A stretch of DNA of 64,000 nucleotides. Source: Rhodanobacteraceae bacterium (GTDB taxonomy: Bacteria; Pseudomonadota; Gammaproteobacteria; Xanthomonadales; Rhodanobacteraceae). The stretch spans positions 1,054,001 through 1,118,000 of the forward strand of contig CP126531.1 in NCBI GenBank assembly GCA_030167125.1, in the 5' to 3' direction. Made by a program: the position numbers and the translations under genes. Positions 1 through 64,000 of this stretch are shown here, in pieces. Position 1 is the stretch's first letter; each line of letters starts with the position of its first letter. The notes beneath the pieces were generated by a model. It worked only from the letters and a program-made list of their open reading frames with translations. It had not been told where the DNA came from and made no database searches.

Positions 1-397
1 GCCGCAGTTGCCGTTGTCGAACGTGGCGCGCCGCTCGCTGGTGTGGGCGATCGCGCTGTTCGTGTCGCTGCCGATGCTGATCGCGGTGTACCGCAAGGCC
101 GATGCGCTGGGCATGTTGCTGGCCGAACTCGGCATCAGCGAACAGATCCACGGCGTGCGCACGGCCGGGTTGCGGCGCGTGTTCGGCAAGCTGGTGCCGC
201 TGGGCGCACTGGCCGGCATGGCGTTGCTGGTCAGCGTGCTGGGCAGCAGCATCCTGCCGCCGCGCGGGGTGTTGATCGCGTTGCTGGCGATCGGCGCATT
301 CACCGTGTGGTTCCTGTGGGGCGCACTGGTGCGGGTGCACGCGCGCATGCAGGCGAGTTTGCGCGACCTGATCGAGCAGGAGCCGCCGCCGCCCTGA
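1..397 (+). CDS. C-terminal end of an inner-membrane protein, probably a cation:proton antiporter (partial)
   Basis: The frame is open from base 2 and ends with TGA at 395-397, so the gene began upstream of the window. The visible 131 residues hold at least three hydrophobic segments (VWAIALFVSLPMLIAVY, LGALAGMALLVSVLGSS, LIALLAIGAFTVWFLWGALV) followed by a short charged tail ending in EQEPPPP. The phrase YRKADALGMLLAEL resembles the segment after the antiport core in Kef/CPA2-type transporters; that assignment is from memory of the family and is tentative. Only the membrane location is secure. It could equally be the tail of another multi-pass transporter. Confidence 0.5.
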   Translation, partial: PQLPLSNVARRSLVWAIALFVSLPMLIAVYRKADALGMLLAELGISEQIHGVRTAGLRRVFGKLVPLGALAGMALLVSVLGSSILPPRGVLIALLAIGAFTVWFLWGALVRVHARMQASLRDLIEQEPPPP

Positions 398-503
398 TTC
401 AGCCTGGCGCCAGCCGTGTGTTGCGGACAGGATTATGATCAGCGCGCATCCACGGTCGCCGCCTGTCCGCGGCGTGTTGCTGCATCGACAAAGGGAGACA
501 ACG

Positions 504-1205
504 ATGAAGACGCATGGCATCAAGTGGCTGGGTTTGTCGTTATTGCTGCTCGCGGGATTCCTGTTGGTGGCGCCGTCCGCGTTCGCCGCAAGTGACGGCG
601 GTTACAGCGCGACGTGCAAGGACGGAAGCACATGGACGGGCACCAGCAAGCGCGGCGCCTGCCGCGGTCACAAGGGCGTCAAGAACTGGAACAGTGAACC
701 GGTGTCCAGCACGACGGCCGAACCCGCGGCGAAGACGACGCATTCGCGCAGTTCGAAGAAGGCCGAAGAAGCGGCGCCGGCCGCCAACGCGACACCTGCC
801 GCTGCCGCGGCGGTCAGTGCAACCTGCAAGGACGGCACGTCGTGGTCGGGCAAATCCAAGAGCGGCGCGTGCCGTGGCCACAAGGGCGTGAAGAGTTGGG
901 GTGACGAAGCGGCTGCGGCAGCCACGCCTGCTGCTGCGCCGGCACCCACTGCGGCGCCCGCTGCACCCACCGCTCCGGCGCCCGTTTCGCATCGCACTTC
1001 GACCACCGCGTCCGCAGGCGGTGCGATGGGCTCGCCCGCGCCCGGCGGCGGCGCCGGCAAGGTCTGGGTCAACACCGAAAGCAAGACCTACCACTGCCAG
1101 GGCACCAAGTGGTACGGCACCACCAAGCACGGCGAGTACATGACCGAGGCGCAGGCCAAGGCGCAGGGCTACCACGCCGACCATGGCAAGGCGTGCTCGG
1201 GTTGA
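504..1205 (+). CDS. Secreted protein with two DUF3761-like Cys repeats and a conserved C-terminal domain
   Basis: A 233-residue exported protein. The start at 504 is chosen because AAGGGAGA lies at 491-498 and because it gives a clean signal peptide (MKTHGIKWLG, hydrophobic stretch to about residue 28, AFA-like cleavage site). Two copies of a motif of about 30 residues follow, around 34-63 and 103-133, each reading ATCKDG-W-G-SK-GACRGHKGVK-W, as in DUF3761-type proteins. They are separated by Ala/Pro-rich low-complexity linkers. The last 50 residues (WVNTESKTYHC, WYGTTKHGEYM, HGKACS) form a second Cys-containing module known from many proteobacterial secreted proteins. Function is unknown; the four Cys in the repeats plus two in the tail suggest disulphides in the periplasm. 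A terminator-like hairpin follows. Confidence 0.75.
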   Translation: MKTHGIKWLGLSLLLLAGFLLVAPSAFAASDGGYSATCKDGSTWTGTSKRGACRGHKGVKNWNSEPVSSTTAEPAAKTTHSRSSKKAEEAAPAANATPAAAAAVSATCKDGTSWSGKSKSGACRGHKGVKSWGDEAAAAATPAAAPAPTAAPAAPTAPAPVSHRTSTTASAGGAMGSPAPGGGAGKVWVNTESKTYHCQGTKWYGTTKHGEYMTEAQAKAQGYHADHGKACSG

Positions 1206-1237
1206 CCTGAAATCGTTGTGCCAAGTCTTTGAAGATG

Positions 1238-1267
1238 AAGAAGGCCGGCAGCGATGCCGGTCTTCTT
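1238..1267 (+). terminator. Hairpin after the DUF3761-like gene
   Basis: A 13-bp stem with one G-T pair (arms AAGAAGGCCGGCA and TGCCGGTCTTCTT) around a GCGA loop lies 33 bases after the stop codon. The 3' arm is pyrimidine-rich, but no long T run follows, so termination strength is uncertain. Confidence 0.6.
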
Positions 1268-1285
1268 GCGTATCGGAGAGGCACC

Positions 1286-1447
1286 TCAATGTGTGGCCTC
1301 ACCCCGCCGAACACGTCCGATGTAGTGGTCGGCTTCGGTCGCGATGTTCTGGTCGGCCAGCGCGGGGTTGTCCTGCATGTACTTCACCGCTTGCGCACGC
1401 GTCCAGCCATCTTCGTTGTTGATGCGCTTCAAGACTCCGGAGTAACC
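1286..1447 (-). pseudogene. Decayed C-terminal fragment of a DUF885-family protein
   Basis: On the minus strand the frame from 1447 to the TGA at 1286-1288 reads GYSGVLKRINNEDGWTRAQA, then VKYMQDNPALADQNI and ATEADHYIGR. The pattern W-TR-QA--YM--N-A-----I--E--.YI matches my recollection of the conserved end of DUF885 (peptidase-like) proteins, where E-RYI is followed by a P-GQAL-YK motif. Here the sequence runs into RVRRGEATH and stops, without that motif. No start codon or body of the protein is present upstream, where vapC occupies another frame. It appears to be a remnant left by an insertion or deletion next to the toxin-antitoxin pair. Confidence 0.45.
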
Positions 1448-1833
1448 AGAGGTGCGGTCTTGAAGTGCTGTGAATAGCGTCGTGCATCACGCGTAAGGAT
1501 GCCGCAACCGAGCACGGCCGCATGTGCGCCTATGAAGAAATCCGCGAGCACGTTGGTTTTCGCGCCGCCGCTTCTGCGGTACTTGACGAAGGCGCGGCCG
1601 GCGAGGAACAACGCGGGCCGGGGGATTTCCGCGACGACGATTTGCATGCCGTCGAGCGTGTCATCCAGAGCCGCCACGGATTCGAACGCCAGCGACAGTT
1701 CCGCGTAGATGATCGGGTTGATTGCCAGATCGTGCACTTGCGCTTGCGCACGCAACTGGCGGATCGACCATTCGGCCCAGTCGGGATCGTTTTCGAGCAC
1801 ATCGACGAGCACGTTGGTGTCGACGAGCAACAT
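1429..1833 (-). CDS. vapC: PIN-domain ribonuclease toxin, VapC family
   Basis: A 134-residue PIN-domain protein, the usual length of a VapC toxin. The four acidic residues expected to hold the catalytic Mg2+ are visible: D5 (MLLVDTNV), E45 (IIYAELS), D98 (NVLADFFIG) and D116 (LTRDARRY). The family cleaves structured RNA, often initiator tRNA or rRNA, and is held inactive by its partner antitoxin. The start is 3 bases after the antitoxin stop, the usual antitoxin-then-toxin order in one transcript. Its 3' end overlaps the DUF885 remnant in another frame. The precise RNA target cannot be read from the sequence. Confidence 0.9.
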   Translation of the reverse strand: MLLVDTNVLVDVLENDPDWAEWSIRQLRAQAQVHDLAINPIIYAELSLAFESVAALDDTLDGMQIVVAEIPRPALFLAGRAFVKYRRSGGAKTNVLADFFIGAHAAVLGCGILTRDARRYSQHFKTAPLVTPES

Positions 1834-1836
1834 GCG

Positions 1837-2070
1837 TCAATCGCGCAGCAGGGCCATCAGTTCGTCGGTGCGCCATTTCACCTGCGCTTTCCCGAGTGCA
1901 GAAGCAAAACGATCCCGCTTGGCCGGCCGCCGGGCGCCGGCCTTGAGCACCACGACCTGTCCTTCGCGATTGACGTCGAACTCAACCCCATCGCCCGGCG
2001 CGAGGTGCAGTGCCTCGCGCACCCTCTTGGGAATGGTGACTTGGCCCTTGATGGTGATGTTGGTGGGCAT
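1837..2070 (-). CDS. vapB: AbrB/SpoVT-fold antitoxin, VapB family
   Basis: A 77-residue protein with an N-terminal swapped-hairpin AbrB DNA-binding domain (MPTNITIKGQVTIPKRVREA, then APGDGVEF and GQVVVLK) and a C-terminal tail (about 50-77) of the kind that wraps the PIN toxin. The ATG at 2070 is preferred over the upstream TTG at 2082 because GAGG lies seven bases before it. It precedes vapC with a 3-base gap. VapB proteins bind VapC and repress their own promoter; a perfect inverted repeat immediately upstream (2083-2109) is a good candidate operator. Confidence 0.88.
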   Translation of the reverse strand: MPTNITIKGQVTIPKRVREALHLAPGDGVEFDVNREGQVVVLKAGARRPAKRDRFASALGKAQVKWRTDELMALLRD

Positions 2071-2082
2071 GGCGAACCTCAA

Positions 2083-2109
2083 GTAATACCTTCATGATAA
2101 TGGTATTAC
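2083..2109 (-). promoter_or_regulatory. Perfect inverted repeat, probable VapBC operator
   Basis: GTAATACC at 2083-2090 and its exact complement GGTATTAC at 2102-2109 are separated by 11 bases, so the arm centres are 19 bp apart, about two helical turns. It sits 13 bases upstream of the vapB start, where an autoregulatory VapB/VapBC operator is expected. Binding is inferred. Confidence 0.65.
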
Positions 2110-2203
2110 ATCGTGGGCGCGGACTCCAGGAATCAGCAAGCGCCGAAGAAGCTGCGGAAAGATTCGCGTCATCGGAGCGGGTACTCGCATTCCGGCCCGA
2201 TAA

Positions 2204-2221
2204 GGTGTACAAATGTACACC
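2204..2221 (+). promoter_or_regulatory. LexA2-type operator overlapping the lexA start codon
   Basis: GGTGTACA and its exact complement TGTACACC are separated by AA. The core is GTAC-N4-GTAC, close to the GTACN4GTGC box reported for LexA2 repressors of Pseudomonas putida-type imuA-imuB-dnaE2 operons. The right arm begins inside the ATG at 2213, so a bound repressor would block transcription at or near the first codon. Confidence 0.75.
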
Positions 2222-2824
2222 ATGTCCACCGAACCCTCCAAGCGCAACCAGATCTTCGCCTTCATCCGGGGCCGGATCGCGGCCGGACAGTCGCCCAGCC
2301 TGGCGGAAATCGCCGACGCGTTCGGGTTCGCTTCGCGCAATGCCGCGCAGAAGCACGTGCTGGCGTTGGCCGAGGCCGGGTTGATCGAGCTGGCCCCGAA
2401 CCAGAAGCGCGGCATCCGCTTGCCCGGTGCCGGGCGACCGAATCTGATGGCGCTGCCAGTGCTGGGCCGCGTCGCGGCCGGCGCCCCGATCGAGCCGGAC
2501 CTTCGCCACGATCAGGAACTCTGGCTGGACGGACGCCTGTTCGCACGGCGACCGGATTACCTGCTTAAGGTCCAGGGCGACTCGATGATCGAGGAGGGCA
2601 TTCTCGATGGCGACCTGGTGGGCGTGCAGCGCACGCCGGAAGCCCGCAATGGCCAGATCGTCGTGGCCCGCGTCGATGGCGAGATGACGATCAAGCGCCT
2701 GCAGCGCGGGCGCGACCACATCCGCTTGCTGCCGCGCAACCCGGCGTACGCGCCGATCGTGGTGTCGCGCGGCCAGGACTTCGCAATCGAAGGCATCTAC
2801 TGCGGCCTCGTGCGCCGGGATTGA
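2213..2824 (+). CDS. lexA: LexA-family SOS repressor (LexA2 type) of the mutasome operon
   Basis: A 203-residue LexA. The N-terminal winged helix (about 10-70) includes the recognition region SLAEIADAFGFASRNAAQKH. The self-cleavage site is A89-G90 (LGRVAAGAP), with the catalytic Ser124 (GDSM) and Lys161 (GEMTIK). RecA filaments on damaged DNA stimulate cleavage and lift repression. The ATG at 2213 is favoured by AAGG at 2202-2205; a second ATG at 2222 is possible. imuA begins one base after the stop. Position at the head of imuA-imuB-dnaE2 and the GTAC-type operator point to the second, operon-specific LexA rather than the global one, although a second lexA elsewhere cannot be seen in this window. 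Confidence 0.92.
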   Translation: MYTMSTEPSKRNQIFAFIRGRIAAGQSPSLAEIADAFGFASRNAAQKHVLALAEAGLIELAPNQKRGIRLPGAGRPNLMALPVLGRVAAGAPIEPDLRHDQELWLDGRLFARRPDYLLKVQGDSMIEEGILDGDLVGVQRTPEARNGQIVVARVDGEMTIKRLQRGRDHIRLLPRNPAYAPIVVSRGQDFAIEGIYCGLVRRD

Positions 2825-2825
2825 C

Positions 2826-3452
2826 ATGGCCGCCGTCGTCGCACTCGAATCCCTGTTGTCTGCGCAGACCTTGTGGCATGCGGGCCGGTCCGCGGTCGTC
2901 AACGTGGATGGCGAACCGACCGGATACGCGAATCTCGATGCACTGCTGCCGCAACGCGGCTGGCCGCGCCGCGCGCTCACCGAGTTGTTGTTGCCGGCCG
3001 ATGGCGTCGGCGAGCTGTCGCTGCTCACGCCCACGCTGGCGCGCTTCACCCAAGCCGGCGCCACGGTCGCCTTGATCGCACCGCCATACCTGCCTTATGC
3101 GCCGGCGTGGCAGGCGGCTGGCGTGGACCTGATGCAACTGGAAGTGATCGACGCGGCGCCGCGCGATGCGTTGTGGGCGTTCGAGCAATGCCTGCGCAGC
3201 GGCGCCTGCGCGGCGGTGGTCGGCTGGCCGCTGCAGGCCGATGCTTCCGCGCTGCGTCGATTGCAGGTGGCGGCCGACAGCGGCGCCTGCCTTGGTTTCG
3301 CGTTGCGCGATCGCGTGCATGCGGGCAGCCCGTCACCTGCGGCACTGCGCCTGGAATACGGCCGTGGCGGGCAGGGCGCCGGCGCATGGAACGTGCGCAA
3401 ATGCCGCGGCGGCCCGGTGCCAACGAAGGCGTTCGCGCCGGGGGCATGGTGA
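2826..3452 (+). CDS. imuA: ImuA, RecA-like component of the translesion mutasome
   Basis: A 208-residue protein of the ImuA/SulA-like RecA-fold group. The segment LTELLLPADGVGELSLLTPTL corresponds to the degenerate nucleotide-binding region of RecA-related proteins, and WPLQADASALRRLQVAA matches the later core. In known systems ImuA, ImuB and DnaE2 act together in damage-induced mutagenesis, with ImuA thought to stabilise the complex. The ATG follows the lexA stop by one base and the gene ends nine bases before imuB, so all are co-transcribed under LexA control. Confidence 0.85.
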   Translation: MAAVVALESLLSAQTLWHAGRSAVVNVDGEPTGYANLDALLPQRGWPRRALTELLLPADGVGELSLLTPTLARFTQAGATVALIAPPYLPYAPAWQAAGVDLMQLEVIDAAPRDALWAFEQCLRSGACAAVVGWPLQADASALRRLQVAADSGACLGFALRDRVHAGSPSPAALRLEYGRGGQGAGAWNVRKCRGGPVPTKAFAPGAW

Positions 3453-3461
3453 GGCGCGCGC

Positions 3462-4877
3462 ATGTTGTGGGCCTGCATACTGCTGCCGCAGCTGGCGCTG
3501 GACGCCGTCCTCCGCCGTTTGCCTGATCCTTCCGCGCCGCTGGCGCTGGTCGGCGGACCCGCGCAGTTGCGCACCTTGCACGCGGTCAATCCGGCCGCCG
3601 CCGCAGCCGGCCTGCGCGCAGGCATGCGCCTGACCGCCGCGCACGCGCTGTTGTCCGATTTCGCGATGGTCGATTACGACCCGCAGGCCGAAGCGCACTG
3701 GCAACGGTTCCTTGCCGCTTGGGCTTATCGCCACAGTTCGCTGGTCAGTGCGCAGTGGCCGGGCTGCATCGTGCTGGAGGTGCGCGCGAGTTTCGGTCTG
3801 CTTGGACCGTGGCCGCGGATCGAAGCGCGGCTGCGCGCGGAACTCGCCGCGCTGGGATTCACGCATCGCATCGCGATGGCGCCGACGCCGCGCGCCGCGC
3901 GCGTGTTCGCCGGATTGCGCGATGGATTGGCGGTCGATCATCCGGCCGCGATGCAGGGATTGCTGGATCGCGTGCCGGTGCGCCGTGCATTGTTGCCCGA
4001 TGACGCGGGCGAGCGGCTGCACCGCATGGGCATCCGCGATCTGCGGGCGGTGCGCGCGTTGCCCACCGACAGCGTGCGCCGGCGTTTCGGCCTGCCGCTG
4101 CTCGAACATCTCGACCGGTTGTATGGCAGCGCGGACGATCCGCTGGCGTATTACGCGCCGCCCGATCACTTCGATACGCGGGTCGAACTGGAATGCGAGG
4201 TGGAGAGTCATGTCGCGCTGTTGTTCCCGCTGCGCCGGATGATCGGTGACCTGTGTACCTGCCTGTCGATCCGCGATGGCGGTGTGCAGCGCTTCGTGCT
4301 GCGGCTGGAACACGAGGCGGCGCACACCGATGTGGAAGTCGGCCTGCTCGCAGCGGAGCGCGAGCCGTCCATGTTGTTCGAGCTGACCCGCAGCCGGCTG
4401 GAGCGGGTGCAGCTCGACCGGCCCGTGGTGGCACTGCGGCTGCTGGCGCGGGAACTGCCGCCGTTCGTGCCGGCGACGCGGGATCTCTTCGACGTGCGCA
4501 TGCAGCAGTCGCTGCCGTGGCCGCAATTGCGCGAACGCCTGCGTGCCCGCCTCGGTGATACGGCGGTGTACCGGATTGCGCCGACCTGCGATCCGCGGCC
4601 GGAACGTGCGTGGCGGCGCGCGGAAGAAAACGCGAGCATCGATCGGGCGCCGATCCGTCCGCCGCGACCGCTGTGGTTGTTGCAGAAACCCATCCCGCTG
4701 CGCGATTCGCGCCTGCGCATCGTGTCGGGTCCGGAGCGTCTGGAAAGTGGCTGGTGGGATGGTGATGAGGCGCGACGCGATTACTACGTGTTGGAAACTT
4801 CGCAGGGTCAGCGCGCGTGGGCGTTCGCGCCGCCGGGCGAGCAGGGCGGCTGGATGCTGCACGGGTGGTTCGCGTGA
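3462..4877 (+). CDS. imuB: ImuB, Y-family polymerase-like hub of the mutasome
   Basis: A 471-residue Y-family-like protein. The first catalytic motif of DinB/UmuC enzymes (a D-x-D near the N-terminus) is replaced by [15 protein letters not shown], as in ImuB proteins, which have lost polymerase activity and act as an adaptor to the beta clamp, DnaE2 and ImuA. The helix-hairpin-helix region [20 protein letters not shown] (about 185-205) and the little-finger region after residue 230 are present. The C-terminal part (about 370-471) ends with [20 protein letters not shown], common in ImuB. Its stop overlaps the dnaE2 start (GTGA), indicating translational coupling. Confidence 0.9.
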
Positions 4878-7800
4878 GCGGCGATCTCGTGAACGGTGTG
4901 GCGCCGGATACGCCGGGCGCTCGCCCACCGCGCGCCTGGACGGTGGCGCAGTGGTTGAGCCGTCGCGCAGCCAACGACGCGAGTGTGTCCGGCGAGTTGC
5001 CGGCCTATGCAGAATTGCACTGCCTGTCCGACTTCTCGTTCTTGCGCGGCGCGGCCAGCGCGGAAGAACTGTTCCTGCGCGCCAGGCAATGCGGCTACGA
5101 GGCGCTGGCGATCACCGACGAGTGCTCGCTGGCCGGCATCGTGCGCGCGCTGGAAGCCTCGCGCGCCACTGGTATCAAACTGATCGTCGGCAGCGAGCTC
5201 ACGCTGGCCTGCGGCCTTCGCTTCGTGCTGCTGGTCGAGACGCAGACCGGCTATACACGGCTGTGCGAACTGATCACCGTCGCGCGACGCGCGGCGCGCA
5301 AGGGCGAGTACCGGTTGACACGCGAAGACGTGGCGCGCGTCCTTGCTGCACGTGCGGATGAAACATCCGAATGTGGTTTGTTCGCGTTGTGGCTGCCGTC
5401 GGCCGAGCCCGACGAAGCGCAGGGTCGATGGCTGCGCGCGCTGCTGGGCGAGCGTGCGCACCTCGCGGTGGAATTGCATCGCGAGCGCGACGATGCCGCG
5501 CGCCTGCGCCAGTTGCTCGCGCTGGCGTCGCGGCTGGACATGACGCCGGTCGCCGCGGGCGACGTGCACATGGACGTGCGCCGCCGCCGCGTGTTGCAGG
5601 ACACCATGACCGCGATCCGCCACAACACGCCGCTGGCGGATTGCGGCGCACACCTGTTCCGCAACGGCGAGCGTCATCTGCGCACGCGGCGCGCACTGGG
5701 CAACATCTATCCGCGCGCGTTGCTCGATGCGTCCGTGCAGTTGGCGCGCCGCTGCACCTTCCGGATGGAGGATGTGCACTACGCCTATCCGGCCGAGCTG
5801 GTGCCCGCAGGCCACACACCGACGAGCTGGCTGCGCGCGTTGACCGAAGCGGGAATGCGCAAGTGTTGGCCGGATGGCGTGCCGCCTGCCGTCGCTGCAC
5901 AGATCGAAACCGAACTGGCGCTGATCGCGGAACTCAGGTACGAGGCGTTCTTCCTCACCGTCGAGGACATCGTGCGCTTCGCCTGTTCGCGGGGAATCCT
6001 GTGCCAAGGACGCGGCTCCTCGGCGAACTCGGCGGTGTGTTTTGCGCTCGGCATCACGGCGGTCAATCCCGCCGAGAGCCGGCTGCTGATGGCGCGCTTC
6101 CTGTCACGCGAGCGCAACGAGCCGCCCGATATCGACGTCGATTTCGAGCACGAGCGCCGCGAGGAAGTGCTGCAATACGTCTACAAGAAATACGGCCGCG
6201 CGCGCGCGGCGCTGGCCGCGACCGTGATCCGCTACCGCGGCAAGAGCGCGGTGCGCGACGTGGCCAAGGCATTCGGCCTGCCGCCGGACCAGATCGCCTT
6301 GCTGGCCGATTGCTTCGGCTGGGGCAATGGCGAGGTGCCGATGGCACAACGCCTGCGCGAGGCCGGTTTCGATCCGGACAATCCTTTGATCGCGCGCGTA
6401 CTGGCGATCACCGCGCAGTTGCTTGGACATCCGCGGCACCTGTCGCAACACGTCGGCGGCTTTGTCATCAGCGATGCGCCGCTGTCCACCGTGGTGCCGG
6501 TGGAGAACGCGGCGATGGAAGATCGCACCATCATCCAGTGGGACAAGGATGATCTGGAGACGATGCAACTGCTGAAGGTTGATTGTCTCGCGCTCGGCAT
6601 GCTGACCTGCATCCGCAAGGCCATCGACCTGGTCGAGCGCCACCGCGGCTATCGCATCGACTTGGCGCAGTTGCCGTCCGGCGATCCGGCGACCTACGCC
6701 ATGATCCAGGCCGCCGATACCGTCGGCGTGTTCCAGATCGAATCGCGCGCGCAGATGAGCATGCTGCCGCGCCTGAAACCGGAGACGTTCTACGACCTGG
6801 TGATCGAAGTCGCGATCGTGCGGCCCGGCCCGATCCAGGGCGGCATGGTGCATCCCTACCTGCGGCGCAGGCAGGGCAGGGAACCGGTGGTGTATCCCTC
6901 GCCGGAAATCGAGGACATCCTCAAGCCCACGCTCGGCGTGCCGCTGTTCCAGGAACAGGTGATGGAACTGGTGATCCACGCCGGCTACTCGCCGGAGCAA
7001 GCCGATGGCTTGCGCCGTTCGATGGCCGCGTGGGGACGCGGCGGCGACATGGAACCACATCGCCTGCGCATCCGCCGGTTGATGGAGCGCAAGGGTTATT
7101 CCTCCGCGTTCATCGATCAGATCTTCGAGCAGATCAAGGGCTTCGGCTCTTATGGATTTCCGCAGTCGCATGCGGCCTCGTTCGCCAAGCTGGTCTACAT
7201 CAGTTGCTGGCTGAAGCGGCACGAGCCGGCCGCGTTCGCGTGCGCGCTGCTCAACGCGCAACCGATGGGTTTCTACTCGCCCAGCCAGATCGTGCAGGAC
7301 GCGCGTCGCGGCACAAGTGAGCGCAAGCCGATCGAAATTCGTCCGGTCGATGTGACCCGCAGCGACTGGGACAACATGCTTGAACAAGGCAGACTCGAAG
7401 GCGGTCATGCACGGCGCGGCGATGACGATGGCGGCCAGCCTGCGTTGCGCCTGGGCATGCGGCAGATCGCGGGACTGTCCGAGGCAATGGCGCGGGCGAT
7501 CGTCGCGGCGCGCGCGCAAGCGCCATTCCGCGACGTACGCGACCTGTGCCAACGCGCCGGACTGGACGAGAAGACGTGCCGGGTGCTGGCCGAAGCAGGT
7601 GCGCTGCAGGCGTTGGCGGGTCATCGCCATGCCGCGCGCTGGGCGGTGGCCGGCATCGAGCAGCGGCGTCCGCTGCTGCCCGGCAGTCCCGATGAGGACG
7701 CGGTGACGTTGCCGGCACCGATGTTGGGCGAGGATGTGTTGTCGGACTACCGCGCGCTTGGCCTGACACTGCAGGCGCATCCGCTGTCGCTGCTGCGCCA

Positions 7801-8140
7801 ACAGCTTCGGCAGCAGCGCCTGCTCGATTCCAGCCAACTGCGCGGTGTGCCGCATGGCCGGCAAGTCCGCGCGGCCGGCATCGTCACCCAACGCCAGCGT
7901 CCGGCTACCGCCAACGGCATCATCTTCGTGACGCTGGAAGACGAGCACGGCATGTTCAACATCGTGGTGCGGCCGGAGGTGGCGCTGCAGCAACGCAAGG
8001 CGTTGCTGGGCGCACGCCTGCTGGCCGTGCGCGGGCGCTGGGAGCACGTGGACGGCGTGCGGCACCTGATCGCGCGCGACCTGCACGACCTGAGCCACCT
8101 GCTCGGCGAACTGCACACCACCTCGCGCGACTTCCATTGA
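4874..8140 (+). CDS. dnaE2: DnaE2, error-prone DNA polymerase III alpha subunit
   Basis: The translesion polymerase of the ImuA-ImuB-DnaE2 system. The GTG at 4874, overlapping the imuB stop, is chosen over a longer frame reaching into imuB; it gives 1088 residues, normal for the family. Visible in order: N-terminal PHP domain ([27 protein letters not shown]), the palm with catalytic aspartates in [20 protein letters not shown], fingers ([20 protein letters not shown]), helix-hairpin-helix (about 855-885) and a C-terminal OB fold ([18 protein letters not shown]). Expected to be DNA-damage induced through LexA. Confidence 0.94.
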
Positions 8141-8142
8141 CC

Positions 8143-8733
8143 ATGCATGCGCTGTCCGCCCTGACCGACGACCTGTTCGCGCCGTCCATGCTGCGACTGG
8201 TCGACGATGCCGAAGGCGGCATCCGCTATTGGCCGCGTTTCGTCGATGCGGATACGGCGCAGGCATGGTTTGAACGCTTGCGGGCAGACATTGCGTGGTC
8301 TTCGCTGCAGCGGCCGATGTACGACCGCATCGTCGACGTGCCGCGACTGGTTGCCAGTTACGCAGTTGATGCATCGCCCAAAGCGCTTCCGCTACTCGAC
8401 ATGTTGGCGTGCGTACAGTCGATCGCGCCCGCGCCGTACACCCATGCCGGCATGAACTTCTATCGCGACGGCCGCGACAGCGTGGCCATGCACCACGACA
8501 AGCTGCACTCGCTGGCCGTTGGACAACCGATCACGCTGGTGTCGCTCGGTTCGACGCGCCGCATGTTGATCCGCGCCATCGGCGGAAAGCGCGAAACGAT
8601 CGCAATCGACCTCGAGCCCGGCAGCCTGCTGCGCATGAGCCACGCCTCACAACTCACGCATGAACACGGCATTCCGAAGACCCGGCGAGAGCAGCCGGCA
8701 CGAATCAGCGTGGCGTTTCGGGTGAGGGTGTGA
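8143..8733 (+). CDS. alkB: AlkB-like 2-oxoglutarate/Fe(II) dioxygenase
   Basis: A 196-residue AlkB-fold protein. The iron ligands H117 and D119 (MHHDKL) and the distal His in LTHEHGIPKT are present, followed by RISVAFR, which supplies the Arg pair that binds 2-oxoglutarate. AlkB enzymes remove methyl groups from 1-methyladenine and 3-methylcytosine in DNA or RNA. The ATG at 8143 lies two bases after the dnaE2 stop, so the gene ends the LexA-controlled operon and adds direct reversal of alkylation to translesion synthesis. An AlkB homologue with another substrate is possible; the operon context favours nucleic-acid repair. Confidence 0.85.
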   Translation: MHALSALTDDLFAPSMLRLVDDAEGGIRYWPRFVDADTAQAWFERLRADIAWSSLQRPMYDRIVDVPRLVASYAVDASPKALPLLDMLACVQSIAPAPYTHAGMNFYRDGRDSVAMHHDKLHSLAVGQPITLVSLGSTRRMLIRAIGGKRETIAIDLEPGSLLRMSHASQLTHEHGIPKTRREQPARISVAFRVRV

Positions 8734-8808
8734 GGCGGGGCAGACATCGGCGGACAGAGAACGGCGGCGGGAAGACTCGCGCCGTCTAGTGGCGGGGGGG
8801 GAATGTTC

Positions 8809-8974
8809 GGCCCATCCATGGGCCTCACCCCTCGCTGCGCTCGGGGCCAGCCTTCGGCTGTCCAAAATCGTTCTGACAATTTTGTACTCGCGCCATCCAT
8901 GGCGCTCGCCCTGCGCCGCTGCACGGCTCAGGGCCGCCTGCGGCGTCCAAAATCGGCTGTCCTGCCGATTTTGT
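8809..8974. repeat. Two tandem copies of a multi-hairpin intergenic element
   Basis: Copy 1 (8809-8884) and copy 2 (8890-8974) share the same order of parts: a CCATCCATGG-centred palindrome, one or two GC-rich hairpins, the word GTCCAAAATCG and an AAAAT/ATTTT hairpin ending in TTTTGT. The stems differ in sequence but remain paired: GGCCCAT/ATGGGCC in copy 1 against GCGCCAT/ATGGCGC in copy 2. This suggests that the folded form is conserved. No protein is encoded here. Confidence 0.7.
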
Positions 8975-9005
8975 CGAACGGGGCTCAATTCCGCACCCAT
9001 CTCTG

Positions 9006-9050
9006 CCAGACGCAAAAAAGCCGCCACGAGGGCGGCTCTTTTGCGTCTGG
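9006..9050. terminator. Strong bidirectional intrinsic terminator
   Basis: A long inverted repeat: CCAGACGCAAAA pairs with TTTTGCGTCTGG, and CCGCC pairs with GGCGG around ACGAG. A T run follows the inner stem on each strand. On the minus strand it directly follows the ssrA-like 3' end at 9048-9071, exactly as a native ssrA terminator would; on the plus strand it could also stop transcription from the mutasome operon. Confidence 0.8.
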
Positions 9051-9071
9051 TGGGGCGGGGGCTATCAAACA
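9048..9071 (-). other. Candidate attL: displaced, decayed 3' end of ssrA
   Basis: Read on the minus strand this is GTTTGATAGCCCCCGCCCC followed by ACCA, close to the true ssrA end at 24881-24904 (GTTCGATTCCCCCCGCCTCC then ACCA), and it runs straight into a terminator. Identity is imperfect (one gap and several changes), so it would be an old copy. It would mark the far end of the element integrated in ssrA. Confidence 0.45.
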
Positions 9072-9564
9072 AACCGCACAAATTTTTGATCCTGAATGCT
9101 TTTCAAAATCTGACTCGCGGCAGTTACCGCCAAAGTTACCGGCAACGCGATGCGACGCTGCCTCTTACTGTGGATGGAACCTCGGCAGCCTGGGTATTCC
9201 GATAACGTGACCACTGGTGTCGGCGGTCGTCGATGGCCGCTGGTGTGACCAGACGTTGTAACGTTGCCGGAACTGCGAGTTGTGCAGGATCGGAGTCGGC
9301 CCACTGCTGCCGGTCGAAGGAAATGCTCGGATGGCCGCTTTGATAGGCGAGGCTGCGTCCCGGATTCGGATGCTTTCGGGATTGATCTGTCACGAATGCT
9401 GCTCGACTAGGGTGCGGCAAGTGCACGTGATTGCGCCAAATGCGGGATTGCGACGAATGCCGGACTTCGCTGCATTAGCAACCGCTAGCTCATTGAGTTG
9501 GACAGCGTTCCATTTGCCTCGATCCACCGCCGCTCTCCGCTTGGTACACGGCACAGAATTCAAA
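9072..9564. other. Non-coding stretch inside the left end of the island
   Basis: No convincing gene was found in these 493 bases. Base composition is less GC-rich than the flanking operon. At 9124-9148 are two adjacent words, GTTACCGCCAAA and GTTACCGGCAACG, resembling the repeated TTACCGnCAA words beside the integrase at 24714-24792. They are candidate arm-type integrase sites, which would place this stretch at the end of the element. Confidence 0.4.
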
Positions 9565-12378
9565 TCAGAACTTGATCGCCCCCTGCAACATGACGTTGCT
9601 GGAGCTCTCGTGTGGGCCTTGTTCGCGCATGTAGCCAAGGTGCAACCCGAAGCTGCGGGTCGGCCACAATGACAGGCCGGAACGAAGGATCGCCATGTTG
9701 CGGGAAATGCCGATGCCCTCCACTGGCAGCCAGTTGTTGAAGCCGGTGAAGCTCGCGTCGAATACGTTGCCGTTCTGGTGCAATGCATGCTGCCAGCTTG
9801 CACTACCGTCAAAGGCCATTTGCATGCCGTTGGTGAGGCGCCAGCCGTGCACGGCACGCAAACCAAGCCCAGCCTGGAGGCGCTCTGCGATATGAGCATC
9901 GGCCTTGAGGCCATAACCCAAGCCACCCTGCTCGGCAAATCCGCCCAAGTCGAGACGCTGGTAACGCAGGTCAGCAAAGGGGGTGACTCGCATCGTGCCG
10001 AGGCGTAACTCGCGGCCGCCTTCAAATGCAACCGCAGCGTAGCGGCCCGTGGAGTAATTGCCGACCGTCGTGCCCAGCGCACCCAGCTGGAGCAGGCGCT
10101 GCATGTCTTCGCGATACCAGCCGCTCGCAATCTGTGCACTCGCATACCAGGGGCCGTTCGCCATACCGCCGTATATGGTGACGTTGTCCATCGAGGTGCG
10201 GTCGTGATCCCAAGCAGTGTCGAGTTGACCGAAACCCGCGCTCTGACCCACCGCAAAGCCCAGCAGTGCGTGTGCGCCGATGCGTGTGTCCGCGCCGGCC
10301 ATGCCACCGCTACTGCGGAAGGTCGCCCCTGCGTAACCGGTTTGCTGCAGGTTGCCCTGCCAGCCGAGATCGCTATACCAGACACCTGGCCGCGCCCGAC
10401 CACTCAACAGATCATCGAAATGCTCGAACAGTGCATCGCTTCGCGTATCGATTCCGTCGAACAGCATCGCGGCACTGGTCGCGTGCAATTGACCTGAGAG
10501 GCTTTGTAGCGTGGCGTGTGCGGCAGCCAGTGTCGCGCTGTGCTGGATCGCGCTGGCGCCTTGCAATACGGCCAATGCAGGGACGCCACCGGACGCCATC
10601 GTCGCGTTGATTGAATCGAATCCTGCCTGCACGCGCTGCGCACCGCTTACCGAAGCCGGATCCACGATGCCCATGGCTGCCGCGGTTTGCGTGACGTTGG
10701 TTTGCGTCAGCGCGACGTTCACTTGCGTGCCGGTGTAGGACAAGCTCCCGGTGTAGAACACGCCTGACGCAAATGTGAGCTGGCCGAATGAACCGGCCAC
10801 GTTATTCGCCGTCAGCAGGTTCTCGGTAGCCTTGACAATGTAGCCGGCGGCAGCCGCCAGCACGTTCATGGTGCCTGCGACATTGGCGGTGCCCTTTACT
10901 TGCAGCGGGTCGCCGAGTGCAACCGCGATCGTGCTGGACGCCCCGTCCGTGAGGTCGCCGTCGATGGTGAGTCCCTGCGCGGGCTTGCTGCCCTGGCTGA
11001 CTACGGTGCCATTGTTTGTCACGTCAGCATTGACGACGCCTGTCCCCGCAAGAGTGCCGCCCGCATCCACCGTGGTTGCAGAAGTGATCGAGCCGGTTAC
11101 AGCCAGCGCGCCGGATGCGATTTCCGTGGAGCCCATGTAGGTATCGACGCCCGACAGTGTCAGTGTGCCGGTGCCATTGACCTTGAGGCCGCCCGATCCG
11201 GAGATGTCGTTGGCGAACACAGAGTTCATGCCGACCGGAACCGGCACCAGAAATGGACCGAACTGCGGAAACGCGAATTGCGCCGGTCCCTTGATCGCCT
11301 TTGCCGCGTTCACCATGCCCCAGCCGAAAGTTGCGTTGGGTGTCTGATGGCTGCCGTCGTCGAGCGGCGTCGCGGTGGTCAGGACAGTGTCGGTGACATT
11401 TCCCGCGCTCATCCAGGGAAATGCCTGAAGCACCTGTGCGGCCACGCCGCTGATGATGGGTGCCGCGAACGAGGTGCCGACTCCGCCGCCGTTGAATACG
11501 GTGTTCGGCACGTTCGGCGTCGGCGTGAACACCACGCCCGGCGCACCGATGCACCATTGCGCGGCCACCCCGCAGGCGTTGGACGGTTCATCGGCGCCCT
11601 TGTAGAGGCCCGCCGGATTGCCGTTCGAATCGATCGCGATATTCACCACGGCCAGCCAGTTCGGCTGGAAACTCGGAATCCAGTACGGTAGGCCCGCATC
11701 CTGCCAAGGCTGGGTGTGGCCGTCGTTACCGGCCACCCATACGAGAATGATCCCCGCATTGACGGCGGGTTGGTAGATCGCCTGTACTAGCGGAATGTTG
11801 GGATCGTTCGGGCCGGTGAACTCGGTCAGCACGTTACCTTCACCCAGCGAGACGTTGATGACGCGCACCTGCTCGCTCACAAAATCATTGAAGTTGTTCG
11901 TATTCCACGTGCAGGGCGGATTACCTGTGGCCGCGCAAACCTGTTCGACATACAGACCGGTGTCCTGCGCGACACCACCGGGAAAGGTTTCGCCATTGTC
12001 GAACGGAATGACGCCCTGCGGCAGTCCGCCCAAGATGTCCGCGACCACCGTGCCGTGGCCGGTGGTGTCATTCGGCGTCTGGCTGCCATCCGGCAAGTAA
12101 CTCTTGAACCAGGCAATGCGGCCCTGCAGCGGTGGCGTGGTCGGATCCACACCAAAACCCATGATGCCGACCTTGACGCCTTTGCCTGTGAATCCCGCCG
12201 TCTGCGCTGTTTGCACACCGGTCGGAACCAGTTGGTTGAAAGTGGGATCGTAGCCGGCCGTGACCGGCGGATTCGGAGGACCGACCGTGCCGTGTATGCT
12301 TCCACCACCACCACAGCCCCCAAGCGAAAGGCCAACCGCAGCAGCGCCCACGAAGCACGTCATCACTGGTTTTTTCAT
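9565..12378 (-). CDS. Subtilisin-like (S8) autotransporter with lipoprotein-type leader
   Basis: A 937-residue type V secreted protein. The ATG at 12378 (AGGG just upstream) gives a signal peptide with lipobox-like LGGC (C22) and a Gly run. The S8 domain (about 60-390) has the His motif TGHGTVVAD (H108) and the Ser motif GTSFAAP (S303). The usual DTG is replaced by GFG: KVGIMGFGVD has Gly74 where catalytic Asp is expected. A passenger-associated repeat follows (LTLSGVDTYMGSTEIASGAL, about 425-445), then a C-terminal barrel of about 280 residues (from WYSDLGWQGN) ending in the expected aromatic residue (GAIKF). Such proteins cleave themselves or host/surface proteins outside the cell; activity here is doubtful because of Gly74. 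Confidence 0.88.
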   Translation of the reverse strand: MKKPVMTCFVGAAAVGLSLGGCGGGGSIHGTVGPPNPPVTAGYDPTFNQLVPTGVQTAQTAGFTGKGVKVGIMGFGVDPTTPPLQGRIAWFKSYLPDGSQTPNDTTGHGTVVADILGGLPQGVIPFDNGETFPGGVAQDTGLYVEQVCAATGNPPCTWNTNNFNDFVSEQVRVINVSLGEGNVLTEFTGPNDPNIPLVQAIYQPAVNAGIILVWVAGNDGHTQPWQDAGLPYWIPSFQPNWLAVVNIAIDSNGNPAGLYKGADEPSNACGVAAQWCIGAPGVVFTPTPNVPNTVFNGGGVGTSFAAPIISGVAAQVLQAFPWMSAGNVTDTVLTTATPLDDGSHQTPNATFGWGMVNAAKAIKGPAQFAFPQFGPFLVPVPVGMNSVFANDISGSGGLKVNGTGTLTLSGVDTYMGSTEIASGALAVTGSITSATTVDAGGTLAGTGVVNADVTNNGTVVSQGSKPAQGLTIDGDLTDGASSTIAVALGDPLQVKGTANVAGTMNVLAAAAGYIVKATENLLTANNVAGSFGQLTFASGVFYTGSLSYTGTQVNVALTQTNVTQTAAAMGIVDPASVSGAQRVQAGFDSINATMASGGVPALAVLQGASAIQHSATLAAAHATLQSLSGQLHATSAAMLFDGIDTRSDALFEHFDDLLSGRARPGVWYSDLGWQGNLQQTGYAGATFRSSGGMAGADTRIGAHALLGFAVGQSAGFGQLDTAWDHDRTSMDNVTIYGGMANGPWYASAQIASGWYREDMQRLLQLGALGTTVGNYSTGRYAAVAFEGGRELRLGTMRVTPFADLRYQRLDLGGFAEQGGLGYGLKADAHIAERLQAGLGLRAVHGWRLTNGMQMAFDGSASWQHALHQNGNVFDASFTGFNNWLPVEGIGISRNMAILRSGLSLWPTRSFGLHLGYMREQGPHESSSNVMLQGAIKF

Positions 12379-12489
12379 ACTGCGCCCTCGCGAAACAACT
12401 TGAACCGGTCGACTAACAGCCGTCCTAACCACTGCATCGTCGTCATCGCGTGCCGCTTGATTTATACAGTGGAGTGTCGGGGATGCGAT

Positions 12490-13089
12490 CTACGGGGCCT
12501 TCAGCTGTTGCCACATCTCGCGCTGAATGCGCCACCCGTGGTCGGCGCTCCGATGCAGCAGCAGCAAAAGCCGTCCGCCACCATCGAAGGGCGGCCTTCC
12601 ATCGGCGAACGTCACCAACTGGTGTTCGTCACACCACTCGGAACCCCAATCGCCGGATGTGCGGACGTCATGGCAGGTCAGCACAAATTGCTGCATGCGG
12701 GCGCCGCGGAGTTGGCTGTCCACACTTGCCAAGAATTGTGCGATCGCGGGCTTGCCCTCCATGGCATGCGTATCCGGCAGCAAATTTGTGCCGTCCTCCT
12801 CCCAGAGCTCCAAGGTCGCCCCGTAGTCCATGCCACGGGTTGCAGACCAGAGCATGCGGTTGAATGCGTGGATGGTCCGATCCGCACCGTCAATCCGTTT
12901 ATTCGTCAATCCGGCTTGTTGCGCGGTCTGCCCGCCGATGGGGATCAATTGATTGGAGGTCGGGTCATATGCCGGAGAGCTCGGGCGCGACGACGCGACA
13001 CTGCTGTGCAGGCTGCTGCTCCCGCCGCACCCGGCAAGTCCGATGTACAGCGTCGACGCTATAGCGAATCCCATGACATACTTTTTCAT
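12490..13089 (-). CDS. Lipoprotein joining an autotransporter-like leader to a SnoaL/DUF4440-like domain
   Basis: A 199-residue predicted lipoprotein from the ATG at 13089, with lipobox LAGC (C21). Its first 65 or so residues match the leader of the neighbouring autotransporter: both begin MKK-VM, carry CGG, then YDPT-NQL-P-G-QTAQ-AG-T-K. After that, instead of a protease, comes a domain of about 130 residues (RTIHAFNRMLWSATRGMDYG to HGWRIQREMWQQL) whose pattern, a helix pair then beta strands ending in a W-I--E-W element, resembles SnoaL/DUF4440 NTF2-like folds. Function unknown; the NTF2 assignment is inference from pattern. It looks like a partial duplication that gained a new domain. Confidence 0.7.
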   Translation of the reverse strand: MKKYVMGFAIASTLYIGLAGCGGSSSLHSSVASSRPSSPAYDPTSNQLIPIGGQTAQQAGLTNKRIDGADRTIHAFNRMLWSATRGMDYGATLELWEEDGTNLLPDTHAMEGKPAIAQFLASVDSQLRGARMQQFVLTCHDVRTSGDWGSEWCDEHQLVTFADGRPPFDGGGRLLLLLHRSADHGWRIQREMWQQLKAP

Positions 13090-13141
13090 TCTGCGTACGC
13101 GCGATTGACCGCCACGTGCCGCATTCCTCCGGTTCTGATCA

Positions 13142-14302
13142 CTACGGAATCCACAGGAAGCCATGGTTCAATCCCGTGGCATCGGTCCACCAACCGGTCA
13201 CTTCACCTCCATCGTTATTGGTTGTCGGGCGCGTTCCCTGATTGAAGCCGATGCCCGCGTCTGGCGCATCGAAGGTCGCGATGTAGCCATTCCCGAAACG
13301 CTCGAAACCGTGGTTCACGTTCTCGGCGTCGACATATTCACCTGCGACGGCGCCGAACAGGTTGATCGAGAAAGGATTGGTGCCCTGGAACGTGGCCTTG
13401 CCGCCCTGCGGCACGCTGAACGAGCTGAATCGTCCATTTGGTTGACGCAGGAAGCCGTGCCAGACGCTGGTGGTGTCAAGGAAGTATCCGGTGATGACGC
13501 CTTGCGGATTGATGCTCGCCACAATCGTTGCCTCGTAGGCGCCGGGCGCGTCGAACGTCGTGAGCTTTCCTTGTCTGTCGCGCACGAAGCCGTGATAGTT
13601 GAAGTTCGAATCCTCATAGAAACCAGCGACTGTTCCAGTCGGGGTCAGGCACGTCTCCGTACAGACGTCCGTGAAGATCGATCCGGGCGGATCGAACGAG
13701 GAGATCGCGCCGGATCGCGAGCGAAGGAAACCGTGGCCGAAGTTGTTCGGGTCGAAATAGATGCCTGCGATTTCGCCGAGCAGGTTGATGTCCCAGGCGT
13801 AAGTGCCTTGGAAGACGCCAGTGCCGGCGCCCGGCACGTCGAACGTGAAAATGGAGCCATCAGGATTGCGGATGTAGCTGTGCTGCTGGTCGTTGGCCGG
13901 GTCAGTAAAGTTGCCCACGATCACTCCGAAGTCGTTGATCTGGTAAGCGTAGGTGCCCGGGCCGGTGCCGCCGCCTGGCGGATCGAAGGAAATGAATTGC
14001 CCGCCGGGATTAAGCAGGAAGCCGTGCTGGGTTCCGTTGCCATCGGTGTAGTAGCCGACGATTTGGCCCCAGTTGTTGTTGCTGTATGCAAACGTTCCGC
14101 AGTTCGTGCCGCAGGCAGGAGAAACCGCAGTGACTGCGCCGGGCGCATCGAATTCGATGAGCCGGCCTTGACGCCTGTTATAGGAATTCCCTGCATTTTG
14201 TGAGATTGAGGCACCCTGCGCCACGAATGTGGCAACCAGGCAAGCCATGGCCAGCGACGTTTTCCGGAGCGATGCGAAGTTGGTTGGTTTGGGGATACGC
14301 AT
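13142..14302 (-). CDS. Secreted HAF-type tandem-repeat protein
   Basis: A 386-residue protein with an N-terminal signal region (SLAMACLVATFVAQGASIS) and about six tandem units of roughly 55 residues. Each unit combines G-I-G-Y-D (for example GQIVGYYTDGNGTQHGFLL) with a turn reading G--.-FD-PGA. This is the pattern of HAF-repeat extracellular proteins, probably a beta-propeller or beta-sheet array. Role unknown. It lies in the same orientation as the lipoprotein and autotransporter genes, 52 bases from the lipoprotein, so the three may form an exported-protein block. A divergent promoter region of 135 bp separates it from the regulator gene. Confidence 0.75.
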   Translation of the reverse strand: MRIPKPTNFASLRKTSLAMACLVATFVAQGASISQNAGNSYNRRQGRLIEFDAPGAVTAVSPACGTNCGTFAYSNNNWGQIVGYYTDGNGTQHGFLLNPGGQFISFDPPGGGTGPGTYAYQINDFGVIVGNFTDPANDQQHSYIRNPDGSIFTFDVPGAGTGVFQGTYAWDINLLGEIAGIYFDPNNFGHGFLRSRSGAISSFDPPGSIFTDVCTETCLTPTGTVAGFYEDSNFNYHGFVRDRQGKLTTFDAPGAYEATIVASINPQGVITGYFLDTTSVWHGFLRQPNGRFSSFSVPQGGKATFQGTNPFSINLFGAVAGEYVDAENVNHGFERFGNGYIATFDAPDAGIGFNQGTRPTTNNDGGEVTGWWTDATGLNHGFLWIP

Positions 14303-14437
14303 GACGCACTCCTCGTTCGGACGACCTCGAAGCGAACCGGCCGGCGGGTGGTCGCTTGCGGGTCGCCGGCCGTCGTCGGTGTATGCTGAAAGTGCCTGAA
14401 AAATCCTTGCGATCGCCCTGAAAATTTCGGGAAATTC

Positions 14438-16687
14438 ATGAGTGCCACGGACATCTCCTCATCAGACAAGGACTTGTATGTCTTCGGATCCTTTGTCTTG
14501 GATCCGCTGAGGCGTTTGTTGTTGCGCGATGGCGTGCCCGTTCAGTTGTCGCCAAAGGTTTTCGACACGCTTATGTATCTGGTCGGGCATGCGGACTGTC
14601 TTCTGGATAAGGACGAGTTGCTGAAAGCCGTGTGGCCAGGGCGGGTCGTCGAGGAAAACAACCTCACCCACAATATTTCCATTCTGCGGAAAGTGTTCAG
14701 CAGCGATCATTCCCTGGATCGCTGCGTCGTCACTGCTCCAGGGCGTGGCTATCGCTTTACCGCAACGCTTCGGCGTATGCCGAGAGAAATGTGCGCCGAC
14801 GAGGGCGCGACCATCCGGGATGGCAGCACAGTTGCCGTTTGGGCCGAGGAAAATGTCGTGAGAACGGTTGAAGCGCCGCTGCGACGGCGGCTATGGTTTG
14901 CGTGGAGTGTGATCCTGCTGGGCCTTGCTGGCCTGCTGACCTATCTCGCGGCGACTCGTTTCGTGCCAGCCCCGGCAATTCCGGCATCCATCGCAGTGCT
15001 GCCGTTTGAGAACCTCTCGAATGACAGGGACAATGCATATTTTGCGGCCGGAATTCAGGAGCTGATCCTGACCAAGCTCGCCGACATCGGCGGCCTCAAA
15101 GTCATTGCGCGCACCTCCACACAGCAATACGCCAGCCACCCACAAGACCTCAAGGCGATTGGCCGACAGCTGGGTGTTGGGGCCGTCCTCGAAGGCAGCG
15201 TGCAGAAGGTCGGCGATCGGGCGCTGATCAACGTGCAGTTGATCGATACCCAAACCGAAAGCCATGTTTGGGCGCATGCATACATACGCAGACTGGACGA
15301 TGTAATCGGCGTGGAAGGGGAGGTCGCCCAACAGATCGCCGGTGCACTCCAATCCAAGCTCTCGCCTGCGCAAACAGCAAGCTTGGCTTCGGTGCCAACC
15401 CGGAACCGCGCGGCATATGACTTGTTCCTGCGCGCCGAATATCAGGCCAACCAAGGCGATACCCGCTACGGCACCGCAGGCTTGAAAACAGCGATCCCCT
15501 TGTACCGCCGGGCCATCACGCTGGATCCAGGCTTTGCGCTTGCCTGGGCGCGAATGTCGTACGTCGAAAGCGAATTGGGCTGGTTCGGCGGCAGTGGCGA
15601 GGATGTCGGGCAACTCCACCAGAAGGCAGCCGACGATGCCCACCGCGCGATGCAATTGCAGCCCGATCTTGCAGCCGCGCATTTGGCCGTTGGCTTTAGC
15701 GAGTACTGGGGCCGCGGCGATTACGCTGCTGCACACAAGGCCTTCGCGGCAGCGCTCCAGCTCGATCCCAACAACGCTGAGGCACTGGCCGCGCAAGGCT
15801 ACGTCGAACGCAGCCAGGGTCGATTTGATGCCGCGATCAGCTTGCTGCAGCAGGCATTCGCATTGGATCCGCGCAATTCCACACTGGCTTTTGAATTGGC
15901 CACGACCTACATGGGCGACAATCGCTATGCCGACGCCGAAGCCGCATTCCAGCGTGCACTGGCGCTCAACCCGGATAACCAATACGCCAGAATCTACAAT
16001 GCCTATGCGATCGAGTTCAGCACCGGTGACGTTCGTCGCGCGCTGGCCGCGGTACAAGGCGATGCTCCAATACTCAAGCTGGCCCGAGTCGCATTTTTGA
16101 TCGATCAACGCAATTATCGCGATGCGTTGGACTTGCTCGATGGCATCCCGGATACGCGTGACAGTTTTGTCCAAGTCGGTTATAAATTGCGCTATCAGGC
16201 CCGCCTGTACCGGCTGATGGGCGATGAGATCCATGCACGCTTGTTGTACGAGCAGGTGCTTTCGAAGGCACATGCACAACTGGATGCGCGGCAGGGCGAC
16301 GATCTCGGAACTTGGCAAAGTATTGCAGACGCCGAATTGGGACTCGGCCATACAGCGGCCGGCGTTGCTGCCATCGCCAAGGCACAGGTGCTTGTCGACA
16401 ACATCTCAGACCATGGCATTGGTTCGAGTCAAAGGGTGGGTATTGCGGAGTTGTACGCGCGGGCCGGCCGTCCCGATCTTTCCGTAAGGCAGTTGGCCGA
16501 GGCGCTTGCTGCGCCAGGTGTTGGTTCTTACTACTCGCCCGTATTGCTGTGGATCAATCCGGCATGGGATCCAATTCGCCAAGACGCCTCTTTTCGTGCG
16601 CTGCTGAAGCAGTATGCGCGATACAAACCCGCGATCACGTACGCCACCGCACTCGCTGGATCGTCTCTTCCCACCGCGAAAAAATAG
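14438..16687 (+). CDS. Membrane-anchored OmpR-type wHTH regulator with TPR sensor domain (CadC-like)
   Basis: A 749-residue one-component regulator. Residues about 10-110 form an OmpR/PhoB-type winged helix (LYVFGSFVLDPLRRLLLRDG, AVWPGRVVEENNLTHNISIL, APGRGYRF). A single membrane helix lies near 150-172 (LWFAWSVILLGLAGLLTYLA). The periplasmic part begins with a FlgO-like domain (IAVLPFENLSNDRDNAYFAA, about 182-310) and continues with TPR repeats to about 690 (for example YAAAHKAFAAALQLDPNNAE). Such proteins bind DNA while sensing a periplasmic signal. Divergent orientation to the three exported-protein genes suggests, but does not prove, that it controls them. Confidence 0.85.
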   Translation: MSATDISSSDKDLYVFGSFVLDPLRRLLLRDGVPVQLSPKVFDTLMYLVGHADCLLDKDELLKAVWPGRVVEENNLTHNISILRKVFSSDHSLDRCVVTAPGRGYRFTATLRRMPREMCADEGATIRDGSTVAVWAEENVVRTVEAPLRRRLWFAWSVILLGLAGLLTYLAATRFVPAPAIPASIAVLPFENLSNDRDNAYFAAGIQELILTKLADIGGLKVIARTSTQQYASHPQDLKAIGRQLGVGAVLEGSVQKVGDRALINVQLIDTQTESHVWAHAYIRRLDDVIGVEGEVAQQIAGALQSKLSPAQTASLASVPTRNRAAYDLFLRAEYQANQGDTRYGTAGLKTAIPLYRRAITLDPGFALAWARMSYVESELGWFGGSGEDVGQLHQKAADDAHRAMQLQPDLAAAHLAVGFSEYWGRGDYAAAHKAFAAALQLDPNNAEALAAQGYVERSQGRFDAAISLLQQAFALDPRNSTLAFELATTYMGDNRYADAEAAFQRALALNPDNQYARIYNAYAIEFSTGDVRRALAAVQGDAPILKLARVAFLIDQRNYRDALDLLDGIPDTRDSFVQVGYKLRYQARLYRLMGDEIHARLLYEQVLSKAHAQLDARQGDDLGTWQSIADAELGLGHTAAGVAAIAKAQVLVDNISDHGIGSSQRVGIAELYARAGRPDLSVRQLAEALAAPGVGSYYSPVLLWINPAWDPIRQDASFRALLKQYARYKPAITYATALAGSSLPTAKK

Positions 16688-16951
16688 CTATCACGCCTTC
16701 AAATCAGAGAACGAAAAAGATTCGGAATACAGAACGCCGCTGATCAAAGGCATGAGCGCGGCGTAGCCCCAAGTTCGAAGCGCACAGTTGTCCGATCCGT
16801 TGTGCTGGCCAGTATCACCTGATCGGTCCCCGAACTGTTAGCGGACGTTCGCGAAAGTCACGGCAGCGTCGCATTCGGGTCGATCTGCGTCATGCGATTT
16901 GATTGTCTCCGGTGATCCGCGGGCAGCCAGAATCGTCCGGGATGACACGCG

Positions 16952-17962
16952 CTATCTCGCACGTCCGCGATCTTTAACCCGCTGCTGCTTCTGCTTTGCG
17001 AGTAGCTCCTTCGCCAGCCCGATAAAGTGTTCACGTTCAGTCTGGGCCGGCGGCATGGTGCTCACGAACTGCTTGATCTCCCGCGCCAGCTTCGGCTGTC
17101 CCGCTTGCTCGAATGCCGCGGCTAGCGTGTTCCAGGCACGGCGAACTTTCCGCTGTCGCTCTTTTGCCGCCTGCGCCCACTGTTCTGCGGATCCATCGTT
17201 GCCGGTCGACGCCGTCTTGACAGCCTGCACCAGCTTCCACTTTGTCACGCGCGTAGCTTGCCGCACGTTCATATGTCGGATCGCTTGCCGCTGACCCTTG
17301 CGGACCACACCGCGTGTGCGCCGGGGTGTGGCTTCAGCAATCACGCCGCGTGCGCGGAGCTCAACCGCAAACCCTTCGCGCCAGGCCTGCAGGTCAGCCT
17401 TGCGGGGATTCAGCGATTGGCCTTGTCGACCCCGCGTCTTGATCGTGAGATGCGCGTGCGGATTCTCAGGCCGCTTCGGATCGGTATCGTGGTTGTGGTG
17501 CGCAAGCAGATAATCGTAGTTACCGCCGAAGGTGTTCTGGGCGAACGCTCTTGCTGCCTCGGCGACGGCTTGCGGATCGGTGCCCGGCGGCATCGACAGG
17601 ATCAGATTGATGGTGTCCCGTGTGCTCTTTCGCCGACCTGCGCCATCGGCCCACCATTCTTCGGCCAAATTGCGGACTTCTGTTGTGCCTTCGATACGCT
17701 CGCCGTTCTCCCGTTCACCGGCGAGCTTGCCGTTGCGGGTGATGTAGGCCAGGTGTTCTTTCAGGCCGCGAAAGCCTCGGGCACTGCCGGTGACTTTGAC
17801 CATCACTTCCGGGCGTCGGCGAGCGATTCGCCTAATATGGGCGCCTGACAAACGCATCGCTCCGCGCGAGCAGTGGGATTTGGCCTTCTTGGGCCGAACC
17901 GGCGTCTGGAAGAGCAACGACGCCGGGCCAAGCAGCGGATCGTCCTCGAAGTCAGCGCCCAT
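16952..17962 (-). CDS. Relaxase/mobilization nuclease (MobA/VirD2-like)
   Basis: A 336-residue mobilization relaxase, short because it lacks a helicase or primase fusion. The metal-binding three-His motif is clear: HHNHDT (155-160) and PENPHAHLTIKT (166-177). The candidate nicking tyrosine is Y73 in LKEHLAYITRNGKL. The C-terminal 130 residues are basic and rich in Arg, Lys and Gln. It would nick oriT and lead the single strand into a conjugation channel supplied by another element. Its start overlaps the end of mobC by 11 bases. With the integrase, it indicates an integrative mobilizable element. Confidence 0.85.
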   Translation of the reverse strand: MGADFEDDPLLGPASLLFQTPVRPKKAKSHCSRGAMRLSGAHIRRIARRRPEVMVKVTGSARGFRGLKEHLAYITRNGKLAGERENGERIEGTTEVRNLAEEWWADGAGRRKSTRDTINLILSMPPGTDPQAVAEAARAFAQNTFGGNYDYLLAHHNHDTDPKRPENPHAHLTIKTRGRQGQSLNPRKADLQAWREGFAVELRARGVIAEATPRRTRGVVRKGQRQAIRHMNVRQATRVTKWKLVQAVKTASTGNDGSAEQWAQAAKERQRKVRRAWNTLAAAFEQAGQPKLAREIKQFVSTMPPAQTEREHFIGLAKELLAKQKQQRVKDRGRAR

Positions 17963-18527
17963 CGCGGTGTCCTCGGTGGGTGGCGCGCGTCATCGTCTCG
18001 GTCACGGCTCGCCGTATCCGCTCGACGCTGGCACTCAAGGCTTGCAGATCAAGCTGGCCCTCCAGGAATCGATCGCTGCGCTGCAGGATGTGCAACAGCT
18101 TGTTGAGGTTGCGCCCGAGCGCGCCCAGTTCCCGCAACGCCTCGCGAAGTTCGTTGAGCTCCTCCTTGGCAAACGGGACGGCGCCTTCGAGTCGATGCCG
18201 CAATTGCCGGACGATCCAGGCCTGTGCCGAATACCCCTCGGGTTCGGCCAAGGCGCGAATCGCCCTGACCTCGCATGGCCGCAAGCGCAACTTGATCTGG
18301 CCGCCATACCCACCCCGGCCGCCGCGCGTTCCGGTGGTCGCAAGCGGCAACGTCGCGTTGGAGGATTGCGCCAGCACGACCGACACCATGCGCCGAAGCA
18401 TCATCGATTCGGTCAACCCATGCTGGTTGGCCAGAGCACGAAAGCGCTGTTTGATCTCCGGCTTGCAACGGGTTTGCAGGGTCGATGGACCGTCTTCGAC
18501 CGGTGTGCGTGGGGGGAGGCCTGTCAT
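17952..18527 (-). CDS. mobC: MobC-like relaxosome accessory protein
   Basis: A 191-residue protein from the ATG at 18527, chosen because GGGGA lies just upstream and a longer GTG start adds nothing conserved. The N-terminal half contains a ribbon-helix-helix-like DNA-binding region (KPEIKQRFRALANQHGLTES). The C-terminal half reads FAKEELNELREALRELGALG and RNLNKLLHILQRSD, the conserved MobC region that helps the relaxase open oriT. It precedes and overlaps the relaxase gene. Two perfect inverted repeats lie 50-110 bases upstream. Confidence 0.8.
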   Translation of the reverse strand: MTGLPPRTPVEDGPSTLQTRCKPEIKQRFRALANQHGLTESMMLRRMVSVVLAQSSNATLPLATTGTRGGRGGYGGQIKLRLRPCEVRAIRALAEPEGYSAQAWIVRQLRHRLEGAVPFAKEELNELREALRELGALGRNLNKLLHILQRSDRFLEGQLDLQALSASVERIRRAVTETMTRATHRGHRDGR

Positions 18528-18577
18528 ACATTGTCCCCGGCACACCTATCCTGCACTAGCTCATTGCTCCCCTTCAA

Positions 18578-18638
18578 AATGTTCAGCAGGCTGAACATTG
18601 GACGACTTGAGCCGATCCACCATGTCAGGCCCTGACAT
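18578..18638. promoter_or_regulatory. Two inverted repeats upstream of mobC: oriT or operator candidates
   Basis: Repeat 1 (18578-18599) has arms AATGTTCAGC and GCTGAACATT with a 2-base spacer. Repeat 2 (18622-18638) has arms ATGTCAGG and CCTGACAT with a 1-base spacer. Both are perfect. Their place just ahead of mobC and the relaxase gene fits oriT, which is normally rich in inverted repeats, or a self-regulatory operator. The nic site cannot be assigned from sequence alone. Confidence 0.5.
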
Positions 18639-18941
18639 TGCCGGGCCGCGTTATTCAAGCGACAAAAAAGTGCACGGAGAGCTGCACCGCACCGCGTAAC
18701 TCGACCACAATTGAACATGCGAAGAGCACCGCTCGCTCTTCGATGCGACGAAATAAAGTGAGGGGAGGGCATCGCTGTTCCTCGCGCGCGCGTGCGAAAT
18801 TGCATGCGCGGCCTTTGAACGGGCGATGCCTACTATCTACATCGGAACGGAAAAATCAAACAGCCTGTCCCACTTCGTCCCAACGCATCCGGGCTTCAAG
18901 AATTTGGGTGCACGAAGCGGCTCTGAACAAAACACACTGAT

Positions 18942-19085
18942 GTGGAGGACGCGTTGCCGTGCTGCTGCAACTGCATGCCCGCAACCGGCCCCAAGCGGCC
19001 GATCGGCCTGTACGTCGGGACGTGCCCGAAGCAATCTTCCGCTCGGCTGCAGATTGCGGAATCCGAAGCTGTATATTTCGGTTGA
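18942..19085 (+). CDS. Possible small Cys-rich protein (47 aa)
   Basis: A GTG-started frame encodes a short protein with five Cys, four of them clustered (LPCCCNCMPATGPKRPIGLY, then VGTCPKQ). It ends 30 bases before the large nuclease-like gene. There is no clear ribosome-binding site and no family was recognised. A CxxC-type metal-binding peptide is conceivable, but chance is a real alternative. Confidence 0.2.
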   Translation: MEDALPCCCNCMPATGPKRPIGLYVGTCPKQSSARLQIAESEAVYFG

Positions 19086-19115
19086 TCAGATTCTTGGCAG
19101 GCTCTTCTACGCGTT

Positions 19116-21425
19116 GTGAGCGATTCCTCGGTCCATAATGGGTTTTCTGACGCTCGGAAGTTGCAGGCTCTGCGTGGCCTTGAGGAATTGGCGCAACGAC
19201 TGCGCCATCTCGTCGCGTCTCAGCCACCGAAGGACCTGTTGGGGTACCTGTACACCGCGTTGGTTTTAGGCGGGTTTGGGGATGAGGAGACCTCATCGCG
19301 GCGTACGGCGATCTTGCCAAGGATTGAGCTCGATGAGGCTCAGTTTCTTCTCGAATATGTGCACGCCATTCTGGCCACTACGCCGATTTCTGCCAAAGCA
19401 GAATTGGATGAATGCATCTGCGGGGAAATTACAGGTGTTGCCACGGAACTGAGAAATGCATCGTGCACTGTAGCCATGCTAGTTGCGGCTACGAGTTCAG
19501 AAGCCCAATTTGGACCGTATACAAAAGATCTTCTGTTCCGTGCACTTTCGAACTGGGTGCTGATGCGCGGAACACGCTACCAGGTATTGGAAAAGGAATT
19601 TTTCGAGTTTGCTCTCGAACCACACGACGACGCGCTTCGACGCGCCTACAACGTCGGTGCGCGGGACATCGCGGCTGGGATCCAAGCTCTTGCCGATGCA
19701 GTTCGGGTGGGCCACGACCATGCTGCGAGGACTATTCAGAGGTCGATGGAAGAAGCACAGAAATTCGTAGCGTTGCACAAGCAATCCATGGAAGACGGCA
19801 TCGCGCAATGGATGAAGGAGTGCACAGAATCAGCGACTGCGGCTGGTGCAGCGTTTGTAGATTTGTTCCAAGGTGGTATCTGTAACGTCAATCGCCACAC
19901 CAAGCTGCCGGTTTTGCTACTGGATGATCTCTCTTACGCTGTGGCCGAGGAAAAGGAGTTCTTTGCACCGGGAGCATACTCGGGCACCCCCTTCCGCACG
20001 CTGCCCGCACGCAAGAAGCCACTTATAAAGTTTGAGGGCGATCATTACCTTACGGATCCTTGCTTTGCTCGCGATGCCGCATATCGCGCCATTCTCCACA
20101 ACTTGTTGGCTCGCGATAGCCGATATGCGGATGAGTTTAGGCATAACCAGAAGGAGTGGAGCGAGTCGGCATTCGTGAACGTGTTCGAGCACCAGCTGGC
20201 AGATGCGACTGTGTTGCGCGAGGTGTATTACCGACGTGATGGCAATTGGGTTGAGAACGACACCTTGATACTGACCGATGGTGTACTCGTGTTAGTTGAG
20301 GCGAAGTCAGGAGCCGCGGCGACGATCGCATCCCCTGCGGCCGACTTCGAACGTCACGCGAGGGCGATACGTGATCTGATCGTCAAGGCCTACGACCAAT
20401 GTCGACGGTTTCTCGAATACCTTTCGTCGGCCGACGAATCGCCGCTATATGTGTTCAAGGATGGCCGCTACGAGGAGGTGGTCCGAATCCGCCTTTCCGA
20501 CTATTGGCTCGTTCTACCCATTGGACTGACGGTTGAATCCTTTTCTCCGTTCTCCACCAGTAGCAAACAGTTACCCGGGATAGACCCCATTCTCGGCAAG
20601 CATCCGTTCGTTTCAGTGGCGATCGACGAACTGTTGGTACTCGGTCGTTTGCTCCCGAGCACGGGAGCACTGATGCATTACCTGAGCATCCGCCAGGAAG
20701 CTGCTGGAATCAAAGAGCTGTTTCTTTTTGACGAACTCGATCATCTAGGAGCGTACATCACCAAAAACCGCTTCTTCGACGATCTGCGACCGCAATTCGC
20801 GCAAGGAGCGGATCTGATCGTCGTCAACGAAATGAGCTCCGTTATTGATGACTACTTCAGCCAACATGACTGGGCACAAAAGGCTCCTCCCGCCCAAGAT
20901 TGTCCGGAGGAACTGCATGAGCTACTGGTGGCGTTGGATCGCACTCGCGCCCCGGGTTGGATTGAAGCCGACAGCCGATTGCGAGACTTTGGACTTGAAG
21001 GGCGTACCAATCTGCCCAAGCAGCTTGAACCCTTGCGTAGGAGCCTTCGCGAGTACCCATGCCGCTATTTTGCATCGCGAGTTGATTTTGGGCTGCTGTT
21101 TTGGCTGCATCGCGAAGGTGACACACCAGAAATGGAAGCTGTACAACTGAAAGCACAAGCTGTCGCCGAATCATTCGATGTTCAACGGGTGTTGCTCTTC
21201 ATGATTGGCGTTGACGATCGAGGACACTATGCACGAGCGGTTCCTCACTGGATTCAACGAGCTCAAGCAACGGAAGCCGTCCGGGAAGACGCGGCAGCGT
21301 TGACTCGAAGGACAATAAATCTAGACGCCAACACTCTGGCGACGGCGCCGGCGCGTAAGCTTGGTCGCAATGAGCCGTGCTGGTGCGGGAGCGGGGTGAA
21401 ATTTAAGAAGTGCCACGGTCGTTAA
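19116..21425 (+). CDS. Large cargo protein with PD-(D/E)XK-like nuclease core and SEC-C zinc tail
   Basis: A 769-residue protein not assignable to a named family. Around 380-400 the sequence ENDTLILTDGVLVLVEAKSG has the D-x(n)-E-x-K layout of PD-(D/E)XK nucleases (D382, E395, K397), within beta strands as in NERD-type domains; a Q-x4-x-Y-like element follows (YDQCRRFLEYL). The last 20 residues (GRNEPCWCGSGVKFKKCHGR) are a SEC-C zinc knuckle with the expected CxC and KCH. The N-terminal 300 residues look helical. The start GTG at 19116 lacks a strong ribosome-binding site. Third-position GC is lower than in the core genes, suggesting transfer. Carried between mobilization genes and integrase, it may be a defence nuclease; that role is inferred. 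Confidence 0.75.
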   Translation: MSDSSVHNGFSDARKLQALRGLEELAQRLRHLVASQPPKDLLGYLYTALVLGGFGDEETSSRRTAILPRIELDEAQFLLEYVHAILATTPISAKAELDECICGEITGVATELRNASCTVAMLVAATSSEAQFGPYTKDLLFRALSNWVLMRGTRYQVLEKEFFEFALEPHDDALRRAYNVGARDIAAGIQALADAVRVGHDHAARTIQRSMEEAQKFVALHKQSMEDGIAQWMKECTESATAAGAAFVDLFQGGICNVNRHTKLPVLLLDDLSYAVAEEKEFFAPGAYSGTPFRTLPARKKPLIKFEGDHYLTDPCFARDAAYRAILHNLLARDSRYADEFRHNQKEWSESAFVNVFEHQLADATVLREVYYRRDGNWVENDTLILTDGVLVLVEAKSGAAATIASPAADFERHARAIRDLIVKAYDQCRRFLEYLSSADESPLYVFKDGRYEEVVRIRLSDYWLVLPIGLTVESFSPFSTSSKQLPGIDPILGKHPFVSVAIDELLVLGRLLPSTGALMHYLSIRQEAAGIKELFLFDELDHLGAYITKNRFFDDLRPQFAQGADLIVVNEMSSVIDDYFSQHDWAQKAPPAQDCPEELHELLVALDRTRAPGWIEADSRLRDFGLEGRTNLPKQLEPLRRSLREYPCRYFASRVDFGLLFWLHREGDTPEMEAVQLKAQAVAESFDVQRVLLFMIGVDDRGHYARAVPHWIQRAQATEAVREDAAALTRRTINLDANTLATAPARKLGRNEPCWCGSGVKFKKCHGR

Positions 21426-21552
21426 GCATGACGATCACGGCAGTCCGCTTGTGGCCGCTCTGCGACGCCACGACGTTTAACGTTTTGCAAGGGACGACAC
21501 GCGACCCGGAGCGGACGTCCTGCGCAGGTCACCGGCGGCACAGTTGCACAGT

Positions 21553-23283
21553 TCAGTCGGGATCAATCGCCATGTTCAAGGCCTTTAGGATCTCCACAAA
21601 CGCGGCGTCGCATTCCCCTGCCAACGCCGTGTAATGCGCTCTGAGCGTCTGGTACTCGGTACGGGCTCGCTTAGCGGCCGCCGTACGATCAGACGGGGCC
21701 GCATGGCCCTTCAGGATGGTGCGCAGTTTGTGCAACTTGGCCAGCGGTTCCATTAATGCCTTGGCCTGATCCGGATTGCGTCCTTGGGTCTCCAAGTAGT
21801 CCTGCAACAGGCGCAAGGATTGCCAGCGCTCGTCGATCGTCCGCCCGGCATCGATGACAAGCTTTTGCAGCGGTTTTCGCAAGAAGCCTTCGACCAGCAG
21901 CTGGTCCAGCGCCAAGATCTCGTCGCCCCACTCCGACACCGAGTCGGTCGCCGGATATCGTGCCGCATCCGCAATCTCGTCTCCGCGCGCCTTCCACCAA
22001 GGCGGCGAAGCCTCGTCGAGCTGGCGGATCTTGTACCTGAGCATGTGCAATGGGTCGTATTCACTACTGAACTTGCCCTCGAAGTCGTTTTCGAAGGCGC
22101 GCTTGGAAATCGGCGCTTTCGGCCACTCGTTGAAGGATTGCCAGTACAACTGCTCTTCATATGGCAAGTCGGCCAGGTAGCCAATGTAAGTGTGCACCTG
22201 ACCGGCTTCGTTGATGTCGTACGTCTTGAGGTACCACGCGTTGCGACAACTGATGGTGCGGTCCGTTAGGTCGTACTTCTCAGGATCGTTCTTGAAGCGG
22301 GCCAGTACGTCGGGTCGAAAAAAAGCAGGCGAGGTTTCGAACGGCTTGTCAGATTTCGTAAAATAATTGGACAAGGATTCAGGCGCGCAGGAAATCTCGA
22401 CATTGCGTTCGTTCTTCCAGTCCTGAATCTTGAACCTTGCGTACCGCTTCTTTTTCGGATCTTCCTCGTCCTTCCACTGCTGGACCAATTCGTCCACGTT
22501 GACTTGGGGTCGCAAGATCATGCAACCATTGGCATAACTAGCATTCGTCGCACAGCCAACGTTGTAGAACAAATCCGGTGCCGACTTCACTTGCGACTGC
22601 CGATCCAGTTCCCATCCGGAAAACCTCTTGGGCTCGAATCGAGTGAAGTCGAACTTGAGCACCAGCGCCATTGCCGACAACGCCATGTAGGCCGCCAGGT
22701 CCTTGATCAGGATCGTCACCACGACCGGACTACCTTCCGAGCCGCTTGGCTTGAGCCAAATTACGCGGATGACATCTTCGATATCGCCCTTGTCGTCGAG
22801 GCGAGAGTACGCGCTCCGCTCGGGGACCCAATACACACCCAAGGAGTGAACCAGCTTTTGGCTCAGTTCGATGGGCGCTGGCCCCGTCTCCACGCCGGTG
22901 AACGAGCGACGGAAGATCAGCTTCTCGCCGCTGACAAGTGATTTGCACCCCGGATGCGTTAGTGGAGGCTCTAGATAGATCCGATGCCCCTGCCCGCCAC
23001 CCCACGATTTCTGGATGCACCAACTGTCGTCTGGCATCACACACGAGCGAAGCAGATCGGCCTGATCCGCTGGGGTGACCTTCGCTCTCGGGGCCAAAAC
23101 GCCGTGGATCAGGACCGCACCGGCACTGGCATAGATCACCAGTTCGTCGCGACTAGCGTTGTCCTTCAAGAATTCAACTGCGTCCTCGGCGCCGAGTAGC
23201 CAAGTAACCTTGTCCGCACCGGGAGCCCACGCAATGGCGCGAAAACCGTTTTCGTCAAATCGTTTCACGTGATCCGTCTCCAT
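21553..23283 (-). CDS. Uncharacterised 576-aa island cargo protein
   Basis: A long frame with coherent codon use and an ATG at 23283, convergent with the nuclease-like gene (127 bases between stops). I recognise no domain. The N-terminal half has an alternating strand pattern (FRAIAWAPGADKVTWLLG, ELVIYASAGAVLIHGVLAP). The centre has aromatic-rich segments (SCRNAWYLKTYDI, EEQLYWQSFNEWP). The last 140 residues are helical and contain RTILKGH, a weak match to the R-x4-6-H motif of HEPN ribonucleases, and long charged helices. No signal peptide or membrane segment is seen, so it is probably cytoplasmic. It may act with the neighbouring protein, but the opposite orientation means separate transcription. 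Confidence 0.65.
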   Translation of the reverse strand: METDHVKRFDENGFRAIAWAPGADKVTWLLGAEDAVEFLKDNASRDELVIYASAGAVLIHGVLAPRAKVTPADQADLLRSCVMPDDSWCIQKSWGGGQGHRIYLEPPLTHPGCKSLVSGEKLIFRRSFTGVETGPAPIELSQKLVHSLGVYWVPERSAYSRLDDKGDIEDVIRVIWLKPSGSEGSPVVVTILIKDLAAYMALSAMALVLKFDFTRFEPKRFSGWELDRQSQVKSAPDLFYNVGCATNASYANGCMILRPQVNVDELVQQWKDEEDPKKKRYARFKIQDWKNERNVEISCAPESLSNYFTKSDKPFETSPAFFRPDVLARFKNDPEKYDLTDRTISCRNAWYLKTYDINEAGQVHTYIGYLADLPYEEQLYWQSFNEWPKAPISKRAFENDFEGKFSSEYDPLHMLRYKIRQLDEASPPWWKARGDEIADAARYPATDSVSEWGDEILALDQLLVEGFLRKPLQKLVIDAGRTIDERWQSLRLLQDYLETQGRNPDQAKALMEPLAKLHKLRTILKGHAAPSDRTAAAKRARTEYQTLRAHYTALAGECDAAFVEILKALNMAIDPD

Positions 23284-23483
23284 GTGCCATGGAGTATACG
23301 CATTGATTCTCGGAACGAGGGCGGTGGTTTCGTCTTGGGCGGCGCGGTGGCTTTTTTACAGTCTGAAGATTACGGCACGCGTGGCGCAGCGTTCCGTCCG
23401 CTTCGGGTCGGTGGCGGTCTCACCGCGTCCATTCGGCTTGTGGCTTTCGTTGAGAACGCTTGAAGAGCAGTTCGCTTTGTGCG

Positions 23484-24698
23484 CTACACACGCGCCTGAC
23501 GGATCGGCACGACGTTGTCCTTCGACATTCGCAACCCGTCCAAATAGTCCGCCCAGGCCTGCATCATCTTGCGTCGCTCTGGCAAATGCGCGGTGCGGTT
23601 GTAGGCGCGGCCGTTCGGATCGCGTACTGCGTGCGCAAGTTGATGCTCGATGTAATCGGGCCGAAACCCCAAGTGCTCATCCAGGATCGTGCGCGCCATT
23701 GCGCGAAAGCCGTGTGTTGTCATGGTGTCCTTGTCGAAGCCCATGCGGCGCAGCGCGGCGTTGGTCGCGTTGTTGCTCATGGGACGCTTTGCTGAACGCC
23801 CACCAGGAAACACGAAACGCCCGTTTCCGGTGAGCGGGTAGAGCTGGCGCAGTATGGTCACAGCTTGCGTTGCCAGCGGCACGATGTGCGGCTGACGCAT
23901 CTTCATCTTATGCGCCGGCAGGTTCCACTGTCCGGCGTCCAAGTCAAATTCCGCCCATTCGGCCTGCCGCAGTTCGCCGGGCCGCACGAAAAACATCGGC
24001 GCAAGCTGCAAGGCGCAGCGAGTAGGGAAGTGCCCGTTGTAGCCGTCGATTGCGCGCAACAACTCGCCAACTTTGTCGGGGTCGGTCACGGCCGCATGGT
24101 TGCGCTCGATCGCCGGCGGGATCGCCCCGCGCAGCGCCACGGTGGGATCGAACGTGGCGCGGCCGGTTGCGATGCCGAAACGGATCACCTGGCCGATGTT
24201 CGTGCGCGCCCGGTGCGCGGTTTCGCGTGCGCCGCGTGCGTCGATCCGTTCCAGCACGGCCAGAATGTCCGGTGCGGTCACATTGGCGAGCGGCTTCGAT
24301 CCGATCCATGGAAAGACGTCGCGTTCCAGCCGACGGATATTGCGGCTCGCATGATCATCCGCCCATTGCGGGGAATACTTGGCGAACCATTCCCGCGCGA
24401 CAGCTTCAAAGGTGTCTGCGGTCGCCGTGGCTTCGGCTTTGCGCTTCTCGCCGGGGTCTATACCGTCGGCCAGGAGCTTCCGGGCATCATCGCGTTTCTC
24501 ACGCGCGCGTTTCAGCGAAACGTCAGGGTAGGTGCCAAGCGAAAGTGTGTTTCGCTTGTGCGTGACAGGCCTGCGGTAATCAAAACGCCACCAACGCGCT
24601 CCGTCCGGCTTCACCAAGAGGTACATGCCGCGTTCATCGGAGAGCTTGTAGGCCCCAGCCCGCGGTTTCGCATTGGCGACGACGGAAGGACTAAGCAT
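23484..24698 (-). CDS. int: P4-type tyrosine recombinase/integrase
   Basis: A 404-residue site-specific integrase. The N-terminal DUF4102-like arm-binding domain (KPRAGAYKLSDERGMYLLVK), core-binding domain (about 95-190) and catalytic domain are complete. Catalytic residues are R239 (FFVRPGELR), H329 and R332 (HGFRAMART), H356 (HQLAHAV) and Y366 (GRAYNRT). It lies 183 bases from the 3' end of ssrA and is transcribed away from it, the standard arrangement for elements that integrate into tRNA or tmRNA genes. It therefore marks the right end of the mobile element. Confidence 0.93.
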   Translation of the reverse strand: MLSPSVVANAKPRAGAYKLSDERGMYLLVKPDGARWWRFDYRRPVTHKRNTLSLGTYPDVSLKRAREKRDDARKLLADGIDPGEKRKAEATATADTFEAVAREWFAKYSPQWADDHASRNIRRLERDVFPWIGSKPLANVTAPDILAVLERIDARGARETAHRARTNIGQVIRFGIATGRATFDPTVALRGAIPPAIERNHAAVTDPDKVGELLRAIDGYNGHFPTRCALQLAPMFFVRPGELRQAEWAEFDLDAGQWNLPAHKMKMRQPHIVPLATQAVTILRQLYPLTGNGRFVFPGGRSAKRPMSNNATNAALRRMGFDKDTMTTHGFRAMARTILDEHLGFRPDYIEHQLAHAVRDPNGRAYNRTAHLPERRKMMQAWADYLDGLRMSKDNVVPIRQARV

Positions 24699-24713
24699 GA
24701 CGTGCTCTCCAGC

Positions 24714-24792
24714 AAGGTTGACGGTAACAGCCTGAGCCGAATTTTACTTACCGCCAAAACTCCCGTAACGATTTTGGAATTTGACGGTAAGT
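24714..24792. repeat. Three TTACCGnCAA words beside the integrase: arm-type site candidates
   Basis: TTGACGGTAA (24720-24729), CTTACCGCCAAA (about 24748-24759) and TTTGACGGTAAGTA (about 24780-24793) are copies of one 10-base word in alternating orientation, between the integrase start and the ssrA end. Integrases bind such short arm sites next to the crossover; two related words occur at 9124-9148. They could instead serve as operators for the int promoter. Confidence 0.45.
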
Positions 24793-24821
24793 AGAGAGTC
24801 GACGTGGGAGCAGTATACAAG

Positions 24822-24846
24822 AAAAAACCGCGCCAGAGCGCGGTTT
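24822..24846 (-). terminator. Intrinsic terminator of ssrA
   Basis: AAACCGCGC and GCGCGGTTT flank a CAGA loop. On the minus strand the stem is followed by a run of T, 35 bases downstream of the ssrA 3' end. If the element is integrated at the ssrA end, this terminator was probably brought by the element. Confidence 0.8.
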
Positions 24847-24880
24847 AAAGGATGTTACGGGGTATTGTTGGATTCCGTAA

Positions 24881-25234
24881 TGGTGGAGGCGGGGGGAATC
24901 GAACCCCCGTCCGAAGGCGCTCCGCGCCCGGCGCTACATGCTTAGTCCGGCGTTCAATCTCGTTCCGAAGCAGCACGCCGGACAAAGCGCACCGCGGAAC
25001 CAGCGGGTTTTGTTTTAGCCAATGATCGACCTGCGGCAATCATCAGCGATCCCGTGATGATGACCCTACATCCACGAGCACGGGCACAAGTGGGTTCGGG
25101 GCTAGGCCTTAAGCGGCCAGAGCGTAGACGTCGTCGTTGGCGTCTGATTGTTTGCCATCGGATTAACGAGGAAGATGACGCCCTCGGCATGCTCCAGGCT
25201 GCTTCACAGCCCCCGTCGAAGCCAGGTCGCCCCC
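24881..25234 (-). ncRNA. ssrA: tmRNA (ssrA)
   Basis: A one-piece tmRNA of 354 bases. The 5' end GGGGGCG pairs with CGCCTCC just before the encoded ACCA at 24881-24884, forming the tRNA-like acceptor stem; the T arm contains GGTTCGATTCC. The internal reading frame at 25109-25141 encodes ANDDVYALAA and TAA, giving the degradation tag AANDDVYALAA including the charged alanine. tmRNA rescues ribosomes stalled on broken mRNA together with SmpB, whose gene lies 1.2 kb away. The 3' end serves as the integration site of the neighbouring element and is left intact. Confidence 0.97.
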
Positions 25235-25324
25235 GGGGAAGACGATGATGCGGGCGGGTGCGCGGGAAATCAATCGCGCCGGCTGGCATCATGCGCTGTT
25301 CGTTCATCGCGGAAGTCCGCCTGC

Positions 25325-26170
25325 ATGGGAAACATCGTCTGGCTCGCCTCCTACCCCAAGTCGGGCAATACATGGCTGCGTGCGTTCCTGGCCAACCTGG
25401 TCGCGAATCGCGCCGATCCGTTGCGGCCGGACGAAATCCGCGATTACACCGATTCGGAATCGCGCACCGATCGCTACACCGAACTGGCGGGCAAACCGAG
25501 CACTGAGCTGACGATCGAGGAAATTTCGACGCTGCGCCCCGAGGTGCACGCGCTGATCGCGCAGCGCGCGCAGGGCACGCGGCTATTGATGACGCACAAT
25601 TTCGCCGGGAGCTTCGACGGACATCCCACGTTCAACTGGCAGGTGACGGCCGGTGCGATCTACGTGGTGCGCAATCCGCTGGATGTCGCGGTCAGCATGA
25701 CGCACCACTTCGGGTTGACGCTGGATGAAGCGATCGAGCGGCTGGCCGACGATCGCGTGGCCTCGATCAACGATGCGGTCGCGGTCAGCCATTTGATCGG
25801 GTCGTGGTCCACGCACGTGCGCGGCTGGACCGATGCGGCCGAACGATCGTCCGGCAAGATCGTCGTGCTGCGCTACGAAGACCTGCTGGAAAAGCCCGCG
25901 AAGCATTTCGCCAAGGCCGCGAAGCTGATCGGGCTGGGGCAGGACAAGGCGCGGATCGAACGGGCGGTGAAGCACACCTCGTTCCAGACCTTGTCGTCGC
26001 TGGAACAGAAACACGGGTTCGTGGAAGCGGTGGACGAGAAAACGCGGTTCTTCTTCAAGGGCCGTGCGAACCAGTGGCGCGAAACGCTGAGCCGCGAACA
26101 GGTGCAACGCATCGTGGATACGCATCGCGAGCAGATGCAGCGGTTCAAGTACGTGCCGGCGGGGTATTGA
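25325..26170 (+). CDS. Sulfotransferase-domain protein
   Basis: A 281-residue cytosolic sulfotransferase-like enzyme that would move sulfate from PAPS to an acceptor hydroxyl or amine. The 5'-phosphosulfate loop YPKSGNTWLRAF (residues about 9-20), the 3'-phosphate motif YVVRNPLDVAVS (about 116-127) and the C-terminal FFFKGRANQWRE (RxGxxxxW-type PAPS loop) are all present. The ATG at 25325 starts right before the first beta strand (MGNIVWLASYPKSGNTW). It begins 90 bases from the 5' end of ssrA and in the opposite direction. The acceptor cannot be predicted, and no sulfate-activation genes are nearby. Confidence 0.85.
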   Translation: MGNIVWLASYPKSGNTWLRAFLANLVANRADPLRPDEIRDYTDSESRTDRYTELAGKPSTELTIEEISTLRPEVHALIAQRAQGTRLLMTHNFAGSFDGHPTFNWQVTAGAIYVVRNPLDVAVSMTHHFGLTLDEAIERLADDRVASINDAVAVSHLIGSWSTHVRGWTDAAERSSGKIVVLRYEDLLEKPAKHFAKAAKLIGLGQDKARIERAVKHTSFQTLSSLEQKHGFVEAVDEKTRFFFKGRANQWRETLSREQVQRIVDTHREQMQRFKYVPAGY

Positions 26171-26248
26171 AAAGACATCCTCCGCCGGCGCGCGCTGCAT
26201 TCCGAAATGGGGACGCGCCGAAGCGGGTGTACGCGGGCTTACGTTTTC

Positions 26249-26356
26249 CTCCCCCTTCCGAAGGAAGGTGGATCAAGGGGGGATGGCTTTTGCTTCGTGC
26301 TGGCATCCCCCCGCGGCTGTCTCGCGGCAGCCGCGATCCTCTTCCTGCGGAAGGGA
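26249..26356. repeat. Dispersed hairpin-rich element, copy A
   Basis: About 108 bases between two convergent genes, sharing with 30397-30500 the order: CCCCCTTC hairpin, GGGGGATGGCTTTT, a ...GCTGGCATCCCCCC arm pairing with it, a CGCGGC hairpin, and a final CTTC/GAAG hairpin. Identity to copy B is high in the ATGGCTTTT and GGCATCCCCCC blocks. Such elements are typical of intergenic spaces in this bacterial group. Confidence 0.75.
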
Positions 26357-26399
26357 GTGTGCGCTCACAACTTTCTGTTTTCCAACCCCCGTCCTGGCC

Positions 26400-26891
26400 T
26401 CACCCCGCCTTGTTGTGCGCGCGCAGCGTGCGCTGCTTCTCGATGTTCCACTCGCGTTCCTTTTCCGTGGCGCGCTTGTCGTGTGCCTGCTTGCCGCGGG
26501 CAATGCCGATCTCGACCTTGGCGCGGTTCTGCTTCCAATACATCGCCAGCGGCACCAGCGTCAGGCCCTTGCGCTCGACCGCGCCGATCAGCTTGTCGAT
26601 CTCGGCGCGGTGCAGCAGCAGCTTGCGGGTGCGGCGATCTTCGGCGATCACGTGCGTGGACGCCGACAGCAGCGGCGGAATCGACGCGCCGAACAGGAAC
26701 AGTTCGCCGCCCTTCACCAGCGCATACGCGTCGGTGAGATTGATGCGACCCGCGCGCAGGCTTTTCACTTCCCAGCCTTCCAGCGCGATGCCGGCCTCGT
26801 AGCGCTCGTCGATGTGGTATTCGTGGCGCGCGCGCTTGTTCAGCGCGATCGTCGACGAGCCCTTGCCGTCCTTTTCTTTCTTCTTCGCCAT
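26400..26891 (-). CDS. smpB: SmpB, tmRNA-binding protein
   Basis: A 163-residue SmpB, essential partner of tmRNA in trans-translation. Conserved features include the N-terminal [39 protein letters not shown], and the RNA-binding stretch [20 protein letters not shown], then the basic C-terminal tail [20 protein letters not shown] that enters the mRNA channel of stalled ribosomes. It lies about 1.2 kb from ssrA, divergent from ratA. The sulfotransferase gene and a repeat element separate the two partners. Confidence 0.97.
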
Positions 26892-26949
26892 GCTCGTTAC
26901 AATGGAATATCTATAGGGATGCCGCCGGCCGGCGCGCGCAGGAGAGTCC

Positions 26950-27378
26950 GTGCAGATCCATCGTCAGGCGCTGGTCCGCTTCACGCCGGAACAGATGTTC
27001 GATCTCGTCAATGAGGTGGAAGCTTACCCGAGGCGCTTCGCGTGGTGCCTGGGCGCAAAGGTGTCCGAGCACGATGGACAGCATCTGGTGGCGCGGCTGG
27101 ATTTACGTTTCGCGGGCATCACCCAGCATTTTTCCACCCGCAACACGCTCGATCGCCCACGCAATATCCGGATGCAGTTCGTCGATGGTCCGTTCGACTG
27201 GCTACACGGGGTTTGGACCTTCACGCCACTCGGCGACGATGGGTGCAAGGTGGCACTGGACTTGGATTTCGAAGTCAGCAATCCCGTGACCGGCTTTGCC
27301 CTACGCGTCGGCTTCCAGAAACTGGCCGACCGGATGGTGGACGACTTCTGCGCCGAAGCCAAGCGCGCATATGCATGA
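26950..27378 (+). CDS. ratA: RatA/Coq10-family START-domain protein
   Basis: A 142-residue START-like lipid-binding-fold protein ([39 protein letters not shown]-type strand pairs, C-terminal helix [17 protein letters not shown]). The family includes bacterial RatA and mitochondrial Coq10, which binds ubiquinone; ribosome-association activity has been proposed for E. coli RatA. The GTG at 26950 is chosen because AGGAGAG lies at 26940-26946. rnfH follows with an eight-base overlap, as in many gammaproteobacteria. Confidence 0.9.
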
Positions 27379-27658
27379 CGGATCGCGCATCATGGTGTCG
27401 GTCATCCATGCCGAAGCGGAGCACGCATTTTCAGTTGAACTGTCGCTTCCGCATGGCGCGACGGTCGCGGATGCGATCGAGCGTTCCGGTATCCGGCATG
27501 CGCGTCCCGAGATCGAAATCCGCGAGGACCGCATCGGCATCTTTTCGCGCAAGGCGTCCCTTGGTACGGTTTTGCGCGATGGCGACCGCGTTGAAATCTA
27601 CCGGCCGCTGAAAATCGATCCGAAGGAAGCGCGGCGGAAGCGCGCCCGGAACGGCTGA
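27371..27658 (+). CDS. rnfH: RnfH-family ubiquitin-like protein (RatB)
   Basis: A 95-residue protein with a beta-grasp core (MVSVIHAEAEHAFSVELSL, GATVADAIERSGIR, RIGIFSRKASLGTVLRDGDR) and the family-typical ending VEIYRPLKIDPKEARRKRA. Function is not settled; it is almost always linked to ratA, as here. Two starts are possible, ATG at 27371 (overlapping ratA) or ATG at 27392, which begins exactly at the conserved MVSV. The gene stops one base before the convergent bamE gene's stop. Confidence 0.88.
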   Translation: MHDGSRIMVSVIHAEAEHAFSVELSLPHGATVADAIERSGIRHARPEIEIREDRIGIFSRKASLGTVLRDGDRVEIYRPLKIDPKEARRKRARNG

Positions 27659-28117
27659 TTAGCCGCCACCACCACTATCGTCGCCGCCCTGTTGCTGTTT
27701 CTTTTCCAGATCCTTCTGCTGTTCCTTGGTCAGGTTGGTCGGATACAGCGGGCCGTACTTGTGGCTTTCCTGCAGCAACTCCTGCGGCGTTTCCTTCATG
27801 AAGTTGCCGTCGGTGCGGACCAGCGTGTCGTTGTCGAAATACAGCGTCAGCGTGCGTTCCTGGACCGTGCCGCCGCGGCGCTGCATGGTGGCGACGTAGT
27901 TCCACTGGTTCGAATTGAACGGACTCACCACCGAAGGCGAACCCAGCAACGCCACGACCTGTTGCTTGGTCAGGCCGGGTTTCAGTTCGTTGACGTTCTT
28001 GCCGATCAGCAGGTTGCCCTGTTGCACGTCGGGCTTGTAGATCACGTGGCACGCGCCGAGGCCGAACAGGCTGGCGCCGGCGAGCAGGAGGGAAGGGATC
28101 GTCTTGCGCATCGTCAT
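27659..28117 (-). CDS. bamE: BamE, outer-membrane assembly lipoprotein
   Basis: A lipoprotein of about 150 residues. The leader (MTMRKTIPSLLLAGASLFGL) ends in lipobox LGAC, followed by HVIYKPDVQQGN. The core NVNELKPGLTKQQVVALLGS then PSVVSPFNSNQWNYV is the SmpA/OmlA signature of BamE, a small subunit of the BAM complex that folds beta-barrel proteins. The tail is extended with Lys/Gln and Gly runs. Starts at 28117 or 28111 are both possible. It is divergent from fur, as is usual in gammaproteobacteria. Confidence 0.94.
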   Translation of the reverse strand: MTMRKTIPSLLLAGASLFGLGACHVIYKPDVQQGNLLIGKNVNELKPGLTKQQVVALLGSPSVVSPFNSNQWNYVATMQRRGGTVQERTLTLYFDNDTLVRTDGNFMKETPQELLQESHKYGPLYPTNLTKEQQKDLEKKQQQGGDDSGGGG

Positions 28118-28201
28118 GGGTCGGGGGGCGAACGGTGAATGATACACTAGCGCGGTATCTGGCCGGATCGTCAGACACCGAGCCGCTACCGGAGTTCAGG
28201 T

Positions 28202-28609
28202 ATGGAAACGCAGGATCTGCGCAACGCCGGGTTGAAGGTGACCCACCCGCGTATCCGCGTGCTGGAAATCCTCGAGCACAGCCACGACCACCTGACCGCC
28301 GAGAACATCTACAAGCTGCTGCTGGAAGAGTCCGAGGACATCGGCCTGGCCACGGTTTACCGCGTGCTGACGCAGTTCGAGGCGGCCGGCCTGGTGATCA
28401 AGCACAACTTCGAGGGCGGCCAGGCGGTGTATGAACTGGACCGTGGCCAGCACCACGACCACATGATCGACGTGACGACGGGCCAGGTCATCGAGTTCGT
28501 GAACGAGGACATCGAGAAGCTGCAGCGCGAGATCGCGGCGAAGCACGGCTACGAGATCGCCGATCATTCGCTGGTGCTGTACGTGAGGCCGAAGAAGAAA
28601 AAGTCGTGA
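28202..28609 (+). CDS. fur: Ferric uptake regulator Fur
   Basis: A 135-residue Fur repressor that binds DNA with Fe(II). Winged-helix region: LRNAGLKVTHPRIRVLEILE and SEDIGLATVYRVLTQFEAAG. The regulatory metal site includes HHDH in the dimer domain, with H and E residues following. The structural zinc CxxC found in E. coli Fur (in the phrase after HHDH) is replaced by IDVTTG here, as I recall for xanthomonad Fur proteins. The tail ends in KKKK. Divergent from bamE with 84 bases between, enough for back-to-back promoters. Confidence 0.95.
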   Translation: METQDLRNAGLKVTHPRIRVLEILEHSHDHLTAENIYKLLLEESEDIGLATVYRVLTQFEAAGLVIKHNFEGGQAVYELDRGQHHDHMIDVTTGQVIEFVNEDIEKLQREIAAKHGYEIADHSLVLYVRPKKKKS

Positions 28610-28612
28610 ATC

Positions 28613-28637
28613 GGGATTGGGGACTGGGGACTCGGGA
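28613..28637. repeat. Heptamer array 1 (GGGANTN units)
   Basis: Three and a half units GGGATTG, GGGACTG, GGGACTC, GGGAG just after the fur stop codon, followed by a C-rich partly complementary stretch (to about 28670) that reaches into the end of recN. Confidence 0.7.
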
Positions 28638-28654
28638 GATTGGCTCCCCCAGCC

Positions 28655-30331
28655 CTAATCCCTCGCCCCTGCCTTTTCCAGCATCTTCTTCGCGTGCGCA
28701 CGCGTTTCGCGATCGATTTCGACGCCGCCCAGCATGCGCGCGAGTTCCTCGCTGCGGCCCTTCGCGTCCAGCACGCCGATATGCGTGCGCGTGGTCTCGC
28801 CTTCGACGACCTTGGCGACTGACAGGTGCGCGTGGCCTTGCGCCGCGACCTGCGCGAGATGGGTGACGCACAGCACCTGGCAGCGTGAACCGAGCGCGCG
28901 CAGCTTGGCGCCCACCGTTTCCGCCACCGCGCCGCCGATGCCTGCATCGACCTCGTCGAACACCATCGTGCCGACCGAATCCGCGCCCAGCGCCGCCACT
29001 TCGATCGCCAGACCGATGCGTGACAACTCGCCGCCGGATGCGACCTTGCGCAGCGGCCGCAGCGGCATGCCGGGATTGGCGCTGACGGTGAATTCGCAGC
29101 GCTCGCGGCCCTGCGGGTCGGGTTCGCCCGAGAACTGCGGCTCCAGGTCCACGGCGAACGATCCGCCCGCCATGCCGAGTTCGCCCATCAGCGTGGTGAC
29201 GGCGCTGCCGAGTTTCTTCGCGGCGGCCGCGCGGTGCTTCGACAACGCGTTGGCGGCCGCGCCGTATTCCGCGAAGCATTGCTTGCGCTCGGCGGCCAGT
29301 TTCGCCAGCGCTTCGCCGGCGCCTTCCAGTGAATGCAGTTCGTCGCGCAGGGCCGCGGCGTGCGCGTGCAATTCCGCAGCCGGCATGTGGTGGCGCCGGG
29401 ACAGATCGTGCAGGGCGGTCAGGTGCGCGTCGGCTTCGGCGTAGCGTTCGGGGTCGAGGTCGAGATCCTGCGCGTAGCGCGACAATGCATCCGACGCCTC
29501 GCCCAACTGGATGCGTGCGCCGTCCAGCATCTCCACGGCGGCTTGCAGGGACGGGTCGAGCTCGGCCAGCTTTTGCAGTTCCGCATGCGCGCGCGCGACG
29601 CTGCGCGTTGCCGCGAATTCGCCGTCGCCATCGAGCAGTTCGGAAAGGCCGGACGCGCCTTCGGCCAGCTTGCCGGCGTTGGCGAGACGCTTGTGTTGCG
29701 CTTCCAGCTCGGCGAGCGCGTCGGCCGGCAAGGCCCAGCGTTCGAGTTCGCCGACTTCATGGCGCAGCAGGTCGATGCGCGCACTGCGATCGTCGCCGCC
29801 GGAAAGCTCGCGCTCGCGCGCCACGATCTCGCGGTGGCGCAGCGCCAGTTCGCGCGTTTTGGCGACGGCGTCCTCGTTGCCGCCGAACGCATCCAGCATC
29901 TGCAATTGCTGTGCGCGATCGAGCAACGCCTGGTGTTCGTGCTGGCCGTGGATTTCGACCAGTGTCGCTGCGAGTTCCGACAGTTGCGTCAGCGAGGCCG
30001 CGCGCCCATTGATCCACGCGCGCGATCCGCCTTCCGCCGCGATGACGCGGCGCAGGCGGCAGGCGCCATCGTCGTCCAGCGCCTGTTCGGCCAGCCATGT
30101 GCGCGCGGTGGGCGCGTCGGACAGATCGAACTCGGCGGCCAATTCCGCGCGCTCGCAGCCCGCGCGCACCATGCCCGTGTCTGCACGCGCGCCCGACAGC
30201 AGCAACAGCGCATCCACCAGCAGCGATTTGCCGGCGCCGGTTTCGCCCGTGACCACGGTCAGCCCCGCGCCGAATTCGATTTCGGCAGCTTCGACCACGG
30301 CGAAATTGCGGACGGAGAGGTGGGTGAGCAT
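28655..30331 (-). CDS. recN: RecN, SMC-like DNA repair ATPase
   Basis: A 558-residue RecN. Walker A is TVVTGETGAGKSLLVDALLL (about 25-44); a coiled-coil middle with Glu/Ala-rich helices spans about 150-360; the signature is VASGGELSRIGLAIEV and Walker B TMVFDEVDAGIGG near 440-480. RecN bridges DNA ends and aids recombinational double-strand-break repair, and is SOS-induced in many bacteria. The ATG at 30331 has a well-placed -10 element so close upstream that the transcript may begin at or next to the start codon. An inverted repeat overlaps the promoter. Confidence 0.95.
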   Translation of the reverse strand: MLTHLSVRNFAVVEAAEIEFGAGLTVVTGETGAGKSLLVDALLLLSGARADTGMVRAGCERAELAAEFDLSDAPTARTWLAEQALDDDGACRLRRVIAAEGGSRAWINGRAASLTQLSELAATLVEIHGQHEHQALLDRAQQLQMLDAFGGNEDAVAKTRELALRHREIVARERELSGGDDRSARIDLLRHEVGELERWALPADALAELEAQHKRLANAGKLAEGASGLSELLDGDGEFAATRSVARAHAELQKLAELDPSLQAAVEMLDGARIQLGEASDALSRYAQDLDLDPERYAEADAHLTALHDLSRRHHMPAAELHAHAAALRDELHSLEGAGEALAKLAAERKQCFAEYGAAANALSKHRAAAAKKLGSAVTTLMGELGMAGGSFAVDLEPQFSGEPDPQGRERCEFTVSANPGMPLRPLRKVASGGELSRIGLAIEVAALGADSVGTMVFDEVDAGIGGAVAETVGAKLRALGSRCQVLCVTHLAQVAAQGHAHLSVAKVVEGETTRTHIGVLDAKGRSEELARMLGGVEIDRETRAHAKKMLEKAGARD

Positions 30332-30338
30332 GGGCGCG

Positions 30339-30364
30339 ATTGTAAGTGCGAGATTGCCGCACTT
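30339..30364 (-). promoter_or_regulatory. recN promoter with overlapping inverted repeat
   Basis: On the minus strand TACAAT (30344-30339) is a five-of-six match to the -10 consensus, 7 bases from the recN ATG. Directly upstream, AAGTGCG and CGCACTT form a perfect inverted repeat with a 7-base spacer (30344-30364). Its overlap with the promoter suggests a repressor site. It does not resemble the GTAC-type box of lexA at 2204. Confidence 0.5.
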
Positions 30365-30396
30365 GCATCACGATTGGTAATGGCCCGCGTTGCTTG

Positions 30397-30500
30397 TCCT
30401 CCCCCTTCGGGACGAAGGGGGATTGAGGGGGATGGCTTTTCGCAAGGCTGGCATCCCCCCGCCGCTGCGCGGCGACCCCCTTCGCAAGCGAAGGGGGTAG
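30397..30500. repeat. Dispersed hairpin-rich element, copy B
   Basis: About 104 bases with four stems: CCCCCTTC/GAAGGGGG, GGGGGATG/CATCCCCC, GCCGC/GCGGC and CCCCCTTCG/CGAAGGGGG. It shares layout and several exact words with 26249-26356. It occupies most of the recN-hrcA space. Confidence 0.8.
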
Positions 30501-30523
30501 TTCCATGCGCTGTTTCGCAACCT

Positions 30524-30542
30524 CGAGTCCCGAGTCCCGACT
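30524..30542. repeat. Heptamer array 2 (CGAGTCC units)
   Basis: CGAGTCC, CGAGTCC, CGACTT: two complete units and a partial, the reverse complement of the GGGACTC form seen at 28613. It lies 40 bases before hrcA. Confidence 0.65.
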
Positions 30543-30581
30543 TCAGTTGCATTTCCCGCCCCGCGCCCGTATTGATTGCAT

Positions 30582-31631
30582 ATGTCCGCGAGCCCCGATT
30601 CACCCCTCGATCCCCGCACCCGCCAGTTGCTGCGCGCGCTGATCGCGCAGTACCTGGAAGAGGGGCAGCCGGTCGGCTCGCGCACGCTGGCGCGCTCGGC
30701 AGGGCTGGACGTCAGTCCCGCCACGGTCCGCAACATCATGGCGGACCTGGAGGAGCTGGGCCTGATCGCTTCGCCGCACACCTCGGCCGGGCGCGTGCCC
30801 ACCGTGCGCGGCCTGCGCCTGTTCGTGGACAGCCTGCTGGAATTGAAACCGTTGCCGCGCGACGCGGTGATGCACATCCGGCGCGAGTTGCCGCGCGACC
30901 TCGCCACGCCGCGCGAACTGCTGGGCAACGCCTCCAGCCTGCTTTCCGCGATGACGCATTTCGTGGGCTTGGTGACGGTGCCCGGAACGGGCGATGCACC
31001 GCTCAAGCAGATCGAGTTCGTGTCGCTGGACGCACGCCGGGTGCTGGCGATCCTGGTGTTCGCGGACGGACAGGTGCAGAACCGTGTGTTGAACCTGAGC
31101 CAGCGTTTCGACGCGCACGCGCTGGAACTGGCGGCCAATTACCTGAACCAGCACTACGCGGGCCTGCGGATCGAGGAGATCCGCGGCCGCGTATTGGCCG
31201 AGCTGCGCGCCGCGGGCAGCGAGTTGAATCGCCTGCTGGATACCGCGGTCGAAGTGGCGGCCGAAACTTTCGCGCCGGAGCCCGAACCCGACATGCTGGT
31301 TTCGGGCCAGACCAACCTGATGTCGGGTGACGAAGGCCAGCAGATGGAACGCTTGCGCGAGCTGTTCGAGGCGTTCCAGCGCAAGCGCGAATTGCTGGCC
31401 TTGATGGAAGGCTGCGCGCGTTCGCCCGGCGTGCGCCTGTTCATCGGCGAAGAGTCCGGGTTCGAGCCGCTGAAGGGCTACAGCCTGGTCAGCGCGCCCT
31501 ACGGGGAAGAGGGCCACGTGCTGGGTGCGATCGGCGTGATCGGCCCGACCCGGATGGCCTACCATTCCGTGATCCCGGTGGTGCAGGCCACGGCCAAGCT
31601 GCTGACGGACGCCCTGCGTTCGCCGGAATGA
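30582..31631 (+). CDS. hrcA: HrcA, heat-inducible transcription repressor
   Basis: A 349-residue HrcA. N-terminal winged helix: TRQLLRALIAQYLEEGQPVG, SPATVRNIMADLEELGLIAS, TSAGRVPTVRGLR. The GAF-like and dimer regions follow, with the conserved C-terminal IGEESGFEPLKGYSLV and GAIGVIGPTRMAYHSVIPVV. HrcA represses heat-shock genes through CIRCE elements, and needs GroEL to stay folded. The ATG at 30582 (MSASPD) is preferred to the in-frame TTG at 30576. I see no CIRCE inverted repeat in the spaces before hrcA, grpE or dnaK; its targets are probably groESL elsewhere. Confidence 0.95.
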   Translation: MSASPDSPLDPRTRQLLRALIAQYLEEGQPVGSRTLARSAGLDVSPATVRNIMADLEELGLIASPHTSAGRVPTVRGLRLFVDSLLELKPLPRDAVMHIRRELPRDLATPRELLGNASSLLSAMTHFVGLVTVPGTGDAPLKQIEFVSLDARRVLAILVFADGQVQNRVLNLSQRFDAHALELAANYLNQHYAGLRIEEIRGRVLAELRAAGSELNRLLDTAVEVAAETFAPEPEPDMLVSGQTNLMSGDEGQQMERLRELFEAFQRKRELLALMEGCARSPGVRLFIGEESGFEPLKGYSLVSAPYGEEGHVLGAIGVIGPTRMAYHSVIPVVQATAKLLTDALRSPE

Positions 31632-31668
31632 GCACCGCGCGATTGCCCCGCTCGCTTGGCCGTGTTCT

Positions 31669-31696
31669 CTTGAATCGCGGCGTCCCGGCCGCATAG
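31669..31696 (+). promoter_or_regulatory. Sigma-32-like heat-shock promoter of grpE
   Basis: CTTGAA (31669-31674) and CCGCATAG (31689-31696) are separated by 14 bases, close to the RpoH pattern CTTGAA-N13-17-CCCCATNT. It lies 62 bases before grpE. Confidence 0.65.
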
Positions 31697-31757
31697 ATTT
31701 GTCTGTTGCGTCCACGCTTCCGCTTTCGCCGGACGCGAATCTCACCGAGGAAACAGC

Positions 31758-32297
31758 ATGACCAACCCGAAGGAATCGCCCGATTCGGCGCCGCACGACA
31801 ACGCGCCTGCGGACGCGGGCAGTACCGATGAACTGGAAACCCTGAGCCGGCAACTGGCCGCGGCCGAAACCAGCCTCGCGGGCATGCGCGAGACGCTGCT
31901 GCGCGAACGCGCCGACCTCGACAACCAGCGCAAGCGCATGCAGCGCGACCTCGAGACCAGCCTCAAGTTCGCCAACGAAAAACTGCTGCGCGACCTGCTG
32001 CCCGTGTACGACGGCCTCGAAAGCGGGCTATCGGTCGAAACCGCCGACGTGGCGTCAATGCGCGAAGGACTGAGCCTGACCCTGAAATCGCTGCTCAAGA
32101 TCGCCGAGAGCAATGGCCTGCAACAGATTGATCCCTTGGGGCAGCCGCTGGATCCCGAGCGCCACCACGCGGTCAGCATGGTGGAAGCGCCAGGCAGCGC
32201 CCCCGGCACGGTGGTCAGCGTGATGCAGAAGGGCTACGTGTTGAACGGCCGCCTGCTGCGGCCGGCGCTGGTCGCGGTCGCCAAGGAGCCGGATTGA
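31758..32297 (+). CDS. grpE: GrpE, nucleotide exchange factor for DnaK
   Basis: A 179-residue GrpE. A disordered acidic N-terminus (about 1-25) leads to a long coiled-coil helix (ELETLSRQLAAAETSLAGMR to DLETSLKFANEKLLRDLLPV), a helical bundle, and a C-terminal beta-wing (HHAVSMVEAPGSAPGTVVSV, QKGYVLNGRLLRPALVAVAK). It speeds ADP release from DnaK and acts as a thermosensor. It precedes dnaK with its own heat-shock-type promoter upstream; another lies between grpE and dnaK. Confidence 0.96.
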   Translation: MTNPKESPDSAPHDNAPADAGSTDELETLSRQLAAAETSLAGMRETLLRERADLDNQRKRMQRDLETSLKFANEKLLRDLLPVYDGLESGLSVETADVASMREGLSLTLKSLLKIAESNGLQQIDPLGQPLDPERHHAVSMVEAPGSAPGTVVSVMQKGYVLNGRLLRPALVAVAKEPD

Positions 32298-32309
32298 CCG
32301 GCGCAAAGG

Positions 32310-32336
32310 CTTGAGATAACGCCGCCAACCCCCAGT
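32310..32336 (+). promoter_or_regulatory. Sigma-32-like heat-shock promoter of dnaK
   Basis: CTTGAG (32310-32315), 13-base spacer, CCCCCAGT (32329-32336), matching the RpoH pattern in both boxes; 53 bases before the dnaK ATG. Confidence 0.65.
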
Positions 32337-32388
32337 TTGTGTTCAAGATTCCACGGTCCCTCGACCGCAAAACATCCAGGAGCTGAAA

Positions 32389-34326
<1,938 letters not shown>

Positions 34327-34331
34327 GCGTT

Positions 34332-34358
34332 ATCCGGCAGCGCGGTGCGCTGCCGGAT
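34332..34358 (+). terminator. Hairpin after dnaK
   Basis: A perfect 12-bp stem, ATCCGGCAGCGC against GCGCTGCCGGAT, with a GGT loop, 5 bases after the stop. No T run follows, and a second inverted repeat (GTCCGCGTT/AACGCGGAC, about 34365-34410) lies next to it. Confidence 0.65.
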
Positions 34359-34444
34359 CAACTGTCCGCGTTCGACCGGCGCTGGGAAGCGCGCCGTTCA
34401 ACGCGGACGGCGTCTTGCAATAGCAACACTGCAGGGATTTTGAT

Positions 34445-34490
34445 GTCGTCATTCCCGCGAAAGCGGGAATCCAGTGTCTTTCGGAATGAT
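34445..34490. repeat. REP-like palindromic element (CGTCATTCC type)
   Basis: GTCGTCATTCCCGC, loop GAAA, GCGGGAATCCAGTG, then an inverted GGAATGATG fragment. The same scaffold (GTCGTCA...CC, GG...CCCAGTG) appears as a complete inverted pair at 57461-57538 and as a partial copy at about 39990-40006. Confidence 0.7.
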
Positions 34491-34560
34491 GGACAAGCTC
34501 GGCATCGCCGCGGGATCGAACACGACGCGAATACCTGCATCGGAACGGGGATATCGGGGC

Positions 34561-35145
34561 ATGCACAAGGGCCGGATGGAGGCGTTCACCGATGGGGTGA
34601 TCGCCGTCATCATCACCATCATGGTGCTGGAACTGAAGCTTCCGCACGAGGCGACGTGGCACGCGTTGCTCGCGGACCTTCCGGTGTTCCTGAGCTACGT
34701 GCTGAGCTTCGTCTACGTCGGCATCTACTGGAACAATCACCACCACATGCTGCAGATGGTCACGCATGTCAGCGGACGCGTGTTGTGGGCGAACCTGTTC
34801 TTCCTGTTCTGGCTGTCGCTGTTTCCGTTCACGACAAGCTGGTTGAACGAATCGCATCCGGTGCCCGCGCCGGTGCCGACGGCGGTTTACGGCATCGTGT
34901 TGCTGCTCGCGGCGCTCGCGTGGGTGCCGTTGCTGCGCACGCTGGTCGCGGCCAACGGCGGCGAAAGAAGTGGACTGGGCGAAGCGCTCAGGGGCGACTG
35001 GAAAATCGTTGTCTCGCCGATCGGTTACGTGGCCGGCATTGTGCTGGCGTTTTTCGCGCCCATATTGTCGTGCGTGATCTACGGCGCGATCGCGGCCATG
35101 TGGTTCATCCCCGATCGCCGCCTCGAAGCAAGACTGCGCACATGA
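34561..35145 (+). CDS. TMEM175-family potassium channel-like membrane protein (DUF1211)
   Basis: A 194-residue protein of six membrane helices. The N-terminus [20 protein letters not shown] carries the family's R-x3-F-[ST]-D selectivity-helix motif, followed by MVLELKLP. Further hydrophobic segments are [49 protein letters not shown] and [16 protein letters not shown]. Bacterial TMEM175 proteins form K+-conducting channels. The ATG at 34561 is taken because the motif starts there; longer frames run into the REP-like element. The stop overlaps the dnaJ start (ATGA). Presence between dnaK and dnaJ is unusual. Confidence 0.85.
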
Positions 35146-36257
35146 AACGTTGCTACTACGAAGTGCTCGGCGTCGCGCGCAGCGCGAGCGACGAGGAATT
35201 GAAAAAGGCCTTTCGCCGGCTGGCCATGAAGAACCATCCGGATCGTTGCCCCGACGATCCGCACGCCCAGGATCGTTTCAAGGAAGCCAAGGAAGCGTAC
35301 GAAATCCTGGGCGATCCGCAACGCCGCGCGATGTACGACCAGTACGGCCACGCCGCGTTCGAGAACGGCACCGGACGCCGCGGCGGTACGCCGTTCGGCG
35401 ACGTCGGCGACATCTTCGGCGACATTTTCTCGGACATCTTCGGCGGCGGCCGGCGCGCGGCGCGCGGTTCGGATTTGCGTTACGTGCTGGAACTCGACCT
35501 CGAGGAGGCCGTGGCCGGCGTGGACAAGCAGATCCGCGTGCCTACGCTCGTCAATTGCCATCACTGCAATGGCAGCGGTTCCGAAGACGGCAAGTTGTCG
35601 ACGTGTGCCACCTGCCGCGGTCACGGCCGCGTGCGCATGCAGAACGGCATTTTTTCGATCCAGCAGGCGTGCCCGCACTGCGGCGGCGTGGGCCGCGTGG
35701 TGGCGACGCCGTGCAAGCATTGCCATGGCGAGGGCCGGCTCGAGGACGAACGCAGCCTCGAAGTGAAGGTGCCGCCGGGCGTCGACAACGGCGATCGCAT
35801 CCGCCTGACCGGGCAGGGCGAAGCCGGTCCTTCCGGCGCGACACCGGGCGACTTGTACGTCGAAATCCACGTGCGCCCGCATCCGATTTTCCGGCGCGAA
35901 GGCGACGACCTGCGTTGCGAAGTGCCGGTCCGCTTCGCGCAGGCCGCGCTCGGCGCCACCATCGAGGTGCCGGTCCTTGACGGCGCGACCACCATCACCA
36001 TCCCGCCCGAAACCCAGACCGGCCAGGAATTCCGCCTGCGCGGGCAGGGCGTGAAGTCGGTCCGCAGCCGCCATGCCGGCGACCTGTTCTGCACCGTCGT
36101 GGTGGAAACGCCGGTGCGCCTCGACAAGCGCCAGCGCGAACTGCTCGAACAATTCGAGGCCACGTTCGCGGACGCCGAAGAAGCGAAGAAGCACTCGCCG
36201 CGCAACAGCGGGTTCGTGGAAGGCGTCAAGCAGTTCTGGGCGAAGATGACGGGTTGA
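35142..36257 (+). CDS. dnaJ: DnaJ, Hsp40 co-chaperone
   Basis: A 371-residue type I DnaJ. The J domain (1-70) contains HPD in [15 protein letters not shown]; a Gly/Phe region follows ([17 protein letters not shown]); the zinc domain has four CxxCxGxG-type repeats ([32 protein letters not shown]); then the substrate-binding beta domains ([17 protein letters not shown]). It delivers clients to DnaK and stimulates ATP hydrolysis. The start overlaps the stop of the TMEM175-like gene by four bases, so that gene has been captured into the chaperone operon. Confidence 0.97.
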
Positions 36258-36357
36258 CGCAGCGCCGATCGCTGCATGTGTCGCCCGCGCCGTGCGAGAA
36301 TCGCGAGCCGCCCTTGGGTGCCGGCAATTGCGGCGCGGGGGCGTATCGGAGCGCAGC

Positions 36358-36765
36358 ATGACTCAAACGCGGCGGGCGTCGTGCTCCTGTGGCCAATTGA
36401 GCATCGAAGTCCGGGGTGAACCCTTGGGCGTCGGCGTTTGCCATTGTTTGGCATGCCAGCGCCGTACCGGCAGCGTGTTTGCCGCGTTGGCCGCGTTCGC
36501 GACCCCGTATTCGGTGTCGGGCACCGCCACCGAATACGTCCGGACCGGCGATCACGGATCCCGGTTCCGGTTCAGATTCTGCCCCGTGTGCGGAACCAAC
36601 CTCTTCCATACCGAAGAAGGCTGCTCCGAGTCGGTGTCCGTTGCGGTGGGAGCATTTGCGGATCCGTCGTTTCCCACACCAAGGGATTCGGTCTATGACT
36701 GCCGCAGGCATCCATGGGTCCGGCTTCCCGGAATCCGGGCGTACGACAAGGATCCGGAAGGATGA
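36358..36765 (+). CDS. GFA/CENP-V-family zinc protein (DUF636)
   Basis: A 135-residue protein with the glutathione-dependent formaldehyde-activating fold. Zinc ligands are visible as SCSCGQL, VCHCLACQRRTGS and FCPVCGTNLFHT, the family's CxC, CxxC and CxxC clusters. GGAG at 36347-36350 supports the ATG at 36358. Most members have no proven activity, and S-hydroxymethylglutathione synthesis is established for only a few. It ends four bases before dapB and is likely co-transcribed with it. Confidence 0.85.
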   Translation: MTQTRRASCSCGQLSIEVRGEPLGVGVCHCLACQRRTGSVFAALAAFATPYSVSGTATEYVRTGDHGSRFRFRFCPVCGTNLFHTEEGCSESVSVAVGAFADPSFPTPRDSVYDCRRHPWVRLPGIRAYDKDPEG

Positions 36766-36769
36766 TCGG

Positions 36770-37504
36770 ATGACCAGCAAGATTCTTCTTGGCATCACCG
36801 GCGCCAATGGCCGCATGGGCCGCGCCTTTCAGGCCCTGCTGCAGGACGATGCGCGTTTCGAATTGGCTGCGAAGATCGCACGCAGCGAAGATTGGCGCGC
36901 GGCACCCCGGCTGGATGTCGTGATCGACTTCAGCACGCCAGGAGGTTTCGACGCGGCGCTGGCGCATTGCGAGGCGCACGGCGTGGCGCTGGTTGCCGGA
37001 ACCACCGGCATCGATGCTGCACAGCGCACGCGCTTCGCGGCGGCCGCCGCGAAAATCCCGGTGCTTTACGCGGCAAATTTCAGCCTGGGCATTGCCGTGT
37101 TGACGCGCCTGCTGCGCGAAGCCGCGGCCGCGTTGCCGGACTGGGAGCTGGAGATCATCGAAGCGCATCACGCGCGCAAGGTCGATGCGCCTTCCGGCAC
37201 TGCGCTGGCGCTCGGACGCGCCGCGGCCGCGGCGCGCGGGCAAGACTTCGAGCAGGTCGCGGTATTGGCACGCCAAGGCCACACCGGCGCGCGTCCCGCA
37301 AACGCGATCGGTTTTGCCTCGATCCGCGCCGGCGAAATCGTGGGCGAGCACACGGCCTTGCTTGCCACGCGGGACGAACGGATCGAACTCACGCATCGCG
37401 CCTACGACAACACCATCTTCGCGCGCGGCGCGCTGCATGCCGCGGCGTGGCTGGCCGGCAAGCCCGCTGGCGCGTATTCGCTGGACGACGTGCTCGCTGC
37501 GTGA
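36770..37504 (+). CDS. dapB: DapB, 4-hydroxy-tetrahydrodipicolinate reductase
   Basis: A 244-residue DapB in the diaminopimelate/lysine pathway, slightly shorter than the E. coli enzyme. The dinucleotide-binding motif is ITGANGRMGRAF near the N-terminus; the active-site region reads EIIEAHHARKVDAPSGTALA with the catalytic HH and K; ELTHRAYDNTIFARGALHAA is conserved at the end. The ATG at 36770 directly follows the GFA stop. Product supports both lysine and peptidoglycan. Confidence 0.96.
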   Translation: MTSKILLGITGANGRMGRAFQALLQDDARFELAAKIARSEDWRAAPRLDVVIDFSTPGGFDAALAHCEAHGVALVAGTTGIDAAQRTRFAAAAAKIPVLYAANFSLGIAVLTRLLREAAAALPDWELEIIEAHHARKVDAPSGTALALGRAAAAARGQDFEQVAVLARQGHTGARPANAIGFASIRAGEIVGEHTALLATRDERIELTHRAYDNTIFARGALHAAAWLAGKPAGAYSLDDVLAA

Positions 37505-37512
37505 GTGGATGA

Positions 37513-37683
37513 TCACGTCCGCCGATGTGGGCCTTCGGCATCGTGCGCGTTGGCGGCCTGCAACATCTTCGCCATCTGTGGCCGGATCGCTTGCTCCGCT
37601 TCCGCCGAACTGGATTGTGCCCAAGTGCTTCCCGAGAACAAGCCAACGCAAGTCACCGCGGCTACGACACGTGTCGCTTTCTT
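37513..37683 (-). pseudogene. 5' remnant of a secreted SnoaL/DUF4440-type gene
   Basis: The minus-strand frame from 37683 encodes a classic signal peptide (KKATRVVAAVTCVGLFSGST then WAQ) and the start of a mature protein (SSSAEAEQAIRPQMAKMLQA, ANAHD), the usual opening of DUF4440 nuclear-transport-factor-2-like proteins. Then it breaks off (AEGPHRRT, stop). AGGAGAG sits at the right distance before AAG AAA, where an ATG AAA would be expected, so the start codon appears mutated too. Truncated and probably silent. Confidence 0.55.
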
Positions 37684-37699
37684 GCGCCTCTCCTGATTT

Positions 37700-38926
37700 T
37701 CAAGGGTTGCTGAAAACCGCTCCATGCGGCATGGCGCTTCCATCCCATCCGTCCGGCCACGTTCGTGTGAAATCGATCGTGTCGGGAGTGAGTGCCAGTT
37801 TCCCGGTAGCGCGATCGAGGATGGCGAAGCGCACCTTCGTGTCGAGTGCGCCGTAACCCGTGATCGCCAGACGATCGCCGCCCGGTTCGAGCGCAAGCCA
37901 ATGCGGGTATTCGTCGGGCGGCAGCAGGATGCGGCTGACCTCGTGCGGATGTTCCGGATCGCTCATGTCCAGGCTCACGATGGCGTGTCCGCTTTGCGCG
38001 GCTTCCAGCATGAAGTTGCCCGCCACCACCGGCACTTCGCACATGCGGTAACCTAGGTCGTAGACATGTCGCAAGGTCGGATGGTCGCTCGCCAGATCCC
38101 GAACCACGAACAAACCGCAATTGAACGTCGGGACGACGACCGTCTTGCCGTCGGCCAGCAGCCGCGGCTCGGACGAATCCGCCGCCGTGTCGTAATACCA
38201 ATCGGTTTGCGCCGGCAGCGAAACGGTCTTGATCAGCTTCAAATCCGACAATCGCCAGACCTGCGCCACGTGGCTGACCTGCGCGCCCATCATGTCCGCG
38301 CTGCTGGTGACGACGCGGTCGAGCTTGGAAATGATCGCAATGCTGTACGGGCGAATGTCGGGATGGCCCGGCGCGGCCGCCGCGGCGGTCTTCACGACCT
38401 TGCCTTGTGCATTGAATTCCACCAGCCCGCCCGCGGCATGGTTGAACCCGCCGGAATACTGGAACGTCGCCAGCGTGTCGCCGTTCGGAAGATGGACGAA
38501 CGAGTGCGGCCAGCCGAGCGCGCCGACGCTGCCGAACTGGCGCGCGAGCCGCGGACGCACGGGGTCGTGCAGATCGAACACGTAGGTGCGATTCCCGAGC
38601 CAGTCGTTGGCATAGAGCATGTCGTCCGGCGGTTCCGCGTAGTTCGTATGGTGCGCCTGCGCCGCGTCGCCGACCGGCAGCATCGCGACCAATTTTCCGA
38701 ACGACGGACCCGGCTGGACGTCGAACACCGCGAGGATGTCCTTGCCCAATCCCAGGTCGCTGCGCCGCGCCGGAATGTCGGCCGGCGTCATCTCCGGCAC
38801 CGAGGCGAGCGGATGCTTCGCTTCCATCGCCCACACGAACAGATAGTGACTGGCTGGCGGCGCAGCGATCGCGGCCAGCGGAGAAAACACCGCCAGCAAC
38901 ATGCCGTAGAACGCGGCTCCCTTCAT
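37700..38926 (-). CDS. Exported SBP56-like beta-propeller protein (methanethiol oxidase relative)
   Basis: A 408-residue protein with a signal peptide (MKGAAFYGMLLAVFSPLAAI, cleavage after AAIAA). Propeller-type repeats are evident (YANDWLGNRTYVFDLHDPVR, HAAGGLVEFNAQGKV, GLFVVRDLASDHPTLRHVYD). The HHTNY and WPHSFVHL motifs resemble the histidine sites of selenium-binding protein 56/methanethiol oxidase. Whether it oxidises thiols is unproven. The next gene upstream on the same strand is a dihaem cytochrome c, 11 bases away, an apt electron acceptor for a periplasmic oxidase. A generic YncE-type propeller is the alternative. Confidence 0.7.
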   Translation of the reverse strand: MKGAAFYGMLLAVFSPLAAIAAPPASHYLFVWAMEAKHPLASVPEMTPADIPARRSDLGLGKDILAVFDVQPGPSFGKLVAMLPVGDAAQAHHTNYAEPPDDMLYANDWLGNRTYVFDLHDPVRPRLARQFGSVGALGWPHSFVHLPNGDTLATFQYSGGFNHAAGGLVEFNAQGKVVKTAAAAAPGHPDIRPYSIAIISKLDRVVTSSADMMGAQVSHVAQVWRLSDLKLIKTVSLPAQTDWYYDTAADSSEPRLLADGKTVVVPTFNCGLFVVRDLASDHPTLRHVYDLGYRMCEVPVVAGNFMLEAAQSGHAIVSLDMSDPEHPHEVSRILLPPDEYPHWLALEPGGDRLAITGYGALDTKVRFAILDRATGKLALTPDTIDFTRTWPDGWDGSAMPHGAVFSNP

Positions 38927-38937
38927 GCTTTCCCTCC

Positions 38938-39957
38938 TCAGGGTTTTTGCGAGGCGGCATAGGCCGCGACGTCGATCATTTCAGGCACGGTCAGTTGCGA
39001 GGCTTCCGCACGCATCGGCGCGGCGGCGGGATCGCTGCGTTTGCCTTCGCGGAACAGGATCAGTTCTTTCACGATGTAAGTCGGGGAACGTCCCGCGAGC
39101 GGCGGAGCGATGCCGATGCCGGGCAGGTCCGCGCCCTGCAGCTTCGCTCCGTGGCAGGTTTCGCACGCCGCGATGGAGTCCTTGCCCTTCGACGCAATCT
39201 CCGCGCCGCGCGCGATGCTGCCCGGTGGAACGTAGGCCACGTAGCCGGTGCGTTCATCGCCCAAGGCGTAGAGCTTCTGGTTCTCCGACACTTCGATGAT
39301 GCGCTCGCCGGTCGGTTCGCGTGCGCCGTCGCGGTTGGGCGCGAGCACGAAGCCGTCCCAGTGCGTTCTGGATACCGTCGTGGTCTCGACGACACGCCTG
39401 ATCGCAGGAAGCTTCAGGCCGGAAAAATAATCGGCCGCCTGTTGCAGGTCCACATCGCCGAGGTTGCGCGCTTCCTCGGCCATCTCGGGATCCGCAGGAA
39501 TGCGCTGGCCATCGCGGAATGCCTTGATCTGTTCGAGGATGTACGCCTTGGGCAGCCCCGCCAGCGACGGCGAAGTGGTGTCGCCCTCGCCGTTCGGATA
39601 GTGACAGGCGCCGCAGGCCCACGCGGGTTTGCGGCCGTACAGGACTACATGCGGCGCGGATGGATGATCCTGCGGAAACCAGTCCGGTGCTATGAAGTTG
39701 GTGTCCAATTCGGCCGCCGTGTAGCTGCGCGTGCTACCCGGCACGTGCAAAGTCTGGTGCATGTCGGGCTTGGCCGGCTGCGAAGACTTCGGAACGCTGG
39801 GATCGGGCGAATGGGATTTGGAAAACGCCCAGGTTTCGGCCGACCGGATCGCGGCGGTTGCGGGATCCCTGGTAGCCGTCGCGGTGCTCTCCGCGCTGCT
39901 TGCCGCAACCGACAACGCGATCACGGCGGCAGCCGCGATCGCCGGTTTTGATGTCAT
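38938..39957 (-). CDS. Periplasmic dihaem cytochrome c
   Basis: A protein of about 339 residues with a signal peptide (KPAIAAAAVIALSVAASSA). Two haem c sites are visible: CGACH (in KPAWACGACHYPNGEG) and CETCH (in SIAACETCHGAKLQG). Each is followed by a class I type fold with a later Met (for example PADPEMAEE; PAAAPMRAEA). It probably carries electrons between a periplasmic dehydrogenase, perhaps the adjacent propeller protein, and the respiratory chain. ATGs at 39963 and 39957 are both possible. Gap to the next gene: 11 bases. Confidence 0.85.
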   Translation of the reverse strand: MTSKPAIAAAAVIALSVAASSAESTATATRDPATAAIRSAETWAFSKSHSPDPSVPKSSQPAKPDMHQTLHVPGSTRSYTAAELDTNFIAPDWFPQDHPSAPHVVLYGRKPAWACGACHYPNGEGDTTSPSLAGLPKAYILEQIKAFRDGQRIPADPEMAEEARNLGDVDLQQAADYFSGLKLPAIRRVVETTTVSRTHWDGFVLAPNRDGAREPTGERIIEVSENQKLYALGDERTGYVAYVPPGSIARGAEIASKGKDSIAACETCHGAKLQGADLPGIGIAPPLAGRSPTYIVKELILFREGKRSDPAAAPMRAEASQLTVPEMIDVAAYAASQKP

Positions 39958-40044
39958 GTGCATGACGTCCCCTCGAGTCGCCGTTCAACGTGAAAGCGGG
40001 AATCCAGCGCCTTCATTCTCGCGAGATACAACAAAGCACCGGAG

Positions 40045-40078
40045 CCGGTCCCGCCACAGAGAACTGCGGCGGGACCGG
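40045..40078 (-). terminator. Hairpin between the cytochrome gene and the 40106 gene
   Basis: CCGGTCCCGCC and GGCGGGACCGG form a perfect 11-bp stem with a 12-base loop, 28 bases after the stop of the minus-strand gene at 40106. The T run is weak. Confidence 0.6.
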
Positions 40079-40105
40079 AATGGCGAACAAAAATCGGAAC
40101 TCGCC

Positions 40106-40879
40106 TTACTTGCCGGCGGTGTAGCTGAGGTCGGCGTTGTACTTGTCGAAGTGATCGGGCGCCTTGGCGATGGCGTCGTCGAGCTGCTTGCGGATCGCGT
40201 CGGCGTCGGACTGGCCGTACACGCCGGCCACCATCTTCCACAGCGAGGGATTGGGGTCCATGCCGACTGCGGCCCAGTTCCTGCTCCGGATCACCAGAAG
40301 GTAATCGGGCGCGCCATCGCCGCCGCCCTGTACCTGCATCGTCGCCCAGTAATAGGGCCACTTGGCCTTGGCGGCCGCCGCGGTGATCTTCTTGACGGCC
40401 CCGGTGAAGGCCGCGTCCTGGCCCGGCTTCAACGTGTAGTCGAACACGTGCAGGATCGGCGGAGGTGTTCCGGTCCTCCAATCCGCGGGCAGGTGGCTCA
40501 TGTCGGGCTGGATCACCATGAACGCGCTGGTTTCGCCCATCAGGTGCGGATTGCCCTGTGCGCGCCAAGTCGCATCGCACGCCTTGGCCTGGGCCTCGAG
40601 GGTGTCCAGGTCGGCCCAGGTCATCGGCCCCACGTCGGTGGAGTACATGTAGTCGTTGCCGGTTTCGTGGGTGACGGTCGGCTCGCTGAACTTGACGTGG
40701 TGTTCGCGCAGGCACTGGTTGTAGGCCTTGACGCCGGCCTCGTAGGCCTGCTGGTGCGCAGGTGAGACGGTGTCGGTGTAGTCCCGCATCACGACGGCCT
40801 TGTCCGAATCTGCCGCGAAGGCACTTCCGATGACACTTGCCGCGAGCGCGGCAAGCACGCACACAGTCAGAATCTTCAT
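40106..40879 (-). CDS. Uncharacterised exported protein
   Basis: A 257-residue protein with a good signal peptide (MKILTVCVLAALAASVIGSA, then FAADSDK) and a strong ribosome-binding site (GGAGGGG) before the ATG at 40879. No domain recognised. The mature part contains HVFDYTLKPGQDAAFTGAVK and WPYYWATMQVQGGGDGAPDY, a pattern like two alpha-beta (ferredoxin-like, ABM-type) halves. It follows the 2OG oxygenase gene on the same strand but with a 177-base gap. Periplasmic location is the only firm prediction. Confidence 0.75.
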   Translation of the reverse strand: MKILTVCVLAALAASVIGSAFAADSDKAVVMRDYTDTVSPAHQQAYEAGVKAYNQCLREHHVKFSEPTVTHETGNDYMYSTDVGPMTWADLDTLEAQAKACDATWRAQGNPHLMGETSAFMVIQPDMSHLPADWRTGTPPPILHVFDYTLKPGQDAAFTGAVKKITAAAAKAKWPYYWATMQVQGGGDGAPDYLLVIRSRNWAAVGMDPNPSLWKMVAGVYGQSDADAIRKQLDDAIAKAPDHFDKYNADLSYTAGK

Positions 40880-41056
40880 GACCCCTCCGGAACCTTTGAG
40901 TGGCTTTTGCCACGGACTCGTCAGCACACGTCTTTCCCCAGTGTGTGACGCGCATCACGCTACGCCCGCCACGGCAAGCGGCGCAAGTGCCGCCAGCATT
41001 GCGCCGGCAAAAATTACAAGGAGGTTTGGCGATCTGCGTGAGATCGGCCGCGCGAA

Positions 41057-41752
41057 CTAATCCCGATGCGCGGCGTTGCGGTCGCGGTCCGCGCCGAACT
41101 TCTTGTCGAGGCCGCCGGCGATCTTCTTGAAGAAGCGCGAGGCGACGCCGCGCTGGGTCTTGCGCTGCTTTTCTTCCTCGCTGGTCAGCCACGCGACCTG
41201 GATCACGCGGCGCTCGCCCTCGTAGGGCAAGTGTCCGTGGAAGGAATTGTCGGCGCGTTTGAAGATCACGAATTCGCCGTACAGCGGCTTCACTTCCGGC
41301 GCGATGGCAGCGTCGATGTCATCGATCTTGCCGAGGAAGCGCAGGCAGCCGTCGCTGGTGTCGTGCCAGCTGGAGTTGAGGTAGATCAGCGCGGTGGCGA
41401 CCTTCGACTTGCTGTCGGTATGGATGGTGCCGTGGCGCTTGTTGAGGTGGCGGCAGATCGTCACCAAGGTCGGATGCTGGCCGAGGTTGTCGATGCCGAG
41501 CTTGGCGCCGACGGCGCTCGCGAACGCGGGCGAAGTAAGCGCGTCGACCAACGCGTTGATCGCAGGGCCACATTCCTTTTCGTTGTAGGGAAAGAATCCC
41601 GCGCCCGAATATTTCGGGAAATCGCGTTCGAGGTCCGCGCGCGCCTGCTCCGGCAGCTGGCCGTGCGCGATCAGGAACGGAAACGGTTCGTCGCGGATCA
41701 GCGTGTCCGGGCGATCGAGGCGGGCGGGGTCGAGCAGGGTGGCGGCAAGCAT
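41057..41752 (-). CDS. 2-oxoglutarate/Fe(II) oxygenase
   Basis: A 231-residue enzyme with the prolyl-hydroxylase-like double-stranded helix. Fe ligands: H and D in [19 protein letters not shown] and the distal H in [20 protein letters not shown], whose RR would bind 2-oxoglutarate. The start at 41752 ([12 protein letters not shown]) avoids a longer frame reaching into the carA promoter. The C-terminal 35 residues are basic. Related genes act in exopolysaccharide, siderophore or protein hydroxylation; substrate unknown. It is divergent from carA. Confidence 0.8.
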
Positions 41753-41821
41753 GGCGTTTCCTCGTTGCGCGCGCATTGTATCGCCCGCGCCATGCTGCGC
41801 CGTGAATGCGAAGCCGGGTTC

Positions 41822-41830
41822 TGCTAACAT
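41822..41830 (+). promoter_or_regulatory. Extended -10 element of carA
   Basis: TGCTAACAT fits the extended -10 pattern TGnTAnnnT and matches the element before prfB (54767-54775) exactly. Transcription would begin near 41837, giving a leader of about 70 bases. Confidence 0.5.
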
Positions 41831-41906
41831 TCCGTCTCGCCCGAAAACTTCACCCACAGGCCCGCTTGGCGCGGCCTGCGGGTCGACTTGCACCCGGAAT
41901 CCGACC

Positions 41907-43082
41907 ATGCCGACGCCCGCCTTGCTCGCCCTTGCCGATGGAACCCTCTTTCACGGCGAGGCCGTCGGGGCGCTGGGTTCGACGGTTGGCGAGGTGGTGT
42001 TCAACACCGCCATGACGGGCTACCAGGAAATCCTGACCGATCCGTCGTACGCGCAGCAGATCGTCACCCTGACCGTGCCGCACATCGGCAACACCGGCTG
42101 CAATGCGGTGGACGAGGAATCGGTGCAGGTGCAGGCCGCGGGGTTGATCGTGCGTGACGTGCCGCGGCTCGCGTCGAACTGGCGCAGCACGGAATCGCTG
42201 CCGGATTATCTCAAGCGCCAGAACATCGTCGCGATCGGCGACATCGACACGCGCAGGCTCACGCGCATCCTGCGCGATCGCGGTGCGCAGCACGGCTGCA
42301 TCGTCGCGGGCGAGTCGATCGACGCCGACGCCGCCATTGCCAAGGCGCAAGCGTTTCCCGGATTGAATGGCGTCGACTTGGCGAAAGTGGTCAGCATCCG
42401 CGAACGCCAGCCGTGGCGCGAAGGCAACTACGACCTCGACGCGCAAGCGTTCCGCAAGCCCGCCGCAAAATACAAGGTGGTCGCGTACGACTTCGGCGTG
42501 AAGCGCAACATCCTGCGCCTGCTGGTGGAGCAGGGCTGCGACGTCACGCTGGTGCCCGCGCAAACCCGCGCCGCCGACGTGCTGGCGATGCAACCCGACG
42601 GTGTGTGCCTGACCAACGGCCCCGGCGATCCTGCCGCCTGCGATTACGCGATCGAAGCGACCCGCCAATTGCTCGATGCGAAGATTCCGCTTTTCGGCAT
42701 CTGCCTCGGCCACCAGTTGATGGGCCTCGCCGTGGGCGCGAAGACGCTGAAGATGCCGTTCGGCCACCACGGCGCGAACCATCCCGTGAAGGACCTCGAC
42801 GACGGCCGCGTGCTGATCACCTCGCAGAACCACGGCTTCGCGGTAGATCCCGCGACACTGCCTTCGAATACGCGCACCACGCACGTTTCGCTGTTCGACG
42901 GTTCGCTGCAGGGCTTCGCACTCACCGATCGGCCCGCGTTCTGTTTCCAGGGGCATCCCGAAGCGAGCCCGGGGCCGCATGACATTGCTTACTTGTTCGA
43001 GAGGTTTGCGAGGAGCATGCGGAATTCGTCTATCCGGGACCCGGGACCCGGGACCCGGGACCCGATGCATGGGAGACCTTGA
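41907..43082 (+). CDS. carA: CarA, carbamoyl-phosphate synthase small subunit
   Basis: A 391-residue glutaminase subunit that feeds ammonia to CarB for arginine and pyrimidine synthesis. N-terminal domain opens with [20 protein letters not shown] and [20 protein letters not shown]. The class I amidotransferase domain holds the catalytic Cys in [11 protein letters not shown] and the His/Glu in [10 protein letters not shown]. The protein should end shortly after [10 protein letters not shown]; here a heptamer array is translated as about 17 extra residues ([18 protein letters not shown]). The stop shares a base with the following ATG. Confidence 0.96.
43034..43064 (+). repeat. Heptamer array 3, left of the four-helix-bundle gene
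   Basis: Four exact CCGGGAC units plus CCG, in the last codons of carA. It is the mirror orientation of the array at 43446-43477. Confidence 0.85.
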
Positions 43083-43527
43083 TGACCATCACCCATTTTC
43101 GCGATCTGGATGTTTGGCAAGTGGGGATGGAATTGGTACGCCACGTTTACGGCCTGACGGCGAGATTCCCGCGCGAAGAGCGCTATGGCCTGGCGGCGCA
43201 GATGCAGCGTGCAGCAGTTTCGATTCCGTCGAATATCGCCGAAGGCAATGCAAGGCACTCGAGGCGCGAATACGCGCGATTCGTTTCGATCGCGTCGGGT
43301 TCGATCGCAGAGCTGCAGACACAGCTGTTGCTGGCTAGGGATTTGAATCTTTTAAAAGAAGAGGCAATCGGACCGGCGTTGGAACTTGCCGAACGCGTCA
43401 GCCAGATGCTCTACAGATTGCAGAGATCTCTGGATCCCGATATGTCCGGGTCCCGGGTCCCGGGTCCCGGGTCCCGGCCGAATGGTCCCCGGTCCCGCAT
43501 TTCAGAAGAACCCGAGGAATACCTGTA

Positions 43528-43528
<1 letters not shown>
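43082..43528 (+). CDS. Four-helix-bundle protein (23S rRNA intervening-sequence/S23 type)
   Basis: A 148-residue protein whose first 118 residues are a typical S23/IVP-like helical bundle: [60 protein letters not shown] and [13 protein letters not shown]. Relatives include proteins encoded in 23S rRNA intervening sequences and the Avd accessory protein of diversity-generating retroelements, which bind nucleic acid. The tail ([17 protein letters not shown]) is translated from a heptamer array. It is inserted between carA and carB and joined to both by one-base stop/start overlaps. Function here unknown. Confidence 0.88.
43446..43497 (-). repeat. Heptamer array 4, right of the four-helix-bundle gene
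   Basis: Four CCGGGTC units plus CCGG (43446-43477), then degenerate GGTCCCCGGTCCCG (43484-43497). Inverted relative to array 3, so the two arrays form terminal inverted repeats around the gene. Confidence 0.85.
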
Positions 43529-46797
<3,269 letters not shown>

Positions 46798-46876
46798 TTC
46801 CGGGCACTCGCATTCAATGAACCGCCGCGGGCGCAAGCCCGCGGGCGTACGTATCAGCAATACAGGAGTCCCGCAC

Positions 46877-47353
46877 ATGCAGCGAGCCCCCATGACCAAA
46901 GCCGGTTCCGAGCGACTGCGCGCGGAACTGGAGCAACTGAAATCCGTCGAGCGTCCGCGCGTCATCGCCGCAATCGCCGAAGCGCGCGCGCACGGCGACC
47001 TCAAGGAGAACGCCGAATACCACGCGGCGCGCGAACAACAGGGTTTCATCGAAGGCCGCATCGGCCAGATCGAAGCCGCGCTCTCGACCGCGCAGATCAT
47101 CGACCCGGCCACGTTGAACGCGGGCGGCAAGGTGGTGTTCGGCGCGGTGGTGGAACTGGAGGATGCCGACAACGGCGGCAGCGTCACTTACCAGATCGTT
47201 GGCGACCTCGAGGCCGACATCAAGAGGAACATGATCGCGGTTTCCTCGCCCATCGCGCGCGCGATGATCGGCAAGGCCGAGGGCGACAGCTTCGCCTTCA
47301 ACGCGCCGGCGGGCGAGCGCAATTACGAAATCGTGAGCGTGCGTTACGCGTGA
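46877..47353 (+). CDS. greA: GreA, transcript cleavage factor
   Basis: A 158-residue GreA. The N-terminal coiled-coil ([20 protein letters not shown] to [17 protein letters not shown]) carries the acidic tip [16 protein letters not shown] that reaches the RNA polymerase active site; the C-terminal FKBP-like domain follows ([20 protein letters not shown]). It lets backtracked polymerase cleave its transcript and resume. CAGGAG eight bases before the ATG at 46877 fixes the start. It overlaps the ABC-F gene by GTGA. Confidence 0.96.
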
Positions 47354-49299
47354 TCGCCTTTCGCTCGTTTGCGCTGCGCCGTGGCGGACGCCTGTTGCTG
47401 GAAGGTGTCGATGCGGCGCTGCACGACGGCTGGAAAGTCGGCGTCGCGGGGCGCAACGGCAGCGGCAAGTCCAGCCTGTTCGCCGCGATCCTCGGCGAAG
47501 TGGAAGCCGACGCCGGCGCGCTCGACGTGCCGGCTGGATTGCGCATCGCGTCGGTCGCACAGGAAACGCCGGCGCTGCCGGATGCCGCGATCGATTACGT
47601 GCTGGGTGGTGATGCCGAACTGGCCGCCGCGCTCGCTGATGAAGCGCGCGCGCAAGCGGCGGGCGATCATGCCGCCGCAGCGGCGGCGCACCATCGCATC
47701 GACGCGCTGGGCGGTTACGACGGCCGCGCCCGGGCGGGACGCCTGCTGCACGGTTTGGGATTCAAGCCGGAAGACCATGACAAGCCGGTCGCGGAATTTT
47801 CCGGCGGCTGGCGCGGACGGCTGAACCTCGCGCGCGCTCTGATGGCGCCGTCCGACCTGTTGCTGCTGGACGAACCCACCAACCACCTCGACCTCGACGC
47901 GGTGCTGTGGCTGGAGCAATGGCTGCGGCGCTATCCGCGCACGCTGATGGTGATCTCGCACGACCGCGAATTCCTCGACGGCACGGTCGACCACGTGCTG
48001 CATCTGGAACAGGGCGGCGCACGCTTGTACGCGGGCAACTACAGCGACTTCGAACGCCAGCGCGCCGAGCGCCTGCACCAGCAGCAGGCGGCGTTCACGC
48101 GCGAACAGGCCGAGCGCGCGCACCTGCAGTCGTTCATCGACCGCTTCCGCGCCAAGGCCAGCAAGGCGCGGCAGGCGCAATCGCGCATCAAGCGTCTGGA
48201 AAAGCTCAGCGGCACCGAAGCAGTGCGCGTCGAGCGCGCGTTCGAGTTCCAGTTTCCCGAACCCGACCGGCTGCCCCATGCGATGTTGAAGCTGGATCAC
48301 GTGAGCGCGGGTTACATCACGAAGAGCGGGACCGGGGACTGGGGACTGGGGACCGGGCGATCGTCGATCGATGAGAGGGGAGCGGGGCTTGAAGTGTTGG
48401 GCGACGTGCGATTTGCAGTGCAGGCCGGCGACCGCATAGGTTTGCTCGGCCCCAATGGCGCGGGCAAGTCCACGCTGGTCAAGACGCTGGTGGGCGAGTT
48501 GCCGCCCATGGCGGGCGAGCGCACGGCGCACAAGGACCTGTCGATCGGCTACTTCGCGCAGCACACCGTCGAGAACCTGCGTGCGGGCGAGACACCGTTC
48601 GATCACCTGCGTGATATCGCGCCCGGGACGTCGCCGCAAGTCTTGCGTGATTGGCTCGGCAAGTGGCACTTCGCGGGCGATCGTGCCTTCGAATCGGTCG
48701 ATGGCTTTTCCGGCGGCGAGCGCGCGCGGCTGGCGTTGGCGCTGATCGCCTGGGGCAAGCCCAACCTGCTGGTCCTGGACGAGCCGACCAACCATCTCGA
48801 TCTCGACATGCGCGGCGCGTTGGCCGATGCATTGAACGACTACCCCGGCGCGTTGGTGCTGGTCGCGCACGACCGGCATTTGCTCGGACTGGTGTGCGAC
48901 AGTTTCTGGCGCGTTGCCGATGGCCACGTCGAACCGTTCGACGGCGACCTCGACGATTACGCGCGCTGGCTGCGCGGTCGCGGGAATGAGTCGGCCGAAA
49001 GCGGCGATGCGAAGCCGCAAGCCGCGGATCCACGCGAACGCCGCCGCGAAGCAGCGGCGGAACGTGATCGTCAGCGCACCTTGCGCAAGAACCTCGACAA
49101 GGTCGAAGCCCGCATGGCGAAGGTCGATGCCGCGCTCGCGGCGTTGCAGGAACGCCTGGCAGATCCATCGATCTACGAAGGCCCGACCGCGGTACTGGCC
49201 GACATCGGCCGCCAGCAGAATGCGTTGCGCGAAGAAAAAGCCACGCTGGAAACGGAGTGGCTGCAGCGCTTCGAGGAACTGGAAGCGGCCAACGCATGA
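47350..49299 (+). CDS. ABC-F ATPase, YheS/Uup-type
   Basis: A 649-residue soluble protein with two ABC cassettes and no membrane part. Walker A motifs: [10 protein letters not shown] and [10 protein letters not shown]; signatures: [12 protein letters not shown] and [12 protein letters not shown]; Walker [14 protein letters not shown] and [13 protein letters not shown]. The linker between cassettes (about 230-330) is the PtIM arm that reaches ribosomal tRNA sites, and the C-terminal 110 residues form a coiled coil. ABC-F factors ease stalled translation. Between linker and second cassette a heptamer array is translated as [12 protein letters not shown]. The GTG start overlaps greA; its stop overlaps the next ATG. 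Confidence 0.93.
48328..48357 (+). repeat. Heptamer array 5 inside the ABC-F gene
   Basis: GGGACCG, GGGACTG, GGGACTG, GGGACCG plus GG. Thirty bases, a multiple of three together with its flanks, keeping the frame open. Confidence 0.85.
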
Positions 49300-50213
49300 G
49301 CACGCTGCATGCCTTGCTGCCGCCGCTGGCGCAGGTGCGCACGAACCCAGTGTTCATGGACTGGCTGGCCAGAGGCGATCGCCTGCCGAAAACGAGCGAT
49401 GCGCGCACGACGCTGCTGCGCGAGATGTTCCGTTTCGCGGGCGACCATGTGCCGGCCGCGGCGCTTCGCCACTTCTGCCACGGTGATGACGCCGCCACTG
49501 GCGCATGGCTGTGCGCCGATCCCGCTTGGGTGCGCAGCGAGCCGACCGGCGCGCGGTTGATGGCCTGGCCGCTCGCCGATGTTTCGGCCGAAGAAGCCGA
49601 AGCGTTCGCGGCGGCGCTGCGGCCGCTGTTCGGTGATGCAGGCGCGCAATTGTCGATCGACACGCCTTCCACGTGGTGCCTGCACCTGTTGCACGATGCA
49701 CCGCGCGCGGAATTCCGTGCGCCTGCCGAAGCGCTGGGCGTCGATCTGATGGAATGCCTGCCGGAAGGCGATGCCGGCCGCGCGTGGCGGCGATTGTTCA
49801 ACGAAGCACAAGTCATGCTGCACGCGCATCCGGTGAATGCCGCGCGTGTCGCGGCCGGCAAACGGCCGGTCGATACATTGTGGTTCTGGGGCGCCGGTGC
49901 GTTGCCGGCGTCCGTCGAAACCGGCCTGCAGATCGTTGCCAGTGTCGACGACGTGGTGCGCGGGCTGGCAAAGCTGGGCGACGCCATGCGGGTGGAACCG
50001 TTGCCGGATGCGTTGGAGGCATCGCACCATTCCGGCGCGGCGCTGCTCGATTTGGATATCCAAGGCCACGCGGACGGTGCGATGGAATGGCTGGTGCATT
50101 TCCAGCGTTGGCTGCGCGAACGCCGCTTCGACGCCATCGTGATCACCTTCGCCGACGGCGAACGGTTTCGCATCCGCCACGCGCATCGATTCCGCTTCTG
50201 GCGCAAGGCGTGA
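49296..50213 (+). CDS. rpfE: RpfE-like protein
   Basis: A 305-residue protein resembling xanthomonad RpfE, which lies beside recJ and greA in Xanthomonas and is sometimes annotated as a phosphoglycerate mutase relative. Recognisable phrases are TPSTWCLHLLHDAPRAEFRA, ARVAAGKRPVDTLWFWGAGA and AVLLDLDIQG-type strand near 250. No catalytic motif can be assigned. The ATG at 49296 overlaps the ABC-F stop (ATGA), and its stop overlaps the recJ GTG, so greA, ABC-F, rpfE and recJ form one coupled operon. Confidence 0.75.
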   Translation: MSTLHALLPPLAQVRTNPVFMDWLARGDRLPKTSDARTTLLREMFRFAGDHVPAAALRHFCHGDDAATGAWLCADPAWVRSEPTGARLMAWPLADVSAEEAEAFAAALRPLFGDAGAQLSIDTPSTWCLHLLHDAPRAEFRAPAEALGVDLMECLPEGDAGRAWRRLFNEAQVMLHAHPVNAARVAAGKRPVDTLWFWGAGALPASVETGLQIVASVDDVVRGLAKLGDAMRVEPLPDALEASHHSGAALLDLDIQGHADGAMEWLVHFQRWLRERRFDAIVITFADGERFRIRHAHRFRFWRKA

Positions 50214-51916
50214 GCGCGGATCGGGCCACCCTGCAGATCGTCCGGCGCGAAGCCGCGCTTTTCACGCGCGACTGGCCCGCGTCCGTGCACCCCGTGCTGC
50301 AGCGCGTGTACGCCGCGCGCGGCGTGACTTGCATCGACGGTTTGGGCCATCGCCTGTCCGGATTGCTGTTGCCTGACGCGCTTGGCGGCATCGGCAAGGC
50401 CGTCGATCTGCTGGCCGATGCGATCGCGCGGGATCGCCGCATCGTCGTCGCGGGCGATTACGACTGCGATGGCGCCACGGGTTGTGCGGTCGCGGTGCGC
50501 GGCTTGCGGATGCTGGGCGCACGCAACGTCGGCTACGTCGTGCCCGATCGCGCCGTGCACGGTTACGGGCTGACGCCTGCGCTGGTCGCTACGCTGCAGC
50601 CCGCGCCGGATCTGATCGTCACGGTCGACAACGGCATCGCGTCGCTCGCGGGTGTCGCCGCCGCCAAGGCGCGCGGCTGCAGCGTCATCGTCACCGACCA
50701 CCATCTGCCCGGCGCCGCATTGCCCGATGCCGACGCCATCGTCAATCCGAACCTGCCTGGCGATGGCTTCGCCAGCAAGGCACTGTGCGGCGTCGGCGTG
50801 ATGTTCTACCTGCTGCTCGCGTTGCGTGCGCGGCTGGACAAGCGCGAAGAAGTGGATCTTGCGCCGCTGCTGGATCTCGTCGCCCTGGGTACGGTGGCCG
50901 ACCTGGTGCCGCTGGATGCCAACAACCGCGCGCTGGTGGAAGGCGGCTTGCGCAGGATGCGCGCGGGCAAGGCCTGCGCCGGTATCACGGCGCTGTTCGA
51001 AGTTTCGGGGCGCGATGTCCGCCGTGCGACAGCAGCCGATCTCGGTTACGCGATCGGCCCGCGCATTAACGCGGCGGGACGGTTGGACGACATGACGATC
51101 GGCGTCGAATGCCTGTTGGCCGACGATGCCGCGCGCGCCCGCGAGCTTGCGCACCTGCTGCACGGCATCAATGCGCAGCGGCGCGATCTGCAAACATCGA
51201 TGGTCGAGGGCGCGCTGGCCAAGCTGGATGGCCTGGCGCTGGACGCGATCGGCATTTCGCTGTTCGACGCGACGTGGCACCACGGTATCGTGGGACTGGT
51301 CGCGTCCAAGGTGAAAGACCGGCGGCACCGTCCGGTGGTCGCATTCGCGCCGGCGGGCGAGGGCGACCAGTTGCGCGGTTCGGCGCGCTCGATCGCGGGC
51401 TTCCACATCCGCGACGCGCTGGCGGAAGTCGATGCGCGCTGTCCCGGCATGATCGTGCGCTTCGGCGGCCACGCGATGGCGGCCGGCCTGACGCTGGCGC
51501 TGGCCCATTTCGCGCGCTTCGCGGAAGTATTCGATGCGGTGGTGCGCGAGCGCATCGCGCCGGAGTCGCTGCAACCGGTGCTCGCCAGCGATGGCGAACT
51601 CGCGCCGGAGGATTTCGATCTCGGGCTCGCGCACCAGCTGCATGTCGCGGGCCCGTGGGGGCAAGGGTTTCCAGCGCCGCTGTTCGACAATGTGTTCGAA
51701 TGCATCGAATGCAAGACGATCGGCAACGATGGCACGCACCGGCGCCTGCGGCTGCGCGATCCGCGCGACGGACGCGTGCATGAAGCGGTATGGTTCGGCG
51801 CCACGATGGACGTGGCCGCGGGCGCGAGGCTCCAGATCGCCTTCGAGCTATCCATCAACGAATGGCAAGGCCGCGAGTCGCTTCGCCTGCTCGTGCGTCA
51901 CTGCGGACCTGCCTGA
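50210..51916 (+). CDS. recJ: RecJ, 5'-3' single-strand DNA exonuclease
   Basis: A 568-residue RecJ. DHH-phosphoesterase motifs: VAGDYDCDGATGCAVAVRGL, VTDHHLPG and the later ALGTVADLVPLD and GPRINAAGRLDD; the DHHA1 domain follows (ASKVKDRRHRPVVAFAPAGE, RFGGHAMAAGLTL), then the OB fold. It resects 5' ends in RecF-pathway recombination and mismatch repair. The GTG at 50210 overlaps the preceding stop (GTGA). The convergent methyltransferase gene starts 14 bases after its end. Confidence 0.97.
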   Translation: MSADRATLQIVRREAALFTRDWPASVHPVLQRVYAARGVTCIDGLGHRLSGLLLPDALGGIGKAVDLLADAIARDRRIVVAGDYDCDGATGCAVAVRGLRMLGARNVGYVVPDRAVHGYGLTPALVATLQPAPDLIVTVDNGIASLAGVAAAKARGCSVIVTDHHLPGAALPDADAIVNPNLPGDGFASKALCGVGVMFYLLLALRARLDKREEVDLAPLLDLVALGTVADLVPLDANNRALVEGGLRRMRAGKACAGITALFEVSGRDVRRATAADLGYAIGPRINAAGRLDDMTIGVECLLADDAARARELAHLLHGINAQRRDLQTSMVEGALAKLDGLALDAIGISLFDATWHHGIVGLVASKVKDRRHRPVVAFAPAGEGDQLRGSARSIAGFHIRDALAEVDARCPGMIVRFGGHAMAAGLTLALAHFARFAEVFDAVVRERIAPESLQPVLASDGELAPEDFDLGLAHQLHVAGPWGQGFPAPLFDNVFECIECKTIGNDGTHRRLRLRDPRDGRVHEAVWFGATMDVAAGARLQIAFELSINEWQGRESLRLLVRHCGPA

Positions 51917-51930
51917 TTCGTTGCGGAGAT

Positions 51931-52590
51931 TCAGCGCTTGCGCGCCAGCGTCAATCCGTCGCCGATCGGCAGCATCGCAACATCGATGCGCTCGTCGCGA
52001 TGCAGCTTGTCGTTCAACGCCTGCAGCGCGCGGGTGTCGTCGTCCTTTGCCGGCCGCGCGACGTCGCCGCTCCACAAGGTATTGTCGAACGCGATCAGTC
52101 CGCCGCTGCGCACGAGTTGCAGGCAACGTTCGTAGTAAGCGTCGTAGCCTGCCTTGTCGGCGTCGATGAAGGCGAAGTCGTAGCGGCCGGTTTCGCCGGC
52201 CGCTATGCGTGCGTCCAGCGTTTGCAGCGCCGGTGCGATCACCAGCTCGATCTTGTCCGCGACGCCCGCGCGTTGCCAGTAGGGTTTTCCGACCGCGGTG
52301 TATTCGTCGCTGATGTCGCAGGCGAGAATCCTGCCGTCGGCCGGCAGCGCCAGTGCGACGGTGAGCGCGCTGTAGCCGGTGAAGGTGCCGATTTCGATGC
52401 AGCGGCGGGCGTCGATCAGCTTGACCAGCAACTGCATGAATTGGCCCTGCTCGGGCGAGATCTGCATGCCGGCGCGCGGGTGCTTTGCCGTCGCCTCACG
52501 CAACGCGGTTTGTTCGGGGTGCTCGCGCAGCGAATGGTCGAGCAGGTACTGGTAAAGCGTGTCGTCGAGATTGATCGTGCGGCGTGACAT
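51931..52590 (-). CDS. SAM-dependent O-methyltransferase (CCoAOMT-like)
   Basis: A 219-residue class I methyltransferase of the caffeoyl-CoA O-methyltransferase family. The SAM motif I is RRCIEIGTFTGYSALTVALA; the metal and catalytic region reads YDFAFIDADKAGYDAYYERC and GGLIAFDNTLWSGDVA, with the conserved D and N ligands of the divalent metal. Bacterial members methylate catechol-type substrates. Transcribed toward recJ, divergent from the exported methyltransferase-like gene. Confidence 0.9.
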   Translation of the reverse strand: MSRRTINLDDTLYQYLLDHSLREHPEQTALREATAKHPRAGMQISPEQGQFMQLLVKLIDARRCIEIGTFTGYSALTVALALPADGRILACDISDEYTAVGKPYWQRAGVADKIELVIAPALQTLDARIAAGETGRYDFAFIDADKAGYDAYYERCLQLVRSGGLIAFDNTLWSGDVARPAKDDDTRALQALNDKLHRDERIDVAMLPIGDGLTLARKR

Positions 52591-52715
52591 GGCATTTCCT
52601 CGTGAACCCGAGCCGCCATATTCTCACTTGCGGCGCTCGCGGGCACACCTGCCCGTTCACAATGACATTACACTTCCCGCGCTAGTTTGCGCGCTCGCTC
52701 CCGGAGGGCTGAACC

Positions 52716-53564
52716 ATGGTTGCGAACACCTGCAAGGCGTTGGGCGGTTGCCTTTGCGTGGTTGCGCTGGCGGTGGCGGGCACCGCGCTCGCGGCGAGCA
52801 GTTCCGGACCGATTGCGCCGGGCGACACCGCGACGATGCTCAAGGAAGCAGTGAACGGCAATTGGCGTTCGGAAGCCAACAAGGCGCGCGACCAGTACCG
52901 CCATCCGATCCAGACGCTGGAATTCTTCGGCATCAAGCCGGACATGACGGTGATCGAACTCGCGCCCGGCGGCGGCTGGTACACCGAAATCCTGGCGCCG
53001 TTCCTGTATGCGAACGGGCATTTGATCGACGCGGGGCCGAAGCCGCGCAATGGTGAGTCACCATTCCAGAAAATGGTGGAAACGAATCCGCTGGTCTTCG
53101 GACACCTCAAATACATCACGTTTTCGCCGCCGGGTCAGGTAAATCTGGGACCGGATGGTTCGGCCGGCATGGTGCTGACGTTCCGCAACACGCACGACTG
53201 GCTGAACGAAAGTCCCGCAGCGCTCGACGCGGTGTTCAAGGCCGCGTACAAGGTGCTGAAACCGGGCGGCGTGTTCGGCGTCACCGACCATCGCGCCAAG
53301 CCGTTCGCGGACGCGGTGCAGAGTTCGAAGGCGCTGCACCGGATTCCCGAGGACTACATGATCGAGGCAGGCTTGCGTGCCGGTTTCCACCTGGCGGGCG
53401 CGTCGGAAATCAACGCCAATCCGAAGGATTCAGAAGACGTGAACGTGCACCGCCTGCCGCCCGACTTGTCCGGCCCGGACAGCGAACACGCGAAGATGAA
53501 GGCGATCGGCGAATCGGATCGCATGACGCTGAAGTTCGTCAAGCCCGCGAAGGCCGGCGAATAG
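52716..53564 (+). CDS. Exported methyltransferase-fold protein
   Basis: A 282-residue protein with a signal peptide (LGGCLCVVALAVAGTALA, cleaved before ASSSG) and a Rossmann methyltransferase core: GIKPDMTVIELAPGGGWYTE (motif I), VLTFRNTHDWLN, VLKPGGVFGVTDHRA. Homologues annotated as class I SAM methyltransferases with signal peptides are common in this group. Because SAM is not expected in the periplasm, its activity is uncertain; the SAM pocket looks intact. Alternative: a non-enzymatic remnant with a retained fold. Confidence 0.8.
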   Translation: MVANTCKALGGCLCVVALAVAGTALAASSSGPIAPGDTATMLKEAVNGNWRSEANKARDQYRHPIQTLEFFGIKPDMTVIELAPGGGWYTEILAPFLYANGHLIDAGPKPRNGESPFQKMVETNPLVFGHLKYITFSPPGQVNLGPDGSAGMVLTFRNTHDWLNESPAALDAVFKAAYKVLKPGGVFGVTDHRAKPFADAVQSSKALHRIPEDYMIEAGLRAGFHLAGASEINANPKDSEDVNVHRLPPDLSGPDSEHAKMKAIGESDRMTLKFVKPAKAGE

Positions 53565-53642
53565 CCGATCCGGCGGGCGCCCTTGCATCGACATCAACTC
53601 AGCACAATGTGAGTGGTTCCGGATCAGAAAAGGAAGATCGAG

Positions 53643-54200
53643 ATGAGCAAGCAGCGTCCCGTGGTTGCGGTCCTGGTCGGAAGCCTCCGCAAGGGTTCCT
53701 TCAACAAGCAGCTGGCGCGTGCGCTGGAAAAGATCGCGGGCGATCGCGCGGAGTTCCGCCACATCCGCATCGATGACCTGCCGCTCTACAACCAGGATTT
53801 CGACGGCGATTACCCGGCGGTGTGCAAGCGCCTCAAGGACGAGATCAAGGCTTGCGACGCGGTGTTGTTCGTGACGCCCGAATACAACCGCTCGGTTCCC
53901 GGCGTGCTGAAGAACGCGATCGACATCGCTTCGCGGCCGTATGGCCACAGCGCGTTCTCGGGAAAACCCGGCGCGGTGATCGGCACCTCGGCAGGCGCGA
54001 TGGCCACCGCGCTGGCGCAGCAACACTTGCGCAACATCTGCGTGTTCCTGGACATCCCGCTGCTGCAGCAGCCGGAAGCCTTCGTGCGTTACAGCGAAGG
54101 TTTGTTTGCCCAGGATGGCAGTGTCACGGACGAGAGCGTTGCCAAGTTCCTGGGCAACTTCGTGGACAAATATCTTGCCTGGGTGAGCCGCTTCATTTAA
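53643..54200 (+). CDS. NADPH-dependent FMN reductase (ChrR/YieF type)
   Basis: A 185-residue flavodoxin-like reductase. FMN phosphate loop: VLVGSLRKGSFNKQLARAL (residues 9-27); second flavin motif: VLFVTPEYNRSVPGVLKNAI; the GKPGAVIGTSAGAMATALAQ loop is also typical. The family reduces quinones and chromate and protects from oxidative stress. AGGAAG precedes the ATG at 53643. Followed by a strong terminator shared with the convergent gene. Confidence 0.92.
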   Translation: MSKQRPVVAVLVGSLRKGSFNKQLARALEKIAGDRAEFRHIRIDDLPLYNQDFDGDYPAVCKRLKDEIKACDAVLFVTPEYNRSVPGVLKNAIDIASRPYGHSAFSGKPGAVIGTSAGAMATALAQQHLRNICVFLDIPLLQQPEAFVRYSEGLFAQDGSVTDESVAKFLGNFVDKYLAWVSRFI

Positions 54201-54206
54201 GCGGAT

Positions 54207-54235
54207 CGCGAGGCGCGCAATGCGCGCCTCGCGAC
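54207..54235. terminator. Bidirectional hairpin terminator
   Basis: Perfect 13-bp stem, TCGCGAGGCGCGC and its complement, with loop AAT, between two convergent genes. Confidence 0.7.
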
Positions 54236-54239
54236 ACGA

Positions 54240-54659
54240 TCAGTGCTTCGCCGTCGCCTCGTCGTGGTCGCGATCCCAATTGTCATTACGGCAACGGCGG
54301 CGATGCGGCACCAGCGTGTACAGACCGCCCAGGATCACGAACAGCGGCCACCACACGCCCCAGTCGAGGCTGAACAGGAACATGCACGCGACCAGCACGA
54401 CGGCACCAGCCGAGAGCAGGCAGTACGCGACTTCGGCATCGAAGCGGCCGCGCGCCCGGTACACCTCCCACGCGCGGGTCAGCGGTGCGAATGCCGCCAG
54501 CAGGATGATCACCGCCCACCAATTGCCGTGGTCGAACCACGCTATGGCGTAACCCAGGTTGTTGGCGAGGAACAGCACGCCAATCGCGATGATCGCGACC
54601 GCAGGAAACAGGCGCCAGCGAAAGCTCGAGGGAGACGCGTTGGTCGGTTCGTTGGTCAT
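54240..54659 (-). CDS. Small membrane protein, LiaF/DUF5668-like
   Basis: A 139-residue protein with four hydrophobic segments (LFPAVAIIAIGVLFLANNLG, WWAVIILLAAFAPL, CLLSAGAVVLVACMFLFSL, WWPLFVILGGLYTL). The pattern WWPLFVILGG and GVLFLANNLG matches LiaF-type transmembrane domains. The ATG at 54659 has an excellent ribosome-binding site (AAGGAGG). Role unknown; relatives are linked to envelope stress sensing. The C-terminus is charged (DNWDRDHDEATAKH). Confidence 0.75.
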   Translation of the reverse strand: MTNEPTNASPSSFRWRLFPAVAIIAIGVLFLANNLGYAIAWFDHGNWWAVIILLAAFAPLTRAWEVYRARGRFDAEVAYCLLSAGAVVLVACMFLFSLDWGVWWPLFVILGGLYTLVPHRRRCRNDNWDRDHDEATAKH

Positions 54660-54766
54660 GGCGGAAACCTCCTTGATCGACGCCACCCAAACTACGCTGC
54701 GATCGCGCCAGCCGCCAGTGACAGGTGTCAGCCGGTGGCGATGAGCCTGCGGTGAACCCGTGGTTT

Positions 54767-54775
54767 TGCTAACAT
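54767..54775 (+). promoter_or_regulatory. Extended -10 element of prfB
   Basis: TGCTAACAT, identical to the element before carA, with start expected near 54782 and a leader of about 20 bases. Confidence 0.5.
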
Positions 54776-54802
54776 TCGCGTCTTTTCGCGGCGTTCAAAG
54801 TC

Positions 54803-55934
54803 ATGCTCGAAACCAATCCGATCCGCGCCCGCATCGCGAACTTGAGCGAACGCGTCCAATCGCTTAGGGGGTATCTTTGACTACCCCGCCAAGCGCGAGC
54901 GCCTCGAAGAAGTAACCCGCGAACTGGAAAACCCGAACGTCTGGGATGATCCGCAACGCGCGCAGGATCTGGGCCGCGAACGCGCGCGGCTGGCCGAATT
55001 CGTGGAAGGGCTGGACGGCATCGGCCATGGCCTCGATGACGCCGGCGAGCTGCTGGAATTGTCCGCGGACGAAGGCGACGAGGCTTCGGTTGAAGCGGTG
55101 TCGCGCGACGTCGACCAGCTTGAAACGCGCATCGGCAAACTGGAATTCCAGCGCATGTTCGCGGGCGAGATGGACGCGGCCAACGCATTCGTCGACATCC
55201 AGGCCGGCGCCGGCGGCACCGAGGCGCAGGACTGGGCCGAGATGCTGCTGCGCATGTATCTGCGCTGGGCGGAGGGCCGCGGCTGGCAAACCGAGTTGCT
55301 GGAAGCGAGCGATGGCGAAGTCGCCGGCATCAAGTCGGCCACGTTCCGCGTCGCGGGCGATTACGCCTACGGCTGGCTGAAAACCGAGATCGGCGTGCAT
55401 CGCCTGGTGCGCAAATCGCCGTTCGATTCCGACAACCGCCGCCACACCAGTTTCGCATCCGTGTTCGTGTCGCCCGAAGTCGACGACGACATCGATATCG
55501 AAATCAATCCCGCCGACCTCAAGACCGACGTGTACCGCTCGTCCGGCGCCGGCGGCCAGCACGTCAACAAGACCGAATCTGCGGTGCGCATCACGCACAT
55601 GCCTTCCGGCATCGTCGTGGCCTGCCAGACCGAGCGTTCACAGCACGCCAACCGCGACCGCGCGATGAAGATGCTGCGCGCGAAGTTGTACGAACTGGAG
55701 TTGCAGAAGCGCAACGCCGAGAAGGCCGCGCTGGAGGCGACCAAATCCGACGTCGGCTGGGGCAACCAGATCCGCAACTACGTGCTCGACCAGTCGCGCA
55801 TCAAGGACTTGCGCACCGGCGTCGAACGCACCGACACCCAGCGCGTGCTGGACGGCGACCTCGATGGGTTCATCGAGGCCAGTTTGAAGATGGGATTGGA
55901 GGCCGGTGCCAAGCGCGCCGATGCCCAAGGGTAA
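54803..55934 (+). CDS. prfB: PrfB, peptide chain release factor 2, with programmed +1 frameshift
   Basis: RF2 releases peptides at UGA and UAA. The first 25 codons ([20 protein letters not shown], then LRGYL) end at an in-frame TGA (54878-54880); a +1 shift at CTT-T continues as [16 protein letters not shown] to 55934, giving 376 residues. The tripeptide anticodon SPF (in [12 protein letters not shown]) and catalytic GGQ (in [14 protein letters not shown]) are present. The shift forms a feedback loop: low RF2 favours shifting. It is followed five bases later by lysS, the arrangement seen in E. coli. Confidence 0.98.
54866..54881 (+). promoter_or_regulatory. RF2 autoregulatory frameshift site
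   Basis: AGGGGG (54866-54871), three bases, then CTT TGA C (54875-54881). The purine run acts as an internal Shine-Dalgarno sequence that stimulates the +1 shift; the layout matches E. coli prfB. Confidence 0.95.
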
Positions 55935-55939
55935 GCGAA

Positions 55940-57454
<1,515 letters not shown>

Positions 57455-57460
57455 TCGTTG

Positions 57461-57538
57461 TCGTCACCCCGGCGTAAGCCGGGGCCCAGTGACTTCGGCG
57501 AGAACGACACTGGGTTCCGGCTTACGCCGGAATGATGA
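57461..57538. repeat. REP-type inverted element (paired copies)
   Basis: A left unit (57461-57491, TCGTCACCCCGGC ... GGGGCCCAGTG) and a right unit (57508-57538, CACTGGGTTCCGG ... GGAATGATGA) in inverted orientation, each with an internal hairpin (CCCCGGC/GCCGGGG; TTCCGGC/GCCGGAA). Typical of REP pairs (BIMEs). Confidence 0.8.
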
Positions 57539-57570
57539 AAAGAAAGTTTGCTTGATTCAGGAGTGGTGAA

Positions 57571-57870
57571 ATGTGGTACGCCATCACCGGCATCGACATC
57601 GAAAATTCGCTGGACAGGCGCAAGGCGGTGCGGCCGGCGCATGTCGCGCGCCTGCAGAAACTGCTGGATGAAGGTCGCCTGTTGCTGGCCGGTCCGTTTC
57701 CCGCGATCGACGCCGAAGATCCGGGCCCCGCGGGTTTCAGCGGCAGCCTGATCATCGCCGAGTTCGATGATCTGGAAGCCGCGAAGGAATGGGCCGACCA
57801 CGACCCGTATCGCGCGGCCGGCGTCTACCGCGAAGTGACGGTACGACCGTTCCGCCAGACGCTGCCATGA
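57571..57870 (+). CDS. yciI: YciI-family protein
   Basis: A 99-residue ferredoxin-like small protein ([63 protein letters not shown]). The conserved His of the family (HVARL) and Asp (HDPYR) are present. Enzymatic role unsettled. Its stop overlaps the bolA start (ATGA), a frequent yciI-bolA pairing in gammaproteobacteria. Confidence 0.92.
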
Positions 57871-58154
57871 GTGCGGCGTCGGTCGACGCGATCCGCGCGC
57901 GCCTGCAGCAGGCGTTTTCGCCCGTGACGTTGGAAGTGATCGACGAGGGCCATCTGCACATCGGCCATGCAGGCGAGGGCACGGGACATTTCCGCGTGCA
58001 GATCGCCGCTTCCGCGTTCGCAGGCAAGACGCGGGTGCAGCAACACCGGATGGTGTACGACGCGCTGGCCGATCTGATGGGCAACGGCATCCACGCGCTG
58101 ACGATCGAAGTGCAAAGCATGGGTCCGCAAATGAGCGCCAATGGACGCACATGA
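57867..58154 (+). CDS. bolA: BolA-family protein
   Basis: A 95-residue BolA/IbaG-like protein. The helix-turn region is [20 protein letters not shown], followed by [20 protein letters not shown]; the His of the RxxxHR-like element ([10 protein letters not shown]) is the usual Fe-S partner ligand with monothiol glutaredoxins. Members act in iron-sulfur cluster handling and stress response. The family name is sound; whether it is BolA or IbaG proper is not decided. Confidence 0.92.
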
Positions 58155-58173
58155 AGCAACGACTTTGATCTTA

Positions 58174-58205
58174 TTCGCGTTTATTGGCGTTCATTTGCGG
58201 ACTGT
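58174..58205. repeat. Copy of a 32-base repeat flanking smc (left)
   Basis: Reads ATTCGCGTTTATTGGCGTTC followed by ATTTGCGGACTG. One base differs from 61965-61996. Confidence 0.8.
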
Positions 58206-58374
58206 TTCGCTCTTTGTTCTTCAATGCGGATGTAGGTGAAGTACTCAGTGCAAGTCATTGAACATACATGTAAAGCCAAGTTTCCATTGCACTCCCCGCC
58301 GGTCCTTGGCACAGTGGCGCATTCGCCCGGCGCCTTCGCCGCCTCCTCATCGCGTAGCCATCCATAACTGACCG

Positions 58375-61300
58375 ATGCGCCTGTCCACGATCAAGCTGGC
58401 CGGATTCAAGTCGTTCGTCGATCCGACCGTCCTGCACCTTCCCACCAACCTCACCGGCATCTGCGGCCCCAACGGTTGCGGCAAGTCCAACATCATCGAC
58501 GCGATCCGCTGGGTGATGGGCGAAAGCGCGGCCAGCCGCCTGCGCGGTGAAGCGATCACCGACGTGATCTTTTCCGGCTCGTCCGGCCGCAAGCCGGTCG
58601 GGCAGGCGACGGTCGAACTGATCTTCGACAACTCCGACGCGACGCTGGGTGGCGAGTACGCGACCTTCAACGAAGTGTCGGTGAAGCGCACGGTCGGCCG
58701 TGATGCGCAATCGGATTACTTCCTGAATGGCGTGCGCTGCCGGCGCCGTGACATCACCGACCTGTTCCTCGGCACGGGCCTCGGCGCGCGCAGCTATTCC
58801 ATCATCGAGCAGGGCGTGATTTCGGACATCGTGGAATCACGCCCCGAACAGTTGCGCATCCATCTCGAAGAAGCGGCCGGCGTATCGCGTTACAAGGAAC
58901 GCCGCAAGGAAACCGAAAGCCGCATCAAGGCGACGCGCGAAAACCTCGATCGCGTCAAGGACGTGCGCGAGGAAGTCGAGAAGCAGCTCGATCACCTGAA
59001 CCGCCAGGCGCGCGCCGCCGAGCGCTGGAAGAAATTGAAGGAAGAGCGCGCGCTGCGCGAAGCCGAATTGCGCGCGTTGAACTATCGCTCGGTCAGCGCG
59101 GAACTGGAATCACGCCGGCAGGCCCTGCGCGAAGCCGAAACCGCGCTGGAAGGCAAGCTGGCCGCGCAACGCCACCTCGAAGCCGAAATCGAAACCGGCC
59201 GCGAGGCGCACCAGCAGCACATCGAAGCGATGAACGCGGTGCAGGCCGAGGTCTACCAGGTTGGCGCCGAACTCGCGCGCGTCGAGCAGCAGATCAAGCA
59301 CCACCGCGAAATGCTGGAGCGTTTGCAGCAGGATCGCGAGCAATCCGAGCGCAACTGGACGGAACTCGCGGACCACATCAAGGCCGACGAAGCCCAGCGC
59401 AAGGAACTGCAAGCCGCGGTGGCCGCGGCGGAACCCGAATCGGGCCGCCTGCGCGACGCGGAAACCCAAGCCGCGCAGGCGCTGACCGAAGCCGAAGCCG
59501 CGCACGCCGCGTGGCAGCAACGCTGGGAAGCGCACAGCGGCCAGACCGCGTCGACCTCGCGCGAAGCCGAAGTCGAGCGCACCCACATCGACCACCTCGA
59601 TCGCCAGACGCTCGATCTTTCGCGCCGCCGCGAAGCGTTGCGCAATGAGCGCAAGAACTATGATCTCGATGCACTGGCCGCCGCTGCGCAAGGCTTGGCC
59701 GACGAACACGCGTCGTTGAAGACGCAGGTCGACGCGCATGCGCAGAACCTGGAAAAGCACAAGGCCGACGCCGAACGCTTGTTGTCCGAGGAACGCCAGG
59801 CGCAGACCTGGCTGGCGGAAGCCAATGCGCAGAAGCAGACGTTGCGCGGCCGGATCGCGTCGCTGGAAGCCTTGCAGCGCGCCGCGCTGGGCCGCGACCG
59901 CGACGCCGCACGCGAGTGGTTGCAGAAGGTCGGCCTGGCCGATGGCGAGCGGCTGGGCGCGCGGCTGAAGGTCAACGACGGCTGGGATCGCGCGGTGGAA
60001 ACCGTGCTGGCCGGCATGCTGGAAGCGGTGCTGGTGGACGATCCCGCGACGCACGCCAGCGAGCTCGCCGGCATCGCCAAAGCCGACATCACGCTGCTCG
60101 GCGGTAATGAAGCATTCAATGCCGACGTGGCCGGCACGCTGGCCGCCGAAGTGAGCGGCCCCGCCGCGGCGCGCACGCTGCTGGCGCAGGTGCGCACCGC
60201 CGCGTCGGTCGACGAAGCGCGCGCGATCGCCGCCACGCTGGCGCCCGCACACACCGTGATCACCCGCGACGGCGTGTGGCTTGGCCCGGGCTTCGCGCGC
60301 GTGCGCCGCGCCGAGGGCGGACAGGTCGGCGTGCTGGCGCGCGAGCGGGAGTTGCACGAGGCTACAGCGGAACTCGCCGCAACCGAAAAGCGCATCGCCG
60401 AATTGCAGGAGCGCCAGGCCGAAGTGCGCGACCAGCGCCGCGTGGCGGAGCAGGCGCGCGATGATGCCCAGCGCGATTCGTACAACGCGCACCGGCGCCT
60501 GTCGGAACTGGCCGGCGAAATGCAGAGCCGGCAGGGCCGCATCGACAGCGCCAAGGCACGCCTCACGGCCATCGACGCCGAACACGCGGACATCGAGAAG
60601 GCGCTCGCGGAAAACGAACAATTGCTGCAGGCCGCGCGCGCGCGCATGCAGACCGCGGTCGCCAGCATGGGCGAGCACGAGCAGGCGCGCGTAGCGCTGG
60701 AAGCCGAGCGGCGGCAACTGCTGGAACGCCGCGAAGCCGCGCGCGCCGACGCGCAGGAAGCCTCCGACGCGGCACATCGCCACGCAATCTCGCTGGAATC
60801 GCGGCGCGTCACGCTGGCCGCACTGGAACAGTCGCTGGCGCGCATGCATGCGCAGCGCGAGCAACTGGACAAACACCGCAGCGATCTGGACGCACGCCTG
60901 GCCGCAGGCGGCGACCCGATCGCGTCACTGGAAAAGGAGCGCCAGGTTTGCCTCGATCAGCGCCTGACCGTCGATCGCAAGATGATCGACGCGCGGCGGG
61001 TGCTGGATGAATCCGCCAACGCATTGCAGGAACGCGAACACGCGCGCCATGCGGCCGAGCAGGCCATGGCGGGCGAGCGCGACGCGCTGGAAAAATTGCG
61101 CCTGGAAGAGCAGGGCCATCGCCTGCGCGCCGAACAACTGGCCGAAGCTATCCGCGAGGCCGGGCTTGAAATCGAACCGCTGCTGGCCAACCTTTCCGAC
61201 GAAGTGCAGCCGGATGCGTGGCAGGAAAAGATCGCCGATATCGATGCGCGCATCGCGCGGCTGGAGCCGGTCAACCTCGCCGCGATTTCCGAACACGCCG

Positions 61301-61881
61301 AGGCCGCGCAGCGCAAGGAATACCTCGACGCGCAGATGACCGACCTCACCACCGCGCTGGAAACGCTGGAGAACGCGATCCGCAAGATCGACCGCGAGAC
61401 GCGCGAGCGTTTCAAGGACACCTTCGATCGCGTCAACGCCGGCTTCCAGGCGCTGTTCCCGAAACTGTTCGGCGGCGGCCATGCTTATCTGGAACTGACC
61501 GGCGACGACCTGCTCGACGCCGGCGTCACGATGATGGCGCGCCCGCCGGGCAAGCGGAACAGCCACATCTCGCTGCTGTCCGGCGGCGAGAAGGCGATGA
61601 CCGCGATGGCGCTGGTGATGGCGATCTTCAACTTGAATCCCGCGCCGTTCTGCCTGCTGGACGAGGTGGACGCGCCGATGGACGAAGGCAACGTCGGCCG
61701 CTTCGGCCAGCTGGTGCGCGACATGTCCGAGCGCGTGCAGTTCCTTGTGGTCACCCACAACAAGGCGACGATGGAAATGACCCACCAGTTGTGCGGCGTG
61801 ACCATGCGCGAACCGGGTGTGTCGCGGCTGGTGCAGGTCGATCTGGCGGAGGCGACGCGCTTGGCGGGAGTTGCTGCATAG
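58375..61881 (+). CDS. smc: Smc, chromosome segregation ATPase
   Basis: A 1168-residue SMC. Walker A [20 protein letters not shown] (about 29-48); coiled coils from about 170 to 500 and 660 to 1010; hinge (about 520-650) including [20 protein letters not shown]; signature [20 protein letters not shown] (about 1062-1081) and Walker B [15 protein letters not shown] (about 1089-1103). With ScpAB it condenses and separates origins. It begins 220 bases after bolA; ZipA follows 158 bases later. Repeats of one family flank it on both sides. Confidence 0.97.
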   Translation: [1168 protein letters not shown]

Positions 61882-61894
61882 TGCAAAGCAAACG

Positions 61895-61996
61895 GTCCGC
61901 AAATGAACGCGAAGAACGCAAATAGAGCATGAAGATCATTCTTGGAACTTTTGCTCCTGCTCTCATTCGCGTTTATTTGCGTTCATTTGCGGACTG
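61895..61996. repeat. Inverted pair of the smc-flanking repeat
   Basis: GTCCGCAAATGAACGCG (from 61895) is complementary to the end of 61965-61996 (CGTTCATTTGCGGAC). Together they form a long stem with a loop of about 40 bases, 14 bases after the smc stop, which may also terminate transcription. Confidence 0.8.
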
Positions 61997-62024
61997 AAGG
62001 CTTTTTACCGAGACCGCGCTTCTT

Positions 62025-62033
62025 TGCTAAAGT
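62025..62033 (+). promoter_or_regulatory. Extended -10 element directly before zipA
   Basis: TGCTAAAGT fits TGnTAnnnT. Transcription would start about at the GTG at 62040, so the zipA mRNA may have no leader. Confidence 0.4.
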
Positions 62034-62039
62034 CCGCGC

Positions 62040-62858
62040 GTGGACACGTCAGCCCTCTCCGCCACCGACTTGCGCATCATCATCGCCGCGATCGGCGTGG
62101 TGATCCTTGCGGCCATTTATTTCTTCGGACGGCCGCGCAAGCCCAGGCAGGGCAGGCGGCTGGCCCCGCGCCGGCGCGACGATGCGCGCATCGAACCGAT
62201 GCTCGGCGAAACCGGCGAGGAACCGATCGAACCCGCGGAACCCGCGGCACCGCAGCAGGGCGAGCTGGATGTCGCGCTGAAGCGCGAACTGGATCGACTG
62301 GGCGCCACCATGAGCGCGGATCGCGCCGGCAGCGCGGCAGCGGATGTCGCGCCGCCACCACCCAGGATGCCGGTGAGCAACGCCGGGCAGCGTCCGCACG
62401 AATTCCCGGTCGATCGCATCGTCACCCTGTTCGTGGCCGCGCCCGAAGGCGAAACCTTCGGCGGCGGCGACATCGTGGTGGCCGCGGAAAAAGCCGGCCT
62501 GCGCTTCGGCGCGATGCACATCTTCCACCGGCTGGTCGAAGGCCGGCCGGAAGCGGGCCCGATCTTCAGCATGGCCAACATGGTGAAGCCGGGCTACTTC
62601 GACATGTCGCGCATCGCGGAGTTGAACACACCGGGGGTGACCTTCTTCGCGACGCTGCCGGGTCCGGTGTCCGCGCTCGACGCGTGGGAAGCGATGCTGC
62701 CGGCCGCGCAACGCATTGCGGAACTGCTGGGCGGCGCGTTGCTGGACGAGGATCGCAACGCGCTCGGCCGCCAGCGCATAGCCGGGCTGCGCGAAGAACT
62801 GCGCGCATGGGATCGCCGGCACGAAGGCGAACCGGTCCGGCTGCCGCCGCGCCGCTGA
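62040..62858 (+). CDS. zipA: ZipA, division protein that tethers FtsZ
   Basis: A 272-residue protein. One N-terminal membrane helix (LRIIIAAIGVVILAAIYFFG) is followed by a basic patch (GRPRKPRQGRR), an acidic/Pro-rich linker (about 55-125) and the C-terminal FtsZ-binding domain (VDRIVTLFVAAPEGETFGGG, MHIFHRLVEGRPEAGPIFSM, NMVKPGYFDM). It anchors FtsZ at the membrane. GTG at 62040 is the only start preceding the helix. Confidence 0.93.
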   Translation: MDTSALSATDLRIIIAAIGVVILAAIYFFGRPRKPRQGRRLAPRRRDDARIEPMLGETGEEPIEPAEPAAPQQGELDVALKRELDRLGATMSADRAGSAAADVAPPPPRMPVSNAGQRPHEFPVDRIVTLFVAAPEGETFGGGDIVVAAEKAGLRFGAMHIFHRLVEGRPEAGPIFSMANMVKPGYFDMSRIAELNTPGVTFFATLPGPVSALDAWEAMLPAAQRIAELLGGALLDEDRNALGRQRIAGLREELRAWDRRHEGEPVRLPPRR

Positions 62859-62881
62859 ACCCTTCCCATCGAACCGCTTGC

Positions 62882-63535
62882 ATGGCTTATCCCAGTCCCG
62901 CGTTCCGCGAAGACCGCACCGATGTCCTGCACGCGGCGATCCGAGAGCTTTATTTCGGCCTGCTGGTGACGCATCCCGAAAGCGGTTTCGCGACTTCGTA
63001 CCTGCCGTGGGAACTCGACGCCACGCGCGGCCCGCACGGCACGCTGGTGGGCCATCTCGCGCGCTACAACCCGCAATGGAAAGTCCCCGCCGATAGCGCG
63101 GACGCATTGGTGGTGTTTCAGGGGCCGCACGCCTACGTGTCGCCGTCGTGGTATCCCGGCAAGCAGGACGACCCGCGCCAGGTTCCGACATGGGATTATC
63201 TCGCGGTCGAGGCGCGCGGCACGCTGGTGACGTTCGATGACGAAACGCGCCTGCACGATTTGCTGGTCAAGCTTACCGACCGCAACGAAGCTGGCCGCGA
63301 ACACCGCTGGCACGTCAGCGACGCGCCCGACGATTACGTGCGCGCGGAGATGCGCCACATCGTCGGCATCGAATTGCGCATCGAATCGCTGGTCGGCCGT
63401 TACAAGCTCAGCCAGAACCGCAACGCCGCCGACCAGGAAGGCGCGCGCGCGGGACTGGCCGCGGCGCCGACCGAGCGGGAGCGACATGTCGCCAAAGCGA
63501 TCGCGCGAACGCAGCGCGAGCGCGGCAGGGGCTGA
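62882..63535 (+). CDS. paiB: PaiB-like FMN-binding protein
   Basis: A 217-residue split-barrel FMN-binding protein of the family called FMN-binding negative transcriptional regulator. Features: MAYPSPAFREDRTDVLHAAI, THPESGFATSYLPW, GTLVGHLARYNPQWK, FQGPHAYVSPSWYPGK, and the C-terminal LVGRYKLSQNRNAADQEGA, all typical. In Bacillus PaiB affects sporulation and protease genes; function in proteobacteria is unclear. ATG at 62882, 23 bases after zipA. Confidence 0.88.
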   Translation: MAYPSPAFREDRTDVLHAAIRELYFGLLVTHPESGFATSYLPWELDATRGPHGTLVGHLARYNPQWKVPADSADALVVFQGPHAYVSPSWYPGKQDDPRQVPTWDYLAVEARGTLVTFDDETRLHDLLVKLTDRNEAGREHRWHVSDAPDDYVRAEMRHIVGIELRIESLVGRYKLSQNRNAADQEGARAGLAAAPTERERHVAKAIARTQRERGRG

Positions 63536-63712
63536 TTGAGTTTTCCCGCAGCGGAGCATGCTCCGCGCATCCGGTTCGATTTCGATCGTGATGCTTGGAC
63601 CGCCGCAGCTTCATCGCGGTGGAACCAGGCATCGGTGCCGGCAAGTTGCAACAAAGTCATTGGAACGTGCGGCCCTGCCGTGTGCACGGCGGCTGGTATG
63701 CTGCGGACGGAT

Positions 63713-64000
63713 ATGGATATCGGTGTGTTCCATGCGATGCGTGCACGGGGGACCGGCCGCGGTGCGCGCATCGTTGCCGCGGTGCTGCTCGCAGGATGCG
63801 TGGCACCCGGCACGGCAATCGCGCAGCCGGCTGCGCCGAAACCGCGCGCGCTGCCCACGATCGTGGTGACGGCCACGCGCATTCCGCAGCCGGCGTTCGA
63901 CGTGCCGGCTTCGATCGCGGCGGTGCAGGTGGGTAATCCCGCCGACGACACGACCGGCATCAATGCCTCCGAATACTTGCGCTCGGTACCGGGCGTGCTG
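63713..64000 (+). CDS. TonB-dependent outer-membrane receptor, N-terminal part (partial)
   Basis: The frame from the ATG at 63713 is open to the window edge (96 codons). It begins with a basic segment (MRARGTGRGAR), a hydrophobic signal region (IVAAVLLAGCVAPGTAIA), then a TonB-box-like LPTIVVTATR and the start of the plug domain (ASIAAVQVGNPADDTTGINA, SEYLRSVPGVL). Such receptors import iron complexes, B12 or sugars. A later ATG at 63737 is possible. A Cys in the signal region (AGC) could also act as a lipobox but the context favours cleavage at AIA. Confidence 0.85.
   Translation, partial: MDIGVFHAMRARGTGRGARIVAAVLLAGCVAPGTAIAQPAAPKPRALPTIVVTATRIPQPAFDVPASIAAVQVGNPADDTTGINASEYLRSVPGVL

Follow-up and report, generated by a model that had tools for sequence, protein, structure and literature searches.

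The window analysed here, a DNA stretch of 64,000 nucleotides from a Rhodanobacteraceae bacterium, contains two tandem copies of a four-hairpin element of about 75–95 nt each at positions 8805–8975. On the minus strand, to which all element coordinates refer, the hairpins of each copy follow in the order hp4, hp3, hp2 and hpA. Our covariance model of the element, R1, which was trained on the pattern CATCC[AT]TG, matched copy 1 (8805–8886) with 48.1 bits (E = 6.3e-7 in its own genome) and copy 2 (8886–8975) with 77.3 bits (E = 3.7e-13 in its own genome). According to sequence and fold, copy 1 consists of hpA at 8809–8824 (GGCCCATCCATGGGCC, with the hexaloop ATGGAT and a closing C-G pair, corresponding to CANGGANG), hp2 at 8828–8846, hp3 at 8848–8860 with a C(GAA)G triloop on the minus strand, and an imperfect hp4 at 8863–8884 (CAAAATCG..CAATTTTG), whose degenerate loop has lost its GGA and reads GAA instead. 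Copy 2 contains hpA at 8890–8905 (GCGCCATCCATGGCGC, with the same ATGGAT hexaloop in CANGGANG form), an extended hp2 at 8908–8934, hp3 at 8935–8945, assigned by sequence and showing a C(GCA)G triloop on the minus strand, and hp4 at 8948–8973 (CAAAATCGGC..GCCGATTTTG) with the minus-strand loop AGGACA. It is flanked at 8973–8979 on the minus strand by GTTCGAC, which resembles the T-arm edge of tRNA-linked copies described below; at this edge GTTCGA is preceded by CCCC, while the other end shows ATTCC only.

A hairpin with T-rich arms of 20 nt (inverted repeat, 95%) at 9006–9050 is, judging by its sequence, likely an intrinsic terminator; it separates the element from the convergent minus-strand gene, so that the window copies may fall past the transcript end of that gene. 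Relative to the nearer gene the GGA-bearing strand runs antisense, and it is located beyond the likely terminator of the other gene. We ruled out that the element itself is an intrinsic terminator, because no T-run follows the hairpins of the window copies and the terminator-like hairpin is separate from them. A known Rfam family was rejected as well, since tmRNA alone reaches its gathering cut-off in the window; the 64 kb contain this tmRNA and no tRNA gene. By eye, the stretch 4817–8733 shows a DnaE2-like polymerase ORF with an AlkB-like ORF directly after it; within the genus, relatives of the latter are diverged and occur in only 4 of 16 genomes, its own among them. A further ORF at 12490–13164 resembles by eye the neighbouring autotransporter-like ORF (9565–12432) at its start but has an unrelated domain at its end, and is perhaps a gene fusion following duplication.

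The earlier note had proposed that the two copies keep the same hairpins despite differing stems, one of which is looser, and that the paired substitutions suggest selected folding, such as that of an RNA or of a site recognised by a protein. We located the pairs of hpA and hp4 in both copies, hp4 being imperfect in copy 1, and found that hp2 and hp3, two middle hairpins absent from the note, are likewise kept in both. On the minus strand, the folds reached z-scores of −4.76 for copy 1 and −5.09 for copy 2, and in each case none of 200 dinucleotide shuffles was as good; the plus strand gave −2.11 (8 of 200 shuffles as good) and −4.66 (0 of 200), respectively. The check suggested in the note, a covariance model built from genomic copies, revealed strong covariation of the stems. 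In an alignment of 69 R1 matches, which is fitted to the model R1, 97.2% of the pair cells were standard pairs, compared with 82.1% after shuffling and at most 42.8% after sliding, and 16 of the 21 pairs showed changes on both sides. A second alignment, A1, comprised 31 copies picked by the rule of at least three further hpA pairs around CATCC[AT]TG and an hp4 stem of at least six pairs with TCC in the loop. RNAalifold predicted 18 pairs for A1, 12 of them with both-side changes, and under the 21-pair structure 95.3% of the cells were paired, a share that fell to 76.5% on shuffling and to 41.0% or less on sliding. Because A1 was picked by hpA and hp4, the pairing of these stems is partly selected, whereas hp3, a helix unused for picking, was still paired in 96.8% of the cells; one hp3 pair occurred as G-C in 15 copies, C-G in 14, A-U in one and another combination in one. 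The note had named unpaired random stem changes in other copies as evidence against selected folding, but this refutation fails because the stems of other copies change in pairs in both A1 and the R1-match alignment. The folding claim is thus supported, and the fold and stems of the element are confirmed.

A BLAST-like search of the own genome detected 19 places, and R1 yielded at least 33 matches at E ≤ 0.01 with the first 150 of 6888 candidates scored. With 120 candidates scored per genome, so that all counts are lower bounds, 35 of 41 genomes contained R1 matches at E ≤ 1e-3: at least 10–82 copies in each of 16 genus genomes, at least 0–23 in nine other genomes of the family and at least 0–7 in 16 genomes of the order. 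A 23-base pattern retrieved 89 stretches from the contig database, whose carriers include Rudaea, Dokdonella, Thermomonas, Lysobacter soli, several Microbulbifer and MAGs under other labels.

The closest known relative of the element is RtT RNA (RF00391; rttR of the E. coli tyrT operon), which has reportedly been known since Bosl and Kersten, 1991, and for which we know of no settled role to date. Both have the same hairpin order and share CCCGAAGGG at hp2 and the frame C/U-GA-hpA-GA-G/A; in the element, hpA is framed by a C-G or U-A pair with GA steps on either side. The tyrT operon of E. coli K-12 contains four RtT matches and reads in the order GGTTCGA, hairpins, CCCGAAGGG(T/C)GA, hairpin, (C/U)GA(A/G)T and AATCC, and both RtT and the tRNA-linked copies of the element lie between the GGTTCGA and AATCC of a T-arm. 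They differ in that most element copies lie away from tRNA genes, and in the outer loops, which carry GGA in the element of this genus but not in E. coli RtT, although E. coli has CsrA. The RtT model gave no match to the window copies, neither at the gathering cut-off nor at E ≤ 1. Its best match in the own genome (612562–612715), which overlaps an R1 match, scored 36.3 bits against a cut-off of 45, which was exceeded in three of 41 relatives; 17 of these genomes had matches at E ≤ 1e-3. Sub-threshold RtT matches were also obtained by cmscan of the element copies at tRNA genes. Extended to 369 gammaproteobacterial genomes, the model matched 66 genomes from 57 of 272 genera (23 above cut-off), while among 14 control genomes E. 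coli was the only one matched. Conversely, R1 matched 16 of 20 RtT-model loci of the relatives at E ≤ 1e-3, and E. coli only at E 0.04–0.09. The pair framing hpA was never broken in an alignment (A3) of 21 RtT-like sequences, most of which lack GGA loops, where it occurred as U-A in 12, C-G in seven and U-G in two, and the same columns of A1 (n = 31) read C-G in 27 and U-A in four copies. Two features by which we recognised RtT, the order of the hairpins and the pair that covaries around hpA, are therefore both present. R2, a model of only five pairs made from 21 RtT-like sequences hand-picked out of 65 RtT matches (including L366 with its C(GGA)G triloop), matched 13 copies of the own genome at E < 0.01 and left the window copies unmatched at E ≤ 1. 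From these sequence comparisons we conclude that the element and RtT are homologous through intermediates. Because the RtT model does not match them, the window copies are filed as RtT-like and not as RtT members; their identity as a dispersed RtT-like element is well supported, and the family of dispersed copies, with its fold and its relation to RtT, is solid.

Where copies are linked to tRNAs, they lie within the T-arm, between GGTTCGA and AATCC. By pattern, GGTTCGA occurs at the element edge in 13 of 199 copies. Joining the flanks restores a tRNA in one case only, that of locus L086, where the element lies in the T-loop of a complete tRNA-Ser copy that neighbours an intact tRNA-Ser; the outer loops of this element copy lack GGA. 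A tRNA gene is found no more than 400 nt away from 26 of 199 copies, 24 of which are on the same strand; excluding six copies from csrA loci that had been retrieved deliberately, the numbers are 20 of 193, with 18 on the same strand. In five of 16 genus genomes, some of which have short csrA contigs, the element lies between csrA and tRNA-Ser in sense orientation to both (E < 1e-5), and the corresponding locus of genome G001 gave only a weak R1 match (E = 0.006). Each of these elements is preceded by a 5' portion of tRNA-Ser, joined at GGGTTCGA or a close variant of it, which is eroded in G004. We rejected a link of the element to csrA as such, since it sits there in a tRNA-Ser copy and the tRNA-Ser neighbourhood explains the proximity. 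A second array, of GGCANGGATGCC and/or ACCANGGATGGT-like hairpins, was also noticed in the csrA-tRNA loci L321, L329, L332, L334 and L335; it comes after the 5' part of a tRNA-Ser or tRNA-Arg that breaks off in the D-arm, and lies just upstream of the intact tRNA. Another arrangement was seen at L027, where three tandem copies about 180 nt apart lie downstream of tRNA-Gln, each flanked by tRNA-3'-like sequence. According to PMC4986893, the RtTs of A. pleuropneumoniae sit upstream of tRNA genes and give Northern signals.

Hairpins of CGTC-type REPs host 13 of 199 copies according to a loose pattern that plainly misassigned one of them, L303, and some copies lie in other inverted-repeat hosts. 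Of 199 copies, 72 carried ATCC no more than 4 nt beyond the 3' edge and 23 carried ATCG there, on account of which we hypothesize a preferred target site GA/ATCC. Inverted pairs of elements about 38–47 nt apart, reminiscent of REP dimers, were seen at L296, L294, L303, L308 and L317. The element resembles the GTAG- and CGTC-tagged REPs/BIMEs (PMC3733652) in copy number, palindromes, inverted pairs and downstream location, but has four different hairpins instead of one. In such REPs an unpaired GTAG or CGTC tag marks one end of a palindrome of 20–40 bp; neither tag was found at the element edges, which read GAC(T) and GAG(T) in the flank list.

The orientation relative to genes, which were predicted with a purpose-made gene caller, was analysed for 193 copies remaining after removal of exact duplicates. 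Between tandem genes, the GGA strand was sense in 74 and antisense in 33 cases (p = 9e-5); 57 copies lay between convergent and 11 between divergent genes, three inside a gene and 15 at an edge. The sense:antisense bias was significant on its own only in the named set (39:11), as the genus loci (60 extra) gave 26:16 (p = 0.16) and the own genome 9:6 (p = 0.61). Divergent regions were avoided, with 11 of 175 element copies against 74 of 347 background regions, which are intergenic stretches no shorter than 130 nt from these loci. Because of the sense bias and the relation to RtT, we favour RNA over single-stranded DNA as the selected agent.

The outer hairpins hpA and hp4 both expose GGA on one strand in this genus. 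The hpA loop was CANGGANG in 65 of the 69 matches of R1, whose training pattern includes this loop, and in 72 of 105 sites anchored by hp3 and hp2, a set partly retrieved via the pattern CATCCATG, of which 25 had no hairpin by our rule and eight another loop. Within CANGGANG, the first N of the R1 matches was T in 37, A in 14, G in eight and C in six copies, with no compensating change, and the second N was T or C. The apex therefore behaves as a hexaloop ANGGAN and not as a longer stem. Picking hp4 by its stem alone, we found a hairpin of at least seven pairs in the expected stretch of 67 out of 87 copies, and GGA in or beside the loop in 53 of these 67, compared with 17 of 218 long hairpins from 3910 control windows. 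Read on the plus-like strand, the middle hairpins of 87 distinct pattern-anchored copies mostly had the form C(TNC)G, with the triloops TTC (43), TGC (34), TCC (4) and TAC (2); the opposite strand shows C(GNA)G. The element thus carries the CANGGANG apical hexaloop that we used to recognise CsrA/RsmA ligands and that is described in PMC4894983 as a high-affinity target of CsrA/RsmE. Outside the elements, too, hairpins of at least 6 bp with ANGGAN hexaloops lay mostly between genes: in 464 kb of the own genome (the window and 20 stretches), 15 were intergenic and five intragenic, compared with three and 13 for nine pooled control loops (p = 0.002), from which ANCCAN (three intergenic, two intragenic) was excluded since it represents these hairpins as read from the opposite strand. 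At L051 (7106–7185), hpA reads GGTACAAGGATGTACC, which we take to be equal to the CsrA SELEX consensus RUACARGGAUGU. At L147 (7732 and 9868), L154 (961), L155 (12030) and L157 (971) we noticed repeats of a small hairpin, GCGATCANGGANGATCGC, in which both N vary; some of them lie in divergent intergenic regions.

Among RtT-model matches, which were not selected for GGA, the two outer loops tend to be of the same type. A fixed rule classified 50 of 65 matches at both outer hairpins and gave GGA in both for 18, in neither for 25 and mixed types for seven (Fisher 1.4e-7, with species not independent, and with L338, L343, L365, L397 and L405 kept as computed although misassigned on inspection by eye); an RNAfold version classed 60 matches as 22 both, 26 neither and 12 mixed. 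Such a both-or-neither distribution is predicted if a CsrA dimer bridges the two loops, and equally for any agent requiring both loops. A csrA gene was found in 39 of the 41 relatives; a query of 59 genomes, nearly all of them RtT-positive, detected it in 52. Seven RtT-positive genomes, some of them incomplete MAGs (G253 is 77% complete), yielded no csrA; GGA-type loops are present in G162, G234 and G253 and not in G033, G115, G298 and G317. Because three of these seven carry GGA-type loops, csrA does not predict the loop type, and a dependence on CsrA is not supported by these genomes.

The reading we prefer, to which we assign a probability of about 0.4, is a mobile, transcript-borne RNA module that would act as a CsrA ligand in some lineages, as suggested by its loop sequences. 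Copies would be transcribed within mRNA tails or tRNA operon transcripts, the GGA loops of both outer hairpins, with hpA as CANGGANG, would jointly hold one CsrA/RsmA dimer in this genus, and the transcript would work as a small ligand of CsrA, with the effect either of titrating the protein or of marking the mRNA to which the transcript belongs. Like CsrA-binding sRNAs of the CsrB and RsmX/Y/Z type, the element combines several GGA-loop hairpins in a short RNA. A stable-RNA operon origin is also seen in E. coli for RrB, one of the sRNAs RrA/B/F from rRNA operons that bind CsrA via GGA, as stated in PMC8144298. Unlike either group, the element is multi-copy and would be embedded in other transcripts. 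The Rfam models for RsmY (19.4 bits, E = 0.74, at the window locus) and rsmX (23.6 bits at L027) stayed far under their cut-offs. Counted against the CsrA reading are the loop types, which csrA absence does not track, the confinement of a significant orientation bias to one subset, the inverted pairs about 40–47 nt apart, which leave one copy antisense, the absence of GGA from the outer loops of E. coli RtT and of the L086 copy, and the position of the GGA strand in the window, antisense to one gene and past the likely terminator of the other.

The main rival, which we consider somewhat unlikely, is a selfish REP- or MITE-like DNA element whose hairpins, as single-stranded DNA, would be the target of a RAYT or an IS200/IS605-like transposase, so that loop conservation and the site preference near GA/ATCC would reflect transposase recognition. 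It would account for the high copy number, the REP-dimer-like inverted pairs, the hairpins forming both edges, the many hosts with GA and ATCC at these edges and the middle loops, for the most part C(GNA)G when read on the GGA strand. C(GNA)G loops are extra stable in DNA. The location between tandem and convergent genes is also that of REPs, according to PMC3733652. However, a search for the transposase Y1_Tnp at E ≤ 1e-3 found none in G012, G013 and G014, which have at least 67, 82 and 44 copies, and the 20 Y1_Tnp loci listed contained no R1 match at E ≤ 0.05. No association with RAYT was thus found, the repeat flanking the Y1_Tnp gene in 0 of these 20 loci. Moreover, the uncompensated variation of both N of CANGGANG fits a hexaloop and not a plain palindrome. 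Selfish mobility is compatible with the CsrA ligand reading; repeat spread and predicted CsrA binding are separate properties.

Less probable still is a generic 3'-end structure, an mRNA stabiliser or transcription attenuator in which loop identity matters little. The downstream position and stable folds agree with it, and the rtT-like elements of Enterobacteria, which belong to the BIMEs, have been proposed as attenuators in PMC2965389, but the loops are conserved more than the stems and the hairpins in the window lack a following T-run. Chance palindromes or two unrelated hairpins, for which nothing more than the high G+C content speaks, are refuted by the shuffling result, at least 33 genome copies and the covariation.

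Our search of the open-access literature found no paper joining RtT or REPs with CsrA sites. In a wider and rather doubtful interpretation, RtT may represent one branch of a mobile RNA element that spans the class and lodges in REPs and in the T-loops of tRNA copies; the outer hairpins of this element would have been jointly converted to CsrA sites in several lineages, forming a distributed CsrA sponge. RtT would thereby gain a concrete candidate role, based on its class-wide matches, dispersed-repeat relatives and mostly paired CsrA-type loops, and a route from tRNA-operon RNAs to genome-wide repeats is suggested. If this is true, mRNA tails and tRNA spacers throughout the genome would constitute a CsrA sponge tied to the output of stable RNA and mRNA.
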